Source: Janthinobacterium sp. SUN073 (lineage in GTDB: Bacteria > Pseudomonadota > Gammaproteobacteria > Burkholderiales > Burkholderiaceae_D). From it: 64,000 nucleotides of DNA. Under the pieces are notes generated by a model. It was not told the origin of the DNA, made no database searches, and saw only the letters and a program-made list of their open reading frames with translations. Where the stretch lies: the NCBI RefSeq assembly GCF_030397665.1, contig NZ_JAPUBT010000010.1, positions 124,001 through 188,000 on the forward strand, read 5' to 3'. Within the stretch, counting starts at the first letter, position 1. Each line of letters begins with the position of its first letter. Positions 1 to 64,000 of the stretch are shown in pieces. Made by a program: the position numbers and the translations under genes.

Positions 1-2
1 CC

Positions 3-1031
3 GACATCGTCAGCCTCGTCACGCCCGTCATCGACGCCGTGGTCGACGCCTTTGGCGTGGCGCAAGGCTGGCTGTTCCAGACTATCGTCAACCCCCTCGT
101 GTATCACCTGGGCTTTGGCGAATTCACGGAAGAAGCGTTCGAAGGCACGGAATGGCTGCTGATCGGCCTGTGCGAACTGGTGCTGCTGTTTCTCGTGCTG
201 CGTCCGCTCGAAGCCTTGATTCCCGCGCAAAAGATGACGGACCCGCGCGCCCGCTGGAACGATTTTATCTACACGGTGCTGCACCGCGTCGGCCTGTTTT
301 CCGTGCTGGTCTTCTTTACGCTCGATCCGCTGATGGATGCCTTGGCCGGTGCTTTGCGTTTCGATAATATCCATCCATTCAACCTGGAGTCGCTGTTGCC
401 CGGCATCAGTCCCTTGCTCAGTTTTATCATTTATTTTGTGATACTGGACTTTGTCGATTATTGCTACCATCGGGCTTCGCACCATTTCGGCTGGTGGTGG
501 GGCTTGCACAGCCTGCATCACAGCCAGCAAAACATGAACTTGTGGAGCGATGACCGCAACCACTTGCTCGATGACTTCCTGCGCGACGTGGTGATGGCGC
601 TGGTGGCGCTGGGTATCGGCGTGCCACCGGGCCAGTACGTGCTGCTGGTGTCGATTTCGCGCATTCTGCAAAGCTTGCAGCATGCGAATGTGAGGATACA
701 CTTCGGCCGCATCGGCGAGCGGCTGCTGATCTCGCCCCGTTTCCACCGCACGCACCACGCCATTGGCGTGGGGCACGAGTCGAAAGGCAAGGGCAGCATG
801 GGTGGTTGCAACTTCGGCGTGGTCTTGCCGATTTGGGATATGCTGCTGGGCACCGCGAATTTCTCGGCGGGCTATGCGCGCACGGGCGTGCGCGACCAGC
901 TGGCCCGCATCGACAGTGATGGCGTGGGCCGCCCCGGACGCGAGTATGGCCGCGGCTTCTGGCAGCAGCAATGGCTGGGCCTGCGCCGCATGGTGGAATT
1001 TGCAAGATTGAAACGAAAAGGACGCCGTTGA
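3..1031 (+). CDS. Sterol desaturase / fatty acid hydroxylase family protein (5' partial)
   Basis: Membrane di-iron oxygenase of the fatty acid hydroxylase superfamily; such enzymes hydroxylate or desaturate lipids, and the substrate here is unknown. The frame is open from the first bases of the window, so the gene very likely starts upstream; the GTG at 39 is only the first in-window candidate. Numbering from that GTG, the family histidine clusters are visible: HRASHH (about 144-149), HSLHH (157-161) and HRTHH (236-240), plus His246. Hydrophobic stretches lie around 40-57, 85-100 and 122-140. The stop codon overlaps the next start (TGATG), implying co-translation with the EI24 gene. Confidence 0.88.
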   Translation, partial: DIVSLVTPVIDAVVDAFGVAQGWLFQTIVNPLVYHLGFGEFTEEAFEGTEWLLIGLCELVLLFLVLRPLEALIPAQKMTDPRARWNDFIYTVLHRVGLFSVLVFFTLDPLMDALAGALRFDNIHPFNLESLLPGISPLLSFIIYFVILDFVDYCYHRASHHFGWWWGLHSLHHSQQNMNLWSDDRNHLLDDFLRDVVMALVALGIGVPPGQYVLLVSISRILQSLQHANVRIHFGRIGERLLISPRFHRTHHAIGVGHESKGKGSMGGCNFGVVLPIWDMLLGTANFSAGYARTGVRDQLARIDSDGVGRPGREYGRGFWQQQWLGLRRMVEFARLKRKGRR

Positions 1032-1858
1032 TGCGTAATGTGTTGAATTCGTATGGCCGTGCTTTCCTGTCGCAATTGCATGGCAAGATACTGCTGTTGA
1101 GCGTTGCGCCATTCATCCTGTCGCTGATCTTGTGGGGAGCCCTGCTGTATGTGGGCTTGCAGCCGCTGATCGACAGCCTGCACGCGCTGTTCACGCAGTA
1201 TGATTTCTTCCGCACCAGCGGCCAGGTGCTGTCCACCTTCGGCCTGGGCGTGCTGAAAGCCGTCATCGTGCCCCTGATCGCCATGTTCATGCTGCTGCCG
1301 CTGATGATCTTGACGGCGCTCATTTTCATGGGCCTGTTCGCCATGCCGGCCATCGGCCGCCACATTGGCGGGCGGCACTTTCCGCGGCTGGACAAGAAGC
1401 ATGGCGGCAGCCTGCTCGGCAGTGTCGGCACTTCGCTGGCTACCTTTTTGCTGTTCATCGTCGTCTGGGTGCTCATGCTGCCGCTGTACGCGTTTCCACC
1501 TGCCGCACTGGTGGGGCAAGCCGTGCTGTGGGGCTGGCTGACCTACCGCGTGATGGCGTATGACGCCATGGCCGACTACGCCAGCGTGGAAGAGCGCCAC
1601 GCCATCATGCGCACGCAGCGCTGGCCCCTGCTGGCCATCGGCATGGTCTCCGGCGCGGCCGGCGCCGTGCCGGGCATGCTGTGGATGGGCGGCGCGATGT
1701 CGGTGGTGTTCTTCCCCTTCCTGGCGGCGTTCGCCATCTGGCTGTATGTACTGATCTTTATCTTCACGGGTCTGTGGTTCCAGTATTACTGCCTGGAAGC
1801 ACTGTCGCGTTTGCGGGGCGTACGCGGCATGACCGACGTGGCGCCGGCGGACGCTTGA
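1031..1858 (+). CDS. EI24 domain-containing integral membrane protein
   Basis: A 275-residue polytopic membrane protein resembling the EI24/CysZ-like family. Hydrophobic segments fall near residues 20-45, 75-110, 130-165 and 200-250. No catalytic motif is seen, so the function is unknown. The ATG at 1031 overlaps the upstream TGA and has an AAAAGGA stretch about 8 nt before it. An earlier in-frame start at 971 would lie inside the desaturase gene and was rejected. A CinA-type gene follows after about 30 nt on the same strand, so the three may form one transcript. Confidence 0.8.
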   Translation: MRNVLNSYGRAFLSQLHGKILLLSVAPFILSLILWGALLYVGLQPLIDSLHALFTQYDFFRTSGQVLSTFGLGVLKAVIVPLIAMFMLLPLMILTALIFMGLFAMPAIGRHIGGRHFPRLDKKHGGSLLGSVGTSLATFLLFIVVWVLMLPLYAFPPAALVGQAVLWGWLTYRVMAYDAMADYASVEERHAIMRTQRWPLLAIGMVSGAAGAVPGMLWMGGAMSVVFFPFLAAFAIWLYVLIFIFTGLWFQYYCLEALSRLRGVRGMTDVAPADA

Positions 1859-1889
1859 GTATTTTTATCGAATTCTACGAGGGAGCTTC

Positions 1890-2675
1890 ATGGCTATCGG
1901 ATTGATCATCATCGGCGACGAAATCCTGTCGGGCAAGCGCACGGACCAGCATTTCCCGAAAGTAGTGAGCATGCTCAAGCAGCGTGGCTTGCAGCTGAGC
2001 TGGGCGGAATACGTGGGCGACGAACCGGCCCGCCTGGTCGCCTTGCTCAAGCGTAGCTTCGCCAGCGGCGACATCGTTTTCAGCTTTGGCGGCATCGGCG
2101 CCACGCCGGACGACCATACGCGCCAGGCGGCCGCCGATGCGCTGGGCTTGCCGCTGGTGCTGCATCCGCAGGGCAAGCTCAATATCGAGCAGCGCATCAC
2201 GGAAATGGGAGCAGAGGCGGGCGTGCCGGCCGATTTGAACTCGCCGGAAAACCTGCACCGCCTGAAAATGGCGGAATTTGTCGAAGGCGCCGAGCTGATT
2301 CCGAATCCGTACAACAAGATTGCCGGCTTTGCCGTGCGCGAACATTATTTCGTGCCGGGCTTTCCCGTCATGTCCTGGCCCATGATCGAATGGGTGTTGG
2401 ACACGCATTACAGCCATTTGTTCAACCAGGTGCCGCGTGCGGAACATGCCTTGCTCGTGTATGAAACGGCCGAATCCTTGCTGACGCCGCTGATGGTGCG
2501 CCTGGAAGTGGAGTTTCCACTGATCAAGGTGTTCAGCCTGCCTAGCGTGGGCGATGCGCAGACGCGCCGGCATATCGAACTGGGCGTCAAGGGCGAACCC
2601 GCGCAAGCGGCGACCGCCTTTGCGGACATGTGCGCCGCACTCGATGCCCTGCAGGCGGAATACACCACTATCTGA
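1890..2675 (+). CDS. CinA-type molybdopterin-binding domain protein
   Basis: A 261-residue protein of the MoaB/Mog fold found in the N-terminal half of CinA (competence/damage-inducible protein A). The diagnostic N-terminus GDEILSGKRTDQHF and the FGGIGATPDDHTRQAAA loop, the usual molybdopterin/nucleotide-binding segment, are both present. The C-terminal deamidase domain of full-length CinA (NMN deamidation) is absent, so this is a stand-alone domain. Role inferred: nucleotide or cofactor binding or hydrolysis, substrate unknown. The ATG is preceded by GAGGGAG at good spacing. A short hairpin with eight T follows the stop codon. Confidence 0.85.
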   Translation: MAIGLIIIGDEILSGKRTDQHFPKVVSMLKQRGLQLSWAEYVGDEPARLVALLKRSFASGDIVFSFGGIGATPDDHTRQAAADALGLPLVLHPQGKLNIEQRITEMGAEAGVPADLNSPENLHRLKMAEFVEGAELIPNPYNKIAGFAVREHYFVPGFPVMSWPMIEWVLDTHYSHLFNQVPRAEHALLVYETAESLLTPLMVRLEVEFPLIKVFSLPSVGDAQTRRHIELGVKGEPAQAATAFADMCAALDALQAEYTTI

Positions 2676-2683
2676 GCTGCTGC

Positions 2684-2708
2684 CCGCCCGGCGCCGGCGG
2701 TTTTTTTT
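2684..2708 (+). terminator. Putative intrinsic terminator after the CinA-type gene
   Basis: A GC-rich stem (CCGCC / GGCGG, 7-nt loop) is followed directly by eight T. It starts 8 nt after the CinA-type stop codon and probably ends the three-gene transcript. Confidence 0.55.
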
Positions 2709-2733
2709 CGCTGGCGTCCAGCCCGCCTTGCAT

Positions 2734-2899
2734 CTTAGAGCCTATCCCAGTAGGGAGCGTCTTCTGCAGGCAGCGCATCAGGAGCGCGGACAAGGCGTGA
2801 GGAGGACGCGTGGCGAGCCACGCAACGACGATCAACGCAGTCCCCGCTTCTGAGGGGCGCCAGCAGGGGATGTATTCATCTACTGGGATAGGCTCTTAG
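2734..2899. repeat. 166-bp palindromic element with near-perfect 20-bp terminal inverted repeats
   Basis: The left end (2734-2753) and right end (2880-2899) are reverse complements except at one position; AGAGCCTATCCCAGTAG is the shared 17-bp core. Inside lies a perfect 7-bp hairpin GCGTGGC/GCCACGC (2808-2823). No plausible protein is encoded. Size, non-coding interior and matched ends fit a MITE-like or other dispersed intergenic repeat. No second copy is present in this window, so dispersal is inferred. Confidence 0.6.
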
Positions 2900-3202
2900 T
2901 ACGCAAGCGTACGTTCCAAGACGTTGTTTTTTTGCGAAAATCTTCGATGAAGCAAGATTTTTGTGCGCGCTCGTCAGTCGTTTTCATGCCGATGTGGTGG
3001 AATGGTGAACAGGGGCCTTGTGTGTCGAATGCGGGGTCGCCTGCCTGTGCAGTAACGTGTTTTTTTGATTCACTGGTATGGACATCATGTTAAGCAAGCT
3101 TTGTTGTGACCGGCCTTGGCCGGCCCTCGTCTTATCCCGCGCGGAGCGGTATCGCTACCGCCTTTTCCGCGCCGTCCAAACCCAACCTTACCCCAGCATC
3201 CC
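2900..3202. other. Intergenic stretch upstream of the penicillin-binding protein gene
   Basis: No convincing gene was found. A small palindrome (TACGCAAGCGTA) lies just after the repeat element. No clear sigma-70 promoter or Shine-Dalgarno sequence is visible, and several T runs are present. A TTG at 3116 would extend the downstream gene by 29 residues; it is not preferred. Confidence 0.5.
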
Positions 3203-6200
3203 ATGAAAGACACAGGCGTCAACCTGGCCGCGCAAGAGCGGCCCCCCTCTGATCCAGCTGCCGAGGCGCCGCCGCCGGCGAGCCCGCCGAAGAAGCGCCG
3301 TTCGCGCATCTGGCCGATCTTTGCCATTATTCTGCTGGCGCTGATCGCCGGCGTGGCGTGGTTCGTCATGCGCGAAGTGCGCACCTCGGCCCTGCAGGCC
3401 GAGTTTTTCACGCGCCTGGACCGCCAGCTGACGTTCAAGGTCGAGCCTGGCCCGGCGCCAGCGGGTGCCATTCGCTATCCGCAGCATGGCCCATACGATG
3501 AGCGCCTCGGCTATGCCAGCTTGCCTGACTTCATCACCAAGCTGAATGCGCGCGACTATGCCGTCACGGCGCAGGCGCGCATGTCGCCGAAGATGGTGGA
3601 GCTGGTCGACCGGGGCATCTTTGCCACGTATCACGAAAAAAACCGCGCCGGATTGACCATCCTCGATTGCCGCGCCGCGCCCCTGTTCGCGGCCAGCTAT
3701 CCCGAGCGCATGTTCGACAGCTTTGCCGAAGCACCTCCCGCGCTCGTGCAAAGCCTGCTGTTCATCGAAAACCGCGAATTGCTCGACCCGGGCACGCCCG
3801 AGCGCAATCCCGCCGTGGAATGGGACCGTCTGAGCAAGGCGATTCTGGACAAGGCGCTGAACCTGTTCGGCGGCCACCGGGGCGGTGGCGGCAGTACCCT
3901 GGCCACGCAGATTGAAAAATACCGCCATTCGGAAGACGGCCGCACCAGTTCCATGCAGGATAAATTGCTGCAAATGATTTCGGCCAGTCTGCGCTCGTAC
4001 CAGGATGGCGAAAACACCATGGAAGCGCGGCGCAAGATCGTCGTCAACTACCTCAATACCGTGCCGCTGTCGGCCAAAAGCGGTTTTGGCGAGGTCAACG
4101 GCATCGGCGACGGCATGTGGGTCTGGTATGGCCGGCCGTTTGCCGAGGTGAAGACTTTGCTCAAGGGCAATATGGACCAGCCGGACAGTGCGCTGGCCTA
4201 CAAGCAGGCGCTGAGCCTCTTGATCGCGCAGCGCCGTCCTTCGCATTACCTGGTGGCCGGCGGCGCCGACCTGGAGGAATTGACCAACAGCCATCTGCGC
4301 CTGCTGGCGCAGGCGGGCGTGATTTCGCCGCAACTGCGCAATGCGGCCATCGCCGAGAAGCTGCGCCCGTCGACGGCCTCGGGCGTGCAATCGGAAGCAT
4401 CGACCTCGTTCGTCACGCGCAAGGCGTCGAATGCCGTGCGCAACCACCTGGCCAGCATGCTCGGTGATCCGCGCTTGTACAACCTCGACCGCCTCGACCT
4501 GAAGGTGGTCAGCACGCTCGATGCGCAGGCGCAAAACGCCGTTACCAAGGTCTTGCGCGAGCTGCGCGACCCGGAAGTGGCGAAAGCGGCGGGCCTGACG
4601 GGCAAGGGCATGCTGGGCAATGGCGACCCTGCCAACGTGGTCTACAGTTTTACCCTGCTGCAAAAGGGCGATCAAGCCAACTTGCTGCGCGTGCAAACGG
4701 ATAATTTTGACCAGCCGCTGGACATCAACGAGGGCGCCAAGCTGGACCTCGGTTCCACGGCCAAGCTGCGCACCCTGGTGACGTATCTGGACATCATCGA
4801 CCAGTTGCACCAGCGTTACAGCGGCATGGGCGCCGCCGAGCTGGGCAAGATCGCCGTCGATCCGAAGGACATGCTGTCGCAGTGGGCTATTGCCTATCTG
4901 AAACCACTACCGCTGGGCGAGGCGCGCAACTTGCCCGCCATGCTGGCGGCCGCCATGCAACGCCAGTATTCGGGCAATCCGGGTGAAGGCTTCTTCACGG
5001 GCGGCGGCTTGCATCATTTCGGCAACTTCTCCAAGCTTGACGACAGCCGCATCATGACGGTGCAGCAGGCGCTGCGCCAGTCGACCAACCTGGTGTTCGT
5101 GCGGCTGATGCGCGACGTGGCCCGCTACTACATGTTCTCGCGTCCCGATTCCTCGGCCTCCCTGCTGGCGGACGCGGACGATCCGCGCCGGGCCCAGTAC
5201 CTGAGCCGTTTTGCCGACAAGGAAGGGCGCGAATTCCTGCACCGCTTCTATCAGAAGTACCGCGGCAAGAGCGTCGACGAGCAGGAAAAGATTCTGCTGG
5301 CCAGCATCCGCCCGACGCCCGTGCGCCTGGCAAATATCTTCCGCACCATCAATCCGAAGGGCACGGTGGCGGAATTCGGCGATTTCCTGAACGCCAACTT
5401 GCCATCGCAAAACGAAGTGCCTCCCGAGCGCGTGGCCAAGATGTACCAGCAGTACGCGATGGAAAACTGGTCCTTGGCCGACCGCGGTTATCTGGCCAAT
5501 GTGCATCCGCTGGAACTGTGGATGGTGGCGTATCTGCGCCAGCACGAAGGCTCCACCCTGTCGCAGATGGTGGCGGCCAGCGAGAAGGAGCGCCAGGAAG
5601 TGTACAAATGGCTGTTCAATACGCACCGCAAGCATGCGCAGGACCGCCGCATCGCCAACTTGCTGGAAGTGGAGGGGTTCCTGGAAATCCACCGCCAGTG
5701 GAAGAAGATGGGTTACCCGTTCGATTCGCTGGTGCCGTCGTATGCGACGACCCTGGGCGCGTCGGCCGACCGTCCCGCCGCGCTGGCCGAGTTGATGGGG
5801 ATCATCATCAACGATGGCGTGCGCAAACCGAGCGTGCGCATCGATTCCATGCATTTCGCCGCCAATACGCCGTATGACACCATGGTCAAGCGGGGCACGA
5901 AGGTGGAAGCGGAGCAAGTGCTGTCGCCGGACGTGGCGAAAGCCGTGGCCAAGGCCATCCGCGAAGTGGTGTCGGACGGTACGGCCAAGCGGGCCAGGAC
6001 GGCTTTCGTCGGCGCCGACGGCGTGCCGATCCCGATGGGCGGCAAGACGGGCACGGGCGACCAGCGTTTCGACGTGTATGGCGCCGGTGGCCGCCTGATC
6101 GAGTCGCGCTATGTGAACCGATCGGCCACGTTCGTCTTCAATATCGGCGAACGCTTCTATGGCAGCATGACGGCGTATGTGCGGGGACCGGAATCGAAGA

Positions 6201-6319
6201 ACTACGATTTCACCAGCGCCTTGCCGGTGCAATTGCTGGTGTCGCTGGCGCCTAGCCTGATGCCGCTGATCGAGCCGCCCGCGCCGGCCGAGGGCGTGGC
6301 GAAACAGTGCACGAATTAA
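3203..6319 (+). CDS. Class A penicillin-binding protein, transglycosylase plus transpeptidase
   Basis: A 1038-residue bifunctional cell-wall synthase acting in the periplasm. A Pro/Ala-rich cytoplasmic N-terminus and basic KKRR precede one membrane anchor (about 36-56). The GT51 transglycosylase region shows IENREL (Glu189) and GGGSTLATQIEK (about 229-241). The penicillin-binding domain has STAK (518-521), STN (627-629) and KTGTG (948-952). It is longer than typical class A PBPs, and the roughly 320 residues between SxN and KTG are unusually many, implying insertions. Start: ATG 3203 lacks a visible ribosome site; a TTG at 3116 is the alternative. A strong terminator follows. Confidence 0.9.
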   Translation: MKDTGVNLAAQERPPSDPAAEAPPPASPPKKRRSRIWPIFAIILLALIAGVAWFVMREVRTSALQAEFFTRLDRQLTFKVEPGPAPAGAIRYPQHGPYDERLGYASLPDFITKLNARDYAVTAQARMSPKMVELVDRGIFATYHEKNRAGLTILDCRAAPLFAASYPERMFDSFAEAPPALVQSLLFIENRELLDPGTPERNPAVEWDRLSKAILDKALNLFGGHRGGGGSTLATQIEKYRHSEDGRTSSMQDKLLQMISASLRSYQDGENTMEARRKIVVNYLNTVPLSAKSGFGEVNGIGDGMWVWYGRPFAEVKTLLKGNMDQPDSALAYKQALSLLIAQRRPSHYLVAGGADLEELTNSHLRLLAQAGVISPQLRNAAIAEKLRPSTASGVQSEASTSFVTRKASNAVRNHLASMLGDPRLYNLDRLDLKVVSTLDAQAQNAVTKVLRELRDPEVAKAAGLTGKGMLGNGDPANVVYSFTLLQKGDQANLLRVQTDNFDQPLDINEGAKLDLGSTAKLRTLVTYLDIIDQLHQRYSGMGAAELGKIAVDPKDMLSQWAIAYLKPLPLGEARNLPAMLAAAMQRQYSGNPGEGFFTGGGLHHFGNFSKLDDSRIMTVQQALRQSTNLVFVRLMRDVARYYMFSRPDSSASLLADADDPRRAQYLSRFADKEGREFLHRFYQKYRGKSVDEQEKILLASIRPTPVRLANIFRTINPKGTVAEFGDFLNANLPSQNEVPPERVAKMYQQYAMENWSLADRGYLANVHPLELWMVAYLRQHEGSTLSQMVAASEKERQEVYKWLFNTHRKHAQDRRIANLLEVEGFLEIHRQWKKMGYPFDSLVPSYATTLGASADRPAALAELMGIIINDGVRKPSVRIDSMHFAANTPYDTMVKRGTKVEAEQVLSPDVAKAVAKAIREVVSDGTAKRARTAFVGADGVPIPMGGKTGTGDQRFDVYGAGGRLIESRYVNRSATFVFNIGERFYGSMTAYVRGPESKNYDFTSALPVQLLVSLAPSLMPLIEPPAPAEGVAKQCTN

Positions 6320-6335
6320 GGTATTGTTGCAGCTG

Positions 6336-6365
6336 AAAGCCGGCCTTCACAGGCCGGTTTTTTTT
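6336..6365 (+). terminator. Intrinsic terminator after the penicillin-binding protein gene
   Basis: CCGGCC, loop TTCACA, GGCCGG, then eight T. It begins about 17 nt after the PBP stop and ends just before the ribosome site of the next gene, so that gene probably depends on read-through or a promoter not recognised here. Confidence 0.85.
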
Positions 6366-6377
6366 GAGGAAGTGCAA

Positions 6378-6758
6378 TTGAACAAGACACAGCAGATTTT
6401 TCAGCAATATCACCGCTTTGACGATGGCGCGCTCGTGTCCATCGAGCAGCAGTATCAGCCCGGGGGCGTGCAAGCCGTGCGCATCGTCTTGTATGCAAGA
6501 AATCATGCGCTGGACGGCAATGTCTGGCGCCAGGTCGCCATCACGGTGGGCGCGGTGCGCGAAGTGCTGCTCAAGACGCCGGGCAACTTCATCAACCGCA
6601 TTTGCTGCGGCGTGAAGTTGCTGCGTTTCGGCGACGTCTGGTGCGTCGATGTCGACGGCACCTACACGCACGACGATCCCGCGACACTGGACGAAGTGCG
6701 CCGCGATGGCGATTGCTACGTCATCGGCGGCACGGTCGAGGCAATCGAACTCGATTAG
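6378..6758 (+). CDS. Hypothetical protein, 126 aa
   Basis: Not recognised. A soluble, mixed-charge protein starting [14 protein letters not shown], with no signal peptide or membrane segment, and two adjacent cysteines ([11 protein letters not shown]) near the middle. The start is a TTG with GAGGA seven bases upstream; an earlier in-frame start at 6324 would span the PBP terminator and was rejected. The last codons overlap tail-to-tail with the opposite-strand glutathione transferase gene by 4 nt. Codon use matches its neighbours, so it looks like a real gene. Function unknown. Confidence 0.7.
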
Positions 6759-7360
6759 CCGGCAAACACGGCGGTTTTATCTTCCAGGCGCGCATGGTAG
6801 GCGGCGATGGCAGGATAGTCGGGGCGTTGCATGGGCGCCATCAGCCAGCGCTTGACGGACAGGCCCAGCACGATATCGGCCAAGGTGAACTGTTCGCCGC
6901 AGACGAAGGCACCCGTGCGCTGCAGCTGCTGCTCCAGGATGCCCATCATCTTGTTCCATCCGGCAATGCCGGCCGCCAGCTGCGCCGCATCCTGGTGTGC
7001 GGGGCTGTGGCGCACCAGCGACAGGAAGGCGTAGCGCCAGCTGTTGTTGAGGTCGCCCATTTGCCAGTCCATCCATTTTTCCACTTCCGCGCGGGCGCGG
7101 GGTGTGCTTGGCAGCAAGTCGTCGCGGCCCGCCTGGGCGCACAGGTAGCGGCATATCGTGTTCGATTCCCACAGCACCAGGTCGCCGTCGACCAGCACGG
7201 GCACCATGGCGTTCGGATTCAGGGCCAGGAAGGTGGCGTCGTCGGTGCTGCGAAAGCCGCTGCCCCAGTCTTCGCGTTCGTACGGCAGGTCGAGTTCCTC
7301 GCAGGTCCACAAGACTTTACGGACATTGATCGAGGCGGCTTTTCCAAGAATTTTCAGCAT
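6755..7360 (-). CDS. Glutathione S-transferase family protein
   Basis: A 201-residue cytosolic GST-fold protein. The thioredoxin-like N-terminal half carries the family pattern [22 protein letters not shown] (read as NPNAMVPVL then WESNTI): the cis-proline before the glutathione-binding E-S pair. The C-terminal half is the helical domain ([25 protein letters not shown]). Likely role: glutathione conjugation or reduction, substrate unknown. The ATG at 7360 is chosen because GGAG lies 6 nt upstream; the open frame extends to 7468 without another good start. It diverges from the TAXI gene. Confidence 0.88.
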
Positions 7361-7470
7361 GCGGGGCTCCATGGGGCAGGTGATCGATCTGCCACTGTAG
7401 CGGATTTGGCCATGCGGCGCCGGTGAAAGTGCCTTGCATAGTTGAGGTTTTCTTGGCATCGTAGCCACCC

Positions 7471-8835
7471 ATGAAACCTATGCGCCACCACATGTCCAAA
7501 ATCCTCGCGTTCAGCCGCTTTTCCGTGCGCGATTTCCTCGCCACCGCCGGTCCCACCCTGCTGCTGGTCGGCGCGTTTTGCGCGCTCGCTTACTGGCTGG
7601 TCGACCCGGCGCCGCCGCGCCAGGTGAGCCTGTCGACGGGACAGGACAATAGCGCGTATGAAGAGTTTGGCAAGAAATACGCGGCCACCCTGGCCAGGCA
7701 CGGCATCAAGGTGACCTTGCAGCCGTCGCTGGGCTCGCAGGAAAACCTGCAGCGCCTCAATAACGGCAAGACCGATATTGCCTTCGTGCAAAGCGGCTCG
7801 ACGGAGCACGCCGATGCCGAGCGGCATGGCCTCATATCCCTGGGCAGCCTGTTTACGGAACCCGTGTGGCTGTTCCTGCGCGAAGACAAGGCGGTGACGG
7901 AACTGACGCAACTGAAAGGCATGAAGATCAACCTGGGGCCGGAAGGCACGGGCGTGCCCAGCCTGTTTCGGCAGTTGCTGTCCGTGAATGGTGTCGAGGC
8001 GAACGAGTTGACCGTCAGCGACTTGCAGAACACGCCCGCCACGGTGGAGCTGCTGGAAGGGCGCATCGATGGTCTCGTGTTCAGCTCGGCGCCGGAAGCG
8101 CCGCTGATCCAGATGCTGCTGCAAACACCGGGCATCAAGCTGTTTGATTTTTCGCAAGCGGAAGCGTACACGCGGCGCCTGCCTTTCCTCACGCATGTCG
8201 TTTTGCCGCGTGGCATCGTCGACCTGGGGCAAAACATTCCCGCGCAGGATTACCACCTGATCGCACCGACCGCCACCCTGGTCGCGCGCGAAGACTTGCA
8301 TCCGGCCCTGGTCGACCTGTTCGTGCAGGCGGCGGCCAGTATTCACGGCGGCACGGGCTGGTTCCAGCAACAGGGGCAGTTCCCGTCCGCGCGCTACACG
8401 GAAATTCCCGTCGCGCCCGAAGCGCTGAAATTTTACAAGGATGGTGCACCCGTGCTGCAGCGCTACATGAGTTTCTGGCTGGCCAATTTCTTCGACCGCA
8501 TGTGGGTGCTGGTGGTGGCGCTGGGTGCGTTGATATTGCCGCTGTCGCGCGTGGTGCCGCCGCTGTACGTGTGGCGCATCCGCTCGCGCGTTTACCGCTG
8601 GTATGGCCAGCTGCGCACGGTGGAGCAGGCGCTGGAAGATGTGCCGCCAGAGCAGCGCGCGCAAGTGTATGCGGCGCAATTGACGCGGCTCGATCAGATC
8701 GAGGAAATGGTCAACCAGATCTCGATTCCCCTGTCATTTGCCGATGGCTTGTACGGCTTGCGCAGCCACATCAATTTCGTGCGCAAGCGCATCTTGACCT
8801 TGATGGGCGAGCATCAGCCTGCGGAATCAAACTAA
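7471..8835 (+). CDS. TAXI-family TRAP-type solute-binding protein, membrane anchored
   Basis: A 454-residue protein with a periplasmic TAXI solute-binding domain (about 50-330): [20 protein letters not shown] at the start and [11 protein letters not shown] in the middle are typical. It has an N-terminal membrane segment (about 28-45) and a second near 343-365, followed by a cytoplasmic tail of about 90 residues rich in Glu, Gln and Arg (possible coiled coil). No TRAP permease gene is adjacent, so it may be a sensor-like or orphan binding protein rather than part of a normal transporter. ATGs at 7471, 7480 and 7492 are all possible; none has a strong ribosome site. Confidence 0.82.
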
Positions 8836-9111
8836 GGTGATCGACAGCTTGCGCCCCACCAGCGCGGCAGCGCGCTCCAGGGTGGACAGGGTCACGTCGC
8901 TGCTGGGGTCGAGCAGGCGGTCGAGTTGCGAACGGCTGGTCTGCAACAGCGCCGCCATGCGCGTCTTCGACATCGCTTGTTCCTGCATCGCCTGCGTCAG
9001 TTGCCAGGCGATCACTTCCTTGATGGCGCGGTTTTGCGTTTGCTCGAAGATGCCTTCTTCTTTTAAAAAGTCGTCGAGGCTGCTGCCCAGATGGGGCGAG
9101 GTGGCGTTCAT
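8827..9111 (-). CDS. HTH-type antitoxin, HigA-like
   Basis: A 94-residue DNA-binding protein. The C-terminal half is an XRE-type helix-turn-helix (AMSKTRMAALLQTSRSQLDR, then the DVTLSTLERAAALVGRKL helix), as in antitoxins paired with Gp49/RelE-like toxins. The ATG overlaps the toxin stop in the ATGA arrangement, so translation is coupled, with the toxin first in the operon as in higBA. Expected role: neutralise the toxin and repress the operon. Its 3' end overlaps the last bases of the convergent TAXI gene. The assignment rests on fold and gene arrangement. Confidence 0.8.
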   Translation of the reverse strand: MNATSPHLGSSLDDFLKEEGIFEQTQNRAIKEVIAWQLTQAMQEQAMSKTRMAALLQTSRSQLDRLLDPSSDVTLSTLERAAALVGRKLSITLV

Positions 9112-9458
9112 GTCAGCTCCTTGTAGCGTTTGCGGGCCAGCGCCAGGTCGTCTTCCGGCGTGGTGCGGGTTTTCTTGATAAAGCCGTGCAGCGCCACCAG
9201 GCAATCGCCATGATGGCAGATCAGCACGCGGGCGATGCGGTTGCCGGGCAAGCTGCTGCGAATTTCCGATAGACCTTGCCCCAGATGCCGGCACAGGGGC
9301 ATGCCCACGGGCCAGCGCCATTGCGCATGCATCAAGTCTTGCCCGATCACCTGGCGCTCTTCGATGGGCAACGATTTGAGCCAGTCGCGCACGGGTTCGC
9401 CGCCATTGCCGTTCGCATAGAACAGCAGGGTAATCTGCCGCAAACCGGAAGCATCCAT
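9108..9458 (-). CDS. RelE/HigB-superfamily toxin (phage Gp49-like)
   Basis: A 116-residue basic protein of the Gp49/HigB type, an mRNA interferase family that cleaves mRNA at the ribosome. Family-like elements: GGEPVRDWLKSLPIEERQVI, PVGMPLCRHLGQGLSEIRSS, RVLICHHGDCLVALHGFIKK and a C-terminal lysine/arginine cluster ending ARKRYKEL. The ATG at 9458 has AGAGGT about 6 nt upstream. It is the first gene of a two-gene operon with the HTH protein and lies just downstream of an 18-bp palindrome. Activity is inferred from family. Confidence 0.82.
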   Translation of the reverse strand: MDASGLRQITLLFYANGNGGEPVRDWLKSLPIEERQVIGQDLMHAQWRWPVGMPLCRHLGQGLSEIRSSLPGNRIARVLICHHGDCLVALHGFIKKTRTTPEDDLALARKRYKELT

Positions 9459-9473
9459 GACGCACCTCTACGT

Positions 9474-9491
9474 TGTACTATATAAGGTACA
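9474..9491 (-). promoter_or_regulatory. Candidate autoregulatory operator of the toxin-antitoxin operon
   Basis: TGTACTATATAAGGTACA is an imperfect palindrome with TGTAC/GTACA half-sites, ending 16 nt before the toxin start codon. Read on the minus strand it contains a TATAGT-like -10 hexamer, so a bound HTH dimer would cover the promoter. The operator role is inferred from position and symmetry. Confidence 0.55.
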
Positions 9492-9615
9492 TGTTCGCAA
9501 GGTAAATCTGCGCCACAGTTGAAAAAATCGGGCGCGCATGGATGGTTGTAGCCGATGACGAGCCACAAGGTGGCCCGCCAGATCAAATACTGTTCAGATA
9601 GTCAGGTGGCCAGCG

Positions 9616-10077
9616 TCAGGCGCCCAGCCACGGCAATCCCGCTTTGCACCAGCCGCCGATCTGCTTGCGGTGGCCATCGGCATCCTTGTCGCCTTCAAAA
9701 CCTTCGAGGATGTCGAAGCAGTTCATGTAGCCGTGCTCGGTCGCCAGCTTGGCCGCATGGCGCGACCGCACGCCGGAGCGGCACAGGAACAGCAGCACCT
9801 CGTCCTTGCCGGCCTGGGCAGCCAGTTGCGCGAGGAAGTCGGGATTCGGCACGCCGCCCGGGTAGGTGGCCCACTGCACCGCGCCGTGCTGGGTATCGGC
9901 GATGTCGACCCGGCCGACCCAGTCGCGCTCGGCATTCGTGCGCACATCGATGAGCTTGGCGGCGGCATCGCCCTGCAGCAGCTCATACGCTTCCTGCGGC
10001 GTGACGGCGCCGGCGTACGGCGTACCTTCATTGGCCCGGCTGCGGGCGGTGGTCAGGATGTCGGCGGCGGTAGTCAT
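9616..10077 (-). CDS. Rhodanese-like domain protein
   Basis: A 153-residue single-domain rhodanese. It shows KLIDVRTNAERDWVG (about 41-55) and the active-site loop CRSGVRSRHAA with Cys99, the expected persulfide-forming residue. Probably a cytoplasmic sulfur-transfer protein; the acceptor is unknown. It diverges from glnA across the 384-bp control region, and the pairing of a rhodanese gene with glnA looks like a lineage-specific arrangement. Start ATG at 10077. Confidence 0.9.
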   Translation of the reverse strand: MTTAADILTTARSRANEGTPYAGAVTPQEAYELLQGDAAAKLIDVRTNAERDWVGRVDIADTQHGAVQWATYPGGVPNPDFLAQLAAQAGKDEVLLFLCRSGVRSRHAAKLATEHGYMNCFDILEGFEGDKDADGHRKQIGGWCKAGLPWLGA

Positions 10078-10202
10078 GGCGTCCTCGATGAAAGTGGGGT
10101 GGTGTGATCGATTATAGTGCGCCGTCCGCGCCCCGCAAATGGGAAGTCACGGTGCACGGCGCATGCACCACAAGAAGGCATTTTTCAAGAATGCGTACAA
10201 AA

Positions 10203-10218
10203 TGCACGATAATGGTGC
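10203..10218 (+). promoter_or_regulatory. NtrC-binding site 1 upstream of glnA
   Basis: TGCACGATAATGGTGC matches the NtrC consensus GCAC-N5-TGGTGC exactly. It lies about 145 nt upstream of the sigma-54 promoter, a normal enhancer distance. The regulator gene (glnG) is in the same cluster. Confidence 0.85.
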
Positions 10219-10231
10219 GTTATTCGTTTTT

Positions 10232-10248
10232 TGCACTTGCATAGTGCA
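10232..10248 (+). promoter_or_regulatory. NtrC-binding site 2 upstream of glnA
   Basis: TGCACTTGCATAGTGCA matches GCAC-N5-TGGTGC with one substitution and is itself nearly palindromic. It is 29 nt from site 1, close to three helical turns, which suits side-by-side NtrC dimers. Confidence 0.75.
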
Positions 10249-10346
10249 TTCTTGAATGACGCAAACTCAGCAGGAAAATCGCGGGCAGGAAAACTTTCAC
10301 TGGGATGGCAGTCATTTTGCTGCCGGCGCCAGGGCGCTTCAGGAGC

Positions 10347-10362
10347 TGGCATGGAATCTGCT
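10347..10362 (+). promoter_or_regulatory. Sigma-54 promoter of glnA
   Basis: TGGCATGGAATCTGCT has the -24 GG (10348-10349) and -12 GC (10360-10361) separated by exactly 10 nt and agrees well with TGGCACG-N4-TTGCW. Predicted transcription start about 10373, giving a leader of roughly 90 nt. A second TGGCACG...TTGCT at 10383-10400 has two extra spacer bases and is less likely. Confidence 0.75.
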
Positions 10363-10461
10363 ATGATCCTTATGAGTTTTGGTGGCACGCAATGTTTGCT
10401 TCGCTTCATCAGCCCAGACGCATTAAGGTCGGCTCACCCCACATTCATTTAGGAGATACGC

Positions 10462-11877
10462 ATGGCAATGACAGCCGCAGAAGTCTTGAAGATGGTAGAA
10501 GAAAACGAAGTCAAATTCGTTGATTTCCGCTTTGCTGATACCCGTGGTAAAGAGCAGCACGTGACGGTTCCCGTGTCGCACTTCGACATGGATAAATTCG
10601 AGTCGGGCCACGCCTTTGACGGTTCTTCGATCGCTGGCTGGAAAGGCATCGAAGCGTCCGACATGATCTTGCTGCCGGATCCAAATACGGCCAATATCGA
10701 CCCATTCATGGAAGAAACGACCTTGTTCATGCAGTGCGACGTGATCGAACCGTCGGACGGCAAGGGCTACGACCGCGACCCGCGCTCGATCGCGAAACGC
10801 GCCGAAGCCTACCTGAAATCGTCGGGCATGGGCGACACCGCCTACTTTGGCCCTGAGCCAGAATTCTTCATCTTCGACAGCGTGCGCTGGAAGATCGACA
10901 TGTCGGGCTGCTTCGTCAAGATCGGTTCGGACGAAGGTTCGTGGTCGACCGGCAAGGATATCGAAGGCGGCAACAGCGGCCACCGTCCTACCGTCAAGGG
11001 CGGCTACTTCCCCGTGCCACCAGTGGACAGCTTCCAGGACATGCGTTCGGAAATGTGCCTGATCCTGGAGTCCTTGGGCATCCCGGTTGAGGTACATCAT
11101 CACGAAGTCGCTGGCGCAGGCCAGAATGAAATCGGCACCCGCTTCTCGACCCTGGTCGAGCGCGCCGACTGGACGCAAAACCTGAAATACGTGGTGTGGA
11201 ACGTGGCGCACAGCTATGGCAAGACCGCCACCTTCATGCCGAAACCTATCGTTGGCGACAACGGTTCGGGCATGCACGTGCATCAATCCGTATGGAAAGA
11301 TGGCAAAAACCTGTTCGCTGGCGACGGCTATGCCGGCCTGTCCGATTTCGCCCTGTACTACATCGGCGGCATCATCAAGCACGCCAAGGCACTGAACGCG
11401 ATTACCAACCCGGGCACCAACTCGTACAAGCGTCTGGTACCAGGCTACGAAGCTCCAGTGAAACTGGCGTACTCGGCGAAAAACCGTTCCGCCTCGATCC
11501 GTATCCCGCACGTGGCCAATCCAAAAGGCCGCCGCGTGGAAGCGCGCTTCCCGGATCCACTGGCGAACCCGTACCTGTGCTTCGCTGCACTGCTGATGGC
11601 TGGTCTGGACGGCGTTGCCAACAAGATCCATCCGGGCGAAGCCGCCTCGAAAGATCTGTACCATCTGCCGCCGGAAGAAGACGCACTGATCCCGACCGTG
11701 TGCGCTTCGCTGGAAGAAGCACTGGAAGCCCTGGACAAGGACCGCGAGTTCCTGACCCGTGGCGGCGTGTTCAGCGATTCCATGATCGACGCTTACCTGG
11801 AACTGAAAATGCAGGACGTGCAGCGCATGCGCATGACCACGCATCCTGCCGAGTTCGACATGTACTACTCGCTGTAA
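10462..11877 (+). CDS. glnA: Type I glutamine synthetase
   Basis: A 471-residue enzyme forming glutamine from glutamate, ammonia and ATP; cytoplasmic dodecamer. Family signatures: [17 protein letters not shown] near 50-65, [10 protein letters not shown] (metal/glutamate site), [10 protein letters not shown], and the adenylylation loop [10 protein letters not shown] with Tyr399, so activity should be controlled by GlnE, which is encoded at 34-37 kb. The ATG has AGGAG at good spacing. Expression should depend on sigma-54 and phosphorylated NtrC through the sites upstream. A bidirectional terminator separates it from the DUF4124-glnL-glnG genes. Confidence 0.98.
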
Positions 11878-11910
11878 TGGCGCCATGCCGGCAACTTGCC
11901 GGTAGTGAAT

Positions 11911-11950
11911 AAAAAACGCGGGTGAGGCGATGGTCTTGCCCGCGTTTTTT
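11911..11950 (+). terminator. Intrinsic (bidirectional) terminator after glnA
   Basis: AAAAAACGCGGG pairs perfectly with CCCGCGTTTTTT across a 16-nt loop, giving a T run on both strands. It implies that glnL-glnG expression is partly uncoupled from the strong glnA promoter. Confidence 0.88.
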
Positions 11951-12022
11951 GTTATGGCGCCACTGGGCGGTGTTGTATAGTCGGCCCAGGAACGATGCGG
12001 CACGAGCCGACAGGAGTGAAGA

Positions 12023-12532
12023 TTGACCAAGCATTACAGAATGGCGCTGATGGCAGGATTGCTGGGCGCGGCGGCACAGGCGCACGGGCAGCTGTATGTG
12101 TGCGCCGATGCGCAAGGACACAAGACGTATACGGACAAGCGGGCTGGCGCGCATTGCCAGCTGCTCGATTTGCCGGGCGCCATGACGGCGCCGCCACGCA
12201 AGACGACGCCGCTGGCCGGCGCGCCTGCGCGGCCCGCCACGCAGGCGGTGGCTACGGCGGCGCCTGCCGCTGGCGCGTTTCCCAAGGTCGATGGCGCCGA
12301 GCAGCGTGCGCGCGACCTGGACCGGCGCCAGATCCTGCAGGACGAATTGCGCAGCGAAGAGCAGAAACTGGCGGCCCAGCGCCTGGAGTTCAACGAGGGC
12401 CAGCCTGAACGCCAGGGCAATGAACGCAACTATGCCAAGTATCAGGAAAGAGCGGCGCAGTTGAAAGAGAATCTCAACCGGACGCAGCAGAACGTCGAAG
12501 CCCTGAAACGCGAGATTGCGAATATTCGGTAA
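12023..12532 (+). CDS. DUF4124 domain-containing exported protein
   Basis: 169 residues. The signal peptide (MALMAGLLGAAAQAHG) is followed by a short DUF4124 motif beginning QLYVCADAQGHKTYTDKRAG and then a charged Glu/Gln/Arg-rich segment (about 90-165) likely to form a coiled coil. Periplasmic; function unknown. Start: TTG at 12023, preceded by AGGAG six bases upstream; an internal ATG at 12041 lacks such a site. It ends 5 nt before glnL, so it is probably co-transcribed with the NtrB/NtrC genes. Confidence 0.8.
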   Translation: MTKHYRMALMAGLLGAAAQAHGQLYVCADAQGHKTYTDKRAGAHCQLLDLPGAMTAPPRKTTPLAGAPARPATQAVATAAPAAGAFPKVDGAEQRARDLDRRQILQDELRSEEQKLAAQRLEFNEGQPERQGNERNYAKYQERAAQLKENLNRTQQNVEALKREIANIR

Positions 12533-12537
12533 AGCAC

Positions 12538-13626
12538 ATGACAATAGACAACCATTCCAGCCGCCCCGCCCACCTGGCAGGCCTTGATTTGCTCGCTTCG
12601 GCCGTGATCCTGCTCGACGGCGACGGGCGCATCAGCTATGCCAACGCGGCGGCGGAAAACCTGCTGGAAAGCTCATTGAAGGCCCTGTCGCGGCAAAAGC
12701 TGACGGCGCTGTTCCTCAATCCCGAGGAGCTGGCCGGCATCTGCGCGCAAGCGCTTGAACACAAGTTTTCCGACTTGCGTCAGGACCTGAGCCTGGAGCG
12801 CCTGGGGCGCGAACCGCTGCGCGTGCACAGCATCGTCAGCGCGCTCGAGGCGCCGCGCGACGGCGTGCTGATCGAGTTGCGCGAAAACGTGCAGCAATTA
12901 AAACTCGACCGCGAGGAGCGCATCCTCGACCAGAGCCAGGTCAACAAGGAGCTGATCCGCAACCTGGCGCATGAAATCAAGAACCCGCTGGGCGGCATCC
13001 GCGGCGCGGCCCAGTTGCTGGAGCTGGAATTGCCGGCCCTGCACCTGAGCGAGCTGCGCGAATACACGCAAGTCATCATCAAGGAAGCGGACCGCCTGCA
13101 GACGCTGGTCGACCGCCTGCTGGCGCCGCACCGCCGCCCGCACATCGTGGGCGACGTGAATATCCACGAAGTGTGCGAGCGCGTGCGCAGCCTGATCCTG
13201 GCCGAGTTTCCCAGCGGACTGACCATTTCGCGCGATTACGACGCCTCGATCCCCGAGTTTCGCGGCGACAAGGAACAATTGATACAAACCGTGCTCAATA
13301 TCGCGCACAACGCGGCGCAAGCGCTGGCCGAGCGCATCGAGGCGGGCGATGCGGAGCTGATTTTCAAGACGCGCGTGGCGCGCCAGGTGACCCTGGCCAA
13401 GGTCCGCTACAACCTGGCATTAGACTTGCATATCATTGACAATGGACCGGGCATCGCACCCCAGATCCGCGACCGGATTTTCTACCCGCTGGTGTCGGGC
13501 AGGGAAGGCGGCAGCGGGCTGGGTCTGACCTTGGCGCAAACCTTCGTGCAACAGCACCTGGGCGTGATCGAGTGCGAAAGCCGGCCTGGATACACCGATT
13601 TCAGGATCGTTCTCCCCTTGCCATAA
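12538..13626 (+). CDS. glnL: Nitrogen regulation sensor histidine kinase NtrB
   Basis: 362-residue cytoplasmic kinase/phosphatase that controls NtrC in response to PII. An N-terminal PAS-like domain (about 13-110) is followed by the H-box NLAHEIKNPLGGIRGAAQLL with phosphoacceptor His145, and the ATP-binding lid DNGPGIAPQIRDRIFYPLVS with GGSGLGLTLA near the C-terminus. No membrane segments. It starts 5 nt after the DUF4124 gene and ends 48 nt before glnG. Partner and pathway follow from the family and adjacency. Confidence 0.95.
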   Translation: MTIDNHSSRPAHLAGLDLLASAVILLDGDGRISYANAAAENLLESSLKALSRQKLTALFLNPEELAGICAQALEHKFSDLRQDLSLERLGREPLRVHSIVSALEAPRDGVLIELRENVQQLKLDREERILDQSQVNKELIRNLAHEIKNPLGGIRGAAQLLELELPALHLSELREYTQVIIKEADRLQTLVDRLLAPHRRPHIVGDVNIHEVCERVRSLILAEFPSGLTISRDYDASIPEFRGDKEQLIQTVLNIAHNAAQALAERIEAGDAELIFKTRVARQVTLAKVRYNLALDLHIIDNGPGIAPQIRDRIFYPLVSGREGGSGLGLTLAQTFVQQHLGVIECESRPGYTDFRIVLPLP

Positions 13627-13674
13627 GCGAGGAAGTATCCCACCCATGAAATCCATTGCGGGACGCACACACTA

Positions 13675-15165
13675 ATGAAGCCAATCTGGATAGTTGACGA
13701 CGACGAATCAATCCGCTGGGTGCTGGAAAAAGCCCTGGCGCGGGAAAATCTCGCCACCAAGAGTTTTGCCAATGCGCGCGACGCCATCGCCGCACTGGAA
13801 TTTGACACGCCGCAAGTGCTCGTGTCCGATATCCGCATGCCAGGCGCGTCCGGCCTGGAGTTGTTGCAGACGGTCAAGTCGCGCTTTCCCGGCTTGCCTG
13901 TCATCATCATCACGGCTTTTTCCGACCTCGATTCGGCCGTCGCGGCCTTCCAGGGCGGCGCCTTCGAATACCTGGCCAAGCCGTTTGACATCGACAAGGC
14001 TGTCGAGCTGATCCGCCGCGCGCTGGAAGAGAGCCTGCGCGAGACCAGCGTCGAATCGGGCCCGTCGGAAACGCCGGAAATCCTCGGCCAGGCGCCGGCC
14101 ATGCAGGAGGTGTTCCGCGCCATCGGCCGTCTGTCGCAATCGAATGTGACGGTGCTCATCACGGGCGAATCCGGTTCCGGCAAGGAACTGGTGGCGCGCG
14201 CGCTGCACAAGCACAGTCCGCGTGCGGCGCAGCCGTTCATTGCCCTGAATACGGCGGCGATCCCGAAAGATTTGCTGGAATCCGAATTGTTCGGCCATGA
14301 ACGGGGGGCATTTACGGGCGCGCAGACGACGCGCCGGGGCCGCTTCGAGCAAGCCGAGAACGGCACCCTGTTCCTCGATGAAATCGGCGACATGCCGTTC
14401 GACCTGCAGACGCGGCTGTTGCGCGTGCTGTCCGACGGCCATTTCTATCGCGTCGGCGGGCACCAGCCCATGAAGGCCAACGTGCGCGTCATTACCGCCA
14501 CGCACCAGAATCTGGAACAGCGCGTGCGCGACGGCCTGTTCCGCGAAGACTTGTATCACCGCCTGAACGTGATCCGTTTGCGCCTGCCCAGTTTGAGGGA
14601 GCGGCGCGAGGATATCCCCATCCTGGTGCGCCACTTCCTGGTGCAAAGCGCGCGTCAGCTGGGCGTGGAAGCGAAGCGCATGAGCGAACCGACGATGCAA
14701 TTTCTCAGCGGCCTCGATTTGCCCGGCAATGTGCGCCAGCTGGAAAACCTGTGCAACTGGATCACCGTGATGGCGCCGGGCCAGACGGTGGAAATCAAGG
14801 ACTTGCCGCTGGAATTGACGCAGGGGCAGGGCGATGCCGGCGCTCCCGCAGCGCATGGCGAAGCGCCGCCGCCGGCCGTGGCTCATCCGCACGGTGGCCA
14901 GGTCTTCGAAGCGGCGGCGCCCGCCACCGGCGCGCCGCCGGGCTGGATTGGTTTACTGGAATTGCAGGCGGCCGGCATGCTGGGGGCAGGGCAGCAGGAA
15001 GTCATGGCCGTGCTGGGACGGCAATTCGAGTCGGCCCTGATCAAGACGGCGCTCAAGCATACGCACGGGCGCAAGAACGACGCCGCCGTGCGCCTGGGCA
15101 TCGGCCGCAACACCATCACCCGCAAGATCTCCGAACTGGGCATCGACGGCGCCAAGGACGATTGA
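13675..15165 (+). CDS. glnG: Nitrogen regulation response regulator NtrC (sigma-54 activator)
   Basis: 496 residues. The receiver domain has acidic pocket DDD (8-10) and phosphoacceptor Asp52 in VSDIRMPG. The AAA+ domain has Walker A GESGSGKE (about 164-171), the sigma-54 contact loop GAFTGA (211-216) and DEIGDMP. A Fis-type HTH is at the C-terminus (HGRKNDAAVRLGIGRNTITR). Between them lies an Ala/Pro-rich linker (about 385-430), longer than in enteric NtrC. It should bind the two sites upstream of glnA. A terminator follows. Confidence 0.96.
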   Translation: MKPIWIVDDDESIRWVLEKALARENLATKSFANARDAIAALEFDTPQVLVSDIRMPGASGLELLQTVKSRFPGLPVIIITAFSDLDSAVAAFQGGAFEYLAKPFDIDKAVELIRRALEESLRETSVESGPSETPEILGQAPAMQEVFRAIGRLSQSNVTVLITGESGSGKELVARALHKHSPRAAQPFIALNTAAIPKDLLESELFGHERGAFTGAQTTRRGRFEQAENGTLFLDEIGDMPFDLQTRLLRVLSDGHFYRVGGHQPMKANVRVITATHQNLEQRVRDGLFREDLYHRLNVIRLRLPSLRERREDIPILVRHFLVQSARQLGVEAKRMSEPTMQFLSGLDLPGNVRQLENLCNWITVMAPGQTVEIKDLPLELTQGQGDAGAPAAHGEAPPPAVAHPHGGQVFEAAAPATGAPPGWIGLLELQAAGMLGAGQQEVMAVLGRQFESALIKTALKHTHGRKNDAAVRLGIGRNTITRKISELGIDGAKDD

Positions 15166-15174
15166 TCTATCTTC

Positions 15175-15203
15175 CGGACGGAGCGTCCGCTCCGTCCGCT
15201 TTT
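15175..15203 (+). terminator. Intrinsic terminator after glnG
   Basis: Perfect 10-bp stem CGGACGGAGC / GCTCCGTCCG with a 4-nt loop followed by CTTTT, starting 9 nt after the glnG stop. Confidence 0.75.
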
Positions 15204-15307
15204 CCGCACGGCGTCCCTTGCACGCCACAACACACACAGCAGGCGATAAGGTAAGCTGGCGCTTGCCGGACTGTTTCGTTCGGTCTTAACTTTCATTGTG
15301 GAACTGT

Positions 15308-16273
15308 ATGCTGATTAACTGCGTGGCCTATCAGGATGGCAAAAAACTGGCCGATTTGCCGATTGACGATATCAGCGATTACGTCGAGCGCCCCGACTGT
15401 TTCGTCTGGGTGGCCCTGCTCGATGCCACGCCGGACGAGCTGAAACAGATGCAGCACGAGTTTTGCCTGCACGAACTGGCGGTGGAAGACGCGCAGCGGG
15501 GCCACCAGCGTCCGAAGATCGAGGAATATGGCGATTCCCTGTTTGCCGTGGTGAAAACCGTGGAAATGGTCGAAAACGAACTGGTCATGGGTGAAGTCGA
15601 CATTTTTGTCGGCGCCAATTATGTGCTCTCGTCGCGCAGCAACAGCTCGCAAGGTTTCCTCGGCGTGCGCGCGCGCGCCGAGCGCGAACCGCACTTGCTG
15701 CGCCAGGGTTCGGCCTTCGTGCTGTACGCGCTGATGGACGCCGTCGTCGACCGTTACTTTCCCGTGCTCGACGCGCTGGAATCGGAGCTGGAACTGATCG
15801 AGGACCGCATCTTCGACCGTGGCACCGAGCGCGACAATATCGAACGGCTGTATCAATTGAAACGCAAGGTCATGGTCTTGCGCCACGTGGTGGCGCCCCT
15901 GATGGAAGCGGTGGGCAAGCTGCACGGCGGGCGCGTGCCGCCGCTGTGCCACGATACCCAGGAGTATTTCCGCGATGTGCACGACCACCTGGCGCGCATC
16001 AACGGCACGCTCGACACCATCCGCGACACCATCAGCACGGCCATCCAGGTGAATTTGTCGATGGTGGCCATCGATGAAAGCGAAGTGAACAAGCAGTTGG
16101 CGGCCTGGGCGGCTATCTTTGCCGTGTTCACGGCGTTTGCCGGCGTGTGGGGCATGAACTTCAAGTTCATGCCGGAGCTGGACTGGCAATACGGCTATCC
16201 CGTGGCCGTGGGACTGATGAGCTGTGTCTGCGGTTATATGTATTACTTGTTCAAGCGTTCCGGCTGGCTGTAA
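15308..16273 (+). CDS. corA: CorA-type magnesium/cobalt transport protein
   Basis: 321-residue inner-membrane divalent cation channel. A large cytoplasmic N-terminal domain is followed by two C-terminal membrane segments. The signature GMN (282-284) closes the first (FAGVWGMNFKFMPELDW), and the second ends near the C-terminus YLFKRSGWL. Start: ATG 15308, with GTGGA about 6 nt upstream; a TTG at 15296 is possible. Mg2+ uptake is the family role, while Co2+ or Ni2+ passage is usual. No operon partner is evident. Confidence 0.95.
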   Translation: MLINCVAYQDGKKLADLPIDDISDYVERPDCFVWVALLDATPDELKQMQHEFCLHELAVEDAQRGHQRPKIEEYGDSLFAVVKTVEMVENELVMGEVDIFVGANYVLSSRSNSSQGFLGVRARAEREPHLLRQGSAFVLYALMDAVVDRYFPVLDALESELELIEDRIFDRGTERDNIERLYQLKRKVMVLRHVVAPLMEAVGKLHGGRVPPLCHDTQEYFRDVHDHLARINGTLDTIRDTISTAIQVNLSMVAIDESEVNKQLAAWAAIFAVFTAFAGVWGMNFKFMPELDWQYGYPVAVGLMSCVCGYMYYLFKRSGWL

Positions 16274-16407
16274 AAAATTCCTGTGTATCTGTATTATTGA
16301 ACAATATCCAGGGGTACAATCGCGGCAGGTCCGCTGCAGCGGGTCATGGCTGAGAATCGCCGCGCCGGCAGCTGTGCCTGCGCTTCCGGTGCCGTGCAGG
16401 AGCATTC

Positions 16408-17781
16408 ATGAGTATTCCGTTGTTTGATGTGAATTCGCAAGAACCCCTGTTCGATCCCGAGCAGCGGCGCACCCTGGCGGAGGCGGCCCTGCGCTCGATT
16501 ACGGCCTCGACGGCGCACGCCCGTGGCGACGACTTCCTGCGCATCCTCGTCAAGGACCTGGCCGAAGCGCTCGACGTGCACTATGTGATCGCCGGGCGCC
16601 TGGTGCGCCTGGACGATGGCAGCGAAGGCATTCGCACGCTGGCCCTGTGGGGCGGCGACGGCTACCAGCCGAATATCGAATACAGCCTGCAGCACACGCC
16701 TTGCCAGGACGTAACGTGCCAAAGCATGTGTTTTCATGGCAGCGATATCCAGCGTCGCTTTCCATTCGATAGCCTGCTGGTCGACATGCGGGCGGAAAGC
16801 TATGTCGGCATGCCGCTGATCGATACCGAAGGCAAGACCCTGGGCATCCTGTCGGCCATCGACACGCGTCCCATCGATGAAAACAAGCGCTTGCTGGCCT
16901 TGCTGCTGCTGTCGATCTTCTCGGCCCGCGGCGCGGCCGAGCTACAGCACCAGGAGCGCACCCAGCAGCTGGAAGAAATCGTGCGCGTGCGTACCGAATC
17001 GCTGCTGGCGGCGCAAGCGAACCTGATCGAGCAGGAACAGATGGCGGCCCTCGGCTCGCTGGTGGCGGGGGTATCGCATGAAGTAAACACACCCATCGGC
17101 GTGGCGCTGACGGCCGCGTCGAGCATGGGCAGCTATGCCGACCAGCTGGTGCAGCTGCTGGGCGGCGCCAAGGTCAGTCGCGCCGAACTGATCGACATTG
17201 CCGAATCCCTCAAAGGCGCAGCCGCCTTGATCGAGCGTAACCTGGCGCGCGCGGCCGACCTGATCGGCAATTTCAAGCAGCTGGCCGTGGACCAGGTCAG
17301 CGAATACGTGGCCGACCTGGCGCTGCACGACTATGTGCACGGCCTGGTGTCGGCGCACAGTCCCGAACTGCGCAAGGCGGCGCTGGGCGTGGAACTCGAT
17401 ATCGCGCCCGATTGCCAGGTGCGCCTGGCGGCCGGAAAATTGTCGCAAATCCTCTCGAACCTGCTGATGAACAGCGCCCGCCACGGCTATCCGCAGGGCG
17501 GGCCGGGGCGCATCACGATACGCGCGCGCATCGAGGCGGACGAGGATGACGCGGCCTTGCGCTGGCTGTTGCTGGAGTTTTCCGACGATGGCGTCGGCCT
17601 GGCGCCTGCCGTGCGCGAGCATATGTTCGAACCGTTCTTCACCACCAAGCGGGGCCAGGGCGGCTCCGGTCTGGGCATGCACATCGTCTACACCATCGTG
17701 CAGCAACTGGGCGGCCAGGTGTGCGCCATCGACTGCACGCCCGGCTGTCATATACAGATCAGGCTGCCGCTGGCCTCCTGA
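16408..17781 (+). CDS. GAF-domain soluble sensor histidine kinase
   Basis: 457 residues without membrane segments. A GAF-type sensor domain (about 20-180) is followed by a coiled-coil linker (about 180-212), an H-box-like stretch LGSLVAGVSHEVNTPIGVAL with His224, and an HATPase domain (NLLMNSARHG; DDGVGLAPAVREHMFEPFFT; GGSGLGMHIVYTI). The H-box reads HEVNTP rather than HE(I/L)(R/K)xP, as in some tandem-sensor kinases. AGGAG precedes the ATG. No response regulator is adjacent, so the kinase is an orphan; ligand and target are unknown. Confidence 0.88.
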   Translation: MSIPLFDVNSQEPLFDPEQRRTLAEAALRSITASTAHARGDDFLRILVKDLAEALDVHYVIAGRLVRLDDGSEGIRTLALWGGDGYQPNIEYSLQHTPCQDVTCQSMCFHGSDIQRRFPFDSLLVDMRAESYVGMPLIDTEGKTLGILSAIDTRPIDENKRLLALLLLSIFSARGAAELQHQERTQQLEEIVRVRTESLLAAQANLIEQEQMAALGSLVAGVSHEVNTPIGVALTAASSMGSYADQLVQLLGGAKVSRAELIDIAESLKGAAALIERNLARAADLIGNFKQLAVDQVSEYVADLALHDYVHGLVSAHSPELRKAALGVELDIAPDCQVRLAAGKLSQILSNLLMNSARHGYPQGGPGRITIRARIEADEDDAALRWLLLEFSDDGVGLAPAVREHMFEPFFTTKRGQGGSGLGMHIVYTIVQQLGGQVCAIDCTPGCHIQIRLPLAS

Positions 17782-17796
17782 TCTGCTCTACGGGCC

Positions 17797-19425
17797 TCAG
17801 GCGGCGGCCATCGACAGGGCCACCGCTTCGGCCACCTTGATGCCATCGACGGCCGCCGACAGGATGCCGCCCGCATAGCCGGCGCCTTCGCCGGCCGGGA
17901 ACAGGCCCCGCGTGTTCAGGCTTTGCAGGTTGTCGTCGCGGCGCTTGATGCGGATCGGCGACGAGGTGCGCGTTTCCACGCCCGTCAGCACGGCGTCGGC
18001 CTTGTAGTAGCCCTTGATCTGCTTGTTGAATGCCGGGAAGGCTTCACGCATGGCCGTGATCGCGTACTCGGGCAGGGCCGGCGCCAGGTCCGTCAAGTGC
18101 ACGGCCGGCTTGTACGATGGCATCACGCTGCCGAACTCCGTCGATGCGCGGCCGGCCACGAAATCGCCCACCAATTGGCCGGGCGCATCGTAGTTGCCGC
18201 CGCCCAGGGCGAACGCGCGCTCTTCCAGTTCGCGCTGCAGGGCGATGCCGGCCAGCGGGTCGCCCGGATAGTCGGCTGGCGTAATGCCGACGACGATGGC
18301 ACTGTTGGCGTTGCGCTCGTTGCGCGAATATTGACTCATGCCGTTCGTCACCAGGCGGCCTGGCTCCGAGGCGGCAGCCACCACCGTGCCGCCGGGGCAC
18401 ATGCAGAAGCTGTAGACGGAGCGGCCATTGCTGGCGTGGTGCACCAGCTTGTAGTCGGCCGCACCCAGAATCGGGTGGCCGGCGCTGGGGCCGAAGCGGC
18501 AGCTGTCGATCAAGGATTGCGGGTGCTCCACGCGGAAACCGATCGAGAACGGCTTGGCTTCGATGTACACGCCGCGGCGGTGCAGCATCTCGAAGGTGTC
18601 GCGTGCGCTGTGGCCGATGGCCAGCACCACGTGGTTGCTGGCGATGGTCTCGCCATTGTCCAGCACCACGCCCCGTACCTGGCCGCCGTCGGCACCCGGC
18701 ACGATGTCGAGATCGACCACTTTGCTGCTGAAACGGTATTCGCCGCCCAGCCGCTCGATATTCGCGCGCATTTCTTCCACCATCTTGACCAGACGGAAGG
18801 TGCCGATGTGCGGCTTGCTCACATACATGATCTCCTCGGGCGCGCCAGCCTTGACGAATTCCGTCAGTACCTTGCGGCCATAGTGCTTGGGATCCTTGAT
18901 CTGGCTATACAGCTTGCCGTCCGAGAAGGTACCGGCGCCGCCTTCGCCGAACTGCACGTTCGATTCCGGGTTCAGTTCGCGCTTGCGCCAGAAGCCGAAG
19001 GTGTCGACCGTGCGTTCGCGCACTTGCTTGCCGCGTTCCAGGATGAGGGGGCGCAAGCCCATCTGTGCCAGGATCAGCGCCACGAACAGGCCGCATGGCC
19101 CCGTGCCGATGACGATGGGACGCGGTTCATTCGTGTGGCCGGCCAGCTGTTCGCCGCCGGCGACGAATTTGTAGTCGGTGTCGGGCGCGGGCATCAGATG
19201 GATATCGTGGCCCAGGCGCGCCAGCACGGCCGCTTCGTTCTTGACTTCAACATGCAGGGAATAAATCAACACCACGGCGCTGCGCTTGCGCGCGTCATAG
19301 CTGCGCTTGAATACGGTATAGCCGAGCAGGTCGGTGGCAGCGATGCCGAGGCGGGCCAGGATGGCGGCAGGCAGTGCCGCGTCGTCGTGTTCGAGGGGGA
19401 GTTTTACTTCGTTGAGTCGCAACAT
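17797..19425 (-). CDS. NAD(P)/FAD-dependent oxidoreductase, large
   Basis: 542-residue flavoprotein of the large uncharacterised FAD-dependent dehydrogenase group. An N-terminal domain of about 100 residues precedes the FAD-binding Rossmann motif IVIGTGPCGLFVAL (Gly107-Gly112) and LILERGKQVRERT. Further features are FGEGGAGTFSDGKLYS, GHSARDTFEML and a C-terminal FAD contact LFPAGEGAGYAGGILSAAVDG. The substrate is unknown. It converges with the GAF kinase gene, whose stop lies 15 nt away. Confidence 0.87.
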   Translation of the reverse strand: MLRLNEVKLPLEHDDAALPAAILARLGIAATDLLGYTVFKRSYDARKRSAVVLIYSLHVEVKNEAAVLARLGHDIHLMPAPDTDYKFVAGGEQLAGHTNEPRPIVIGTGPCGLFVALILAQMGLRPLILERGKQVRERTVDTFGFWRKRELNPESNVQFGEGGAGTFSDGKLYSQIKDPKHYGRKVLTEFVKAGAPEEIMYVSKPHIGTFRLVKMVEEMRANIERLGGEYRFSSKVVDLDIVPGADGGQVRGVVLDNGETIASNHVVLAIGHSARDTFEMLHRRGVYIEAKPFSIGFRVEHPQSLIDSCRFGPSAGHPILGAADYKLVHHASNGRSVYSFCMCPGGTVVAAASEPGRLVTNGMSQYSRNERNANSAIVVGITPADYPGDPLAGIALQRELEERAFALGGGNYDAPGQLVGDFVAGRASTEFGSVMPSYKPAVHLTDLAPALPEYAITAMREAFPAFNKQIKGYYKADAVLTGVETRTSSPIRIKRRDDNLQSLNTRGLFPAGEGAGYAGGILSAAVDGIKVAEAVALSMAAA

Positions 19426-19593
19426 AGTGTGTTTGTCTAAAAATGGCAGGGCTCCGTATCTAGCGGAGAGTCTGTGAGGCGCCGCGCACGGCAGCGTCAG
19501 GGCGCTATTTTACCCGCATGTCCAGTTGCGGGCCATCTGCCGGGAAGGCGGCGCCTTGGTGCGGCAGGAAAGAAAAGGTGTTGCGAAAAGAAA

Positions 19594-19626
19594 AAATCCG
19601 GCGACCACTGCATGGCCGCCGGATTT
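19594..19626 (-). terminator. Intrinsic terminator for the TonB receptor gene ending at 19662
   Basis: AAATCCGGCG pairs with CGCCGGATTT across a 13-nt loop. Read on the minus strand the stem ends in a run of six T, so it terminates transcription coming from the receptor gene before the oxidoreductase promoter region. Confidence 0.8.
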
Positions 19627-19661
19627 GTCTTGCTAGCTAACTGTTATATCTTGCCTGGCGA

Positions 19662-22424
19662 TTAGAACGTGTAACGACCGCCCAGCGTGAAGTAACGGCC
19701 CACTGCGCCCGATTGATGCAGCGATGGGTTGTAGTTGATGCGGCCGTAGGTTTGCACGTCCAGTGGTGCCATCTTGTCGAACAGGTTGCTGATCGACGCG
19801 GTGAGTTCCCATTGTTTCGTGACATTCCACTTGGCAAACAGATCCGTGGTGGTGAACGAAGCGATACGGCAGTTTTTATACGGCACGTGCTGTGCATCAC
19901 TGTCCAGGCACTCGCCAGCCGTATCATTTTTGTTGCTGATGCTGCTGACGTAGTTCATGTTGGCCGTGATGTTGACCGGACCTTGATCCCAGCCCAGGGT
20001 CAGGCGGACTTTGGTCTTCGGCGTACCGCCGTTACCGGACAGGTTGGTGTCGCCGTGGGTGCCAGCAAACTCCAGTACCGTGCCATCGGCGTTGGTACGG
20101 GTGAATTCCTTCATGTACGTGACAGTCACGCCCGAGTTGAAGCGGCCATATTCGCCAGCGTTGTACTTGCCGCGCAGATCCAGGTCGATACCCGAAGTCT
20201 TGGTTTGACCCGCGTTCAGGTACGGCGCTTTGACCATCAGGATAGGACCAACCAGGCCTGGGAAGTTGCTCGTCGGCTCGCCACGTACGATGACCGCATC
20301 TGGGTAGCCAGCTGGGTTGGCGACCACTGCGCCAGGATCGGAGCCGTTGATCTCGCCATCACGGACGATTTTCCACCAGTCGATCGACAGGCTGATGTTC
20401 TTGATCGGCTCGAGCACCATGCCCAAGCTGTAGCTCTTCGAGGTTTCTGGCTTGATGTTCTTGTTGCCGATCGTGATCGCGCCAACTTGTTGCGACAAAG
20501 TACAATCCACTGGCAAATTCGTTACGGCGCAACGCACAGGATCGCTGGGGATGCTGGTGAACGCTGCCACGGCGCTGTTGCCGTTTTCCGCTGCGCTAGG
20601 AGCGCGGAAACCTTCCGCATACGTACCGCGGAAAGCCACGGCCGATGCTGGCGTGAACTTGAAGCCCACTTTAGGCGTGGTCGAGCGACCGTAATCCGAG
20701 TAATCATCGCTGCGCAGCGCGAATTGCAGTTCCAGCTCTTTCATGACTGGCGCGGCGAGCTCGGCGTACAGGGCCTTGACGTTGCGCGAACCTTGCGAAG
20801 CGGAATAGCCCAGGCCAACGATATCGTTGATATCGGTGTATGGCGTCGACTGGCTGTTCGTTTCTTCCTTGCGGTATTCGGCGCCCACAGCAATGCCCAT
20901 CATGCCGCCTGGCAATTGGAACAGTTCGCGCGTAGCCTTGAAGTCCAGCGAGGTGCTCTTCGTCGTGCCCGAGTTGTTCAGCGTAGGCGATACCAGTGCC
21001 AGCACTTCAGGGCTGTTGATGACGCCCTTGCCGATGCGGAAGGTGCCGTTGTTCAGTGCCGTGCGCAAGGCGCTGGTACGATAGTAACCCGTTTGCGTGC
21101 GGTCGGTTTTGCTTTCTGCATACATCAGGCCGGTATCGTAATCCCAGTTGGCATACGTACCCTTGACGCCGGCCAGGACACGGGTGACGGTCGTTTCGAG
21201 GTTCGACACGCGTGGACGCGAGGCGTCGACCCAGCGCGGACGGGCATCGACGCGCAGGATGTTGTCCGGGTGGTTCGCCGGCATCAGCAGTTGGTCTGCG
21301 CCGCTGTTGGTGTTGTTGACGCGGGCATTGATCAGGTCAAAGCCGGCGCCGGTCAGACCGGACGGGGTGGTGTAGGTGTCGGCCTTCGACTTGAAGATGC
21401 CCACTTCCGTGTAGCCTTGCGCATTGGCGCCCAATGCCAGGGTGCCGCGCATGAACAGGTTGACGTTTTCGGTTTTTGGCTGGATGGTCGCGAACTGGAC
21501 CGGATCCCACAGGCAACCGCCGCCCCCGTTGTCGCCCGAAGTGCCGCCCTTTGGATCGAGGTTGATCGGATCACACGAGCCCGGCAAGTTGGTGACATTG
21601 CCAAGTGCTGGCGAGATTGGACGCAGGGTGCCCAGGAAGGAGCTGCCGCCGCCGTTGCCGCTGGTCGTGGCGCCACCGCGCTGGTCACGGCCACCCCATG
21701 GACGGGCATCGGCCTGGCCGATCCACTTGTCGCGGTTGCCTTGCTTGATTTCGCCCGATTTTTTCGCATCGATGGTGGCGAAGACGTTGAATTTGTCGGT
21801 GTCCATGTCGCCGAAGCCGATGGCGCCGGAGATGCTGGTGACGGTGCCGTCGCCATGGCCGCTCTGGCCGACATTGGCGGAGAGGGTCTTGCCGACATAA
21901 TTTTGGCGCAAGATGATGTTGACCACGCCGGCGATAGCGTCGGAGCCGTAAATGGCGGAAGCGCCGTCTTTCAGGATATCGATGCGGTCCACGGCGTCGA
22001 GCGGAATCGAGTTCAAGTCGACGAAGCTGCGTTGGCCGTCATCGCCGAAGCCGTATGGCGCCGTGCGGCGGCCATTGATCAGTACCAGGGTCGAGCTGAC
22101 GCTCAAGCCGCGAAGCGAGACGCCCGAGGCGCTGCCGGCGAAGCCGCTGGTGAAGGAGCCGCTGATACTGCCGTTGTTGTCGGCGGAAATGCTGCGCACG
22201 ACGTCGGCGATCGAAGACTTACCGGTTTGTTCGATATCCTTGCGAGTCAGTGTTTGGATGACCGAGATGGTCTCGGCTTCCGCGCGTTTGATGCTCGAAC
22301 CTGTCACTTCAACCTTTTGAATGCTTTCGCCAGTGGTCTGTGCGTTGGCCATTTGCATGCCAAACGCAAGGCTGCCGATAAACATCAAACGGATAGACCG
22401 CGATAATCCTGTTTCCACCATCAT
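19662..22424 (-). CDS. TonB-dependent outer-membrane receptor 1
   Basis: 920 residues. Signal peptide (MFIGSLAFGMQMANA, cleavage before QTT), then the plug domain opening with QKVEVTGSSIKRAEAETISV and containing LVLINGRRTAPYGFGDDG and DRIDILKDGASAIYGSDAIA, then a 22-strand-type barrel ending in aromatic YTF as required for BAM insertion. No separate TonB box was assigned. A Cys pair sits in one loop (RCAVTNLPVDC). The start at 22424 is chosen because GAGGAG lies 7 nt upstream. Substrate unknown; it is the same subfamily as the receptors at 27870 and 44037. Confidence 0.93.
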   Translation of the reverse strand: MMVETGLSRSIRLMFIGSLAFGMQMANAQTTGESIQKVEVTGSSIKRAEAETISVIQTLTRKDIEQTGKSSIADVVRSISADNNGSISGSFTSGFAGSASGVSLRGLSVSSTLVLINGRRTAPYGFGDDGQRSFVDLNSIPLDAVDRIDILKDGASAIYGSDAIAGVVNIILRQNYVGKTLSANVGQSGHGDGTVTSISGAIGFGDMDTDKFNVFATIDAKKSGEIKQGNRDKWIGQADARPWGGRDQRGGATTSGNGGGSSFLGTLRPISPALGNVTNLPGSCDPINLDPKGGTSGDNGGGGCLWDPVQFATIQPKTENVNLFMRGTLALGANAQGYTEVGIFKSKADTYTTPSGLTGAGFDLINARVNNTNSGADQLLMPANHPDNILRVDARPRWVDASRPRVSNLETTVTRVLAGVKGTYANWDYDTGLMYAESKTDRTQTGYYRTSALRTALNNGTFRIGKGVINSPEVLALVSPTLNNSGTTKSTSLDFKATRELFQLPGGMMGIAVGAEYRKEETNSQSTPYTDINDIVGLGYSASQGSRNVKALYAELAAPVMKELELQFALRSDDYSDYGRSTTPKVGFKFTPASAVAFRGTYAEGFRAPSAAENGNSAVAAFTSIPSDPVRCAVTNLPVDCTLSQQVGAITIGNKNIKPETSKSYSLGMVLEPIKNISLSIDWWKIVRDGEINGSDPGAVVANPAGYPDAVIVRGEPTSNFPGLVGPILMVKAPYLNAGQTKTSGIDLDLRGKYNAGEYGRFNSGVTVTYMKEFTRTNADGTVLEFAGTHGDTNLSGNGGTPKTKVRLTLGWDQGPVNITANMNYVSSISNKNDTAGECLDSDAQHVPYKNCRIASFTTTDLFAKWNVTKQWELTASISNLFDKMAPLDVQTYGRINYNPSLHQSGAVGRYFTLGGRYTF

Positions 22425-23164
22425 TGCAAAACTCCTCACATTATGAATATGCGGCTTGACATCGCCTTGTATTGGCAAAGCCGGCCTTATATATCTATTA
22501 TTTTATCAATCGTCTCATGGACGGTGTCTTTGAAAATTCTGACTATTCAAAATCTCAAGAATTCAATGAAACCATTGCTGTGGCTTGCCTGTCAATTTTT
22601 ATAGTCCAAGTGCCTATCAAAAAACAACATACTGTGCAGCTTGGCTATTCTCACTTGCCATGGAGATGGCGCATCGAATCTCGACCAAGCCGCATGCATG
22701 CACATCTTCAAGGCTGCCACGTGAAGAGGGGAGGCGGGGGAAAGTGTTGTTTTTTTGTGTCAGACAGGAGAATGATAGACGTGCGCGCCATCATGGTGCA
22801 ATATTAGGTTTGTGCGCCAAAGGTGTGCAGCCATGTATTATTTTGGTGCTTAATCACCGTAGGTGCCTGTGTTTCTTATTCATATCGATATTTGAAAATA
22901 TAATAATGTATCCGCACATTTCATGGATGTGTGGATTGTCTTTGTTTGTTTATATTTTTTGTTTACGGTTTTGATGGAATAGCGGGCGTGCCGTGGTATT
23001 GTAAGGCGCGGTGTTACAGGTATTATTGACTCCGAATTGATGTACGCGGCAATGCCCCCGGAAATGGATCGGGTGGAATTGGCAGGGGCGGCAGATGCCC
23101 CTTGATCGAGCCGGATCGCCCGGAGGACTCATGCGGGCTGTAGCTGAGGCCGATTTCCGGCTCG

Positions 23165-23196
23165 CATATCGGCAAATGTTTACAATTGCCGATATG
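23165..23196. repeat. Perfect 11-bp inverted repeat near the end of rsmE
   Basis: CATATCGGCAA and TTGCCGATATG are exact reverse complements with a 10-nt spacer (ATGTTTACAA). No T run follows on either strand, so a terminator is unlikely; symmetry and spacing resemble an operator or a protein-binding site. Confidence 0.6.
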
Positions 23197-23199
23197 AAA

Positions 23200-23225
23200 A
23201 ATGTACAGGCGCAATGTACAGGCGC
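23200..23225. repeat. Tandem 13-bp direct repeat
   Basis: AATGTACAGGCGC occurs twice in succession without mismatch, 3 nt after the inverted repeat and about 17 nt beyond the rsmE stop codon. Confidence 0.7.
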
Positions 23226-23242
23226 GGTGTTGCCGTTATTCT

Positions 23243-23968
23243 TTACATCCCGCCCCACAACGCCGCAAGGGTCGCCAGCGCTGTCAATCCCGCCGTTTCC
23301 GTGCGCAGAATGCGCGGCCCCATAGCCAGGCCGATGGCGCCAGCCGCGATGGCGGCTTTTTCTTCCGCCTCGGTAAATCCGCCTTCCGGCCCTACCATCA
23401 CGGTGACCGCTTGTGGTGGCTGGTGACGCGCCCAGTCGGCCAGCGACTGTTCCGCGCGCGGCGTCAAAATGATGCGTTTATGTAAATCCTGCTGGCTGCT
23501 CCAGCTATTAAAATCCTGCAATGGCGCCAACTGGGCCAGTCGGTTGCGTCCGCATTGTTCCGAGGCGGAAACGATGATGCCTTGCCAATGCGCGAGCTTT
23601 TTCTCGGCCCGCTCGCTGGACAAGCGCACCACGCAGCGTTGTGCCGCCAGCGGCACGATGCCGGCCGCGCCCAGTTCGATGGCTTTTTCGATGATCCAGT
23701 CCATTTTCGACGCTTCAGGCAGCGCCTGCGCCAGGGTCACGGCATACGGCAGTTCCGCTTCGCGCGCCACGTGCGCCTGGATTTCCGCCGTCACGCTGCG
23801 CTTGGCCACCGCCACCAGGCTGGCTTGCACTTCGCCGCCTTCGCCATTGAACAGGGTGATGACGTCGCCCGGTGCCAGGCGCACGACCTGGATATGGTGG
23901 GCGACAGCCTCCGGCAGGGCGATGGTGGTGCCGGCAACGAGCGGCTGGGGACAGAAGAAACGCGGCAT
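23243..23968 (-). CDS. rsmE: 16S rRNA (uracil(1498)-N(3))-methyltransferase RsmE
   Basis: 241 residues. A PUA-like N-terminal RNA-binding domain (MPRFFCPQPL; HHIQVVRLAPGDVITLFNG) is followed by a SPOUT methyltransferase domain with the knot motifs VMVGPEGGFTEAEEKAA and LGPRILRTETA-like MGPRILRTETAGLTAL, which bind S-adenosylmethionine. It methylates U1498 of 16S rRNA in the assembled 30S subunit. Start at 23968 (MPRFF) is set by homology to the family N-terminus; the frame is open to 24151 but that part has no family features. Divergent from tkt. Confidence 0.94.
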   Translation of the reverse strand: MPRFFCPQPLVAGTTIALPEAVAHHIQVVRLAPGDVITLFNGEGGEVQASLVAVAKRSVTAEIQAHVAREAELPYAVTLAQALPEASKMDWIIEKAIELGAAGIVPLAAQRCVVRLSSERAEKKLAHWQGIIVSASEQCGRNRLAQLAPLQDFNSWSSQQDLHKRIILTPRAEQSLADWARHQPPQAVTVMVGPEGGFTEAEEKAAIAAGAIGLAMGPRILRTETAGLTALATLAALWGGM

Positions 23969-24174
23969 GCAAATCCTAAATTGGGCGAGATACGGTTGGA
24001 AAGGGGGTGGAAAGACGTCAAAGTATAGCCATTTGGCGGGCCAGTACGCCGCAATTCTAATTTGCAGCCCCCCAGTCTGGTAAAATAGTTGACTACATAA
24101 AGCAGCCGGCCTGGGTTCTTTCTTGTCCGTGCTGTTGCAAACGAATCCCAAACTCGCGACTGACCCACACCATC

Positions 24175-26172
24175 ATGACAACTACGCTCCCGACTACCAA
24201 AATGGCCAATGCGATCCGCGCACTGGCAATGGACGCTGTACAAAAGGCCAACTCCGGCCATCCAGGCATGCCGATGGGCATGGCCGAGATCGCAGTTGCC
24301 CTGTGGAGTGGTCATTATCGCCACAATCCCGCGAATCCAAAATGGCAGAACCGCGACCGTTTCCTGTTGTCGAACGGCCACGGCTCCATGCTGCACTACG
24401 CGCTGCTGCACCTGACGGGCTACGACCTGTCGATGGATGACATCAAGGCCTTCCGCCAGATGCATTCGAAAACCCCGGGCCACCCGGAAGTCGATGTCAC
24501 GCCAGGCGTGGAAACGACCACCGGCCCGCTGGGCCAGGGTATCGCCAACGCCGTCGGCATGGCCCTGTCGGAGCAATTGCTGGCCGCTGAATTCAACAAG
24601 CCTGGCCACGACATCGTCGACCACTACACCTATGCTTTCCTGGGCGACGGTTGCCTGATGGAAGGTATTTCGCACGAAGTGTGCGCGCTGGCCGGCACCC
24701 TGGGCCTGAATAAACTGATCGCCCTGTATGATGACAACGGCATTTCCATCGATGGCAAAGTCGAAGGCTGGTTCACGGACGACACCCCGGCCCGCTTCGA
24801 AGCGTACGGCTGGAACGTCATCCGCGCCGTCGACGGTCACGATGTTGCCGCCGTGGCTGCCGCCATCGCCGCCGCCAAGACCGCCAGCAAGCCAACCTTG
24901 ATCTGCTGCAAGACCATCATCGGCAAGGGTTCGCCGAACCTGCAAGGCGGCGACAAGGTCCACGGCGCCGCGCTGGGCGACAAGGAAATCGCTGCCGTGC
25001 GCGAATACATCGGCTGGGATGCCGCACCGTTCGAGATGCCAGCCGACGTGTACGCAGCCTGGGATGCCAAGAAACAAGGCGCCCTGCTGGAAGCGGACTG
25101 GAACGAGCGCTTCGCCGCGTACGGCAAGGAATTCCCGCAGCAAGCCGCTGAACTGACCCGCCGCATGCAAGGCGAGTTGCCACAGGCATTCGAAGCGGCC
25201 CTGAGCGCCGCCATCGCTTCCTGCGTGGAAAAGAAAGAAAACATCGCCACCCGCAAGGCCAGCCAGAACGCCATCCAGGCACTGGCGTCGTCGCTGCCGG
25301 AATTCCTCGGCGGCTCGGCCGACCTGACCGGTTCGAACCTGACCAACTGGAAAGAGTGCGTGGCCGTGCGTTCGGGCCAGCCTGGCAACCACATCAACTA
25401 CGGTGTGCGCGAATTCGGCATGAGCGCCATCATGAACGGCATCACCCTGCACGGCGGCTACATTCCGTTCGGCGCCACGTTCCTGACGTTCTCCGACTAC
25501 AGCCGCAATGCCCTGCGCATGGCCGCCCTGATGAAACTGCGTTCGATCTTCGTGTTCACCCACGATTCGATCGGCCTGGGCGAAGACGGTCCGACGCACC
25601 AATCGGTCGAGCACGTCTCGTCGATGCGTTTGATCCCGAACCTGGACAACTGGCGTCCATGCGACACCGTCGAGTCGGCTGCTGCCTGGGGCGCCGCCGT
25701 GCGCCGCAAGGATGGCCCGTCGACGCTGATCTTCTCGCGCCAGAACCTGCCATACCAGGAGCGTTCCAGCGAGCAAATTGAAAATATCTACCGCGGCGGC
25801 TATGTGCTGAACGACGTGGCGGACGCCAAGGCGATCCTGATCGCCACCGGTTCCGAAGTGGAACTGGCTGTCGCCGCCGCCAGCGCGCTGGCCTCGGAAG
25901 GCATCAACGTGCGCGTGGTGTCGATGCCGTCGACCGACGTGTATGACCGCCAGGACGCCGCCTACAAGGCCAGCGTGCTGACGAAGGGCGTGCCGCGCGT
26001 GGCCATCGAAGCGGGCGTGACCAGCTTCTGGTACAAATACGTGGGCCTGGAAGGCGCCGTAGTCGGTATCGACACGTTCGGCGAATCGGCGCCTGCCGGC
26101 GTGCTGTTCAAGCATTTCGGTTTCACGGTCGAGAACGTTGTCGCCAAGGTGAAAGCCGTTATCGCTGGCTAA
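24175..26172 (+). CDS. tkt: Transketolase
   Basis: 665-residue thiamine-diphosphate enzyme transferring two-carbon ketol units in the pentose phosphate pathway, cytoplasmic homodimer. Seen: [20 protein letters not shown] (substrate/cofactor), the ThDP motif [18 protein letters not shown] to NGISIDG, and the pyrimidine-domain segment [18 protein letters not shown]. Length is normal. No strong ribosome site precedes the ATG, but it matches the family N-terminus. gap follows after 76 nt, so the two probably share regulation and supply or drain glyceraldehyde-3-phosphate together. Confidence 0.97.
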
Positions 26173-26248
26173 TATTGATTTTTAACGGCCCTGGCGATGT
26201 GCTCGCCGGGGGCGTGCATGTACCTTCTTTTTTAATCAGGAGCAGAGT

Positions 26249-27259
26249 ATGACGATCAAAGTTGCAATCAATGGCTACGGCCGCATCGGCCGTAATGTGT
26301 TGCGCGCTTTCTACGAAGGCGGCAAGAAACAGGATATCCAGATCGTTGCCATCAACGACCTGGGCGATGCCAAATCGAACGCCCACCTGACCCGCTACGA
26401 CACCGCGCACGGCAAGTTCCCGGGCACGGTTACCGTCGAAGGCGACAACATGATCGTCAATGGCGATCCGATCCGCGTGTTTGCACAGCGCAATCCTGCT
26501 GAAATCCCATGGGGCGAGCTGGGCGTGGATGTCGTGCTGGAATGCACGGGCTTCTTCACCACCAAAGAGAAAGCTTCGGCTCACTTGAAGGGCGGCGCGA
26601 AAAAAGTCATCATCTCGGCACCAGGCGGCAAGGACGTCGATGCAACCGTCGTGTTCGGCGTGAACCACTCGGTACTGAAATCGACCGACACCGTCATCTC
26701 GAACGCCTCGTGCACCACCAACTGCCTGGCACCGCTGGTCAAGCCGCTCAACGACGCCATCGGCATCGAAACGGGCCTGATGACCACCGTGCACGCCTAC
26801 ACCAACGACCAGGTGCTGTCCGACGTGATGCATGAAGACCTGCGCCGCGCCCGTTCGGCCACCATGAGCATGATCCCGACCAAGACGGGCGCTGCCGCCG
26901 CCGTGGGCCTGGTGCTGCCTGAGCTGAATGGCAAGCTGGACGGTTTCGCCATCCGCGTGCCGACCATCAACGTCTCGCTGGTCGACCTGACCTTCATCGC
27001 CAAGCGCGACACCACGGTGGAAGAAGTCAACGCGCTGATGAAAGCCGCGTCGGAAGGCGCGCTGGAAGGCATCCTGACGTACCAGACCGAACCGCTGGTG
27101 TCGATCGACTTCAACCATAACCCGGCTTCGTCGAACTTCGATTCGACCCTGACCAAGGTATCGGGCCGCCTGGTGAAAGTATCGTCGTGGTACGACAATG
27201 AGTGGGGTTTCTCGAACCGCATGCTCGACACCACCGTCGCGCTGATGTCGGCCAAGTAA
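26249..27259 (+). CDS. gap: Glyceraldehyde-3-phosphate dehydrogenase, type I
   Basis: 336-residue glycolytic enzyme oxidising G3P to 1,3-bisphosphoglycerate. NAD-binding start [15 protein letters not shown] with acidic IND (NAD preference), active-site [12 protein letters not shown] with Cys155, and C-terminal [14 protein letters not shown]. The ATG is preceded by AGGAG. It lies 76 nt downstream of tkt and ends in a strong hairpin terminator. Confidence 0.98.
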
Positions 27260-27301
27260 TTCACCGAAATGCTGCAGTAAACGCACCCAGTGGGGTGCCC
27301 G

Positions 27302-27330
27302 ACCGCCCTGTCTGACAGGGCGGTTTTTTT
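27302..27330 (+). terminator. Intrinsic terminator after gap
   Basis: ACCGCCCTG, loop TCTGA, CAGGGCGGT, then seven T. It closes the tkt-gap unit. Confidence 0.92.
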
Positions 27331-27869
27331 ATGCGCGTTCGCCCTGTGCGCGCATCTCTAGTGTTTTACCGTTCCAAGGGCGTTTTTTTGCGTGATTACT
27401 ATTAGTTACATTTTTTCGCGTTATATGCTGGACAAAAAACATCGCCTCATTCTGCCGCGGCGTCCTGCTGCCGCGTCCCATTCCGCTTGCCTCGCAGACC
27501 GCCGTTGTCATTTTTGGTTGCAATAAAAGCCAGTTTTTCAGATGCTTACGTGATTCTGACAGGGATGTAAACAGCAAACTGGAAACTATTTATGCAGTTA
27601 AATTTAATTCTGTTTTTTCTATACATTTCGAATTTAGTGTCGCGTAATTTGTAGATAGCTATTTAATATTCTATCAAGTCGTTTTATGGCAACATAAATT
27701 AATATTTGTAACAAAATGAAAAAGCTTGCATGCATAATAAACTTTCATGCAGACAACGCCTTGCCATGTTGGGATACGTATTGCTTGCTTGGAGTATGTA
27801 ATGCCGCTGACTGCTTGAATTTGAGTTGCAATAACAAAATTGACTATATAAAACGCACAAAGGGAAGAG
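27331..27869. other. AT-rich intergenic region upstream of receptor 2
   Basis: About 540 nt, markedly more AT-rich than the genes, with no supported coding frame. The end nearest receptor 2 carries a candidate promoter, listed separately. Nothing else was identified. Confidence 0.6.
27821..27850 (+). promoter_or_regulatory. Candidate sigma-70 promoter of receptor 2
   Basis: TTGAGT and TATATA are separated by 18 nt and lie 20 nt upstream of the receptor start codon, which would leave a short leader containing the GGAAGAG ribosome site. Each hexamer matches consensus at four of six positions, so support is moderate. Confidence 0.4.
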
Positions 27870-30647
27870 ATGTTTATCAGAGAAAAAACTAGTGTGGTCT
27901 TGGTTCGCCTGGCACTCGGCGTAATTGCTGGTACCAGTTTGTTGACTCAAGTTGTTCATGCGCAAGAAGCGAGCATGGGATCTCAAGCAGCGCCGGCGAA
28001 GATCGCTGGCGAGGCCGAGATTACCCCGGTTCAAAAAGTCTACGTGACCGGTTCCAACGTGCGCCGCATTGCGCTGGAAACGGCTTCACCGGTGCAGATC
28101 ATCACGCGTGAAGAGCTTACGCGGGGCGGCGCGACGTCGCTCAATGAAGTGCTGCGCACGATTTCGTCGAACGTCGGCGGTGTTGATGAAAACCGCACCA
28201 ACGGTTTTACCGCTGGCGCAGCCGGCCTGAACCTGCGCGGTTTCGGCAGCCAGGCCACTCTGACCCTGATCAATGGCCGCCGCCTGGCGCCCTATGCACA
28301 GCCAGAATTTCAGACCACGTTTGTCGACTTGAACTCGATTCCCGTCGGCGCAGTGGAACGTATCGAAATCCTGAAGGATGGTGCATCGGCCATTTACGGT
28401 TCGGAAGCCATGGCTGGCGTGGTCAACATCATTCTGCGCGACAGTTTTGAAGGCCTTGAAGTGAGCGGCTCGCTGGGCCAGTCCAGCCGTAGCGATGGCG
28501 AGCAGAAACGTGCCACCATCAGCTTCGGTAAAGGCAGCCTGGTCAAGGACCATTTCAATGCCTACGCGACAATCGATGTGCGCCAGCGCAAGCCGATGTA
28601 CATGAGCAATCGCGACGATTACCTGAGCACGCAGGATCTGCGCGCGTATGGCTACAAGGATCGCCGCTCGCTGTACACCTATCCGGGTAACCTGTACTGG
28701 ACCGACAAGACCAGCGGCACGTTCAAATCACAAACGATGGACAAGAGCTGCCCGGCGGACCGTCTGGTGCCTGCCGATACCGTGCTCAACGCGGGTGCCT
28801 TGGGCAAGGCGTGCGTCTTCGACGATTACAAGGACAGCACGTATAACGTGGCCGGCAAGACCGACCGCGTCGGCATTACCAGCCGCATGACCTGGCAGCC
28901 GACCGCCAGCACCACGGTCTTCAGTGAACTGATGTTCAACCGCAACAAAGCTGTCGTCACGGGCAACTTGCATTTTGTCGCCGGTCAAAACAACGAAATC
29001 ATCCCGGCACTGCCGATCACGCACCCGCAGTATCCCAAGGAGCTGATTGGCCCGGATGGCAAGACGCTTGCTGGCGGCAACGGCACCGTGCGCGTGCGTG
29101 CCAAGCTGCGCGACTTCCCAGGCCAGGGCCAGGACAATACCACCGATTTCGGCCGCTATCTGGTTGGCGTCAAAGGTGACTTCAAGAACTGGGATTGGGA
29201 AACGGCTGCCCTGTACACGAACAGTAAAGTGTCATCGCGCAACACCGCCGCCATCCTGACGACGCCTTTCTTGAATGCATACAAGAACGGCACCTTCATC
29301 TTTGGCGGCGGCGATGCCAACAAGGCCTTGTATGACTCGATCACGACGAGTTCCGTCAACGTCTTCAAGTCGAGCCTGGCACAGGTGGATGGCAAGATCT
29401 CGGGCGAACTGTTCAACTTGCCGGCCGGCGCCGTCGGCCTGGCCATCGGTACGGAATTCCGCCGTGAATCGCTGGATACCTCCCCTGACCCGCAGGCCGT
29501 CGCAGGTGAAATCTACCATCAGGCACAATTGCCACCAGGTTTCTCGAACAGCCGCAATATTTCTTCCATCTATGCGGAAGCGACCGTGCCTTTGCTGAAG
29601 ACCGTGGAAGCCCAGTTGGCGGTGCGCCACGACCACTACTCTGACTATGGCAACTCGACCACGCCCAAGGTGGGGCTGAAATGGAGCGCGACGCCAACGT
29701 TCATGGTACGTGGTACGTATGCTGAAGGCTTCCGCGCGCCGACCCTGGTGGAAAACTCCACCGACGTGCGTAATGCCTTCGTGTCGATCCGCGATCCCTT
29801 CCGTTGCAACGCCCAATACAAATTGGGTTGCAACACGTCCAGCGCCTATCAAAGCGGCGCGAATCCGGAACTGAAACCGGAAACGGCGAAGAGCTATACG
29901 CTGGGCTTGGCATGGGAACCGAGTTCTTCGTTCCTGGCGACGGTCGACTTGTGGCAGATCAAGCGGGTCAATGAAATCAGCACATACGATTTGACACAAG
30001 TGCTGGCGAATCCAGATCGTTACGCTGGTGACCCGGCTGTCGCCATCATCCGCGATCCCTTGACCGCCGCCGACAAGGCCGCTGGCGCCATGGCTGGTGA
30101 AGTGACCAACATCAAGATGTTGCTGACCAATGTGGCTGTCACCAAGATTCGTGGCGTGGATCTGAAACTGGCTGGCCGCATCAACCTGGGTGAGTACGGT
30201 ACGCTGCAGCCAACCTTGAATGTAAGTCACATGCAGTCCTACCTGAACGCTCCGTCGCCTAATGACGAACTGATTGAGTATGCAGGCACCCGTGGTACGC
30301 CATCCGTACAGGCGACTCTGGGTCTGGCCTGGAAAAAGGCGGCCTATGCCCTGTCGGCTGATACTGTATTTACCAGCAAGATGGCATCGGTAGGCGATCG
30401 TACGCAAGAATGCGTGCTGGCAACCGAAGGCTTCCCGGAACTGTGCAAGGGCATTCCATCGTTCACGGTGGTCAACTTGGGCGGCAGCTACAGCGGCTTC
30501 AAGAATACCAAGCTGAGCTTTGCGATCCAGAATGCCTTCGACCGCAAACCGCCTTTCCATCCGAACGACACGGCCAACTACTATGCGCCGCTGCATAGCG
30601 CGATGGGCCGTTACTTCCAGATCACGGCTGATTACAGCTTCAAGTAA
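27870..30647 (+). CDS. TonB-dependent outer-membrane receptor 2
   Basis: 925 residues. Signal peptide with a hydrophobic core at about 9-28 and cleavage near VVHA|QEA. Plug motifs: QKVYVTGSNVRRIALETASP, LTLINGRRLAPYAQPEF and ERIEILKDGASAIYGSEAMA. The barrel has a Cys pair in one loop (RCNAQYKLGC). The C-terminus is ADYSFK: the usual final aromatic is followed by an extra Lys, which is slightly unusual. GGAAGAG precedes the ATG. A gene for a secreted-type S9 peptidase follows on the same strand after a terminator, so a peptide substrate is plausible but inferred. Confidence 0.93.
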   Translation: MFIREKTSVVLVRLALGVIAGTSLLTQVVHAQEASMGSQAAPAKIAGEAEITPVQKVYVTGSNVRRIALETASPVQIITREELTRGGATSLNEVLRTISSNVGGVDENRTNGFTAGAAGLNLRGFGSQATLTLINGRRLAPYAQPEFQTTFVDLNSIPVGAVERIEILKDGASAIYGSEAMAGVVNIILRDSFEGLEVSGSLGQSSRSDGEQKRATISFGKGSLVKDHFNAYATIDVRQRKPMYMSNRDDYLSTQDLRAYGYKDRRSLYTYPGNLYWTDKTSGTFKSQTMDKSCPADRLVPADTVLNAGALGKACVFDDYKDSTYNVAGKTDRVGITSRMTWQPTASTTVFSELMFNRNKAVVTGNLHFVAGQNNEIIPALPITHPQYPKELIGPDGKTLAGGNGTVRVRAKLRDFPGQGQDNTTDFGRYLVGVKGDFKNWDWETAALYTNSKVSSRNTAAILTTPFLNAYKNGTFIFGGGDANKALYDSITTSSVNVFKSSLAQVDGKISGELFNLPAGAVGLAIGTEFRRESLDTSPDPQAVAGEIYHQAQLPPGFSNSRNISSIYAEATVPLLKTVEAQLAVRHDHYSDYGNSTTPKVGLKWSATPTFMVRGTYAEGFRAPTLVENSTDVRNAFVSIRDPFRCNAQYKLGCNTSSAYQSGANPELKPETAKSYTLGLAWEPSSSFLATVDLWQIKRVNEISTYDLTQVLANPDRYAGDPAVAIIRDPLTAADKAAGAMAGEVTNIKMLLTNVAVTKIRGVDLKLAGRINLGEYGTLQPTLNVSHMQSYLNAPSPNDELIEYAGTRGTPSVQATLGLAWKKAAYALSADTVFTSKMASVGDRTQECVLATEGFPELCKGIPSFTVVNLGGSYSGFKNTKLSFAIQNAFDRKPPFHPNDTANYYAPLHSAMGRYFQITADYSFK

Positions 30648-30659
30648 TCGCGCGTGATG

Positions 30660-30699
30660 AAAAAAGGCGCCGTGACCGTGAGGTGACGGCGCTTTTTTT
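30660..30699 (+). terminator. Intrinsic terminator after receptor 2
   Basis: GCGCCGT (30667-30673) pairs with ACGGCGC (30686-30692). The flanking A and T runs extend the stem, and seven T follow. The S9 peptidase gene is therefore likely to have its own promoter or rely on read-through. Confidence 0.85.
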
Positions 30700-30770
30700 A
30701 TCCTGCTGGGCAAGCGGCGCATGATTGCCTAAAGGAAATTAATGTCATTGTTTTTATCGAGGAGACTGTC

Positions 30771-32777
30771 TTGAACCGACGCATCATTCCTGTCGTGCTT
30801 AGCACCTTGTTACTCAGTAGCGGCCTGTATAGCGCCAGCGTGCGCGCCGACGAATCCATTCCCATTGCCGAATTCTTCAAAAAGGCGGAATTCAGCGGCC
30901 GCCCCATCCTGTCGCCCGATGGCCAAAGCATGGCGGTGTTGACGCCGCGCAATGGCCGCTTCGTGCTGGCGGTCATCAATCTCGATACCCGGGCCTCGAC
31001 CGTGGTGGCTTCCGATCCCGACTGGAACGTGGCTAATCCCATCTGGGTCAACAACAAGCGCCTGGTGTTCAGCATCAGCAAGGGCAGCGAAGAAGTACTG
31101 GAAAAGCAGACCGGTGGCGGTTTGTTCGCCGTCAACAGCGACGGCAGCGGCTTTCGCAAGCTGGTCATCAGCGTGAAGGAATCGATGAGCTCGGGTATGC
31201 CGTACAAGCCCGTGTCCGTGCTGCAGCGCGTGGGCGGCGATAGCAACGACTTGATCGTCGTCAACAATGAACGGGGCCGCGATGCCGACCTGGGTGCCAG
31301 CGATGTGTTCCGCCTGGATACGACAAATGGCCGCATGGCCTTGTTGACCTTTAATAACCCGGGTGCCGTCAGCGGCTGGGTGCTGGACCATAATAATGTG
31401 ATCCGCGTGGCATCGGCCATGACGGTGGAAGAGAGTAGCAAGCGCATCGTGCAAACCGTGTACCTGCGCGATGACGAGACGGCGCCATGGAAAGCGATCT
31501 ACAAGGCGTATCTGGATGAAGGCAAGGAAATGAATCCGCTAGGCTTTGATTTCGATAACAAGACCCTGTTCGTGGCGGGACGTTTCAATGGCCGCGACAA
31601 GGCCGGCGTGCATATCTGGAACAGCGCCAACAACACGGCGGGCGAGCTGATCGCCGAGCATGCGGAAGTCGACATCGCGGGCGGCCTGGTCTTTGACGAA
31701 GCGCGCAAGAAGGTGGTGGGCGTGGCCGTCGACGGCATGAAGCCGGAAATGTATTACTTTGACGAAGATTATGCGCGCCTGCAAGCTTCGCTCGACGCCA
31801 GCCTGCCTGGCGAACACGTGGAATTCCAGTGGCGCGGCAACCGCGCCGTCGTTGTCACCACCGGCGTCAACAATGTGGGCAAGCTGTATTACTTCGATAC
31901 GGTGAAGAAGGTGCTGGAGCCGCTGTACAGCGTCAAGCCCTCACTGGATGGCAAGAAGCTTTCCGAGCAGACCGTCATCCACTACAAGGCGCGCGATGGC
32001 CTGACCATCCCGGCTTACCTGACCTTGCCGCAAGGGCGCACGCCCAAGGCCCTGCCGCTGGTGGCGTACATTCACGGCGGCCCGCATGCGCGCGACAGCT
32101 TTGGCTACGATCCGATCACGCAGATGCTGGCCTCGCGCGGCTTTGCCGTGATGCAGCCGCAATTCCGCATGTCGACCGGTTTGGGCTGGAAACACCATAC
32201 GGCGGGCTGGAAGCAATGGGGCCTGGCGATGCAGGATGACATCACGGACGGTATCGAGGAACTGGTCAAGCAGGGCGTGGTCGACCGCAACCGCGTCTGC
32301 ATCATCGGCGCCAGCTACGGCGGCTATGCCACCATGTACGGCCTGGTGAAAAATCCCGACCTGTACAAATGCGGCATCAACTGGGTGGGCGTGACGGACG
32401 TGAAAATGTTGTTCACCGTCAACTGGTCCGATGTATCGGGCCCGGTGATGGATAACATCGGCACGAAAATGCACGGCGATCCGAAGACCGACGAGGCGTA
32501 TTTCCGTAAGGTATCGGCGATCGATCATGCAGACAAGATCAAGGCGCCCGTGCTGATGGCCTACGGCAGTGAAGACCGCCGCGTGCCCCTGATCCATGGC
32601 GAGAAAATGCGCGACCAGTTGCGCAAGCAGGGCAATACGGTCGAATGGATGGTGATGACAGGCGAGGGTCATGGCTGGTCCAAGGAAAGCAACAATATCA
32701 AGTGGGGCGAAGCCGTGTACAGCTTTATTAACCGCTATATTGGTCCGGCTGCCGACAACAAGACCGCGCAGCAGTAA
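30771..32777 (+). CDS. S9-family prolyl oligopeptidase, exported
   Basis: 668-residue serine peptidase. N-terminal signal peptide (IIPVVLSTLLLSSGLYSASVRA), beta-propeller region (about 40-390) and C-terminal alpha/beta-hydrolase domain with catalytic Ser515 in GASYGGYATMYG, Asp602 in YGSEDRRVP and His634 in GEGHGWSKE. It probably cleaves oligopeptides in the periplasm or outside. The start is TTG at 30771, supported by GAGGAG six bases upstream. Its position behind receptor 2 suggests a joint role in peptide use. A terminator follows. Confidence 0.92.
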   Translation: MNRRIIPVVLSTLLLSSGLYSASVRADESIPIAEFFKKAEFSGRPILSPDGQSMAVLTPRNGRFVLAVINLDTRASTVVASDPDWNVANPIWVNNKRLVFSISKGSEEVLEKQTGGGLFAVNSDGSGFRKLVISVKESMSSGMPYKPVSVLQRVGGDSNDLIVVNNERGRDADLGASDVFRLDTTNGRMALLTFNNPGAVSGWVLDHNNVIRVASAMTVEESSKRIVQTVYLRDDETAPWKAIYKAYLDEGKEMNPLGFDFDNKTLFVAGRFNGRDKAGVHIWNSANNTAGELIAEHAEVDIAGGLVFDEARKKVVGVAVDGMKPEMYYFDEDYARLQASLDASLPGEHVEFQWRGNRAVVVTTGVNNVGKLYYFDTVKKVLEPLYSVKPSLDGKKLSEQTVIHYKARDGLTIPAYLTLPQGRTPKALPLVAYIHGGPHARDSFGYDPITQMLASRGFAVMQPQFRMSTGLGWKHHTAGWKQWGLAMQDDITDGIEELVKQGVVDRNRVCIIGASYGGYATMYGLVKNPDLYKCGINWVGVTDVKMLFTVNWSDVSGPVMDNIGTKMHGDPKTDEAYFRKVSAIDHADKIKAPVLMAYGSEDRRVPLIHGEKMRDQLRKQGNTVEWMVMTGEGHGWSKESNNIKWGEAVYSFINRYIGPAADNKTAQQ

Positions 32778-32793
32778 TTCAGCGTAGCAAGGT

Positions 32794-32827
32794 GATGCCG
32801 TCCTGACCTGGTCTGGACGGCATTTTT
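32794..32827 (+). terminator. Intrinsic terminator after the S9 peptidase gene
   Basis: GATGCCGTCC pairs with GGACGGCAT across an 11-nt loop, followed by five T. It separates this gene from the convergent DUF1275 gene. Confidence 0.8.
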
Positions 32828-32831
32828 GCTT

Positions 32832-33596
32832 TCAGAAGCGGCGCCGGTAGAAGCGCCACAGCACGCGCAAGTCGCGCAGCACGGGCACGCCGGACAGCAG
32901 GGTCAGCACGCCGGCAAGCAGGATGGTGGCCGCAGGAAAGCCGATGTGCTTGAACGCCAGTGCGCCGCTGACGCCGCCAATGAAAAAGCAGCTGATCAAG
33001 AGGCTGTGCGTTCTCAGCTTGCCGCGGTTGACCTTGACCATCCGGTCCGGCAGGTGGCGCCGATTGTAATACGCCATCTTGCCCAGTTCGATGCCGATAT
33101 CGGTGGACAGGCCCGTCACGTGGGTGGTGCGGATGACGGCGCCCGAAATCTTGGTGATGATGGCGTTCTGCAAACCCATGACAAAGCACAACAGCAAGAT
33201 GGTGACGGGACCCAGCACGTCGGGCATGGTGGCCAGATAATTGCCCGTCAAGCCGAACAGCAATAACAGGGCCGCTTCCAGCAGCAGGCTGGCGGCAAAC
33301 TGGCTGTGCAGCCGGCGCCGCTTGCCCCAGTTCACCATGATGGCCGTGACGGCCGCACCGCTGACAAAGGCCAGCCAGGCGCCCAGCGCGGCCAGGGCCA
33401 GCGTGATATTGCCCAGCGCCAGGTCGTCCGCCATGCCGGAAACGATGCCCGTCATGTGCGAGGTATAGCCGCCGATGGCGAGAAAACCGCCCGCATTCAC
33501 GGCGCCTGCCACCAGCGCCAGCACGCAGCCCAGCTGCAGGTTGGCTTGCGTATCGCGTGCCGATCCGCTCAGGCGGGACAGGTAATGGAGCGGCAT
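32832..33596 (-). CDS. DUF1275 (YoaK-like) membrane protein
   Basis: 254-residue polytopic inner-membrane protein. Family-typical segments: AGAVNAGGFLAIGGYTSHMT near residues 30-50, GLQNAIITKISGAVIRTTHV around 140-160 and TGLSTDIGIELG. About six membrane helices; a basic loop NWGKRRRLHS lies near the middle. The molecular function of DUF1275 is not known. It ends 5 nt from the convergent terminator and is followed upstream by a cache-domain gene on the same strand. Confidence 0.88.
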   Translation of the reverse strand: MPLHYLSRLSGSARDTQANLQLGCVLALVAGAVNAGGFLAIGGYTSHMTGIVSGMADDLALGNITLALAALGAWLAFVSGAAVTAIMVNWGKRRRLHSQFAASLLLEAALLLLFGLTGNYLATMPDVLGPVTILLLCFVMGLQNAIITKISGAVIRTTHVTGLSTDIGIELGKMAYYNRRHLPDRMVKVNRGKLRTHSLLISCFFIGGVSGALAFKHIGFPAATILLAGVLTLLSGVPVLRDLRVLWRFYRRRF

Positions 33597-33623
33597 GCGG
33601 GCGTGGTTTCCTTTTGCCGTGGC

Positions 33624-34100
33624 TTATTTATAGATGCCGGAACCGACGATCATATTGTCGACCCGTTCGATGTAGCCGGATTTTTGCTCGACCACCTTGG
33701 TCAGCGGATTGGGCCACTTGAAGTCTACCCAGCCGCGTCCGGCCGGCGTATTGGCCGTGGTGATCAGCGACTTGACGATGGCCTTGCCCTCATTGTCCTT
33801 CAGATCGATCAGGTTCTTGCCGACCATCTTGGGATTGTTGCCGTGCGCCAGGGTGACACCATTCATGTCGTACACATATATATACAGGTCGCGGTCATGG
33901 AAGCTGGTGTTGGTGGGATCGGCAATGGCGGCAAAGGCCTTTTCCTTGCCATCGGCCTTGATCATGGCCACGGCGCGCTTGGTCATGGCGATGGCTTCGT
34001 CCGCGCTGCCCTTGGGGGCGGCCCATGCCGCTGCCGGCATGGCGCAGAGGATGAAACTGGCAACGAGGGCGTGGATGCCCGTTTTTACACTCGTCTTCAT
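33624..34100 (-). CDS. Periplasmic single-cache domain protein
   Basis: 158 residues. Signal peptide (about 1-27, AMPAAAWA|APKG) followed by one sCache-type ligand-binding domain: helix DEAIAMTKRAVAMIKADGKE, then RDLYIYVYDMNGVTLAHGNN, KMVGKNLIDLKDNEGK and YIERVDNMIVGSGIY. Such stand-alone proteins bind small molecules in the periplasm, but there is no attached signalling domain or partner here. ATG 34100 is preceded by GGAGACAG. Ligand unknown. Confidence 0.85.
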   Translation of the reverse strand: MKTSVKTGIHALVASFILCAMPAAAWAAPKGSADEAIAMTKRAVAMIKADGKEKAFAAIADPTNTSFHDRDLYIYVYDMNGVTLAHGNNPKMVGKNLIDLKDNEGKAIVKSLITTANTPAGRGWVDFKWPNPLTKVVEQKSGYIERVDNMIVGSGIYK

Positions 34101-34199
34101 ACGCTGTCTCCTGGGATGATAGGCAACCCCGGCGCGGCCTGTTGTACGGCACTACTGGGAAGTGGAATTGCCTGTACGTATCATACGCCGCCGCCGGGC

Positions 34200-36956
34200 T
34201 TATGCAATCGTCGCGGGAAAGATCGTGTGCCACAGGCGCATCACGTTGTCCGCATGCACGCGCACTCTTTCCGGTTCCACCCGGGCCAGGTCGTGGCCCT
34301 GCAGGCGCAACTGGTGCTGCAGCTTGCGTAGCGCGCGGTAGGCGTCGGCCACCAGGGCGGCCAGCTGCGCGTCGATCAGCCCCAGTTCGCCGCACAGGCG
34401 CAGCAGGGCGATATTGCCCGAGTTGGCCGTCAGCTGCGGATACTGCGCCGCATGCTGCAGCACCAGGTATTGCACCATGAATTCGATGTCGATCATGCCA
34501 CCCGGATCTTGTTTCAAATCAAAGCTGCCAGGGCGGGGCGGGTGGGCGTCCAGCATTTTCTTGCGCATGGCCACCACTTCGCCCTTGAGCGGGCCATTTT
34601 CCGGGCGCTCCTTGCGCAAGATCGTGTCGCGGATGCGTTCGAAGTGCTTGCCGATGGCGACGTCGCCAGCGCAGAAGCGCGCGCGCGTGAGCGCCTGGTG
34701 CTCCCACACCCAGGCCGCGCTGCCTTGGTAGCGCTCGAATGCCTGCACGCTGGAAACCAGCATGCCCGAGGCGCCATCGGGACGCAGGGCGATGTCGATG
34801 TCGAACAGGATGCCGGCCGAGGTGTGCGAGGTCATCCAGGTGATGAAGCGCTGCGCCAGCTTGGCGTACAGGCCGGGCGCTTCCTGGTCGTCGTCGTCGA
34901 AGAGGAAAATGACGTCGAGATCCGAGACATAGCCCAGTTCCTTGCCGCCCAGCTTGCCATATGCGATGACGGCGAATTTCGGCACCTCGCGGTGGCGTGT
35001 GGGTAAGGTTTGCCAGACGGCTTGCACGGTGGCGGCGACGATGATGTCGGCCAGCTGCGACAGGTAGTCGGCCAGCTTTTCCACGCTCAGGTCGCCGGCC
35101 AGGTCTTGCGCCAGGCACTGGAACAGCTGCGCATGGTGTGTTTCGCGCAGGATATCCATCTGCCGCTCCGTGTCGCCGGGCGCGTCGTCGAGCTGGCGCT
35201 GCAGGTCCAGCGCCAACGCGGCCGGGTCCGGCACCGTGTTGCGGATGCGTTCATCGAGCAGTTCATCGAGCAGGATAGGATGTTGCGTGAGGAAGGTGGC
35301 GGCCCAGCCGCTGGCGCACACCATGCGCACGACGCGCTCGAGCGTATGGGGATATTCCGTCAACAGCGACAGATAGGCCGAGCGGCGCGCGATGGCTTCC
35401 AAAAAGTCGAGCAGGCGGCCCAGAGTGGCCAGCTGGCTGGCGTTACCGTTGGAAACGGAGCAATCGGTGATCAGGGGCAGGGCGGAATTGACGAGGGCCA
35501 CCAAACGCGTGCGGCTCGCCTCGGGCAAGGATTGCAGCCGCGGCGCCTGCCAGGTGGCCAACAATCGGCGCGCGCAGGCGGCCGGTTCGTGGAAACCCAG
35601 GGCGGCGAAGCGCGCCTCGATGGCTTCCTGCTGGTCCGAGGCGGCGCAGTCGTTCGACGTCTGCGGGTCGATGCCCGTGTCGGCCGGCGGCGTGCCGCTG
35701 CTCTTGTCGCTGAACATCTCGTCGAACTGGCCGGCGACAAACACGCGGTGCGCTTCCAGCTGGGCCAGCAGTGTGGCCGTGTCGGACAAGCCCATCATCT
35801 GCGCCACGCTCAGGCGGTCGGCCTCATTGGCGGGCAGGGTGTGGGTTTGCGCATCGTCCAGGTATTGCAGCCGGTGTTCCAGGTTGCGCAGGAAAGTGTA
35901 GGAGCCCAGTAATTGTTCCACGATGGCCGGTTCCAGCAAACCTTTGTCCGCCACCGTGCGCAGGGTGGCGCGCGTGGAACGCTCGCGCAGCTCGGCATCG
36001 CGCCCGCCGCGTATCAATTGAAACACTTGCGCCAGGAATTCGATTTCGCGGATGCCGCCGCGGCCCAGCTTGACGTTGTTGCTGCGGTCCGGGTGCAGCC
36101 GTTCCTGGCGGTTGACCTCGGCGCGGATCTGGCCATGCATGGTGCGGATGGCATCGATGACGCCGAAATCGAGGTAGCGGCGGAAGACGAAGGGTCGCAC
36201 GATGGCGTCGAGCGAGGCGATATCCTCGGGCTTGCCCGTCACGGCGCGCGCCTTGACCCAGGCGTAGCGTTCCCATTCGCGGCCCTGCACGATCAGGTAT
36301 TGCTCGACCATGCCCAAGCTGGCGGCCAGCGGACCCGAGTTGCCGTTCGGACGCAATGCCATGTCGACGCGGAAGGTAAAACCATCTTGCGTGATCTCGG
36401 CCAGGGCGGCGATCAGTTTCTTGCCCATGCGAATGAAAAACTCGTGATTCGACAGGCTGCGCTGGCCCGGCGCGGTGACTTGCGTGTCGCCGTCTTCCGG
36501 ATACACAAAGATCAGGTCGATATCCGACGAGACATTCAGTTCGCCGCCGCCCTGCTTGCCCATCGCCAACACCATCAAGGCCTGCTCCTCGCCCGATTCT
36601 TCGCCGACGGGCATGCCATGCAGGGCCACCATCTCGGCCATGATCGTCTCCACATGCGTGCGGATGGCGAAATCGGCAAAGCCCGTCATGGCTGTCACGA
36701 CTTCATTCAAGTCGGCCTGGCCGCCCAGATCGCGCTCGATCAGGCCGCAGACGAGCAGGTTGCGCAGGCGACGCATGGCCCGCTCGGGCGGCAGCGGCGG
36801 CGTGGCGGCGTTCGCCTGCTCGGCCAGCGCGGCGGCAAAGTCGAGCCCGTCCAGCGGTGCGCGCACCAGCTGCGCTATCTGTGCGGCGCGCTCGGGGGCG
36901 GCACTCAGCCAGCGCTGGTAGAAACGGGAGGCGGAGATCAAAGGCTGTGTGCTCAT
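34200..36956 (-). CDS. glnE: Glutamine synthetase adenylyltransferase/deadenylase
   Basis: 918-residue bifunctional enzyme that adenylylates and deadenylylates the glutamine synthetase tyrosine (Tyr399 of GlnA at 10462). Two nucleotidyltransferase domains are visible: VLAMGKQGGGELNVSSDIDL (about 125-145) and VIAYGKLGGKELGYVSDLDV (about 660-685), each with the paired aspartates of the active site, and a conserved C-terminal domain (KQDPGGMIDIEFMVQYLVLQ). It diverges from yhdP. Control by PII and glutamine is known for the family. Confidence 0.97.
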   Translation of the reverse strand: MSTQPLISASRFYQRWLSAAPERAAQIAQLVRAPLDGLDFAAALAEQANAATPPLPPERAMRRLRNLLVCGLIERDLGGQADLNEVVTAMTGFADFAIRTHVETIMAEMVALHGMPVGEESGEEQALMVLAMGKQGGGELNVSSDIDLIFVYPEDGDTQVTAPGQRSLSNHEFFIRMGKKLIAALAEITQDGFTFRVDMALRPNGNSGPLAASLGMVEQYLIVQGREWERYAWVKARAVTGKPEDIASLDAIVRPFVFRRYLDFGVIDAIRTMHGQIRAEVNRQERLHPDRSNNVKLGRGGIREIEFLAQVFQLIRGGRDAELRERSTRATLRTVADKGLLEPAIVEQLLGSYTFLRNLEHRLQYLDDAQTHTLPANEADRLSVAQMMGLSDTATLLAQLEAHRVFVAGQFDEMFSDKSSGTPPADTGIDPQTSNDCAASDQQEAIEARFAALGFHEPAACARRLLATWQAPRLQSLPEASRTRLVALVNSALPLITDCSVSNGNASQLATLGRLLDFLEAIARRSAYLSLLTEYPHTLERVVRMVCASGWAATFLTQHPILLDELLDERIRNTVPDPAALALDLQRQLDDAPGDTERQMDILRETHHAQLFQCLAQDLAGDLSVEKLADYLSQLADIIVAATVQAVWQTLPTRHREVPKFAVIAYGKLGGKELGYVSDLDVIFLFDDDDQEAPGLYAKLAQRFITWMTSHTSAGILFDIDIALRPDGASGMLVSSVQAFERYQGSAAWVWEHQALTRARFCAGDVAIGKHFERIRDTILRKERPENGPLKGEVVAMRKKMLDAHPPRPGSFDLKQDPGGMIDIEFMVQYLVLQHAAQYPQLTANSGNIALLRLCGELGLIDAQLAALVADAYRALRKLQHQLRLQGHDLARVEPERVRVHADNVMRLWHTIFPATIA

Positions 36957-37193
36957 GGTGTCGGTAAGGGTCTCGTGGATGCTGCTTGCATGGTTCTTGT
37001 TTAACTTGGCTGCGAACGGCGGGGGATGCGGTAAAATTGTGCCGCTGGCGCGTATGCCGCCGGCAGTGCGTGCTCTTCCGGACGATGGTAAGGGAGGCTT
37101 TGCTCAGAAGCAAGCGCAAGGATGCGGGTGTGCACCACGAATGCAGACGATTTTTGCCATTATTTGACGCCGGGCCAGTTTATTAGCTTATTG

Positions 37194-40100
37194 ATGCAAA
37201 AACCGCCAGAAGCAAGCGTGACAGAGCATGTGCCATTGGCCCTGCGCTGGCAGCGGCTGCGTGCCGCCTATCGCATGGCGAATCTGGCCACCCATCATGT
37301 ATTGGGTTTTACCATCAAACTGGTGCTGCTGGCGTATTTCGCCTTCGCCGTGCTGTTTTTATTCCTGCGCTACGCCATCTTGCCGAATATCGATTACTAC
37401 AAGGGCGATATCGAGCGGGCGGCCAGCCGCGCGCTGGGCAACCCTGTCAGCATCGCGCGTATTTATGCCTCCTGGCATGGCGTGCGGCCGAATCTCTTCC
37501 TCGGCGACGTGAGCCTGCGCGACCAGGCGGGTCGCCAGGCGCTGAGCCTGCCGAGCATCTCGGCCACCGTGTCGTGGTGGAGCGTGCTCGGTTCCGTGCG
37601 CTTCGATACCCTGGAAATCACGCGGCCCGACCTGGATGTACGGCGCAGCAAGGATGGCAAGCTGTATGTGGCAGGCGTGCTGGTCGACAGCACGCAAGGC
37701 AGCGATGGCAAGGGTGCCGACTGGCTGCTGTCCCAGCATGAGATCATCATTCGCGACGGCAAAGTGCGCTGGACCGACGAAGCGCGCGGCACGCCGGAGC
37801 TGGCTTTAAGCCAGGTCAACTTGCTGCTGCGCAACCACTGGCGCAGCCACCGGCTGGGTTTGCAGGCTACCCCGCCTGCCAGCCTGGCCGCACCCATTGA
37901 TGTGCGCGCTCACTTCTCGCATCCGCCTTTCAGCACGCGTATCTCCGATGTGTCGATGTGGAAGGGGGAGCTGTACGCCGACCTGAAAAACGCCGACCTG
38001 GCCGCCTGGCGCCGCTATCTCGACTACCCGTTTGAATTAAGCCAGGGCAAGGGCGCCCTGCGCGCCTGGCTGAGCCTGGATCACGCGCGCCTGGCCGGCT
38101 TCACGGCCGATGTGGGTCTGACGGATGTGCAGGCGCAGCTGGGCGAGCATATCGCCCCGCTCGACTTGCTGTCGGTCAGCGGGCGCATTTCGGCAAAGGA
38201 AGAGCTGTCGGCGAAGGTGCCGGACGGCAAGCCAACCTTTGGCGCGAATGGACACCAGGTGGAGTTGACGAATTTCGCAGTGGAAACCCGCGATGGCCTC
38301 AGCTTGCCGCCCACGACCTTGTCCGAGCGCTACATTGCTGCAAGCAAACGCAAGCCGGCGCGTACGGAAATCACGGCCAAGTCGCTCGATTTGCAAACCC
38401 TGGCCGCGCTGGCCGACAAGCTGCCGCTGGGCGAGCAGCAGCGCCAGCGCCTCGATGCCCTGGCGCCGCGCGGGCGTTTGCAGGATTTTTCAGCGCAATG
38501 GGACGGCGACATGGCCACGCCCGCCAGCTACCGCCTGCGCGGCAAGCTCATCGATCTTGGTCTGAATGCGCAGCCGGCACGCCTGGCCGTGGCGAAGACG
38601 GCGACCAGCCCTGCACAGGCGGCCGCGCCGGCCATTCCTGGCTTCGACCATCTGACCGGCAGCATCGACGCCCATGACAAGGGCGGCACCATTGCCATCG
38701 ACGCGCAGGAACTGGTATTGCAGTTCCCCACCTACCTGAGCGAGCCGGCCTTGCCGTTCGAACAATTCGCCATGCAGGCGCGCTGGACCTTTGAAGCGGA
38801 GAATATGCTGCAAGTCGGGTTGGACAAGCTGGACTTCAATCAGCAAGGCTTGCGCGTCGCCCTGCAAGGCACGCACCGCATGCCGCTCGACGGCAAGAAC
38901 CTGGGTCAGGTCGACTTGACGGGCACGATCGACAATTTCCAGATCAACACCATCGGCCGCTATCTGCCGCTGCAAACGCCCGAGCACCTGCGCCACTGGC
39001 TGACGGGCGCGCTGGAAGGCGGCGTGGCGCGCGATGTCAGCCTGCGCCTGCGCGGCGAACTCGAACATTTCCCCTTCAAGGGGGACACGCCGGCCCAGCG
39101 CAATCGTGGCGACTTCCGCGTGGCCGGCAAGCTCGAGAACGGCATCCTCAATTATGCACCGGGCGAGTTTGCGGAAAACGGACCGCTGGCGGGCAAGGCG
39201 CCGTTGTGGCCGCAGGCGGAAAAAATCAAGGGCAGCTTTATTTTCGAGCGGGCGCGCATGGAAATTCGCGGCGACACGGCCACCACGGGCGGCGTGGCTC
39301 TGACGAATGTCAAAGCCGTGATCCCCGACCTGACCGTGTTCGACACCTTGCTCGATATCGAGGGCAATGCGGCCGGCCAGATGCAGGAATTCCTCAAGTA
39401 CGTGACGGCCAGCCCCGTGCTGGGCTGGATCGAGCATTTCACGGATGAAACGACGGCGACGGGCAACGCCAAACTGGCCCTCAAATTGCACTTGCCGATC
39501 GAGCGCATGCTCGAGGCGACCGTGCAGGGCAGCTTGCAACTGGCGGGCAACGACGTGGTGCTGTTCCACGACATGCCGCCCGTGCTGGGCACGCAGGGCA
39601 AGATCGAATTTAACGAAAAGGGCGTCAACCTGAATGGCTTGAACGGCAGCCTGCTGGGCGGGCCGCTGGCCATCTCGGGCGGCTCGCAGCCGGACAATTC
39701 CATCCAGGTAAAAATCGCTGGCAACATGACCATCGACGGCTTGCGCAAGACGTATCCGGCGCCCGTGTTGCAGCGCCTGGCGAAACATTTGAATGGCGGC
39801 GCGCGCTACAGCGGCCTGATCACGGCGCGCGACCATCAGGTGGTGGTCAATGTCGAGTCGCCGCTGACGGGCCTGGGCCTGGATTTCCCCGCGCCCTTGA
39901 AAAAGCCGGCCGGCGACAGCCTGCCCGTAAAATTCACCCTGACGGGCAATGCGGCGAACGGCGCCGGCCTGCGCACGGACGATATCCGCATCGCGCTGGG
40001 GTCTGGCATCGCCGCCCGCTACCAGCGCCAGAAGCAGGGCAAGGATGCCTGGCGCCTGCTGCGCGGCGGCATCGGCGTAAACGTGCCGGCGCCGGAACCG

Positions 40101-41381
40101 GACAGCGGCATGATGCTCAACGTAAATATGAAAACCCTGGACGTGGACAGCTGGATCGACGTCGGCGGCGAAATCGCCGGCAACGCCACGGCGCCGGCCG
40201 AGGCGGGTGGCAACGCCGACGACGCACCCGACATCGCGCAATATGTGGTGCCGGACATGATGGCGGCGCGCGCCGGCGAACTGATGCTGGGCGAGCGCAA
40301 GCTGGAAAACGTGGTGGTGGGCGCCACGCATCAAAAGGATGTGTGGCAAGCCAATATTGACGCGAAACAAGTATCGGGCTATGTGACGTGGCTCGAAACT
40401 CCGTCCGGCCTGGGCAAGATGACGGCGCGCCTGTCGTCGCTGATCATTCCGGAATCGGCCGTCAACGATGTGAAGAGCTTACTGGAAGGCAAGAGCGGCG
40501 CCCAGTCGATCCCGTCGCTCGATATCATCGCCGAGCAATTTGAACTGTTCAACAAGAAGATCGGCCGGCTGGAGTTGCAGGCCTATAACACCATGGCGGC
40601 GGGCGGGCGCGAGTGGCGCGTGGGCAAGCTGCAACTGTCGAACGCCGATGGTGCGCTGAGCGGCAATGGCAAATGGGTCATCAAGGATGGGCAAAGCACG
40701 ACCAGCCTGCGTTTCGGCCTCGATATCGTCGATGCGGGCAAGTTGCTTGACCGCTTCGGTTTTGCCGACACGGTGCGTCGCGGCAAGGGGCGCCTGAGTG
40801 GCGACATCGCCTGGAACGGCTTGCCGTATTCGCTCGACATTCCCACCCTGTCGGGACAGATCGAGATGAATGTGGAATCGGGCCAGTTCCTCAAGCAGGA
40901 TCCGGGCGCGGCCAAGCTGTTGGGCGTGCTCAGCCTGCAAGCCTTGCCCCGTTTGCTGAAACTCGATTTCCACGATGTGTTTTCCGAAGGCCTGGCCTTC
41001 GACGGCATCACGGCCAACGCCAGCATCAAGCGCGGCGTGGTGACGACCGACAACCTCAAGATGCACGGCGTGGCGGCCACCGTGCTGATGGATGGCAAGG
41101 CCGACATCGCCAATGAAACGACGAATTTGCACGTGGTGGTGATCCCGGAATTTAACCTGGGCACGGGGCCGCTCGTGTATGCGCTGGCCGTCAACCCCGT
41201 CATCGGCCTGGGTAGTTTCCTGGCGCAATTGTTCCTGCGTGCCCCCGTGATGAAGGCGCTCACCTATCACATGCAGATCGCCGGCCCGTGGAAGTCGCCC
41301 GTCGTGACCAAGCTCGATGGTGGTAAATTGGAGCCTGTCGCCGTGCCTGCCGCCGCAGCCGGGGAGGCGGTGGCGAAATAG
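37194..41381 (+). CDS. yhdP: YhdP-family envelope lipid-transport protein (AsmA-like)
   Basis: About 1395 residues. A short cytoplasmic N-terminus and one membrane anchor (about 37-62, IKLVLLAYFAFAVLFLFLRY) precede a very long periplasmic beta-rich region with DUF3971 and an AsmA-like C-terminal part (LQALPRLLKLDFHDVFSEGL; VVIPEFNLGTGPLVYALAVN). In enterics YhdP spans the periplasm and helps move phospholipids to the outer membrane. Start uncertain: ATG 37194 is preferred by domain layout, with ATG 37122 and GTG 37218 as alternatives and no strong ribosome site at any. The nitrilase gene follows after 30 nt. Confidence 0.88.
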   Translation: MQKPPEASVTEHVPLALRWQRLRAAYRMANLATHHVLGFTIKLVLLAYFAFAVLFLFLRYAILPNIDYYKGDIERAASRALGNPVSIARIYASWHGVRPNLFLGDVSLRDQAGRQALSLPSISATVSWWSVLGSVRFDTLEITRPDLDVRRSKDGKLYVAGVLVDSTQGSDGKGADWLLSQHEIIIRDGKVRWTDEARGTPELALSQVNLLLRNHWRSHRLGLQATPPASLAAPIDVRAHFSHPPFSTRISDVSMWKGELYADLKNADLAAWRRYLDYPFELSQGKGALRAWLSLDHARLAGFTADVGLTDVQAQLGEHIAPLDLLSVSGRISAKEELSAKVPDGKPTFGANGHQVELTNFAVETRDGLSLPPTTLSERYIAASKRKPARTEITAKSLDLQTLAALADKLPLGEQQRQRLDALAPRGRLQDFSAQWDGDMATPASYRLRGKLIDLGLNAQPARLAVAKTATSPAQAAAPAIPGFDHLTGSIDAHDKGGTIAIDAQELVLQFPTYLSEPALPFEQFAMQARWTFEAENMLQVGLDKLDFNQQGLRVALQGTHRMPLDGKNLGQVDLTGTIDNFQINTIGRYLPLQTPEHLRHWLTGALEGGVARDVSLRLRGELEHFPFKGDTPAQRNRGDFRVAGKLENGILNYAPGEFAENGPLAGKAPLWPQAEKIKGSFIFERARMEIRGDTATTGGVALTNVKAVIPDLTVFDTLLDIEGNAAGQMQEFLKYVTASPVLGWIEHFTDETTATGNAKLALKLHLPIERMLEATVQGSLQLAGNDVVLFHDMPPVLGTQGKIEFNEKGVNLNGLNGSLLGGPLAISGGSQPDNSIQVKIAGNMTIDGLRKTYPAPVLQRLAKHLNGGARYSGLITARDHQVVVNVESPLTGLGLDFPAPLKKPAGDSLPVKFTLTGNAANGAGLRTDDIRIALGSGIAARYQRQKQGKDAWRLLRGGIGVNVPAPEPDSGMMLNVNMKTLDVDSWIDVGGEIAGNATAPAEAGGNADDAPDIAQYVVPDMMAARAGELMLGERKLENVVVGATHQKDVWQANIDAKQVSGYVTWLETPSGLGKMTARLSSLIIPESAVNDVKSLLEGKSGAQSIPSLDIIAEQFELFNKKIGRLELQAYNTMAAGGREWRVGKLQLSNADGALSGNGKWVIKDGQSTTSLRFGLDIVDAGKLLDRFGFADTVRRGKGRLSGDIAWNGLPYSLDIPTLSGQIEMNVESGQFLKQDPGAAKLLGVLSLQALPRLLKLDFHDVFSEGLAFDGITANASIKRGVVTTDNLKMHGVAATVLMDGKADIANETTNLHVVVIPEFNLGTGPLVYALAVNPVIGLGSFLAQLFLRAPVMKALTYHMQIAGPWKSPVVTKLDGGKLEPVAVPAAAAGEAVAK

Positions 41382-41411
41382 GCGAGGCGTTCGAATGGAT
41401 AAGAGGTGGCA

Positions 41412-42212
41412 ATGATGCATACAGTGGCAGCAGTACAAATGATTTCTTCGCCGTCCGTGGCAGACAACCTGGCCACGGCGCGACGCCTGGTGGCGCAGGC
41501 CGCCGCCGCTGGCGCGCAGCTGGTGGTGCTGCCCGAATACTGGGCCATCATGGGCCAGCAGGAAACGGACAAGCTGGCCCATGCGGAACAGCCCGGCAGC
41601 GGACCGATCCAGGATGGCATGGCGCAGATGGCGCGCCAGCACGGCATCTGGCTGATCGGCGGCACCTTGCCCCTGATCTCCGGCGAGGAGGGCAAGGTCT
41701 TGAATACCACGCTGGTGTATGACCCGCAGGGCGAGCCGGCCGGCCGCTACGACAAGATCCACCTGTTCGGTTTTACGCGCGGCACCGAGTCGTACAATGA
41801 ATCGCGCACCATCGTGCCCGGTGCGCAGGTGCGCGCGATCGAGACGCCGTTCGGCCGCGTCGGCCTGTCCATCTGCTATGACTTGCGCTTTCCCGAACTG
41901 TATCGCGCCATGGGCGATTGCGCGCTGATCGTCGTGCCGGCCGCATTTACCTATACGACGGGCAGCGCCCACTGGGAAGTGCTGCTGCGCGCGCGCGCCA
42001 TCGAAAACCAGTGCTATGTGCTGGCCTCGGCGCAGGGCGGCTTGCATCCGAATGGCCGGCGCACCTGGGGCCACAGCATGCTGATCGACCCGTGGGGCGA
42101 AGTCAAAGCTGTGTTGCCCGAAGGCGAGGGCGTGGTCAGCGGCGAGATCGACCTGGTGTTTTTGGCCGGCGTGCGCGAATCCTTGCCTGCCCTGGCGCAT
42201 CGCACTATGTGA
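41412..42212 (+). CDS. Nitrilase-superfamily amidohydrolase, Nit1/Nit2-like
   Basis: 266-residue cytoplasmic C-N hydrolase. The catalytic triad is clear: Glu42 (VVLPEYW), Lys115 (YDKIHLFGF) and Cys155 (LSICYDLRFPE). The sequence around them matches the Nit branch that removes deaminated glutathione, so that repair role is likely though not certain. AAGAGG lies 5 nt before ATG 41412; ATG 41415 is also possible. It sits between yhdP and tldD, a gene order that I recall as common in Betaproteobacteria. Confidence 0.9.
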   Translation: MMHTVAAVQMISSPSVADNLATARRLVAQAAAAGAQLVVLPEYWAIMGQQETDKLAHAEQPGSGPIQDGMAQMARQHGIWLIGGTLPLISGEEGKVLNTTLVYDPQGEPAGRYDKIHLFGFTRGTESYNESRTIVPGAQVRAIETPFGRVGLSICYDLRFPELYRAMGDCALIVVPAAFTYTTGSAHWEVLLRARAIENQCYVLASAQGGLHPNGRRTWGHSMLIDPWGEVKAVLPEGEGVVSGEIDLVFLAGVRESLPALAHRTM

Positions 42213-42214
42213 GG

Positions 42215-42332
42215 GTACCTGACATAAGCTACTGCGCGTCGCGCTTTGCGGCCTGCGATGCTCACCGTGCTCAAGCACGGCTGCGCTTCTCGGCCACAAA
42301 TCACTGCCGCTCGTTACGCTTCTGTCAGGTAC
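42215..42332. repeat. 118-bp palindromic intergenic element
   Basis: Perfect 10-bp ends GTACCTGACA / TGTCAGGTAC enclose a GC-rich non-coding core with an internal hairpin CCGTGCT-CA-AGCACGG. It occupies nearly all of the gap between the nitrilase and tldD genes, starting 2 nt after the nitrilase stop. Likely a dispersed REP- or MITE-like repeat; no second copy is in the window. Confidence 0.6.
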
Positions 42333-42369
42333 TGAGAATGAGTTGAATATAATTAGCGAGTGCAAAGTT

Positions 42370-43830
42370 ATGAAGCCATTTGAACCGAATCTGTCCAGCC
42401 TGGCCGTGGCGCGCGACATCCTGCTCACGCCGTTCGGCCTGGACGAAGACAAGCTGCTCAAAGCCCTGGGCACGATGTTTACGCACAAGGTCGACTATGC
42501 CGACCTGTATTTCCAGTCGACCAGGAGCGAAGGCTGGAGTCTGGAAGAGGGCATCGTCAAGACGGGCAGTTTTTCCATCGACCAGGGCGTGGGCGTGCGC
42601 GCCGTGTCCGGCGACAAGACGGCCTTTGCGTATTCCGACGATATTTCCGAGCGGGCCTTGCTGGAAGCGGCAGCGGCCACGCGCACCATCGCGCGCGCGG
42701 GTGCCGGAAAAGTCAAGATCGCGGGCCAGATGCAGCCGCAGGGTGGGCGTTCGCTGTACCTGCCCAATGATCCGCTCGCTTCGCTGGATGCCACGGCCAA
42801 GGTGCAGCTGCTTGAGCGCGTGGAAAAGATGGCGCGGGCGAAAGACCCCAGAGTCGTGCAGGTGATGGCGGGCCTGGCGGGCGAGTACGACGTGGTGCTG
42901 GTGCTGCGCAGCGACGGCGTGCTGGCGGCTGACATCCGCCCGCTGGTGCGCGTCTCGCTCACCGTGATCGCGGAGCAGAATGGCCGCCGCGAAACGGGTT
43001 CGGCCGGTGGTGGCGGGCGTTACAGCTATGACTATTTCAGTGATGCCGTGCTGGAACAATATGCGGCAGACGCCGTCAATTCGGCCCTGGTGAACCTGGA
43101 AGCGCGCCCCGCGCCCGCCGGTCCCATGACCATCGTGCTGGGACCGGGCTGGCCCGGCATCCTGCTGCACGAGGCGATCGGCCATGGCCTGGAAGGCGAT
43201 TTCAACCGCAAGGGTTCGTCCGCGTTTTCCGGATGCATCGGCGAACGCGTGGCGGCCAAGGGCGTCACGGTGGTCGATGATGGCACCCTGGCTGGCCGGC
43301 GTGGCTCCCTGAATATCGACGACGAGGGCAACCCTACGCAGTGCACGACCCTGATCGAGGATGGCATCCTGAAGGGTTACATTCAGGACACGATGAATGC
43401 GCGCCTGATGAAGATGCCCGTGACGGGCAATGCGCGCCGCGAATCGTTCGCCCACCTGCCCATGCCGCGCATGACGAACACGTATATGCTGGGCGGCGAC
43501 AAGGACCCGGGCGAGATCCTCGCTTCCGTGAAAAATGGTTTATATGCCGTCAATTTTGGCGGCGGTCAGGTGGACATTACCAACGGCAAGTTTGTCTTCT
43601 CGGCCAGCGAAGCGTACATGATCGAAAACGGCAAGCTCAGCTATCCTGTCAAAGGGGCGACTTTGATCGGCAATGGTCCGGACGTGCTCAACCGCGTCTC
43701 CATGATCGGCAACGACATGCGCCTCGATTCGGGTGTGGGCGTGTGTGGCAAGGAGGGGCAGAGCGTGCCCGTGGGCGTGGGGCAGCCGACCCTGCGCCTG
43801 GACGGCATTACCGTCGGCGGCACAGCCTGA
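42370..43830 (+). CDS. tldD: Metalloprotease TldD
   Basis: 486-residue cytoplasmic zinc protease subunit that acts with TldE/PmbA; known work includes antitoxin CcdA and microcin B17 maturation. The zinc motif HEAIGH (267-272) within LHEAIGHGLEGDFNRKG is intact, as is the C-terminal GGGQVDITNGKFVFSASEAY region. ATG 42370 is chosen by family N-terminus (MKPFEPNLSS); a TTG at 42343 would add nine residues. No tldE partner gene is present in this window. Confidence 0.95.
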   Translation: MKPFEPNLSSLAVARDILLTPFGLDEDKLLKALGTMFTHKVDYADLYFQSTRSEGWSLEEGIVKTGSFSIDQGVGVRAVSGDKTAFAYSDDISERALLEAAAATRTIARAGAGKVKIAGQMQPQGGRSLYLPNDPLASLDATAKVQLLERVEKMARAKDPRVVQVMAGLAGEYDVVLVLRSDGVLAADIRPLVRVSLTVIAEQNGRRETGSAGGGGRYSYDYFSDAVLEQYAADAVNSALVNLEARPAPAGPMTIVLGPGWPGILLHEAIGHGLEGDFNRKGSSAFSGCIGERVAAKGVTVVDDGTLAGRRGSLNIDDEGNPTQCTTLIEDGILKGYIQDTMNARLMKMPVTGNARRESFAHLPMPRMTNTYMLGGDKDPGEILASVKNGLYAVNFGGGQVDITNGKFVFSASEAYMIENGKLSYPVKGATLIGNGPDVLNRVSMIGNDMRLDSGVGVCGKEGQSVPVGVGQPTLRLDGITVGGTA

Positions 43831-43861
43831 TTTTTCTGGACACGGCGCGGCCAACAAGGTT

Positions 43862-44017
43862 GTCGGATTACGCCCTCCGGGCTAATCTGACCATCTTTTC
43901 TGAGATGGCGCTCGCGTAGGTCGGGTTAGCGCAAGGCGCGTAACCCGACACCACTGCCGGCCGCGTCAACACGGGTGTCGGATTACGCGTGGCTTCGCCC
44001 CGCTAATCCGACCTACG
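43862..44017. repeat. Cluster of three related hairpins between tldD and receptor 3
   Basis: Three hairpins share GTCGG(A/G)TTA...TAA(T/C)C(C/T)GAC arms: 43862-43891, 43920-43949 and 43977-44012. The last two also form a larger inverted repeat, CGTAGGTCGGGTTAGCG (43915-43931) against CGCTAATCCGACCTACG (44001-44017), with one mismatch. This looks like a REP-type repeat cluster. It may also serve as a transcription end for the convergent genes. Confidence 0.7.
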
Positions 44018-44036
44018 CTCCCGCTTTTCCGATTTC

Positions 44037-46892
44037 TCAGAATTTGTATTTCACCCCCGCACTGACAAAGCGTCCCGCCGCGCCCGCGTAGTCGAGCGGG
44101 TTGTAGCCCGTGGCGCCATACGTGAGCGGATCGAGCGGGGCGATCTTGTCGAACAGGTTTTGCACCGTTGCAAACACTTCCAGCTTGGGCGTGGCCAGCC
44201 AGCGGGCCGTCAGGTCCACCGTCGTGAACGAGGCGATGCGGCAGCCGCGCGGCGCATCCGTACCGTCGGCGAAATGCGTGGCGCAGCCGTCCGGATCGTT
44301 CTTGAAGCTGATATTGTCGAGCGGCGCGCGGTAGTTGACATTGGCCGAGACGCGCCAGTTCTGGCGCTCCCAGGTGGCGCCCAGGTTGATGCGGTCAGCC
44401 GGCGTGCCCATGCAGTTGGAAACATCGCAATTGCCGTGCGTGCCGGCGAAATCGCGCTGCGTGCCGTCCTGCTCCGTGCGCAGCCATTTGTACAGATGCG
44501 TCCACTTCAGGTCGAACACCAGGTTGCCATAGTCGCCGCCCAGGTTGAAGCGCTGGCGCGCGTCGATATCGATGCCGCGCACCGTGGTTTGCGCGGAATT
44601 GACATAGCTGGCCAGCACGGCCGTGATGGCACCCGGATCGCCGGGCTTGTCGCTGGCCGTGGACGGGTCGCGCGCCACGTGGCCCTCGGCAATCGCCGTG
44701 TCCGTCTGTTCCTGGTTGATCTCATTCTTGCGGCGGATTTGCCACAGATCGACGGAAATGCTGCTGCGCGGCAGCGGGTCCCACACGGCGCCCACGGAAT
44801 AGCTGCGAGAACGCTCGGGCGACAGCCTGGGATTGGGCGAGGTGATGACGGCGATCGATGCGGGGTCGCACGCGACGTCCACGCCCAGCGCGCAGCGCAG
44901 CGGGTCGCTGGCGGTGGAGAAGGCCGCCAGGCCGCCAACGCCGTTTTCCGCCGCACTGGGCGCGCGGAAGCCCTTGGCGAAGGTGCCGCGCAGGGCCAGT
45001 TCGCGCACGGGAGTCCATTTTATGCCCACTTTCGGCGTGTAGGAATTGCCCACGTCAGTGAAATGGTCGGCGCGCAGGGCGCCCGACAGCTCCACGGTTT
45101 TCAGCACGGACGCCAGCACCTCCGCATACAGGGCCGAGGCGTTGCGGCTGCCCTTGTAGGCGGAATAACCGAGGCCGATGATATTGCCCCGTTCCGTGCC
45201 CGTGGTCGGGTTGAGTTCCGTCGATTCATGGCGGAATTCCGCACCCACGGCCACGCTCAGGCCGCCGCCGTCGAGCTTGGCCACCTCGCGGCTGGCCTTG
45301 AAGTCGATCTGCGCGATATGCGTCTTGGCGTCGTTCGAGATGCGTGGCGACAGGGCCGCGTACAGGGCGGGTGAATTGAGGCCCGCGTTTTCCGCGATGC
45401 GCCATACGCTGCCGGCGGGCAGGGCCGCATAGGCCGGGTTCAGGCGGGCCGCGGCCACATTCGCGTCGCTGGGGTTGAGCAGGGCGAAGGCCACGTCGCG
45501 CTGCAGGAAGCCGCCTTGCTCGTTCGCGACCTTGTTTTGTGAGTACAGCAGGGCGCTGTCGATGTCCCAGCCCGCCACGCTGCCCTTGATGCCGGCGACA
45601 AAGCGCGCAAAGGTGGAATCGACTTCCGAGGTGCGCGGGCCGACGTCGGCGGTCAGGTAACGCAGTCGTGCATCGCGGCCGAAGTAGGGATTGTCAGGAT
45701 GGCCGGCGCCCAGCGCCACTGCCGCATTGCTGACGGGGCCGCCAGGAAAACCCACCGAGCCACTGATGGTCGACGGCGTGGTGACGGAACTCGATTCGCT
45801 GTGATACAGATTCAGTTCCACATAGGTTTGCAGTGCCGGCGTCAGTTGCCAGGCGCCACGGCCAAAAAAATTGATGTTCTTTTGCTTGGGCTGGATCTGG
45901 CCATATTGTTGCGCGGCATCGGTCAGGCAGCCGCCACCCGGATCGCCTTGCGGGTGGTTTGTGAAGTTGCCGCAGGCGGCGCCGGGGAAGGTGCGCGTAA
46001 AGCCCACGCCGCCCAGGTTGCCACGGTTATAGTAATTGAAGGTGTCGGGATTGCGCACATTGCCGTTGACGGCGCTGCCGGCCGCATTGTTGTCGGTGAT
46101 GGCGCCGGCGCCACTGAGTGATTCCTGCGCGCTGAAGCCCAGGTCGCGCAAGTCGCTGCGGCCGACGGCGCCCCGTCCTGCCCGGTCGCGGTTCGAGATC
46201 GCCCCTTTTTCGCTGTATTCCAGGTTCAGCAGCACATTGTAGCGGTCGTTGTCGATATCGCCGAAACCGTGCGTGATGGACGCGCGCGCCTCGCGCCCAT
46301 CCCAGTCCTTGGTCTTGCCGTAATTGCCCTTCACGGCCGTGCCCTGGTAGTCGCCCCGCAGGATCACATTGACGACGCCGGCGATGGCGTCCGAGCCGTA
46401 GATGGCCGAGGCGCCATCCTTGAGGATTTCCACGCGTTCCACCGCTTCCAGGGGGATGATGTTCAGGTCGGCAAACACTTTCTGGCCGTCGTCGGCCAGG
46501 CCGTAGGGCGCCACGCGGCGCCCGTTCAGCAAGACCAGGGTCGACGCCGTGCCCAGGCCGCGCAGCGAGATGCCCGACGCGCCGGCGGCAAAGCCGCCGC
46601 TGAAGCTGGTAGGGACCGAGCCCTGGTTGTCGACGGCCAGGGTTTGCAGCAGTTCGGCCACGCTGGCCTTGCCCGATTTTTCAATGTCGGCAGCGCTCAG
46701 GGTTTGCACGGCCGAGGCTGTTTCAGCCTGGGCGCGGCGGATGTTCGAGCCGGTGATTTCCACGCGCTGCAGGGGCGCGGGTGCGGCATTGTCCTGTGCC
46801 AGGACGGGTAGACTCAGCAGTGCACTGGCCAGTGTCAGGCCCAGGCGTGGTGGTGAAAAGGCAGCTGGCTGAAACAAGGGTGTAGGGCTCAT
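44037..46892 (-). CDS. TonB-dependent outer-membrane receptor 3
   Basis: 951 residues. Signal peptide with cleavage near LLSLPVLA|QDN, plug start QRVEITGSNIRRAQAETASA, LVLLNGRRVAPYGLADDG, and VERVEILKDGASAIYGSDAIA. Barrel with loop Cys pair RCALGVDVAC and C-terminal SAGVKYKF. GGAGA precedes the ATG at 46892. Closest in motif detail to receptor 1. It interrupts the tldD-aroG neighbourhood and is transcribed against both flanks, and a repeat cluster adjoins its 3' end, which suggests a later insertion. Substrate unknown. Confidence 0.93.
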   Translation of the reverse strand: MSPTPLFQPAAFSPPRLGLTLASALLSLPVLAQDNAAPAPLQRVEITGSNIRRAQAETASAVQTLSAADIEKSGKASVAELLQTLAVDNQGSVPTSFSGGFAAGASGISLRGLGTASTLVLLNGRRVAPYGLADDGQKVFADLNIIPLEAVERVEILKDGASAIYGSDAIAGVVNVILRGDYQGTAVKGNYGKTKDWDGREARASITHGFGDIDNDRYNVLLNLEYSEKGAISNRDRAGRGAVGRSDLRDLGFSAQESLSGAGAITDNNAAGSAVNGNVRNPDTFNYYNRGNLGGVGFTRTFPGAACGNFTNHPQGDPGGGCLTDAAQQYGQIQPKQKNINFFGRGAWQLTPALQTYVELNLYHSESSSVTTPSTISGSVGFPGGPVSNAAVALGAGHPDNPYFGRDARLRYLTADVGPRTSEVDSTFARFVAGIKGSVAGWDIDSALLYSQNKVANEQGGFLQRDVAFALLNPSDANVAAARLNPAYAALPAGSVWRIAENAGLNSPALYAALSPRISNDAKTHIAQIDFKASREVAKLDGGGLSVAVGAEFRHESTELNPTTGTERGNIIGLGYSAYKGSRNASALYAEVLASVLKTVELSGALRADHFTDVGNSYTPKVGIKWTPVRELALRGTFAKGFRAPSAAENGVGGLAAFSTASDPLRCALGVDVACDPASIAVITSPNPRLSPERSRSYSVGAVWDPLPRSSISVDLWQIRRKNEINQEQTDTAIAEGHVARDPSTASDKPGDPGAITAVLASYVNSAQTTVRGIDIDARQRFNLGGDYGNLVFDLKWTHLYKWLRTEQDGTQRDFAGTHGNCDVSNCMGTPADRINLGATWERQNWRVSANVNYRAPLDNISFKNDPDGCATHFADGTDAPRGCRIASFTTVDLTARWLATPKLEVFATVQNLFDKIAPLDPLTYGATGYNPLDYAGAAGRFVSAGVKYKF

Positions 46893-47151
46893 TTTGTTCT
46901 CCGGAAAGGTCAGGCCATCAAAGGTCGTCGATGCGTCTTTGAATCTTGTCCGTCCGGTTTGCCCGCGATTAGATCTTGATCAGTAGTGTGTCGCTTGCCG
47001 TCGCTGCAATGGGCGTTGCGTGGTGTGCGCGCCACGACGGCCTCAGCACTGGACTGACCATGCCGGTCTAAGGGCGCGCAACTTTTTATGCTTTTTTACG
47101 CGCTTTGCCGTCTAAAACGGCAGCGGCATGCGGCTTTGCCGACAAATATGC
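46893..47151. other. Intergenic DNA between receptor 3 and the aroG promoter
   Basis: Together with the aroG leader this makes a gap of about 500 nt between the two divergent genes. Apart from the ribosome site of receptor 3 (about 46897-46905) no feature could be assigned in this part. Confidence 0.5.
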
Positions 47152-47181
47152 TTGCCAATCCTTGCAATTTAGGTTTATAGT
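47152..47181 (+). promoter_or_regulatory. Sigma-70 promoter of the aroG leader transcript
   Basis: TTGCCA (-35) and TATAGT (-10) each match consensus at five of six positions and are 18 nt apart. Predicted transcription start is about 47188, just before the leader reading frame and about 200 nt before aroG. Confidence 0.65.
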
Positions 47182-47206
47182 CGTTCATCACTTATGGATG
47201 ACTCGC

Positions 47207-47275
47207 ATGTTCGCTCGCCACTTTTTTACCGCTTATTTTTACTTTAGCAATTCCAACCCAAAGGCGGTGGAGTAG
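47207..47275 (+). CDS. Phe/Tyr-rich leader peptide of aroG (22 codons)
   Basis: A short frame ATG...TAG whose residues 2-13 read FARHFFTAYFYF: five Phe and two Tyr in twelve codons, far above expectation, followed by SNSNPKAVE and stop. An in-frame ATG at 47198 would make it 25 codons. A weak GGAT ribosome site lies upstream. It sits between a good promoter and an intrinsic terminator ahead of aroG. By analogy with pheA leader peptides it should sense charged tRNA-Phe and/or tRNA-Tyr by ribosome stalling. Too short for routine gene callers; inferred, not proven. Confidence 0.7.
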   Translation: MFARHFFTAYFYFSNSNPKAVE

Positions 47276-47320
47276 CGGTCGGTTCACGTAGCAGCAAAAA
47301 ACGAGATCCCAGCAAATTCT

Positions 47321-47351
47321 AAAAAACCGCCACTGATGGCGGTTTTTTTTT
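47321..47351 (+). terminator. Attenuator terminator in the aroG leader
   Basis: AAAAAACCGCC, loop ACTGAT, GGCGGTTTTTT: an 11-bp stem with a run of nine T, located 41 nt before aroG in the same orientation. Its 5' arm ACCGCC (47326-47331) can instead pair with GGCGGT at 47263-47268, within the last codons of the leader peptide, giving a mutually exclusive antiterminator. Confidence 0.85.
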
Positions 47352-47391
47352 ACCCAGATGTTTTACCCTTCCTTAAATTTTGGAGAAAATG

Positions 47392-48456
47392 ATGCCCCGC
47401 ACCGATGATTTGCGAATTCGCGAAATGAAGGAATTGACCCCGCCGTCCCACCTGATCCGCGAATTCGCCTGCTCGGAGCAAGCCGAACAGACCGCTGCCA
47501 GCGCCCGTATCGCCCTGCACCGCATCCTGCACGGCCAGGATGACCGCCTGATGGTGGTCATCGGGCCTTGCTCCATCCACGATACCAAGGCGGCGATGGA
47601 ATATGCGCGCCTGCTGGTCAAGGAGCGCGCGCGTTTCGCCGGTGAACTGGAAATCGTCATGCGCGTCTACTTCGAGAAGCCGCGCACCACGGTGGGCTGG
47701 AAGGGCCTGATCAACGACCCGTACATGGACAACAGCTTCCGCATCAATGACGGCTTGCGCATGGCGCGCGAACTGTTGCGCGATATCAATGAGCTGGGCT
47801 TGCCGGCTGGCACGGAATTCCTCGACGTCATCAGCCCGCAATACATCGCCGACCTGATCAGCTGGGGCGCCATCGGCGCGCGCACCACGGAGTCGCAGGT
47901 GCACCGCGAGCTGGCCTCGGGACTGTCCTGTCCCGTCGGCTTCAAGAATGGCACGGACGGCAATGTGAAAATCGCCGTGGAAGCCATCAAGGCCGCCTCG
48001 CAGCCGCACCATTTCCTCTCCGTCACGAAGGGCGGCCACTCGGCCATCGTGTCGACCAACGGCAATGAGGATTGCCACATCATCTTGCGCGGTGGAAAAA
48101 CCCCGAACTATGACGCGGCCAGCGTGGACGAGGCCTGCAAGGCGATCGCCGCGCAGGGCCTGGCAGCGCGCCTGATGATCGACGCCTCGCATGCGAACAG
48201 CTCGAAAAAACCGGAAAACCAGATCCCCGTGTGTGCCGACATCGCCAGCCAGGTGGCCGGCGGCGACAGCCGCATCGTCGGCGTGATGGTGGAATCGCAC
48301 CTGGTGGCAGGGCGCCAGGATTTGATCCCGGGCAAGGAATTGATCTATGGCCAATCCGTCACGGATGGCTGCATCGACTGGAGCGCCAGCGTGGCCGTGC
48401 TGGAAAACCTGGCGCAAGCCGTGAAGCTGCGCCGCCTGCAGGGCGACAAGGAATGA
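47392..48456 (+). CDS. aroG: 3-deoxy-7-phosphoheptulonate synthase (DAHP synthase), class I
   Basis: 354 residues. Catalyses phosphoenolpyruvate + erythrose-4-phosphate to DAHP, the first step of the shikimate pathway. Motifs: VVIGPCSIHD (about 56-65), VYFEKPRTTVGWKGLINDP (PEP/phosphate binding), GARTTESQVHRELASGLSCP, DASHANSSKKPENQ and GVMVESHLVAGRQD. Length matches the E. coli AroF/G/H family. GGAGA lies 5 nt before ATG 47392; ATG 47389 is too close to it. Erythrose-4-phosphate comes from transketolase, also in this window. Expression is probably attenuated through the leader upstream. Confidence 0.96.
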   Translation: MPRTDDLRIREMKELTPPSHLIREFACSEQAEQTAASARIALHRILHGQDDRLMVVIGPCSIHDTKAAMEYARLLVKERARFAGELEIVMRVYFEKPRTTVGWKGLINDPYMDNSFRINDGLRMARELLRDINELGLPAGTEFLDVISPQYIADLISWGAIGARTTESQVHRELASGLSCPVGFKNGTDGNVKIAVEAIKAASQPHHFLSVTKGGHSAIVSTNGNEDCHIILRGGKTPNYDAASVDEACKAIAAQGLAARLMIDASHANSSKKPENQIPVCADIASQVAGGDSRIVGVMVESHLVAGRQDLIPGKELIYGQSVTDGCIDWSASVAVLENLAQAVKLRRLQGDKE

Positions 48457-48480
48457 AATGACGTGGCGTGTAGCATGAAA

Positions 48481-48515
48481 AAAAACCCCGGAAAGCTAAG
48501 CTTTCCGGGGTTTTT
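48481..48515. terminator. Bidirectional terminator between aroG and receptor 4
   Basis: Perfect inverted repeat AAAAACCCCGGAAAGC / GCTTTCCGGGGTTTTT with a 3-nt loop; both strands end in T runs. It serves aroG on the plus strand and receptor 4 on the minus strand. Confidence 0.92.
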
Positions 48516-48546
48516 CAGTTTTTAGCCGGGAGCAGATGCAATCAGC

Positions 48547-51210
48547 TTAGAACTTGTACGTGGCGCGCACGTAGAAGGTACGGCCCAGCGGATCGGCGTA
48601 ACGCGGATCGTAGCCGGACTGGAACGTCGTGTACTGGTTGGTGAACGGTGGATCTTCGTTCAGCAGGTTTTTCACGCCCACGGTCAGTTCCGTGTTCTTG
48701 AAGCCCGAATACATGCCCGACAGCGACCAGATCGAGTATGCCTTGACCTTTTGCTTGAATTCGTCGTCGACGTCGTTCATGTCGTGGTAGCCGCTCATGT
48801 ACTTGTTCGACAAGGTGGCGTTCCACTGAGCCAGGTTCCAGTTCAGCGAAGCATTATGTCTCCAGCGGAACACCGGGCCATTTTCGCCATACACGCCCAC
48901 GTTTTGCACGTATTCGCCGTTGCGCTCGTTCTGGTACTCATATTTCTGCACCCAGGTGCCGTCGAAGGCAAAGGTGACATTGCCATACTGGCTGCGTGGC
49001 AATCTCCAGTTCAAGCCCAGATCGACACCCGCAGTATGCATTTCGCCCAGGTTTTCCAGCGGGGACAGCACATAATCGAGCGCGTTGCCATTGGCCGAGT
49101 ATACGAAGTTGTTCTGGTACTTATCGTATTTGTCGAACAGGGTTTGTTCAGCCACCCGGTCGATCTTGTCGCGCAGCTTGATCTGGAAGTAGTCGAGCGA
49201 GACGGTCAGCGATTTCGTTGGCTCGAGCACGATACCGGCGCTGAAGGTCTTCGATTTTTCCGGCTTGATTTCCGGATTGCCGCCCGAGCGGATGTATTGC
49301 TGCGTGCTGCAAGCCGAATTTTCATTCGCGCCAGGGATGGCTACGCCGCCTGGGCACAGACGTGGATCGCTGTACTTGCCGGCCGTAAAGGTCTTGCTCA
49401 TCGGACCATGCAGGTCATACAGGGTTGGAGCGCGGAAGCCCGTGTTGTACGAGCTGCGGAACAGGATCTGGTTGGTCGGCTGCCAGCGTACACCGACTTT
49501 TGGATTGAAGCTGCCACCGACATCGTTGTAATGGTCGTAACGGGCTGCCAGCGACAGTTCGAGATTTTTCACGACAGGGATGCTCAGTTCCGTAAAGATG
49601 GCGGCAATATTACGGCTGCCCGACTGGTCCTTGGCTTCGGCATAGCCGGAGCTCGACGCTTGCGAAGCGAGCGCCGTGTTGATGTCGTATTCCGCCTTTT
49701 CATTGCGGAATTCGGTACCGACGGCAAAGCCGACGGCGCCCGCTGGCAGGTTGTAGATTTCACGGCTGATCTTGGCGTCGACCGCGGTGCTGGTCATCTT
49801 GGCGCTCAGGTACTCACCTTGCAACAAGGACTTTTTCAGGTAATCCAGGCCGGCGGCGCTTTGCTGGCCGAACGGATTGAGCACGCCACTGGCCACGCCG
49901 TCGATCATGCGCTGGTCGCCCAGGTAGCCGTTGACGAAGGCGCTGGTGGCTTTGCTCACGGAGTAGCTCAGACCGACGTTGTAGTCCCAGCCGGCAACGA
50001 TGCCTTCGGACGCGGCAACCAGGCGGTCCGAGGTGCTGGTGTCGAAGCCGATGCGCTGGCCCATGTCCATCGGACGCCAGCTCAGGTCGAGGTTTTCACC
50101 TGCCAGGCCAGGAACGGCAGGTACACCGGCGCTGCCGCCCGGATAGTATGGCGAATTTTTGTCCATGATCAGGCCGATGCGCGTCAAGGTCGGCGGCGTG
50201 ATGCGCGACTCATTGGTGCTGCGTGCGTGCAGGTATTCGAGGGTGGCCAGGTGATCCTGGTTGATCTTGAAGCTGGCCTTGCCCAGGAACGATTCCTGGT
50301 TGGTCTTCGGAATGTCCTGGATGTACGGCGCGGCGTCAAACGCGCAGGTCGGACGGCCACTCGGATTCGGACGCAGGTTTTCGCCCACGCAGCCACCGGC
50401 AAACGCCGGGTTGCCGGAGAATACTTGATCCGGATCTTTATTGATCGTGGTGAAGTTGGCGATCGGCGTCGTGCTGCTGAGGTTATTCACGCCCTTGTTC
50501 GGCACATAGCCGTTGGCCGAGAAAGCGCGGTCGCTGGCGTTCAGCGCCGACTGGCGGTGCACGTCAACGACGCCGAAGACGTTGAAGCCATCCTTGTTCA
50601 GATCGCCATAGCCGGCGGACAGGTTCAGGCGCGACTCGTCGCCGCCACCCGATTTTTGTGGCTCGTAGTGTTCCACGGTCACGGAACCGCCCTTGACCGA
50701 GCGCTTGGTGATGAAGTTGATGACGCCGCCGATGGCGTCGGTACCGTAGATGGCGGACGCGCCGTCGCGCAGCACTTCCACTCTTTCCAGGGCCGAGACG
50801 GGAATGATATTCAGGTCGACGGACGAGCCGTTGAACGGATGGCTGGCGATGCGCCGGCCATTCAGCAGCACCAGGGTCTTGTCGCCGCCGATGCCGCGCA
50901 GGTCGGCGACGGATTGGCCGCCCGTGCCTGCACCCACCGATTGGCTGCTGCCCTGGGTACTTTGATTCATGGAAATGGTGGACAGGACTTCCTGTGCCGT
51001 CGTCAAGCCTTGCTTGGCAAAGTCGCTGGCTTTGATCGACGTGATCGGCAACGCCGTTTCAGACGACAAGCGCTTGATGCTCGAACCGGTGACTTCCACG
51101 CGCTGCATGGTGCCATCTGTTGTTTCTTGCGCATACGCGGTGTGCATGCTCAGGGCCATGCCGCCTGCAAACATCAGGCGCAGCGACCGCGATATTACAT
51201 TTTCTATCAT
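48547..51210 (-). CDS. TonB-dependent outer-membrane receptor 4
   Basis: 887 residues. Signal peptide (LRLMFAGGMALSMHTAYA|QET), plug with QRVEVTGSSIKRLSSETALP, FAKQGLTTAQEVLSTISMNQ, LVLLNGRRIASHPFNGSS and ERVEVLRDGASAIYGTDAIG. Barrel with Cys pair LCPGG...ACSTQ and C-terminus FYVRATYKF. AAGGAA precedes the ATG. Clearly paralogous to receptor 5 immediately upstream on the same strand, with shared plug motifs, Cys pair and C-terminal DPLGR motif. It lies near a peptide ABC operon; substrate unknown. Confidence 0.93.
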   Translation of the reverse strand: MIENVISRSLRLMFAGGMALSMHTAYAQETTDGTMQRVEVTGSSIKRLSSETALPITSIKASDFAKQGLTTAQEVLSTISMNQSTQGSSQSVGAGTGGQSVADLRGIGGDKTLVLLNGRRIASHPFNGSSVDLNIIPVSALERVEVLRDGASAIYGTDAIGGVINFITKRSVKGGSVTVEHYEPQKSGGGDESRLNLSAGYGDLNKDGFNVFGVVDVHRQSALNASDRAFSANGYVPNKGVNNLSSTTPIANFTTINKDPDQVFSGNPAFAGGCVGENLRPNPSGRPTCAFDAAPYIQDIPKTNQESFLGKASFKINQDHLATLEYLHARSTNESRITPPTLTRIGLIMDKNSPYYPGGSAGVPAVPGLAGENLDLSWRPMDMGQRIGFDTSTSDRLVAASEGIVAGWDYNVGLSYSVSKATSAFVNGYLGDQRMIDGVASGVLNPFGQQSAAGLDYLKKSLLQGEYLSAKMTSTAVDAKISREIYNLPAGAVGFAVGTEFRNEKAEYDINTALASQASSSGYAEAKDQSGSRNIAAIFTELSIPVVKNLELSLAARYDHYNDVGGSFNPKVGVRWQPTNQILFRSSYNTGFRAPTLYDLHGPMSKTFTAGKYSDPRLCPGGVAIPGANENSACSTQQYIRSGGNPEIKPEKSKTFSAGIVLEPTKSLTVSLDYFQIKLRDKIDRVAEQTLFDKYDKYQNNFVYSANGNALDYVLSPLENLGEMHTAGVDLGLNWRLPRSQYGNVTFAFDGTWVQKYEYQNERNGEYVQNVGVYGENGPVFRWRHNASLNWNLAQWNATLSNKYMSGYHDMNDVDDEFKQKVKAYSIWSLSGMYSGFKNTELTVGVKNLLNEDPPFTNQYTTFQSGYDPRYADPLGRTFYVRATYKF

Positions 51211-51568
51211 TTCTGAAATTCCTTGTTATTGTGATAAAGGCGGCAATTATTTTGAAATAACTTGTTGCTTACCAACAATTTATTTGCCTTTTTGAAAATC
51301 CACCAATGAAAATTCTGTAAATTTTCTGGGCCCTCATCAAAGCATTCATGATTCAGATTGTCAATTTCGTGCGGACTTTTTGGATGAAATGCAACATATT
51401 CCTGTTTTTTTCATAATCCTTCAGTAATAAAATATCGTGAACCCTTGTCAGCCGTGCTCAGATGGGTAAAATAAAACGGCGCACATCATCGCTGACGGCG
51501 CCGCTTTTCTGTTGCTGGCACGCTGTTGCCAGCGCTGCCTGTTTTATCTATCGACCTGAAAATTTCCC
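51211..51568. other. Intergenic region between tandem receptors 4 and 5
   Basis: 358 nt. It contains the receptor 5 terminator (listed) and, nearer receptor 4, AT-rich DNA that presumably holds its promoter; no single best site was chosen. No coding frame is supported. Confidence 0.6.
51468..51503 (-). terminator. Putative intrinsic terminator after receptor 5
   Basis: CGGCGC (51477-51482) and GCGCCG (51498-51503) form a stem; on the minus strand it is followed by TTTTATTTTA. It suggests receptors 4 and 5 are separate transcripts. Confidence 0.6.
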
Positions 51569-54238
51569 TTAAAACGTATAGCTTCCGCGCAGGTAATACG
51601 CGCGCCCGATCGGATCCGTATAGCGCGGGTCATAGCCTTTCTGAAACAGGGTGCCCTGGTTCGAGAACGGTGGTTCCTTGTCGAACAGGTTCTTCACGCC
51701 TGCCGTCAGCAGCAAGCCTTTCCACACGTAGCTGCCCGACACGTTCAGCAGGCTGTAGGACGGCACATCGTGGCGGTATTGCGGGTCGACCTGGTTTTGG
51801 TCCGTGTAGCCGGACTTGAACGATTGCGACACGGTGGCGCCCCAGTTGCCCTTGCGCCAGTTCAGCGCGGCCGTGTGTTTCCAGCGGAACACGGGATTGT
51901 TGTCCGCATAGCGGCCCACGTTGGCGATGAAGGCGCCGTCGCGCTCGTTCTGGTAGTCATACTTGTGGGTCCAGGTGCCGTCCACCGACACGCTGAAATC
52001 GCCATAGGCCCCGCGTCCCAGGCGCGCATTCAGGCTGACGTCGATGCCGTCGGTTTTCACTTCACCGAGGTTGTCGTTCAGGTCGAGAATGGCGAAAGGC
52101 GAGCCGTCGGGATTGCGCAGGAACAAGGCCTTGTATTTCTCGTAGTTGCCATAGATGGATTGTTCTGGCAGCGAGGAAATCTTGTCTTTCAGGTGGATGT
52201 TCCAGTAGTCGATGGCAACCGTGACTTCCTTGACCGGTTCGAGCACCAGGCCGAAGGCGAAGGTGGTGGATTTTTCCGGTTTCAGCTTTTCATTGCCGCC
52301 TTGCAGCTTGAATTGCTGCAAATCGCAATCGCGCAGGGGATTGGCGCCCGGCTGCGGCACGCCGCCCGGGCACAGAATCGGGTCGTCGTAGGAATCGTTG
52401 GTATCGTTCTTCGACGGCGGCGCGTTCTTTTCAAACAAGGTCGGTGCGCGGAAGCCCGTGCTGGCCGAACCGCGCAGCACCAGCGCACTGCTGGCCTGGT
52501 AGCGCAGGGCCAGCTTGGGATTGGTGGTGCTGCCCACGTCGCTGTAATGGTCGAAGCGGGCCGCCAGTTGTACTTCCAGGTCCTTGATCAGCGGCAAGTT
52601 GACTTCGCCGAAGACGGCCTGGATGGTGCGCGAACCGCTTTTCGACAGCGAACCGGACAGGCCGGAACTGGTGGCCTGGCTGGCGATATCCCGGTTGACA
52701 TTGAAGTCGGCTTTTTCACGCCGCAGTTCACCGCCGAGAGCGATGGCCAGCGGGCCGCCGGCCAGTTGCATCAGTTCGCGGCTGCCCTTGATGTCGAAGC
52801 CCGTGGTGGTGACCTTGGCATTTTGTACCTCGCCGCGCAGGGCGGTGCTGTCCAGGTAAGTCTTGCCGGCCGCATCCTGCATGCCAAACGGATTCAGGAT
52901 GCCATTGAGCACGCCAGCGGCAAAACCTGCATCCTGCACGTAGCCGCCCGTGAATTTCTCGGACGACTTGCTGATCGCATGGCTCAGGCCCGTTTTGTAG
53001 TCCCAGCCAGCCAGCTCGCCTTCGAGGGCCAGCACCAGGCGGTCCGCCTTGCCGGTGGAATCGATCTGCCGCTGACCCGCTTCCACGGGGCGCCAGTTGA
53101 CGCTCAGTGGCTGTCCCGACAGCCCCGGCTGGGCCGGCACGCCGCCCGCATTGCCCGGGTAGTATTTGCTGCTGATGGGCAGGATCAAGCCCGTTTGCGG
53201 CGGTGCCGCCGTGCGCGCCTTCACCTTGTTTTCTGAATGCAGATATTCCACGGTGGCCAGGTGGCCGCCGCCCAGCTTGAAGGCGCCCTTGCCGAAGAAG
53301 GCCACCTGCTCCTGTGCCGGCAGGTCGTCGATCTGCCGCGTGTAGTCCTGGCGGCAGGTGCCGTTGGCAGCCGCCACGGACAGGGGCGGGTTGCAGCCCG
53401 TGGCCGCATACGGATTGCCGGCCAGGCCCTTGCCGCCGTTGGCTGCGGCATCGAAGTAGTTGCCGGGGAAAGTGGTGCCGCTGGTGAGCGACAGGCCGCG
53501 CTCGGGAATGATGCCCGTTGCCGAGAAGGCGCGGTCTTGCGAAGTCAGCACATTTTGCTTGTGGTAATCGACCACACCGAAAATATTGTAGCCGTCCGTA
53601 TCGAGCTTGCCGAAGCCCGTCGACAGGTTGATGCGGTGCTCGCCCGCGCCCTTGTGTTCGGGCGCGACGACCTCGGCGGTGATATTCGTGACGTTGACGG
53701 AGCGCTTGGTGATGAAGTTGATGACGCCGCCGATGGCGTCCGTGCCGTAGATGGCCGAGGCGCCGTCGCGCAGTACTTCGACGCGCTCCAGCGCGGCGAT
53801 GGGAATGATGTTCAGGTCGACGCTGGCGCCGTCATACGGATGGTTGGCGATGCGCCGGCCATTGAGCAGCACCAGGGTCTTGTCGCCGCCCAGGCCGCGC
53901 AAGTCGGCGCTGGCCTGGCCGCCCGTGGGCAGGCCGCTGGTATTGCCGCCGACGGCATTGCCGCTACCCATGCTGGAGGAATTCGAGGGGATCTTGCTGA
54001 GCACTTCCTGGGCCGTCGTCAAGCCTTGTTTGGCGAAATCTTCGGCCTTGAAGATGGAGAGAGGGGTGGCTGTTTCCGAAACCAGCCGCTTGATGGACGA
54101 ACCGGTGACTTCTACGCGCTGCATGCCGGCCGTTTCACCGGTTTCCTGGGCCAGTGCCGGCTGGCTGAGGATGCCGGCTGCGAGGCCGCCGGCGCAGATC
54201 AAACGGATGGAGCGGGACAGGCATATTTCTCTAATCAT
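51569..54238 (-). CDS. TonB-dependent outer-membrane receptor 5
   Basis: 889 residues. Signal peptide (LICAGGLAAGILSQPALA|QET), plug with QRVEVTGSSIKRLVSETATP, FAKQGLTTAQEVLSKIPSNS, LVLLNGRRIANHPYDGAS and ERVEVLRDGASAIYGTDAIG. Cys pair LCPGG...DCDLQ and C-terminus YYLRGSYTF. ATG 54238 is used because AGGAG lies 8 nt upstream; the TTG at 54244 is too close to it. Tandem paralogue of receptor 4. Divergent from the peptide ABC operon 578 nt away, which makes peptides a reasonable but unproven substrate. Confidence 0.93.
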   Translation of the reverse strand: MIREICLSRSIRLICAGGLAAGILSQPALAQETGETAGMQRVEVTGSSIKRLVSETATPLSIFKAEDFAKQGLTTAQEVLSKIPSNSSSMGSGNAVGGNTSGLPTGGQASADLRGLGGDKTLVLLNGRRIANHPYDGASVDLNIIPIAALERVEVLRDGASAIYGTDAIGGVINFITKRSVNVTNITAEVVAPEHKGAGEHRINLSTGFGKLDTDGYNIFGVVDYHKQNVLTSQDRAFSATGIIPERGLSLTSGTTFPGNYFDAAANGGKGLAGNPYAATGCNPPLSVAAANGTCRQDYTRQIDDLPAQEQVAFFGKGAFKLGGGHLATVEYLHSENKVKARTAAPPQTGLILPISSKYYPGNAGGVPAQPGLSGQPLSVNWRPVEAGQRQIDSTGKADRLVLALEGELAGWDYKTGLSHAISKSSEKFTGGYVQDAGFAAGVLNGILNPFGMQDAAGKTYLDSTALRGEVQNAKVTTTGFDIKGSRELMQLAGGPLAIALGGELRREKADFNVNRDIASQATSSGLSGSLSKSGSRTIQAVFGEVNLPLIKDLEVQLAARFDHYSDVGSTTNPKLALRYQASSALVLRGSASTGFRAPTLFEKNAPPSKNDTNDSYDDPILCPGGVPQPGANPLRDCDLQQFKLQGGNEKLKPEKSTTFAFGLVLEPVKEVTVAIDYWNIHLKDKISSLPEQSIYGNYEKYKALFLRNPDGSPFAILDLNDNLGEVKTDGIDVSLNARLGRGAYGDFSVSVDGTWTHKYDYQNERDGAFIANVGRYADNNPVFRWKHTAALNWRKGNWGATVSQSFKSGYTDQNQVDPQYRHDVPSYSLLNVSGSYVWKGLLLTAGVKNLFDKEPPFSNQGTLFQKGYDPRYTDPIGRAYYLRGSYTF

Positions 54239-54816
54239 GTTCAAGACTCCTGATAAAGCGGTTGGCTAAAAGGGCAAGAACGGCCGCGCCGGTAAGCACG
54301 TCCGAGAATATTGAAAGGTGAAATGATTTATCTCTTTTCAATTGATTGAATGTAATGATTAACAAAACTCTTTGTCAACAGGGTGTTGTACTTTGTGTTT
54401 TTAAACAACGGCTTCCATTCAGTGATAATGATCTAAAACAAAGTGTCTTCGTTTGGTGATGTATTTTCCAGCCGAAACTGTTTTTTGCTGCGTAGCGTGC
54501 GCCCCGGCACCGAATGCTGTACTGCAGCGTAGATGTCCGGCCGGTCTTTTTCTTGCCGATGAAAATAGGGTGTGGTGCAATGCAGCAAAATCGGACGGGC
54601 AGCGGGTCAGGAGTGGCGGCCCCTGCATTTCTCTTTGTCGGCGAGGGGGAAACTGCGTTATCGTTACGCGTTTTTCAGGCAGTCGAGAAGGCTGCGAACA
54701 AGGCACAGATCTTGCGAGGATGGACTGGTTTTGGTGGTGGAATCCTGTATCCCAGGGGGAAGCCAGTACAAGCGCACCAATACGGTGCGACAGATAATCG
54801 AGATGAAGGGTATTAC
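54239..54816. other. Divergent control region of receptor 5 and the peptide ABC operon
   Basis: 578 nt, AT-rich beside receptor 5 (54300-54420). An open frame reaching back to 54514 in phase with the binding-protein gene lacks a signal peptide and is probably not translated. No operator or promoter could be assigned with confidence. Confidence 0.55.
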
Positions 54817-56643
54817 ATGAAGTCACCATGGATGCGGCGCGTGGCGCTGCTCGCCTGCCTGGCCACCCTGCCGCTGGCGGCCGTTGCCGTTGACGCTGCC
54901 CCCGCGGCCGCGCCGGTAAAAACCTTGCGCTATATCCTGCCGGCCGCCGAGACGGGTTTTGATCCGGCCACCGCGCGCGACCTGTATTCGAACCACATCA
55001 CGCAGGCCGTCTTCGACACCCTGTACACCTATGATTACCTGGCGCGCCCCGTCAAGGTGGTGCCCGGCGCGGCGGCGGCCATGCCGGAAGTGTCGGCCGA
55101 TGGCAAGACCTACACCATCCGCCTGAAAAAAGGCATCCTGTTCACGCCCGACGCCGCGTTCGGCGGCAAGCGCCGCGAATTGACGATGGCCGACTATGTG
55201 TATTCGTGGAAGCGTTTGTTCGACCCGCGCCTGGCCTCGCCGCACAGCTGGCTGTTCGAAGGCAAGGTGGTGGGCCTGGACGATCTGGCCAAGGAAGCGG
55301 CCAAGTCGAACAAGTTTGACTACAGCAAGAAGGTGGCCGGCCTCGAGATCCTCGACCCGTACACCCTGCGCATCACGCTGACCAAGACGGATTTTAATTT
55401 CCCTATGATCCTCGCCTACGTGCCGACGGCCGCCGTGGCGCGCGAAGTGGTGGACAAGTATGGCGACGTGAAGGGCGAAGTGGGCTCGAATCCCGTCGGC
55501 ACCGGCTACTACACGCTCGGTGAGTGGACGCGCGGCAACCGCATCGTCTTGAACCGCAACCCGCAGCACTTGCCCGAGACGTGGAATTTCATGGCCGGCG
55601 ACGACCCGGACGACCAGCGCATCGTGCGCCAGATGCAGGGCAAGCGCATTCCCGCCATCGACCGCATCGAAATTTCCGTGATGATCGAAGACCAGTCGCG
55701 CTGGCTGTCTTTCCAGAGCGGCGGCACGGACGTGTTCTGGCTCGATGGCCCGCTGGCGCCGAAAGCGATGCTCAACGGCAAGCTGCGGCCCGAGCTGGCG
55801 GAGAAGGGCGTGCAACTGTCGCGCCTGCTGGACCCGGAAATCAGCTATTACTACTGGAATATGGAAGACCCGACTCTCGGTGGCTTCAGCAAGGAAAAGA
55901 TCGCCCTGCGCCGCGCCATTGCCATGGCGCACAATATCGATGAGGAAATCCGCATCATCTGGAATGGCCAGGCCAAGCGCCTCGATTATCCGATTCCGCC
56001 CGGCGTGGTCGGCTACGATCCGCACTACAAATCCCTGCTGCAATACGATCCCGTGCTGGCGAATAAATTGCTGGATAAATTCGGCTACAAGAAGGGCGCC
56101 GACGGCTGGCGCACTTTGCCGGATGGCAAGCCGCTCTTGATCCGCTACGCTTCGCGCAACGAAGCCAATGGCGTGCTGCAGGCGGAAATGTGGCGCAAGA
56201 CGTATAACTCGCTGGGCATCCGCATGGAAAACGACCGCATGATCTTTTCCGACATTTTGAAGACGGAAAAGCAGTGCAAGATGCAGACGCGCACGGCGCC
56301 GTGGCTGGCCGACTATCCGGACGGCGACAACTTCATGCAGCTGTTCTACGGCCCCAACACGCACCAGAACAACAACGGCTGCTACCAGGACCCGGAATAC
56401 GACAAGTGGTATGCGGCCAGCCAGGCCATGCCGGCCAGCCCCGAGCGCGACGAGCTGTTCCACAAGATGGCGCGCCGCCTGGAAGTGAACGCGGGCGCCC
56501 TGATCGGCTATGCGCGCTACCGCAACATGCTGGCGCAAAAGTCGGTGCAAGGCTACAAGAAGCACCCGATCCTGTTTCAGGAGTGGGCCTTCATGGACAT
56601 CGACAGCAATGGCGCACCAGTTCCGGCGCCAGCCGCCAAATAA
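54817..56643 (+). CDS. Peptide ABC transporter substrate-binding protein (family 5)
   Basis: 608 residues. Signal peptide (MRRVALLACLATLPLAAVAVDA) followed by a family-5 extracellular solute-binding domain: FDPATARDLYSNHITQAVFD, YTIRLKKGILFTPD, GTGYYTLGEWTRGNRIVLNR, and a C-terminal LADYPDGDNFMQLFYGPN that is typical of oligopeptide binders. ATG 54817 has GAAGGG about 6 nt upstream and begins the signal peptide. First gene of a four-gene operon with two permeases and a fused ATPase. Peptide class not determined. Confidence 0.92.
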   Translation: MKSPWMRRVALLACLATLPLAAVAVDAAPAAAPVKTLRYILPAAETGFDPATARDLYSNHITQAVFDTLYTYDYLARPVKVVPGAAAAMPEVSADGKTYTIRLKKGILFTPDAAFGGKRRELTMADYVYSWKRLFDPRLASPHSWLFEGKVVGLDDLAKEAAKSNKFDYSKKVAGLEILDPYTLRITLTKTDFNFPMILAYVPTAAVAREVVDKYGDVKGEVGSNPVGTGYYTLGEWTRGNRIVLNRNPQHLPETWNFMAGDDPDDQRIVRQMQGKRIPAIDRIEISVMIEDQSRWLSFQSGGTDVFWLDGPLAPKAMLNGKLRPELAEKGVQLSRLLDPEISYYYWNMEDPTLGGFSKEKIALRRAIAMAHNIDEEIRIIWNGQAKRLDYPIPPGVVGYDPHYKSLLQYDPVLANKLLDKFGYKKGADGWRTLPDGKPLLIRYASRNEANGVLQAEMWRKTYNSLGIRMENDRMIFSDILKTEKQCKMQTRTAPWLADYPDGDNFMQLFYGPNTHQNNNGCYQDPEYDKWYAASQAMPASPERDELFHKMARRLEVNAGALIGYARYRNMLAQKSVQGYKKHPILFQEWAFMDIDSNGAPVPAPAAK

Positions 56644-56671
56644 GCGCAGCTTATAAAGACAAGGAATCATT

Positions 56672-57610
56672 ATGTTTGCTTATATCCTGCGCCGCCTGTG
56701 GCAGATGCTGCCCACCATGCTGGGCGTCGTCCTGCTGGTGTTTATCCTTTTCAACTGGGTGGGCGGCGATCCCGCCTACATCCTGGCCGGCAAGATGTCG
56801 AGTGCGGAAAGCATCGCCAACATCCGCCGCCAGCTCGGTGTCGACCAGCCATACTATGTACAGCTGTGGATCTTCATCAAGCAGATCGTCACGTTTGATT
56901 TCGGCCAGAGCTGGGCGACTGGCGAGTCCGTGTCGCACATCATCACCTCGCGCCTGGGGCCGTCGATGATGGTGCTGATCCCGCTGACCGTGCTGGAAAC
57001 GTTTTTTGGCGTGGCGCTGGCGCTGGCCATCGCCTTCGTGCGCGGTTCGCTGACGGACCGCGCCGTCATGATCGCCTGCACGGTGGGCATGTCGATTTCC
57101 ATCCTCGTCTACATCATCGTCTTCCAGTACGGCTTCGCTTATAAACTGGGCCTGTTCCCCGTGCAGGGCTGGGGCGACAGCTTCTGGGAAAACCTGCTGC
57201 GCTATTCGACCTTGCCGATTCTGATCGGCCTGGCCGTCTCCATCGCGCCGACCCTGCGCCTGTTCCGCACCTTCGTGCTGGACGAGGCGAACCAGGATTA
57301 CGTGCGCACGGCGCGCGCCAAGGGCTTGAAGGAAGGCCGCATCATGTGGGTCCACGTGCTGCGCAACGCCGGCATCCCCATCATCACCTATGTGATGTCG
57401 AACTTGCCGGCCCTGCTGATCGGCGCGTTCCTGCTGGAGCGCTTTTTCGGCATCCCCGGCATCGGGCGTGAAGTGATCCTGGCCGTCGAGCGCAGCGACT
57501 TTCCGGTGATCAAGGCGATCACCGTGTATGTCGCCGCCGCCACCATGCTCTTCAACCTGCTCACCGACCTGCTGTACCAGGCGGTCGATCCTCGCGTACA
57601 ACTGAAGTAG
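56672..57610 (+). CDS. Peptide ABC transporter permease, DppB/OppB-like
   Basis: 312-residue inner-membrane permease with about six helices. N-terminal MFAYILRRLWQMLPTMLGVV is typical of the DppB type. The cytoplasmic ATPase-coupling loop DYVRTARAKGLKEGRIMWVH lies near residues 208-228. AAGGAA precedes the ATG; 28 nt downstream of the binding-protein gene and 9 nt before the second permease gene. Confidence 0.94.
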   Translation: MFAYILRRLWQMLPTMLGVVLLVFILFNWVGGDPAYILAGKMSSAESIANIRRQLGVDQPYYVQLWIFIKQIVTFDFGQSWATGESVSHIITSRLGPSMMVLIPLTVLETFFGVALALAIAFVRGSLTDRAVMIACTVGMSISILVYIIVFQYGFAYKLGLFPVQGWGDSFWENLLRYSTLPILIGLAVSIAPTLRLFRTFVLDEANQDYVRTARAKGLKEGRIMWVHVLRNAGIPIITYVMSNLPALLIGAFLLERFFGIPGIGREVILAVERSDFPVIKAITVYVAAATMLFNLLTDLLYQAVDPRVQLK

Positions 57611-57619
57611 AAAGAGACG

Positions 57620-58729
57620 ATGTCGAAACCTCATACATCGCCCGGCCTGTGGGCCCTGGCGTGGCGCCGTTTGCGCGGCGACAAGATTGCAATGGTATCG
57701 CTGGCCGTGGTCGGCGCCTTTTTCCTGCTGGTACTGGCCTCCGCCAGCGGCCTGGTGGCGGCGAACTGGGAAGACGAAGTGGCCGTCAGCTATGCGCCGC
57801 CCACGTTTGTGGGCGCCGACAAGGATGTCGCCGCCGATGGCGCGATGCCCGTGACGGACGAGCGCAGCGCGCCCACACCCGTCAACGTGCTCGATCCGCT
57901 GGCCGACGATATCGCCGAACTGCGCGCCCAGATGGGCAGCAATCCATCGGCCGGCGTCGAGATGTACGGCGTCACCGACCCGCTGGCCGACGATTTGACG
58001 GCCTTGCGCGCCGGCATGGGCAAGGCCAAGAAATTGATCGCGCACAAGGCGGCAACGTTACCGTTCGGCGCCGACAAGTGGGGCCACGATATCGTGCAGA
58101 AAACCATCAAGGGCGGCGAAACGTCGATCGTCGTGGGCCTGGTGGCAGCCTTGCTGGCCGTGGTGCTGGGCACGCTCTTTGGTGCCGTGTCCGGCTACTT
58201 CGGCGGCATGGTCGACGACTTCTTCAACTGGTTCTACAGCATTTTTACGTCGATTCCATCGATCCTCATGATTCTCACTGTGGCGGCCGTGCTGCAGCAA
58301 AAGGGCGTGCTGACCATCGTGCTGATCCTCGGGTTGACGGGCTGGACGGGGCCGTACCGTTTGATCCGCGCCGAATACATCAAGCACAAGGCGCGCGAAT
58401 ACGTGATGGCGGCCGACGCCATCGGCGCCTCGCACTGGCGCAAGATGTTTTCGCACATCTTCCCCAACGTGAGCCACGTGGCGCTGGTGCAAATGTCGAT
58501 TCTGGTGGTGGGCTTCATCAAGGCCGAAGTGATTTTGAGCTTCCTCGGCTTTGGCGTGCCGGTGGGCACCGTCTCGTGGGGCAGCATGCTCAACGAGGCA
58601 CAAAATGAACTGATCCTGGGCAAATGGTGGCAGCTGACCGCCGCCGCCACGGCGATGGCCGTGTTGGTGACGGCGTTCTCGCTGTTTACCGATGCCTTGC
58701 GCGATGCGCTCGACCCCAAAGTGAAATAG
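57620..58729 (+). CDS. Peptide ABC transporter permease, DppC/OppC-like, with enlarged periplasmic segment
   Basis: 369 residues, longer than the usual 290-300. After the first membrane helix (about 23-44) comes a polar segment of roughly 105 residues (about 48-155) before the permease core, containing two similar units: DPLADDIAELRAQMG and DPLADDLTALRAGMG. The coupling loop EYVMAADAIGASHWRKMFSH and following helices are normal. AGAGACG lies before the ATG. Pairs with the upstream permease to form the channel; the function of the extra segment is unknown. Confidence 0.9.
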   Translation: MSKPHTSPGLWALAWRRLRGDKIAMVSLAVVGAFFLLVLASASGLVAANWEDEVAVSYAPPTFVGADKDVAADGAMPVTDERSAPTPVNVLDPLADDIAELRAQMGSNPSAGVEMYGVTDPLADDLTALRAGMGKAKKLIAHKAATLPFGADKWGHDIVQKTIKGGETSIVVGLVAALLAVVLGTLFGAVSGYFGGMVDDFFNWFYSIFTSIPSILMILTVAAVLQQKGVLTIVLILGLTGWTGPYRLIRAEYIKHKAREYVMAADAIGASHWRKMFSHIFPNVSHVALVQMSILVVGFIKAEVILSFLGFGVPVGTVSWGSMLNEAQNELILGKWWQLTAAATAMAVLVTAFSLFTDALRDALDPKVK

Positions 58730-58738
58730 GAGTTGCTC

Positions 58739-60445
58739 ATGGACCAGAATAACCTGTTGGAAGTGCGCGACCTGCGCGTCACCTTCCGCCTGGACAAGAA
58801 GACCACGTTCGAAGCCGTCAAGGGCATCTCGTTCAACGTGCCGCGCAACAGCACCGTCGCCCTGGTGGGCGAATCGGGTAGCGGCAAGTCCGTCAGTTCA
58901 CTGGCCGTGATGGGCTTGTTGCCGCCAGATAACACCATCATCGATCCTGCATCGAGCATCCATTTCGGCGGGCGCGACCTGCTGCAACTGTCGATCGCCG
59001 AGCGGCGTACCATGTGCGGCAAGGATATCTCGATGATCTTCCAGGAGCCGATGTCGTCGCTGAATCCCGTCTTCACGGTCGGCTTCCAGATCGCCGAAGT
59101 GTTGCGCCAGCACATGGGCATGAACCGCAAGCAGGCGCGCGCCCGTACCCTGGAATTGCTGGAGGAAGTGGGCATACCCGATCCAAACACCAAGATCGAC
59201 GCCTACCCGAGCCAGATGTCGGGCGGCCAGCAGCAGCGCGTGATGATCGCCATGGCGATCGCCTGCGAACCGAAACTGTTGATCGCGGACGAGCCGACGA
59301 CGGCGCTCGACGTGACGATCCAGAAGCAGATCATGGACCTGATCGCGGCGCTGCAAAAGAAACATCAGATGTCCGTGCTCTTCATTACCCACGACCTGGG
59401 CCTGGTGGGAGAGATCGCCGACCAGGTGATCGTCATGCGCCACGGCGAAGTGCGCGAGACGGGCGAAGTGCGGCAAGTGTTTGACACCCCCAAAGACCCG
59501 TACACCAAAGCATTACTACATTGTCGGCCCTCGCTGGATGAACGGCCATGGCGCCTGCCCGTGATCGCCGATTACATGGATGGTAAGCATGAGGCAATCA
59601 AGGCCGGCCCCGGTATCGACATGAAGCAGCGCACGCGCGGCTACACGCCGGGCGATGAACCGGTGCTGGTAGTCAATAATTTAAGTAAAAGTTTTTATAC
59701 GCGTGTGGGCCTGTTCGGCAAGCGCGAATTCCAGGCCGTCAAGGATGTGTCGTTCACTCTACCGCGCGGCAAGACACTGGGCGTGGTGGGCGAGTCCGGT
59801 TCCGGCAAGACGACGGTGGGCCTGACTTTATTGCGCCTGCACCAGGCAACGAGTGGCACGGCCATGTTCCACGGCAAGGACCTCATTTCCATGCCGAACA
59901 GGGAGTATTTGCCGTATAAACGCCGCATCCAGATCATCTTCCAGAATCCATACGCCTCGCTGAACCCCCGCTTTACGGTGGGGCAGATCTTGCTCGAACC
60001 GATGCGCATCCACAAGATCGGCGCGAACGACCAGGAACGCATTGCCAAGGCCTACTGGCTGCTCGACAAGGTGGGACTGCCGGAGCAGGCATTCCACCGT
60101 TATCCGCACGAGTTTTCCGGCGGCCAGCGTCAGCGCATTGCGATTGCCCGCTGCCTGACCATGCAGCCGGAAATCCTGGTGTGCGACGAATCCGTGTCGG
60201 CGCTGGACGTGTCGGTACAGGCGCAGGTACTCAACCTGTTGCAGGATTTGCAGGATGAATTCGGCTTGTCCTACATCTTCATCTCGCACGATTTGTCGGT
60301 GGTGAAATACATCGCCGACCAGGTGATGGTGATGCACAAGGGGCAGGTGGTGGAGCTGGCCGATTCGGATGAGCTGTACCGCAATCCCGTGCATCCGTAC
60401 ACGCGCACCTTGTTGAGCGCTATCCCGAAGGGCGTGCAATTGTAG
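58739..60445 (+). CDS. Peptide ABC transporter ATP-binding protein, fused DppD-DppF type
   Basis: 568 residues with two complete ATPase domains in one chain. Domain 1: Walker [10 protein letters not shown], signature MSGGQQQR, Walker [13 protein letters not shown]. Domain 2 (from about 300): [29 protein letters not shown], with Ser in place of the usual Pro after Asp-Glu, which is common in DppF-like domains. Each domain ends with an oligopeptide-transporter C-terminal motif ([11 protein letters not shown] in the second). ATG 58739 has AGGAG 6 nt upstream overlapping the previous stop. Energises uptake through the two permeases. Confidence 0.95.
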
Positions 60446-60472
60446 GGGGATTTTTACGGTAAGATAGCGGCC

Positions 60473-61435
60473 ATGCCCAACCTCATTTACCTGCTCGAAC
60501 ATTACGGTGTCCTGATTGTCTTTGGCATCGTGCTGGTGGAGCAGCTCGGCTTGCCGATTCCCGCCTTTCCCATCCTCGTGGTGGCGGGGGCGCTGGCCGT
60601 CGATGGCGACATGAATGGGGCTCTGGTGCTGGCTGCCGCCTTGGGTGCCTGCCTGATCAGCGACTTCACGTGGTTCCGCGCGGGCCGCCATTTCGGCAAG
60701 CGCATCCTGCGGCTGCTGTGCCGCATCTCGCTGTCGCCCGATTACTGTGTCAGCCAGACGGAAGATAAATTCAAGCGCTGGGGGCCGAAAGCCCTGATCG
60801 TCTCCAAGTTCGTGCCGGGATTTAATACCGTGGCCGCGCCCATGTCGGGCGCGCTGGGTACGCCGCCGGGCCTGTTCTTCCTGTACGCGGGCCTGGGCGC
60901 CTTGCTGTGGAGCGGCACCGGCATCGTCGTCGGCGTGATTTTCCATGCCAGCGTGCAGCAGGTGCTCGACTTGCTCAGCACCATGGGCAGCACCGCCTTG
61001 CTGATGCTGGCCACCTTGCTGGGCTTGTTCCTGCTGTACAAATTCCTCGAGCGCCGGCGTTTCCGCCAGGCCTTGCAGATCGAGCGCATCGGCATCGATG
61101 AATTGCTCGAACTCATAGAGCAGGGCGAAGAGCCGCTGATGGTCGACGCGCGCAGTGCCACGGCGCAAGCGCTGGAACCGGCCGTGCCGGGCGCCTTGTT
61201 CTTCAATGGCAAGGAGCCCGTGCCCGCCATGATCGCCATGGACAAGGACCGCCACATCATCGTGTATTGCAGCTGTCCCAACGACGTGACGGCCGCGCAA
61301 GTGGCCAAGCTGTTGCACCAGCACGGCTTTCACCGGGCCAAGCCCCTGCATGGCGGCCTCGATGCGTGGAACGCCGCCTACCGCTCGGACCAGCCGGCGC
61401 CCGCCAGCCTGCTGGGCGAAGGCATGCCCTCCTGA
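60473..61435 (+). CDS. DedA/VTT-family membrane protein fused to a rhodanese domain
   Basis: 320 residues. Residues 1-200 are a DedA-type membrane domain with the family motif FRAGRHFGKRIL and KFVPGFNTVAAPMSG; DedA/VTT proteins scramble or flip phospholipids and carrier lipids. Residues about 205-300 are a rhodanese domain: DELLELIEQGEEPLMVDARS, then IVYCSCPNDVTAAQVAKLL, with Cys266 and Cys268 in the loop, and GGLDAWNAA. The loop CSCPND differs from classical CxxxxR, so catalytic activity is unsure. It starts 27 nt after the ABC operon and may be co-transcribed. Confidence 0.9.
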   Translation: MPNLIYLLEHYGVLIVFGIVLVEQLGLPIPAFPILVVAGALAVDGDMNGALVLAAALGACLISDFTWFRAGRHFGKRILRLLCRISLSPDYCVSQTEDKFKRWGPKALIVSKFVPGFNTVAAPMSGALGTPPGLFFLYAGLGALLWSGTGIVVGVIFHASVQQVLDLLSTMGSTALLMLATLLGLFLLYKFLERRRFRQALQIERIGIDELLELIEQGEEPLMVDARSATAQALEPAVPGALFFNGKEPVPAMIAMDKDRHIIVYCSCPNDVTAAQVAKLLHQHGFHRAKPLHGGLDAWNAAYRSDQPAPASLLGEGMPS

Positions 61436-61757
61436 TCAGTAAAAACTGGTAGTAATAATACGAAAACACCGTCGCCGGGCCACCGGGACGGCAGCGCCAC
61501 GCCTGCGCCGTTCCATACAAAGCGCCTTTGCGCAAACTGCGGCATACTCTCCGTGAAGGGCGACTCCTGCTGCTGTGCAGCATGCTTTTCGTGCGCTTGC
61601 CGAGTGCAAGTACTTACTATAAACCATTGTTTTTGAGTAATTTCTGCCCTGCCTGTTGCATTTGGAGTGGAACTACCAATAAAGGCTGGTTTTGATGTAC
61701 TTAAACTACAAACTTTGCTTGCCTCCGGGCGCATTCATCCTTTAAGCTTGGCGTCCC
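61436..61757. other. Intergenic region upstream of glucokinase
   Basis: 322 nt with no supported gene. A possible promoter, TTGCCG (61597-61602) and TATAAA (61618-61623), has only a 15-nt spacer and is weak. CTTGC/GCAAG (61596-61610) forms a small palindrome over its -35 region. No terminator for the upstream gene was seen. Confidence 0.4.
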
Positions 61758-62804
61758 ATGCGTCCCACTTCATCATTTAAAATCATGAGCGCTTCGTCTT
61801 CTCCCGTACTGCCGACTTCCGCCTTTGCCGATGGACCGCGCCTGCTGGCCGACGTGGGTGGCACCAATGCCCGTTTCGCCCTGGAAGTGGCCGCCGGCCA
61901 CATCACCCTGGTGGAAGTGCTGCCCTGTGCCGATTACCCGAGCCTGTCCGCCGCCCTGCAAGCCTACCTGGCCCTGCCGCACATCGCCGCCGCCGGCGGG
62001 CAAGCCGTGCGCCATGCCGTGATCGCCATCGCCAACCCGGTCGACGGCGATTTCCTCAGCATGACGAACCACCACTGGTCGTTCTCGATCCGCGCCATGC
62101 GCGAAGAGTGCGGTTTCACGACCCTGGACGTGGTCAATGATTTCACGGCCCTGGCGCGTTCCTTGCCGCAACTGTCGAGCGAGCAAAAGCACCAGGTGGG
62201 CGCGGGCACGGCCCGTCCGAACACGGCCATCGGCCTGATCGGCGCCGGCACGGGCCTGGGCGTGTCGGGCCTGATTCCCTCGCACGGCGGCTGGATCGCC
62301 CTGCAAAGCGAAGGCGGCCACGTCAGCTTTGCGCCGTTCAATGAAGTGGAAGTGAGCATCCTGCAATTTGCCTGGCGCGAATACGAACACGTCTCGGCCG
62401 AGCGCCTGATTTCCGGCGATGGCCTGGAACTGATCTACCGCGCCCTGGCCGACCGCGCGGGCGTGCCGGCGGAAGCCTTGCCGGCGGCGGAAATCACGCG
62501 CCGCGCGCTGGCCGGCGAATCCCAGCTGTGCGACGACGTCATCGAAGCATTCTGCTGCATGCTGGGCACGGTGGCGGGCAACGTCGCCGTCACCTTGGGC
62601 GCGCTCGGCGGTATTTATATCGGCGGCGGCATCGTGCCGCGCCTGGGGCCGCGCTTCGACCGTTCCGGTTTCCGCGCCCGCTTCGAGCGCAAGGGCCGCT
62701 TTGCCAATTATGTCTCGCAAGTGCCGACCTTCGTCATCACGGCGCAGTACCCAGCTTTCTTGGGTGCATCGGCCATTCTCTCGGAGAAACTCGCCTCCCT
62801 GTGA
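61758..62804 (+). CDS. glk: Glucokinase (Glk family)
   Basis: 348 residues (or 339 from ATG 61785). Phosphorylates glucose with ATP, cytoplasmic. Family motifs: [15 protein letters not shown] (phosphate 1), [13 protein letters not shown] with catalytic Asp, [13 protein letters not shown] (adenosine/phosphate 2), EGGHVSFAP (glucose-binding Glu and His) and [18 protein letters not shown]. No ROK zinc cluster, so it belongs to the Glk rather than the ROK group. Neither start has a clear ribosome site. A hairpin terminator follows the stop. Confidence 0.95.
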
Positions 62805-62835
62805 TGCGGGCAGTGGGCGATGTGTCGCGCCAGGG

Positions 62836-62865
62836 CCGGGTAAAACGCGTGTTTTGCCCGGTTTT
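62836..62865 (+). terminator. Intrinsic terminator after glucokinase
   Basis: CCGGGTAAAAC pairs with GTTTTGCCCGG through one T-G wobble, 4-nt loop, then TTTT. It starts 32 nt after the glk stop. Confidence 0.75.
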
Positions 62866-63213
62866 GCGCTTTTCCGCTTTTTATCAGGTACAATTGGCAT
62901 CGTTGGATGAAACGACGACTGTCGCTCTCCTGTCTGGCTGAATTTTCGCCACGGGAATAGCACGGGAATAGCAGCAGCTCCGGAGTTCGTTTCATTGCTG
63001 GTTATTTAAGGCCAGCACCATGGATGGCAGGACTTTCACTGCATCCGCTTTAATCCCGCTTTGCGCGCATCGGCCAAGGCGTCGGAAAAACAGCCTCAAC
63101 TTGTAACCCAGCACGGCGTCATCATCGATGTCTGCCATCTGTTACGTTGAAATGAACGTTTTTGATTTCTTTCTCTGCCTACGAATTGCAATACACATCC
63201 GCACAGAATTGCT
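62866..63213. other. Intergenic region upstream of scpB
   Basis: About 350 nt without a supported gene. An 11-bp tandem repeat CACGGGAATAG occurs twice (about 62950-62971). The scpB start lacks a strong ribosome site. Nothing else was recognised. Confidence 0.5.
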
Positions 63214-64000
63214 ATGAATACAATTGAGGCTAAAAAAGTCCTCGAAACCGCGTTGCTGTGCGCTCGTGAATCGCTGACGATCCACAGCCTGAAAAAGCTG
63301 TTCGTCGATGCGGACGAGAATGGTCGCGTGCGTGGCGTCGGCGTCGGCGCCGACACGATCAAGCAATTGCTGGAAGAATTGCGGCAGGAGTGGGAGGGGC
63401 GCGGCATCGAGATCGTCAGTCTGGCTTCGGGCTGGCGCTTTCAAAGCCGCCCGGAAATGAAGATGTATCTTGACCGCATGACGCCCGAGCGGCCGCCCAA
63501 GTATTCGCGGGCGACCCTGGAAACCCTGGCCATCATCGCCTACCGCCAGCCGGTGACGCGCGGCGATATCGAGGAAATCCGCGGCGTTGCCGTCAATTCG
63601 CAGACGATCAAGATGCTGGAAGACCGTGGCTGGGTCGATGCCATCGGTTACCGCGACGTGGTGGGACGGCCGGCCTTGCTGGCCACCACCAAGCAGTTTT
63701 TGGATGACCTGGGTTTGCATTCGCTGTCCCAGCTGCCGCCTTTGCAGCAAATCAGTGACATGCAGGGCAATGGGCTCGAAGCCCTGGAAGCGGCCCTGCA
63801 AGAAAATTTTGACAAGGCAAGCAACGAGCTTGCCCCCCAGCTTGGTGCAGGTAGCAATACGGCTGTGACAGATGTAGATGTGACAGCAAGCCTTGATGCC
63901 GGCCCCGATGCTTCGCCCACGGACGAAGCCTACACTCACGACCCTGCGCCAGAACTAACGGTTGACGCTGCGCCAGGTCAGCACAGCCAAGAAACGAAGA
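63214..64000 (+). CDS. scpB: Segregation and condensation protein ScpB (3' partial)
   Basis: The frame is open from ATG 63214 to the window end (262 codons, no stop). ScpB is the winged-helix dimer that binds ScpA in the SMC condensin complex. Two winged-helix units are visible: residues 1-85 ([37 protein letters not shown]) and about 90-170 ([58 protein letters not shown]). The tail after about residue 190 is an acidic, low-complexity extension rich in Ala, Asp, Thr and Pro, beyond the usual ScpB core. Confidence 0.93.

Follow-up and report, generated by a model that had tools for sequence, protein, structure and literature searches.

Upstream of the gene encoding DAHP synthase (3-deoxy-7-phosphoheptulonate synthase, aroG; 47392..48456, + strand), which is the first gene of the aromatic amino acid pathway, the window, i.e. 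the whole stretch of 64,000 nucleotides that was analysed, contains a short reading frame crowded with phenylalanine and tyrosine codons and, behind it, an intrinsic terminator. This raises the question whether transcription of aroG depends on translation of that frame. Ribosome-mediated attenuation is a textbook mechanism, and the aroG leader very probably represents a classical ribosome-mediated transcription attenuator, as judged from comparison of related loci and from modelling of RNA pairing. The parts, their conservation, the changes in pairing and the association with one gene are matters of observation. The sequence-only reading of this DNA had proposed attenuation of the trp/phe type, a view that was supported by the comparative tests, most of which spoke in its favour.

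Parts of the aroG leader

The gene 3' of the leader was assigned by its score against NF006723 AroG (582.5 bits; cut-off 568), which places it in the pathway of the amino acids putatively sensed. The promoter, the frame, the GGCGGT segment and the terminator named in the sequence-only reading were all present where it had placed them, with aroG starting at 47392. The sigma-70-type promoter-like sequence TTGCCA-N18-TATAGT (47152..47181, +) agrees with the hexamers at 10 of 12 positions, and is weak taken alone, since one such sequence was found against 0.6 in shuffles of the region. The leader peptide frame (MFARHFFTAYFYFSNSNPKAVE, 22 codons followed by TAG; 47207..47275, +) encodes five Phe (residues 2, 6, 7, 11, and 13) and two Tyr (residues 10 and 12), together seven of residues 2-13. 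Among the frames of 8-40 codons opened by 779 ATG starts in the 64-kb window, it was the only one with at least six Phe, Tyr, or Trp in 12 residues, being counted there from two nested ATGs.

Four regions make up the candidate attenuator. Region 1 covers leader codons 8-17 (ACCGCT..GC.ATTCCA; 47228..47255, +) and has its partner, the 3' arm of the 1:2 helix, in the leader's last codons and the stop codon (47268..47279, +), as indicated by folds and pair counts and, for region 1, by a permutation test. Region 2, GGCGGT (47263..47268, +), lies in the leader's last codons, and its complement, region 3 (ACCGCC; 47326..47331, +), lies in the 5' arm of the intrinsic terminator, as pair counts and folds indicate. 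This terminator, made of regions 3 and 4 (47321..47351, +), has up to 12 pairs and a run of nine T (47343-47351). Folding of its hairpin (47323-47351) gave -13.5 kcal/mol and a z-score of -4.4, none of 200 shuffles being as good; for the entire leader RNA, the z-score was -2.4, with 2 of 200 shuffles as good. The hairpin at 47321-47351 was absent from the list of a simple terminator scan, probably because its stem runs into the T tract.

Genes for TonB-dependent receptors (Pfam PF00593 and PF07715) occupy the other strand on both sides of aroG (44037-46892 and 48547-51210, both -). A hairpin of 16 pairs, rich in A and T at its ends (48481-48515), separates aroG from the TonB receptor gene that converges on it; this hairpin, which was on the + strand list of the scan, looks like a two-way terminator.

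Conservation and pairing among aroG upstream regions

Comparison was made over 81 upstream regions, namely the window and the best 80 of 588 confirmed aroG loci from a scan of genome contigs, the latter stemming from Oxalobacteraceae, Burkholderiaceae (Paraburkholderia, Caballeronia, Mycetohabitans, and Burkholderia), and metagenome bins. In 80 of these 81 regions, a leader frame rich in aromatic codons precedes a G+C-rich terminator; 77 were recognised by an automatic rule and three (L063, L071, and L075) via a motif search. The rule missed L063 and L075 because it chose another hairpin, and L071 because its leader frame is extended and, past the FYFYF codons, differs from those of its relatives; the latter locus, from Candidatus Burkholderia humilis, has kept its terminator. 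One upstream region among the best 80 of 588 loci plus the window (L018) contained neither leader nor terminator. The combination is therefore not due to chance, given its presence in 80 of 81 regions and the places beside aroG that a covariance model found (see below).

According to the C-terminal part of the leader, the 80 sequences from the best 80 of 588 loci plus the window were divided into group A (37, with the window), group B (25), and group C (18 Burkholderiaceae; L061-L065, L067-L073, and L075-L080). Phe was found in all 80 leaders, Tyr in 78, and Trp in 31. In group A, position 11 was Phe in 36 of 37 leaders and Tyr in one, position 12 was Tyr in 30, Trp in six, and His in one, and position 13 was Phe throughout. 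Conservation of the aromatic codons together with the hairpin, the comparison that the sequence-only reading had called for, was thus found in the related regions; a conserved hairpin behind leader codons that are not conserved did not occur. In group A, which includes the window, 34 of 37 sequences have the TTGCCA/TATAGT pair no more than 75 nt 5' of the leader; in group B it was seen in 6 of 25 (L052, one of the 25, lacks this DNA), and in group C in none of 18, again among the best 80 of 588 loci plus the window.

Signs of leader translation differed between the groups. A Shine-Dalgarno-like match preceded the leader in 33 of 37 group A and 7 of 25 group B sequences (best 80 of 588 loci plus the window), and a simple match of this kind was found before none of the 18 group C leaders (best 80 of 588 loci). 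The entropies at codon positions 1, 2, and 3 were 0.435, 0.470, and 0.439 in group A, i.e. without a coding signature, RNA pairing also constraining the bases used for this measure there. A third-position signature was weak in group B and strong in group C (0.054, 0.071, and 0.321), and this codon-position pattern suggests that the group C leader frame is translated.

The pause-hairpin pairing, which the sequence-only reading had not settled, proved to be a helix in which leader codons pair with the stop-codon region; it varies in concert across species and sequesters GGCGGT. In group A, the leader segments ACC[G/T]GC and GC.ATTCCA pair with TGGAGTAGC and GC[A/C]GGT around and 3' of the stop codon; a direct pairing of ACCGC of region 1 with region 2 is also possible. 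Over the group A sequences among the best 80 of 588 loci plus the window, 93.2% of 517 cells of this 1:2 helix were paired, against 54% or less when the partner was slid by up to three columns, and one of its pairs occurred as GC in 19 sequences, UA in 11, and CG in one, and was unpaired in six. The near fixation of the AGC and TCC Ser codons behind the aromatic cluster finds a reason in this pairing. In group B, another leader stretch (in L052, GCTTTTAC) finds its complement downstream of the stop codon (GTAAAAGC). For the search of such leader helices, 29 sequences were folded. With their own partner, group A leaders reached -19.4 kcal/mol compared to -17.7 kcal/mol with the partner from another row, and group B leaders -19.1 compared to -16.3 kcal/mol, none of 2000 permutations being as good in either group. 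Hence, a 1:2 helix burying region 2 was found in groups A and B. The same own-partner test of the distal helix in group C found 1857 of 2000 permutations as good; there, region 1 is TCCGCCA or similar near the leader start, a direct complement of region 2 over 5-8 bases.

The terminator was paired in 330 of 330 group A cells (best 80 of 588 loci plus the window), with changes from AU to UA in seven and from AU to GC in three sequences, and two of its pairs showed double changes. The antiterminator GGCGGT:ACCGCC was kept in all 37 group A sequences (222 of 222 cells), region 2 being invariant, and a perfect match of at least six bases between regions 2 and 3 was present in 61 of the 62 group A and B sequences (both among the best 80 of 588 loci plus the window). 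In the 18 Burkholderiaceae of group C, it is replaced by a match of 8-9 bases between region 2 (GCTGGCGG) and the terminator (CCGCCAGC), 144 of 144 cells being paired over eight pairs (best 80 of 588 loci). The pairing in groups A, B, and C therefore indicates that the match between regions 2 and 3 has been kept despite changed letters and register. Mutually exclusive 2:3 antiterminator and 3:4 terminator helices between leader and aroG were thus predicted from sequence and from modelling.

Of the covarying stems that the sequence-only reading had called for, the terminator and the 1:2 helix of groups A and B did change in step; the antiterminator core is nearly invariant within the groups and so gave no covariation signal. 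Pairs changed on both sides numbered two in the 1:2 helix and two in the terminator, in neither case above shuffles (265 and 102 of 500, respectively). RNAalifold on the group alignments recovered part of the helices only, without the distal helix, in our view because insertions and deletions displace it, and per-sequence pairing tests replaced it. The antiterminator stem, taken to be as short as 6 bp in the sequence-only reading, is longer: in the window, inner pairs extend GGCGGT:ACCGCC to a segment of -18.3 kcal/mol (predicted), and such pairs were also seen in the 14 other sequences folded.

Predicted mechanism and alternative explanations

From these parts we infer the start site, translation of the leader, stalling, the read-through response, and the amino acid of most importance as follows. 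RNA polymerase would start near 47188 and a ribosome would enter the 22-codon leader. If charged tRNA-Phe or tRNA-Tyr ran short, this ribosome would stall on the Phe-Tyr-Phe cluster and cover region 1, so that GGCGGT would stay free to pair with ACCGCC, no terminator would form, and aroG would be transcribed. With charged tRNAs at hand, the ribosome would reach the stop codon and cover GGCGGT, whereupon the terminator would form and transcription would end near 47351. Without translation, the 1:2 helix would bury GGCGGT, making termination the default.

This scheme was examined with a masking model, a non-kinetic equilibrium calculation on RNA cut just after region 3, in which the ribosome masks the RNA to a point 12 nt 3' of the A-site codon's first base (its assumed edge) and the pairing probability of the cores of regions 2 and 3 is returned. 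For the window, a ribosome at Phe11, Tyr12, or Phe13 (codons 11-13; 47237..47245, +), the aromatic codons predicted to be the best stall positions, gave a 2:3 probability of 0.96-1.00, compared to 0.60 at Phe2 and 0.42 at Phe6, Phe7, and Tyr10. The probability was 0.00 without a ribosome and also 0.00 at the stop codon, the latter value reflecting geometry and being no finding, as region 2 of the window starts 10 nt before the stop codon. The non-aromatic codons His5, Ser14, and Asn15 gave 0.90-1.00 as well, so what the model supports is the position of the codons, not their identity. Over the best 80 of 588 loci plus the window, the mean probability at aromatic codons was 0.78 in group A, 0.95 in group B, and 0.95 in group C, exceeding 0.5 in 36 of 37, 25 of 25, and 17 of 18 sequences, respectively. 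The group means were 0.00 at the stop codon and, without a ribosome, 0.02 (A), 0.09 (B), and 0.07 (C), with 37 of 37, 22 of 25, and 17 of 18 sequences of the same sample (best 80 of 588 loci plus the window) below 0.5. Shuffling of region 1 raised the no-ribosome value from 0.016 to 0.32 (bases) or 0.17 (codons) in group A and from 0.09 to 0.67 or 0.47 in group B; group C changed from 0.069 to 0.131 by base and 0.294 by codon, a weak control. The low no-ribosome value is therefore informative in groups A and B, and hardly so in group C.

The placement of the aromatic codons agrees with codon stalling. Indeed, 573 of 584 aromatic codons are positioned where the ribosome would not yet cover region 2, and in 75 of the 80 leaders the last one lies 0-2 codons before the limit at which region 2 becomes masked, the five exceptions having extra aromatic residues beyond it (all among the best 80 of 588 loci plus the window).

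Other modes of action have to be weighed against ribosome-mediated attenuation. Tryptophan is sensed by TnaC through nascent-peptide arrest, and the aromatic peptide might likewise arrest the ribosome by itself, thereby sensing a free metabolite instead of uncharged tRNA. The good conservation of its C-terminal FYFS.S.P.AVE in Oxalobacteraceae speaks for this; however, the peptides of Burkholderiaceae (MSAKFYFYFFWHLKPLADREG) and of other families have hardly anything in common with it beyond aromatic richness, and the conserved bases after FYF in group A are explained by pairing. Given also that the position of the last aromatic codon in those 75 of 80 leaders (best 80 of 588 loci plus the window) is the one that codon stalling needs, peptide arrest is very unlikely. 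Released attenuator RNAs act in trans in rhizobia, and here the promoter and terminator positions predict a discrete RNA of approximately 164 nt. The terminator might thus only end transcription by default and set free a small RNA or protein acting in trans, aroG itself not being regulated through it. Such a product needs neither the terminator-competing 2:3 pairing, which is kept in all groups, nor a place directly 5' of aroG, where the 14 best covariance-model places in the order were found (see below), and we give this explanation slightly less credence still, bearing in mind that a trans-acting role and an attenuator role do not exclude each other.

Finally, the leader might not be translated and might instead be a metabolite-binding riboswitch, a T-box, or a protein-bound leader. 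The strong nucleotide conservation after the stop codon in group A (GGTTCACG) and the codon-position pattern of that group, devoid of a coding signature, would be in line with this. Yet no Rfam family reached its gathering score here nor, apart from a tRNA gene, in ten related loci, and aromatic-rich frames persist in divergent families, which makes an untranslated regulator the least credible explanation, with next to no probability.

Distribution, precedents and the amino acids putatively sensed

The reach of the element was assessed in genomes drawn from 145 searched for the family, 120 for the order, and 184 for the class, with one, rarely two, per genus or family, this sample overlapping with the best 80 of 588 loci. 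In the window's family, represented by 40 genomes from 39 genera other than the window's own, a formal leader-plus-terminator rule recognised the element in 36; it did so in 10 of 40 genomes of the order (37 families) and in none of 20 genomes of the wider class, which were 20 of the higher-scoring places. Among the four family misses, the element was absent from two of the 40 representatives (L092 and L112), the upstream region of L113 was cut by the contig end, and L122 had the terminator behind a leader with three aromatic residues only. One order genome scored as a miss (L139) had the leader with an imperfect hairpin. L018 and L092 probably represent one genome; there, aroG has neither leader nor terminator and directly follows a gene that by eye resembles tldD, an arrangement that is different and perhaps older.

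A covariance model, R1, was built from the group A alignment (37 sequences, window included). In the host genome, it scored 156 bits at the aroG leader, by construction as a training sequence, and the next places reached 23 bits, on the opposite strand of the leader's terminator, and 20 bits at a different locus; a second convincing R1 place was not found in that genome. Neither a leader nor a terminator of this type was found in the 600 bases upstream of the host's second DAHP synthase gene (L082, C1:1094842-1095870). In 120 genomes of the order, 97 of which possess the DAHP synthase family, R1 found 43 places in 36 genomes at E-values up to 0.01, their position relative to aroG being matched by eye. 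All 14 best places (E-value of 9.4e-5 or better) lay directly 5' of aroG, 11 of them outside the family, as did 7 of the other 29. Of these 21 places, three belong to the window's family and 18 are spread over 11 further families. The 22 of 43 places away from aroG had E-values of 6.7e-4 or worse and were taken for terminator-only matches. The cis element is thus specific enough for detection by a covariance model, and it predicts how Burkholderiales would regulate the flow of carbon into the aromatic amino acids and into compounds made from these.

No family for the leader was found in Rfam, NCBIfam, or Pfam, and its score against the Rfam family Phe_leader (RF01859) was 23.5 bits compared to a gathering score of 55. 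The attenuators of E. coli pheA (pheL), pheST, and trp (trpL) combine 1:2, 2:3, and 3:4 helices with regulatory codons in a short leader. The aroG leader shares this logic, and the target genes differ. These three E. coli attenuators are named in PMC11802643. The sequence-only reading knew of no well-characterised Phe/Tyr leader on a DAHP synthase gene, and this has to be amended, such leaders not being unknown. In Corynebacterium glutamicum, aroR, a leader with Phe-Tyr-Phe, precedes aroF (Neshat et al. 2014, as described in the review PMC11802643 and in PMC4046766), transcription of aroF being enhanced under Phe limitation and not affected by Tyr limitation (PMC11802643); aroR-aroF is also listed with a putative leader peptide in PMC4046766. 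As far as these descriptions allow a comparison, aroR-aroF resembles the present locus in carrying Phe-Tyr-Phe 5' of a DAHP synthase gene, but belongs to an actinobacterium and has a target named aroF; our guess is that both leaders are of convergent origin. Further, the uORFC-13-1 motif 5' of Acholeplasma aroF is a predicted Phe leader with 24 representatives (PMC8632094, which also points to an earlier hypothesis on E. coli aroF). According to that description, it likewise places a Phe leader and a terminator before a DAHP synthase gene, but in another phylum and as a prediction only. The main text of a survey of premature terminators (PMC2965389) contains neither aroG nor DAHP, and surveys of proteobacterial attenuators (Vitreschak 2004; Panina 2001) are cited in PMC1262725. 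A report of an aroG leader attenuator in Burkholderiales was not recognised in searches of open-licence papers. The aroG leader is a well-supported case of a known kind of attenuator, with a target gene that has precedents in other phyla.

It is conceivable, if somewhat doubtful, that in Burkholderiales the combined availability of every end product of the aromatic pathway is sensed by a single leader, in which Phe, Tyr, and often Trp codons share a stall cluster. This idea is based on the 31 of 80 leaders that contain Trp, in 28 of which a Trp codon precedes the masking limit (best 80 of 588 loci plus the window); leaders with all three aromatics were also found in other families. If true, the DAHP synthase gene would obtain an OR-type response by transcription attenuation, and the codon make-up of the leader would be tuned by lineage. 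Leaders of one and the same gene with varied sets of Phe, Tyr, and Trp codons constitute a natural series for testing the amino acid specificity of attenuation. Codon choice within the leaders is peculiar as well: the 80 leaders (47207-47275 and L001-L080 except L018; best 80 of 588 loci plus the window) contain 291 TTT and 86 TTC codons for Phe, and the aroG genes that follow, counted over their opening 350 codons, 424 TTC and 95 TTT. Leader codons may have been selected for slow decoding or low structure.
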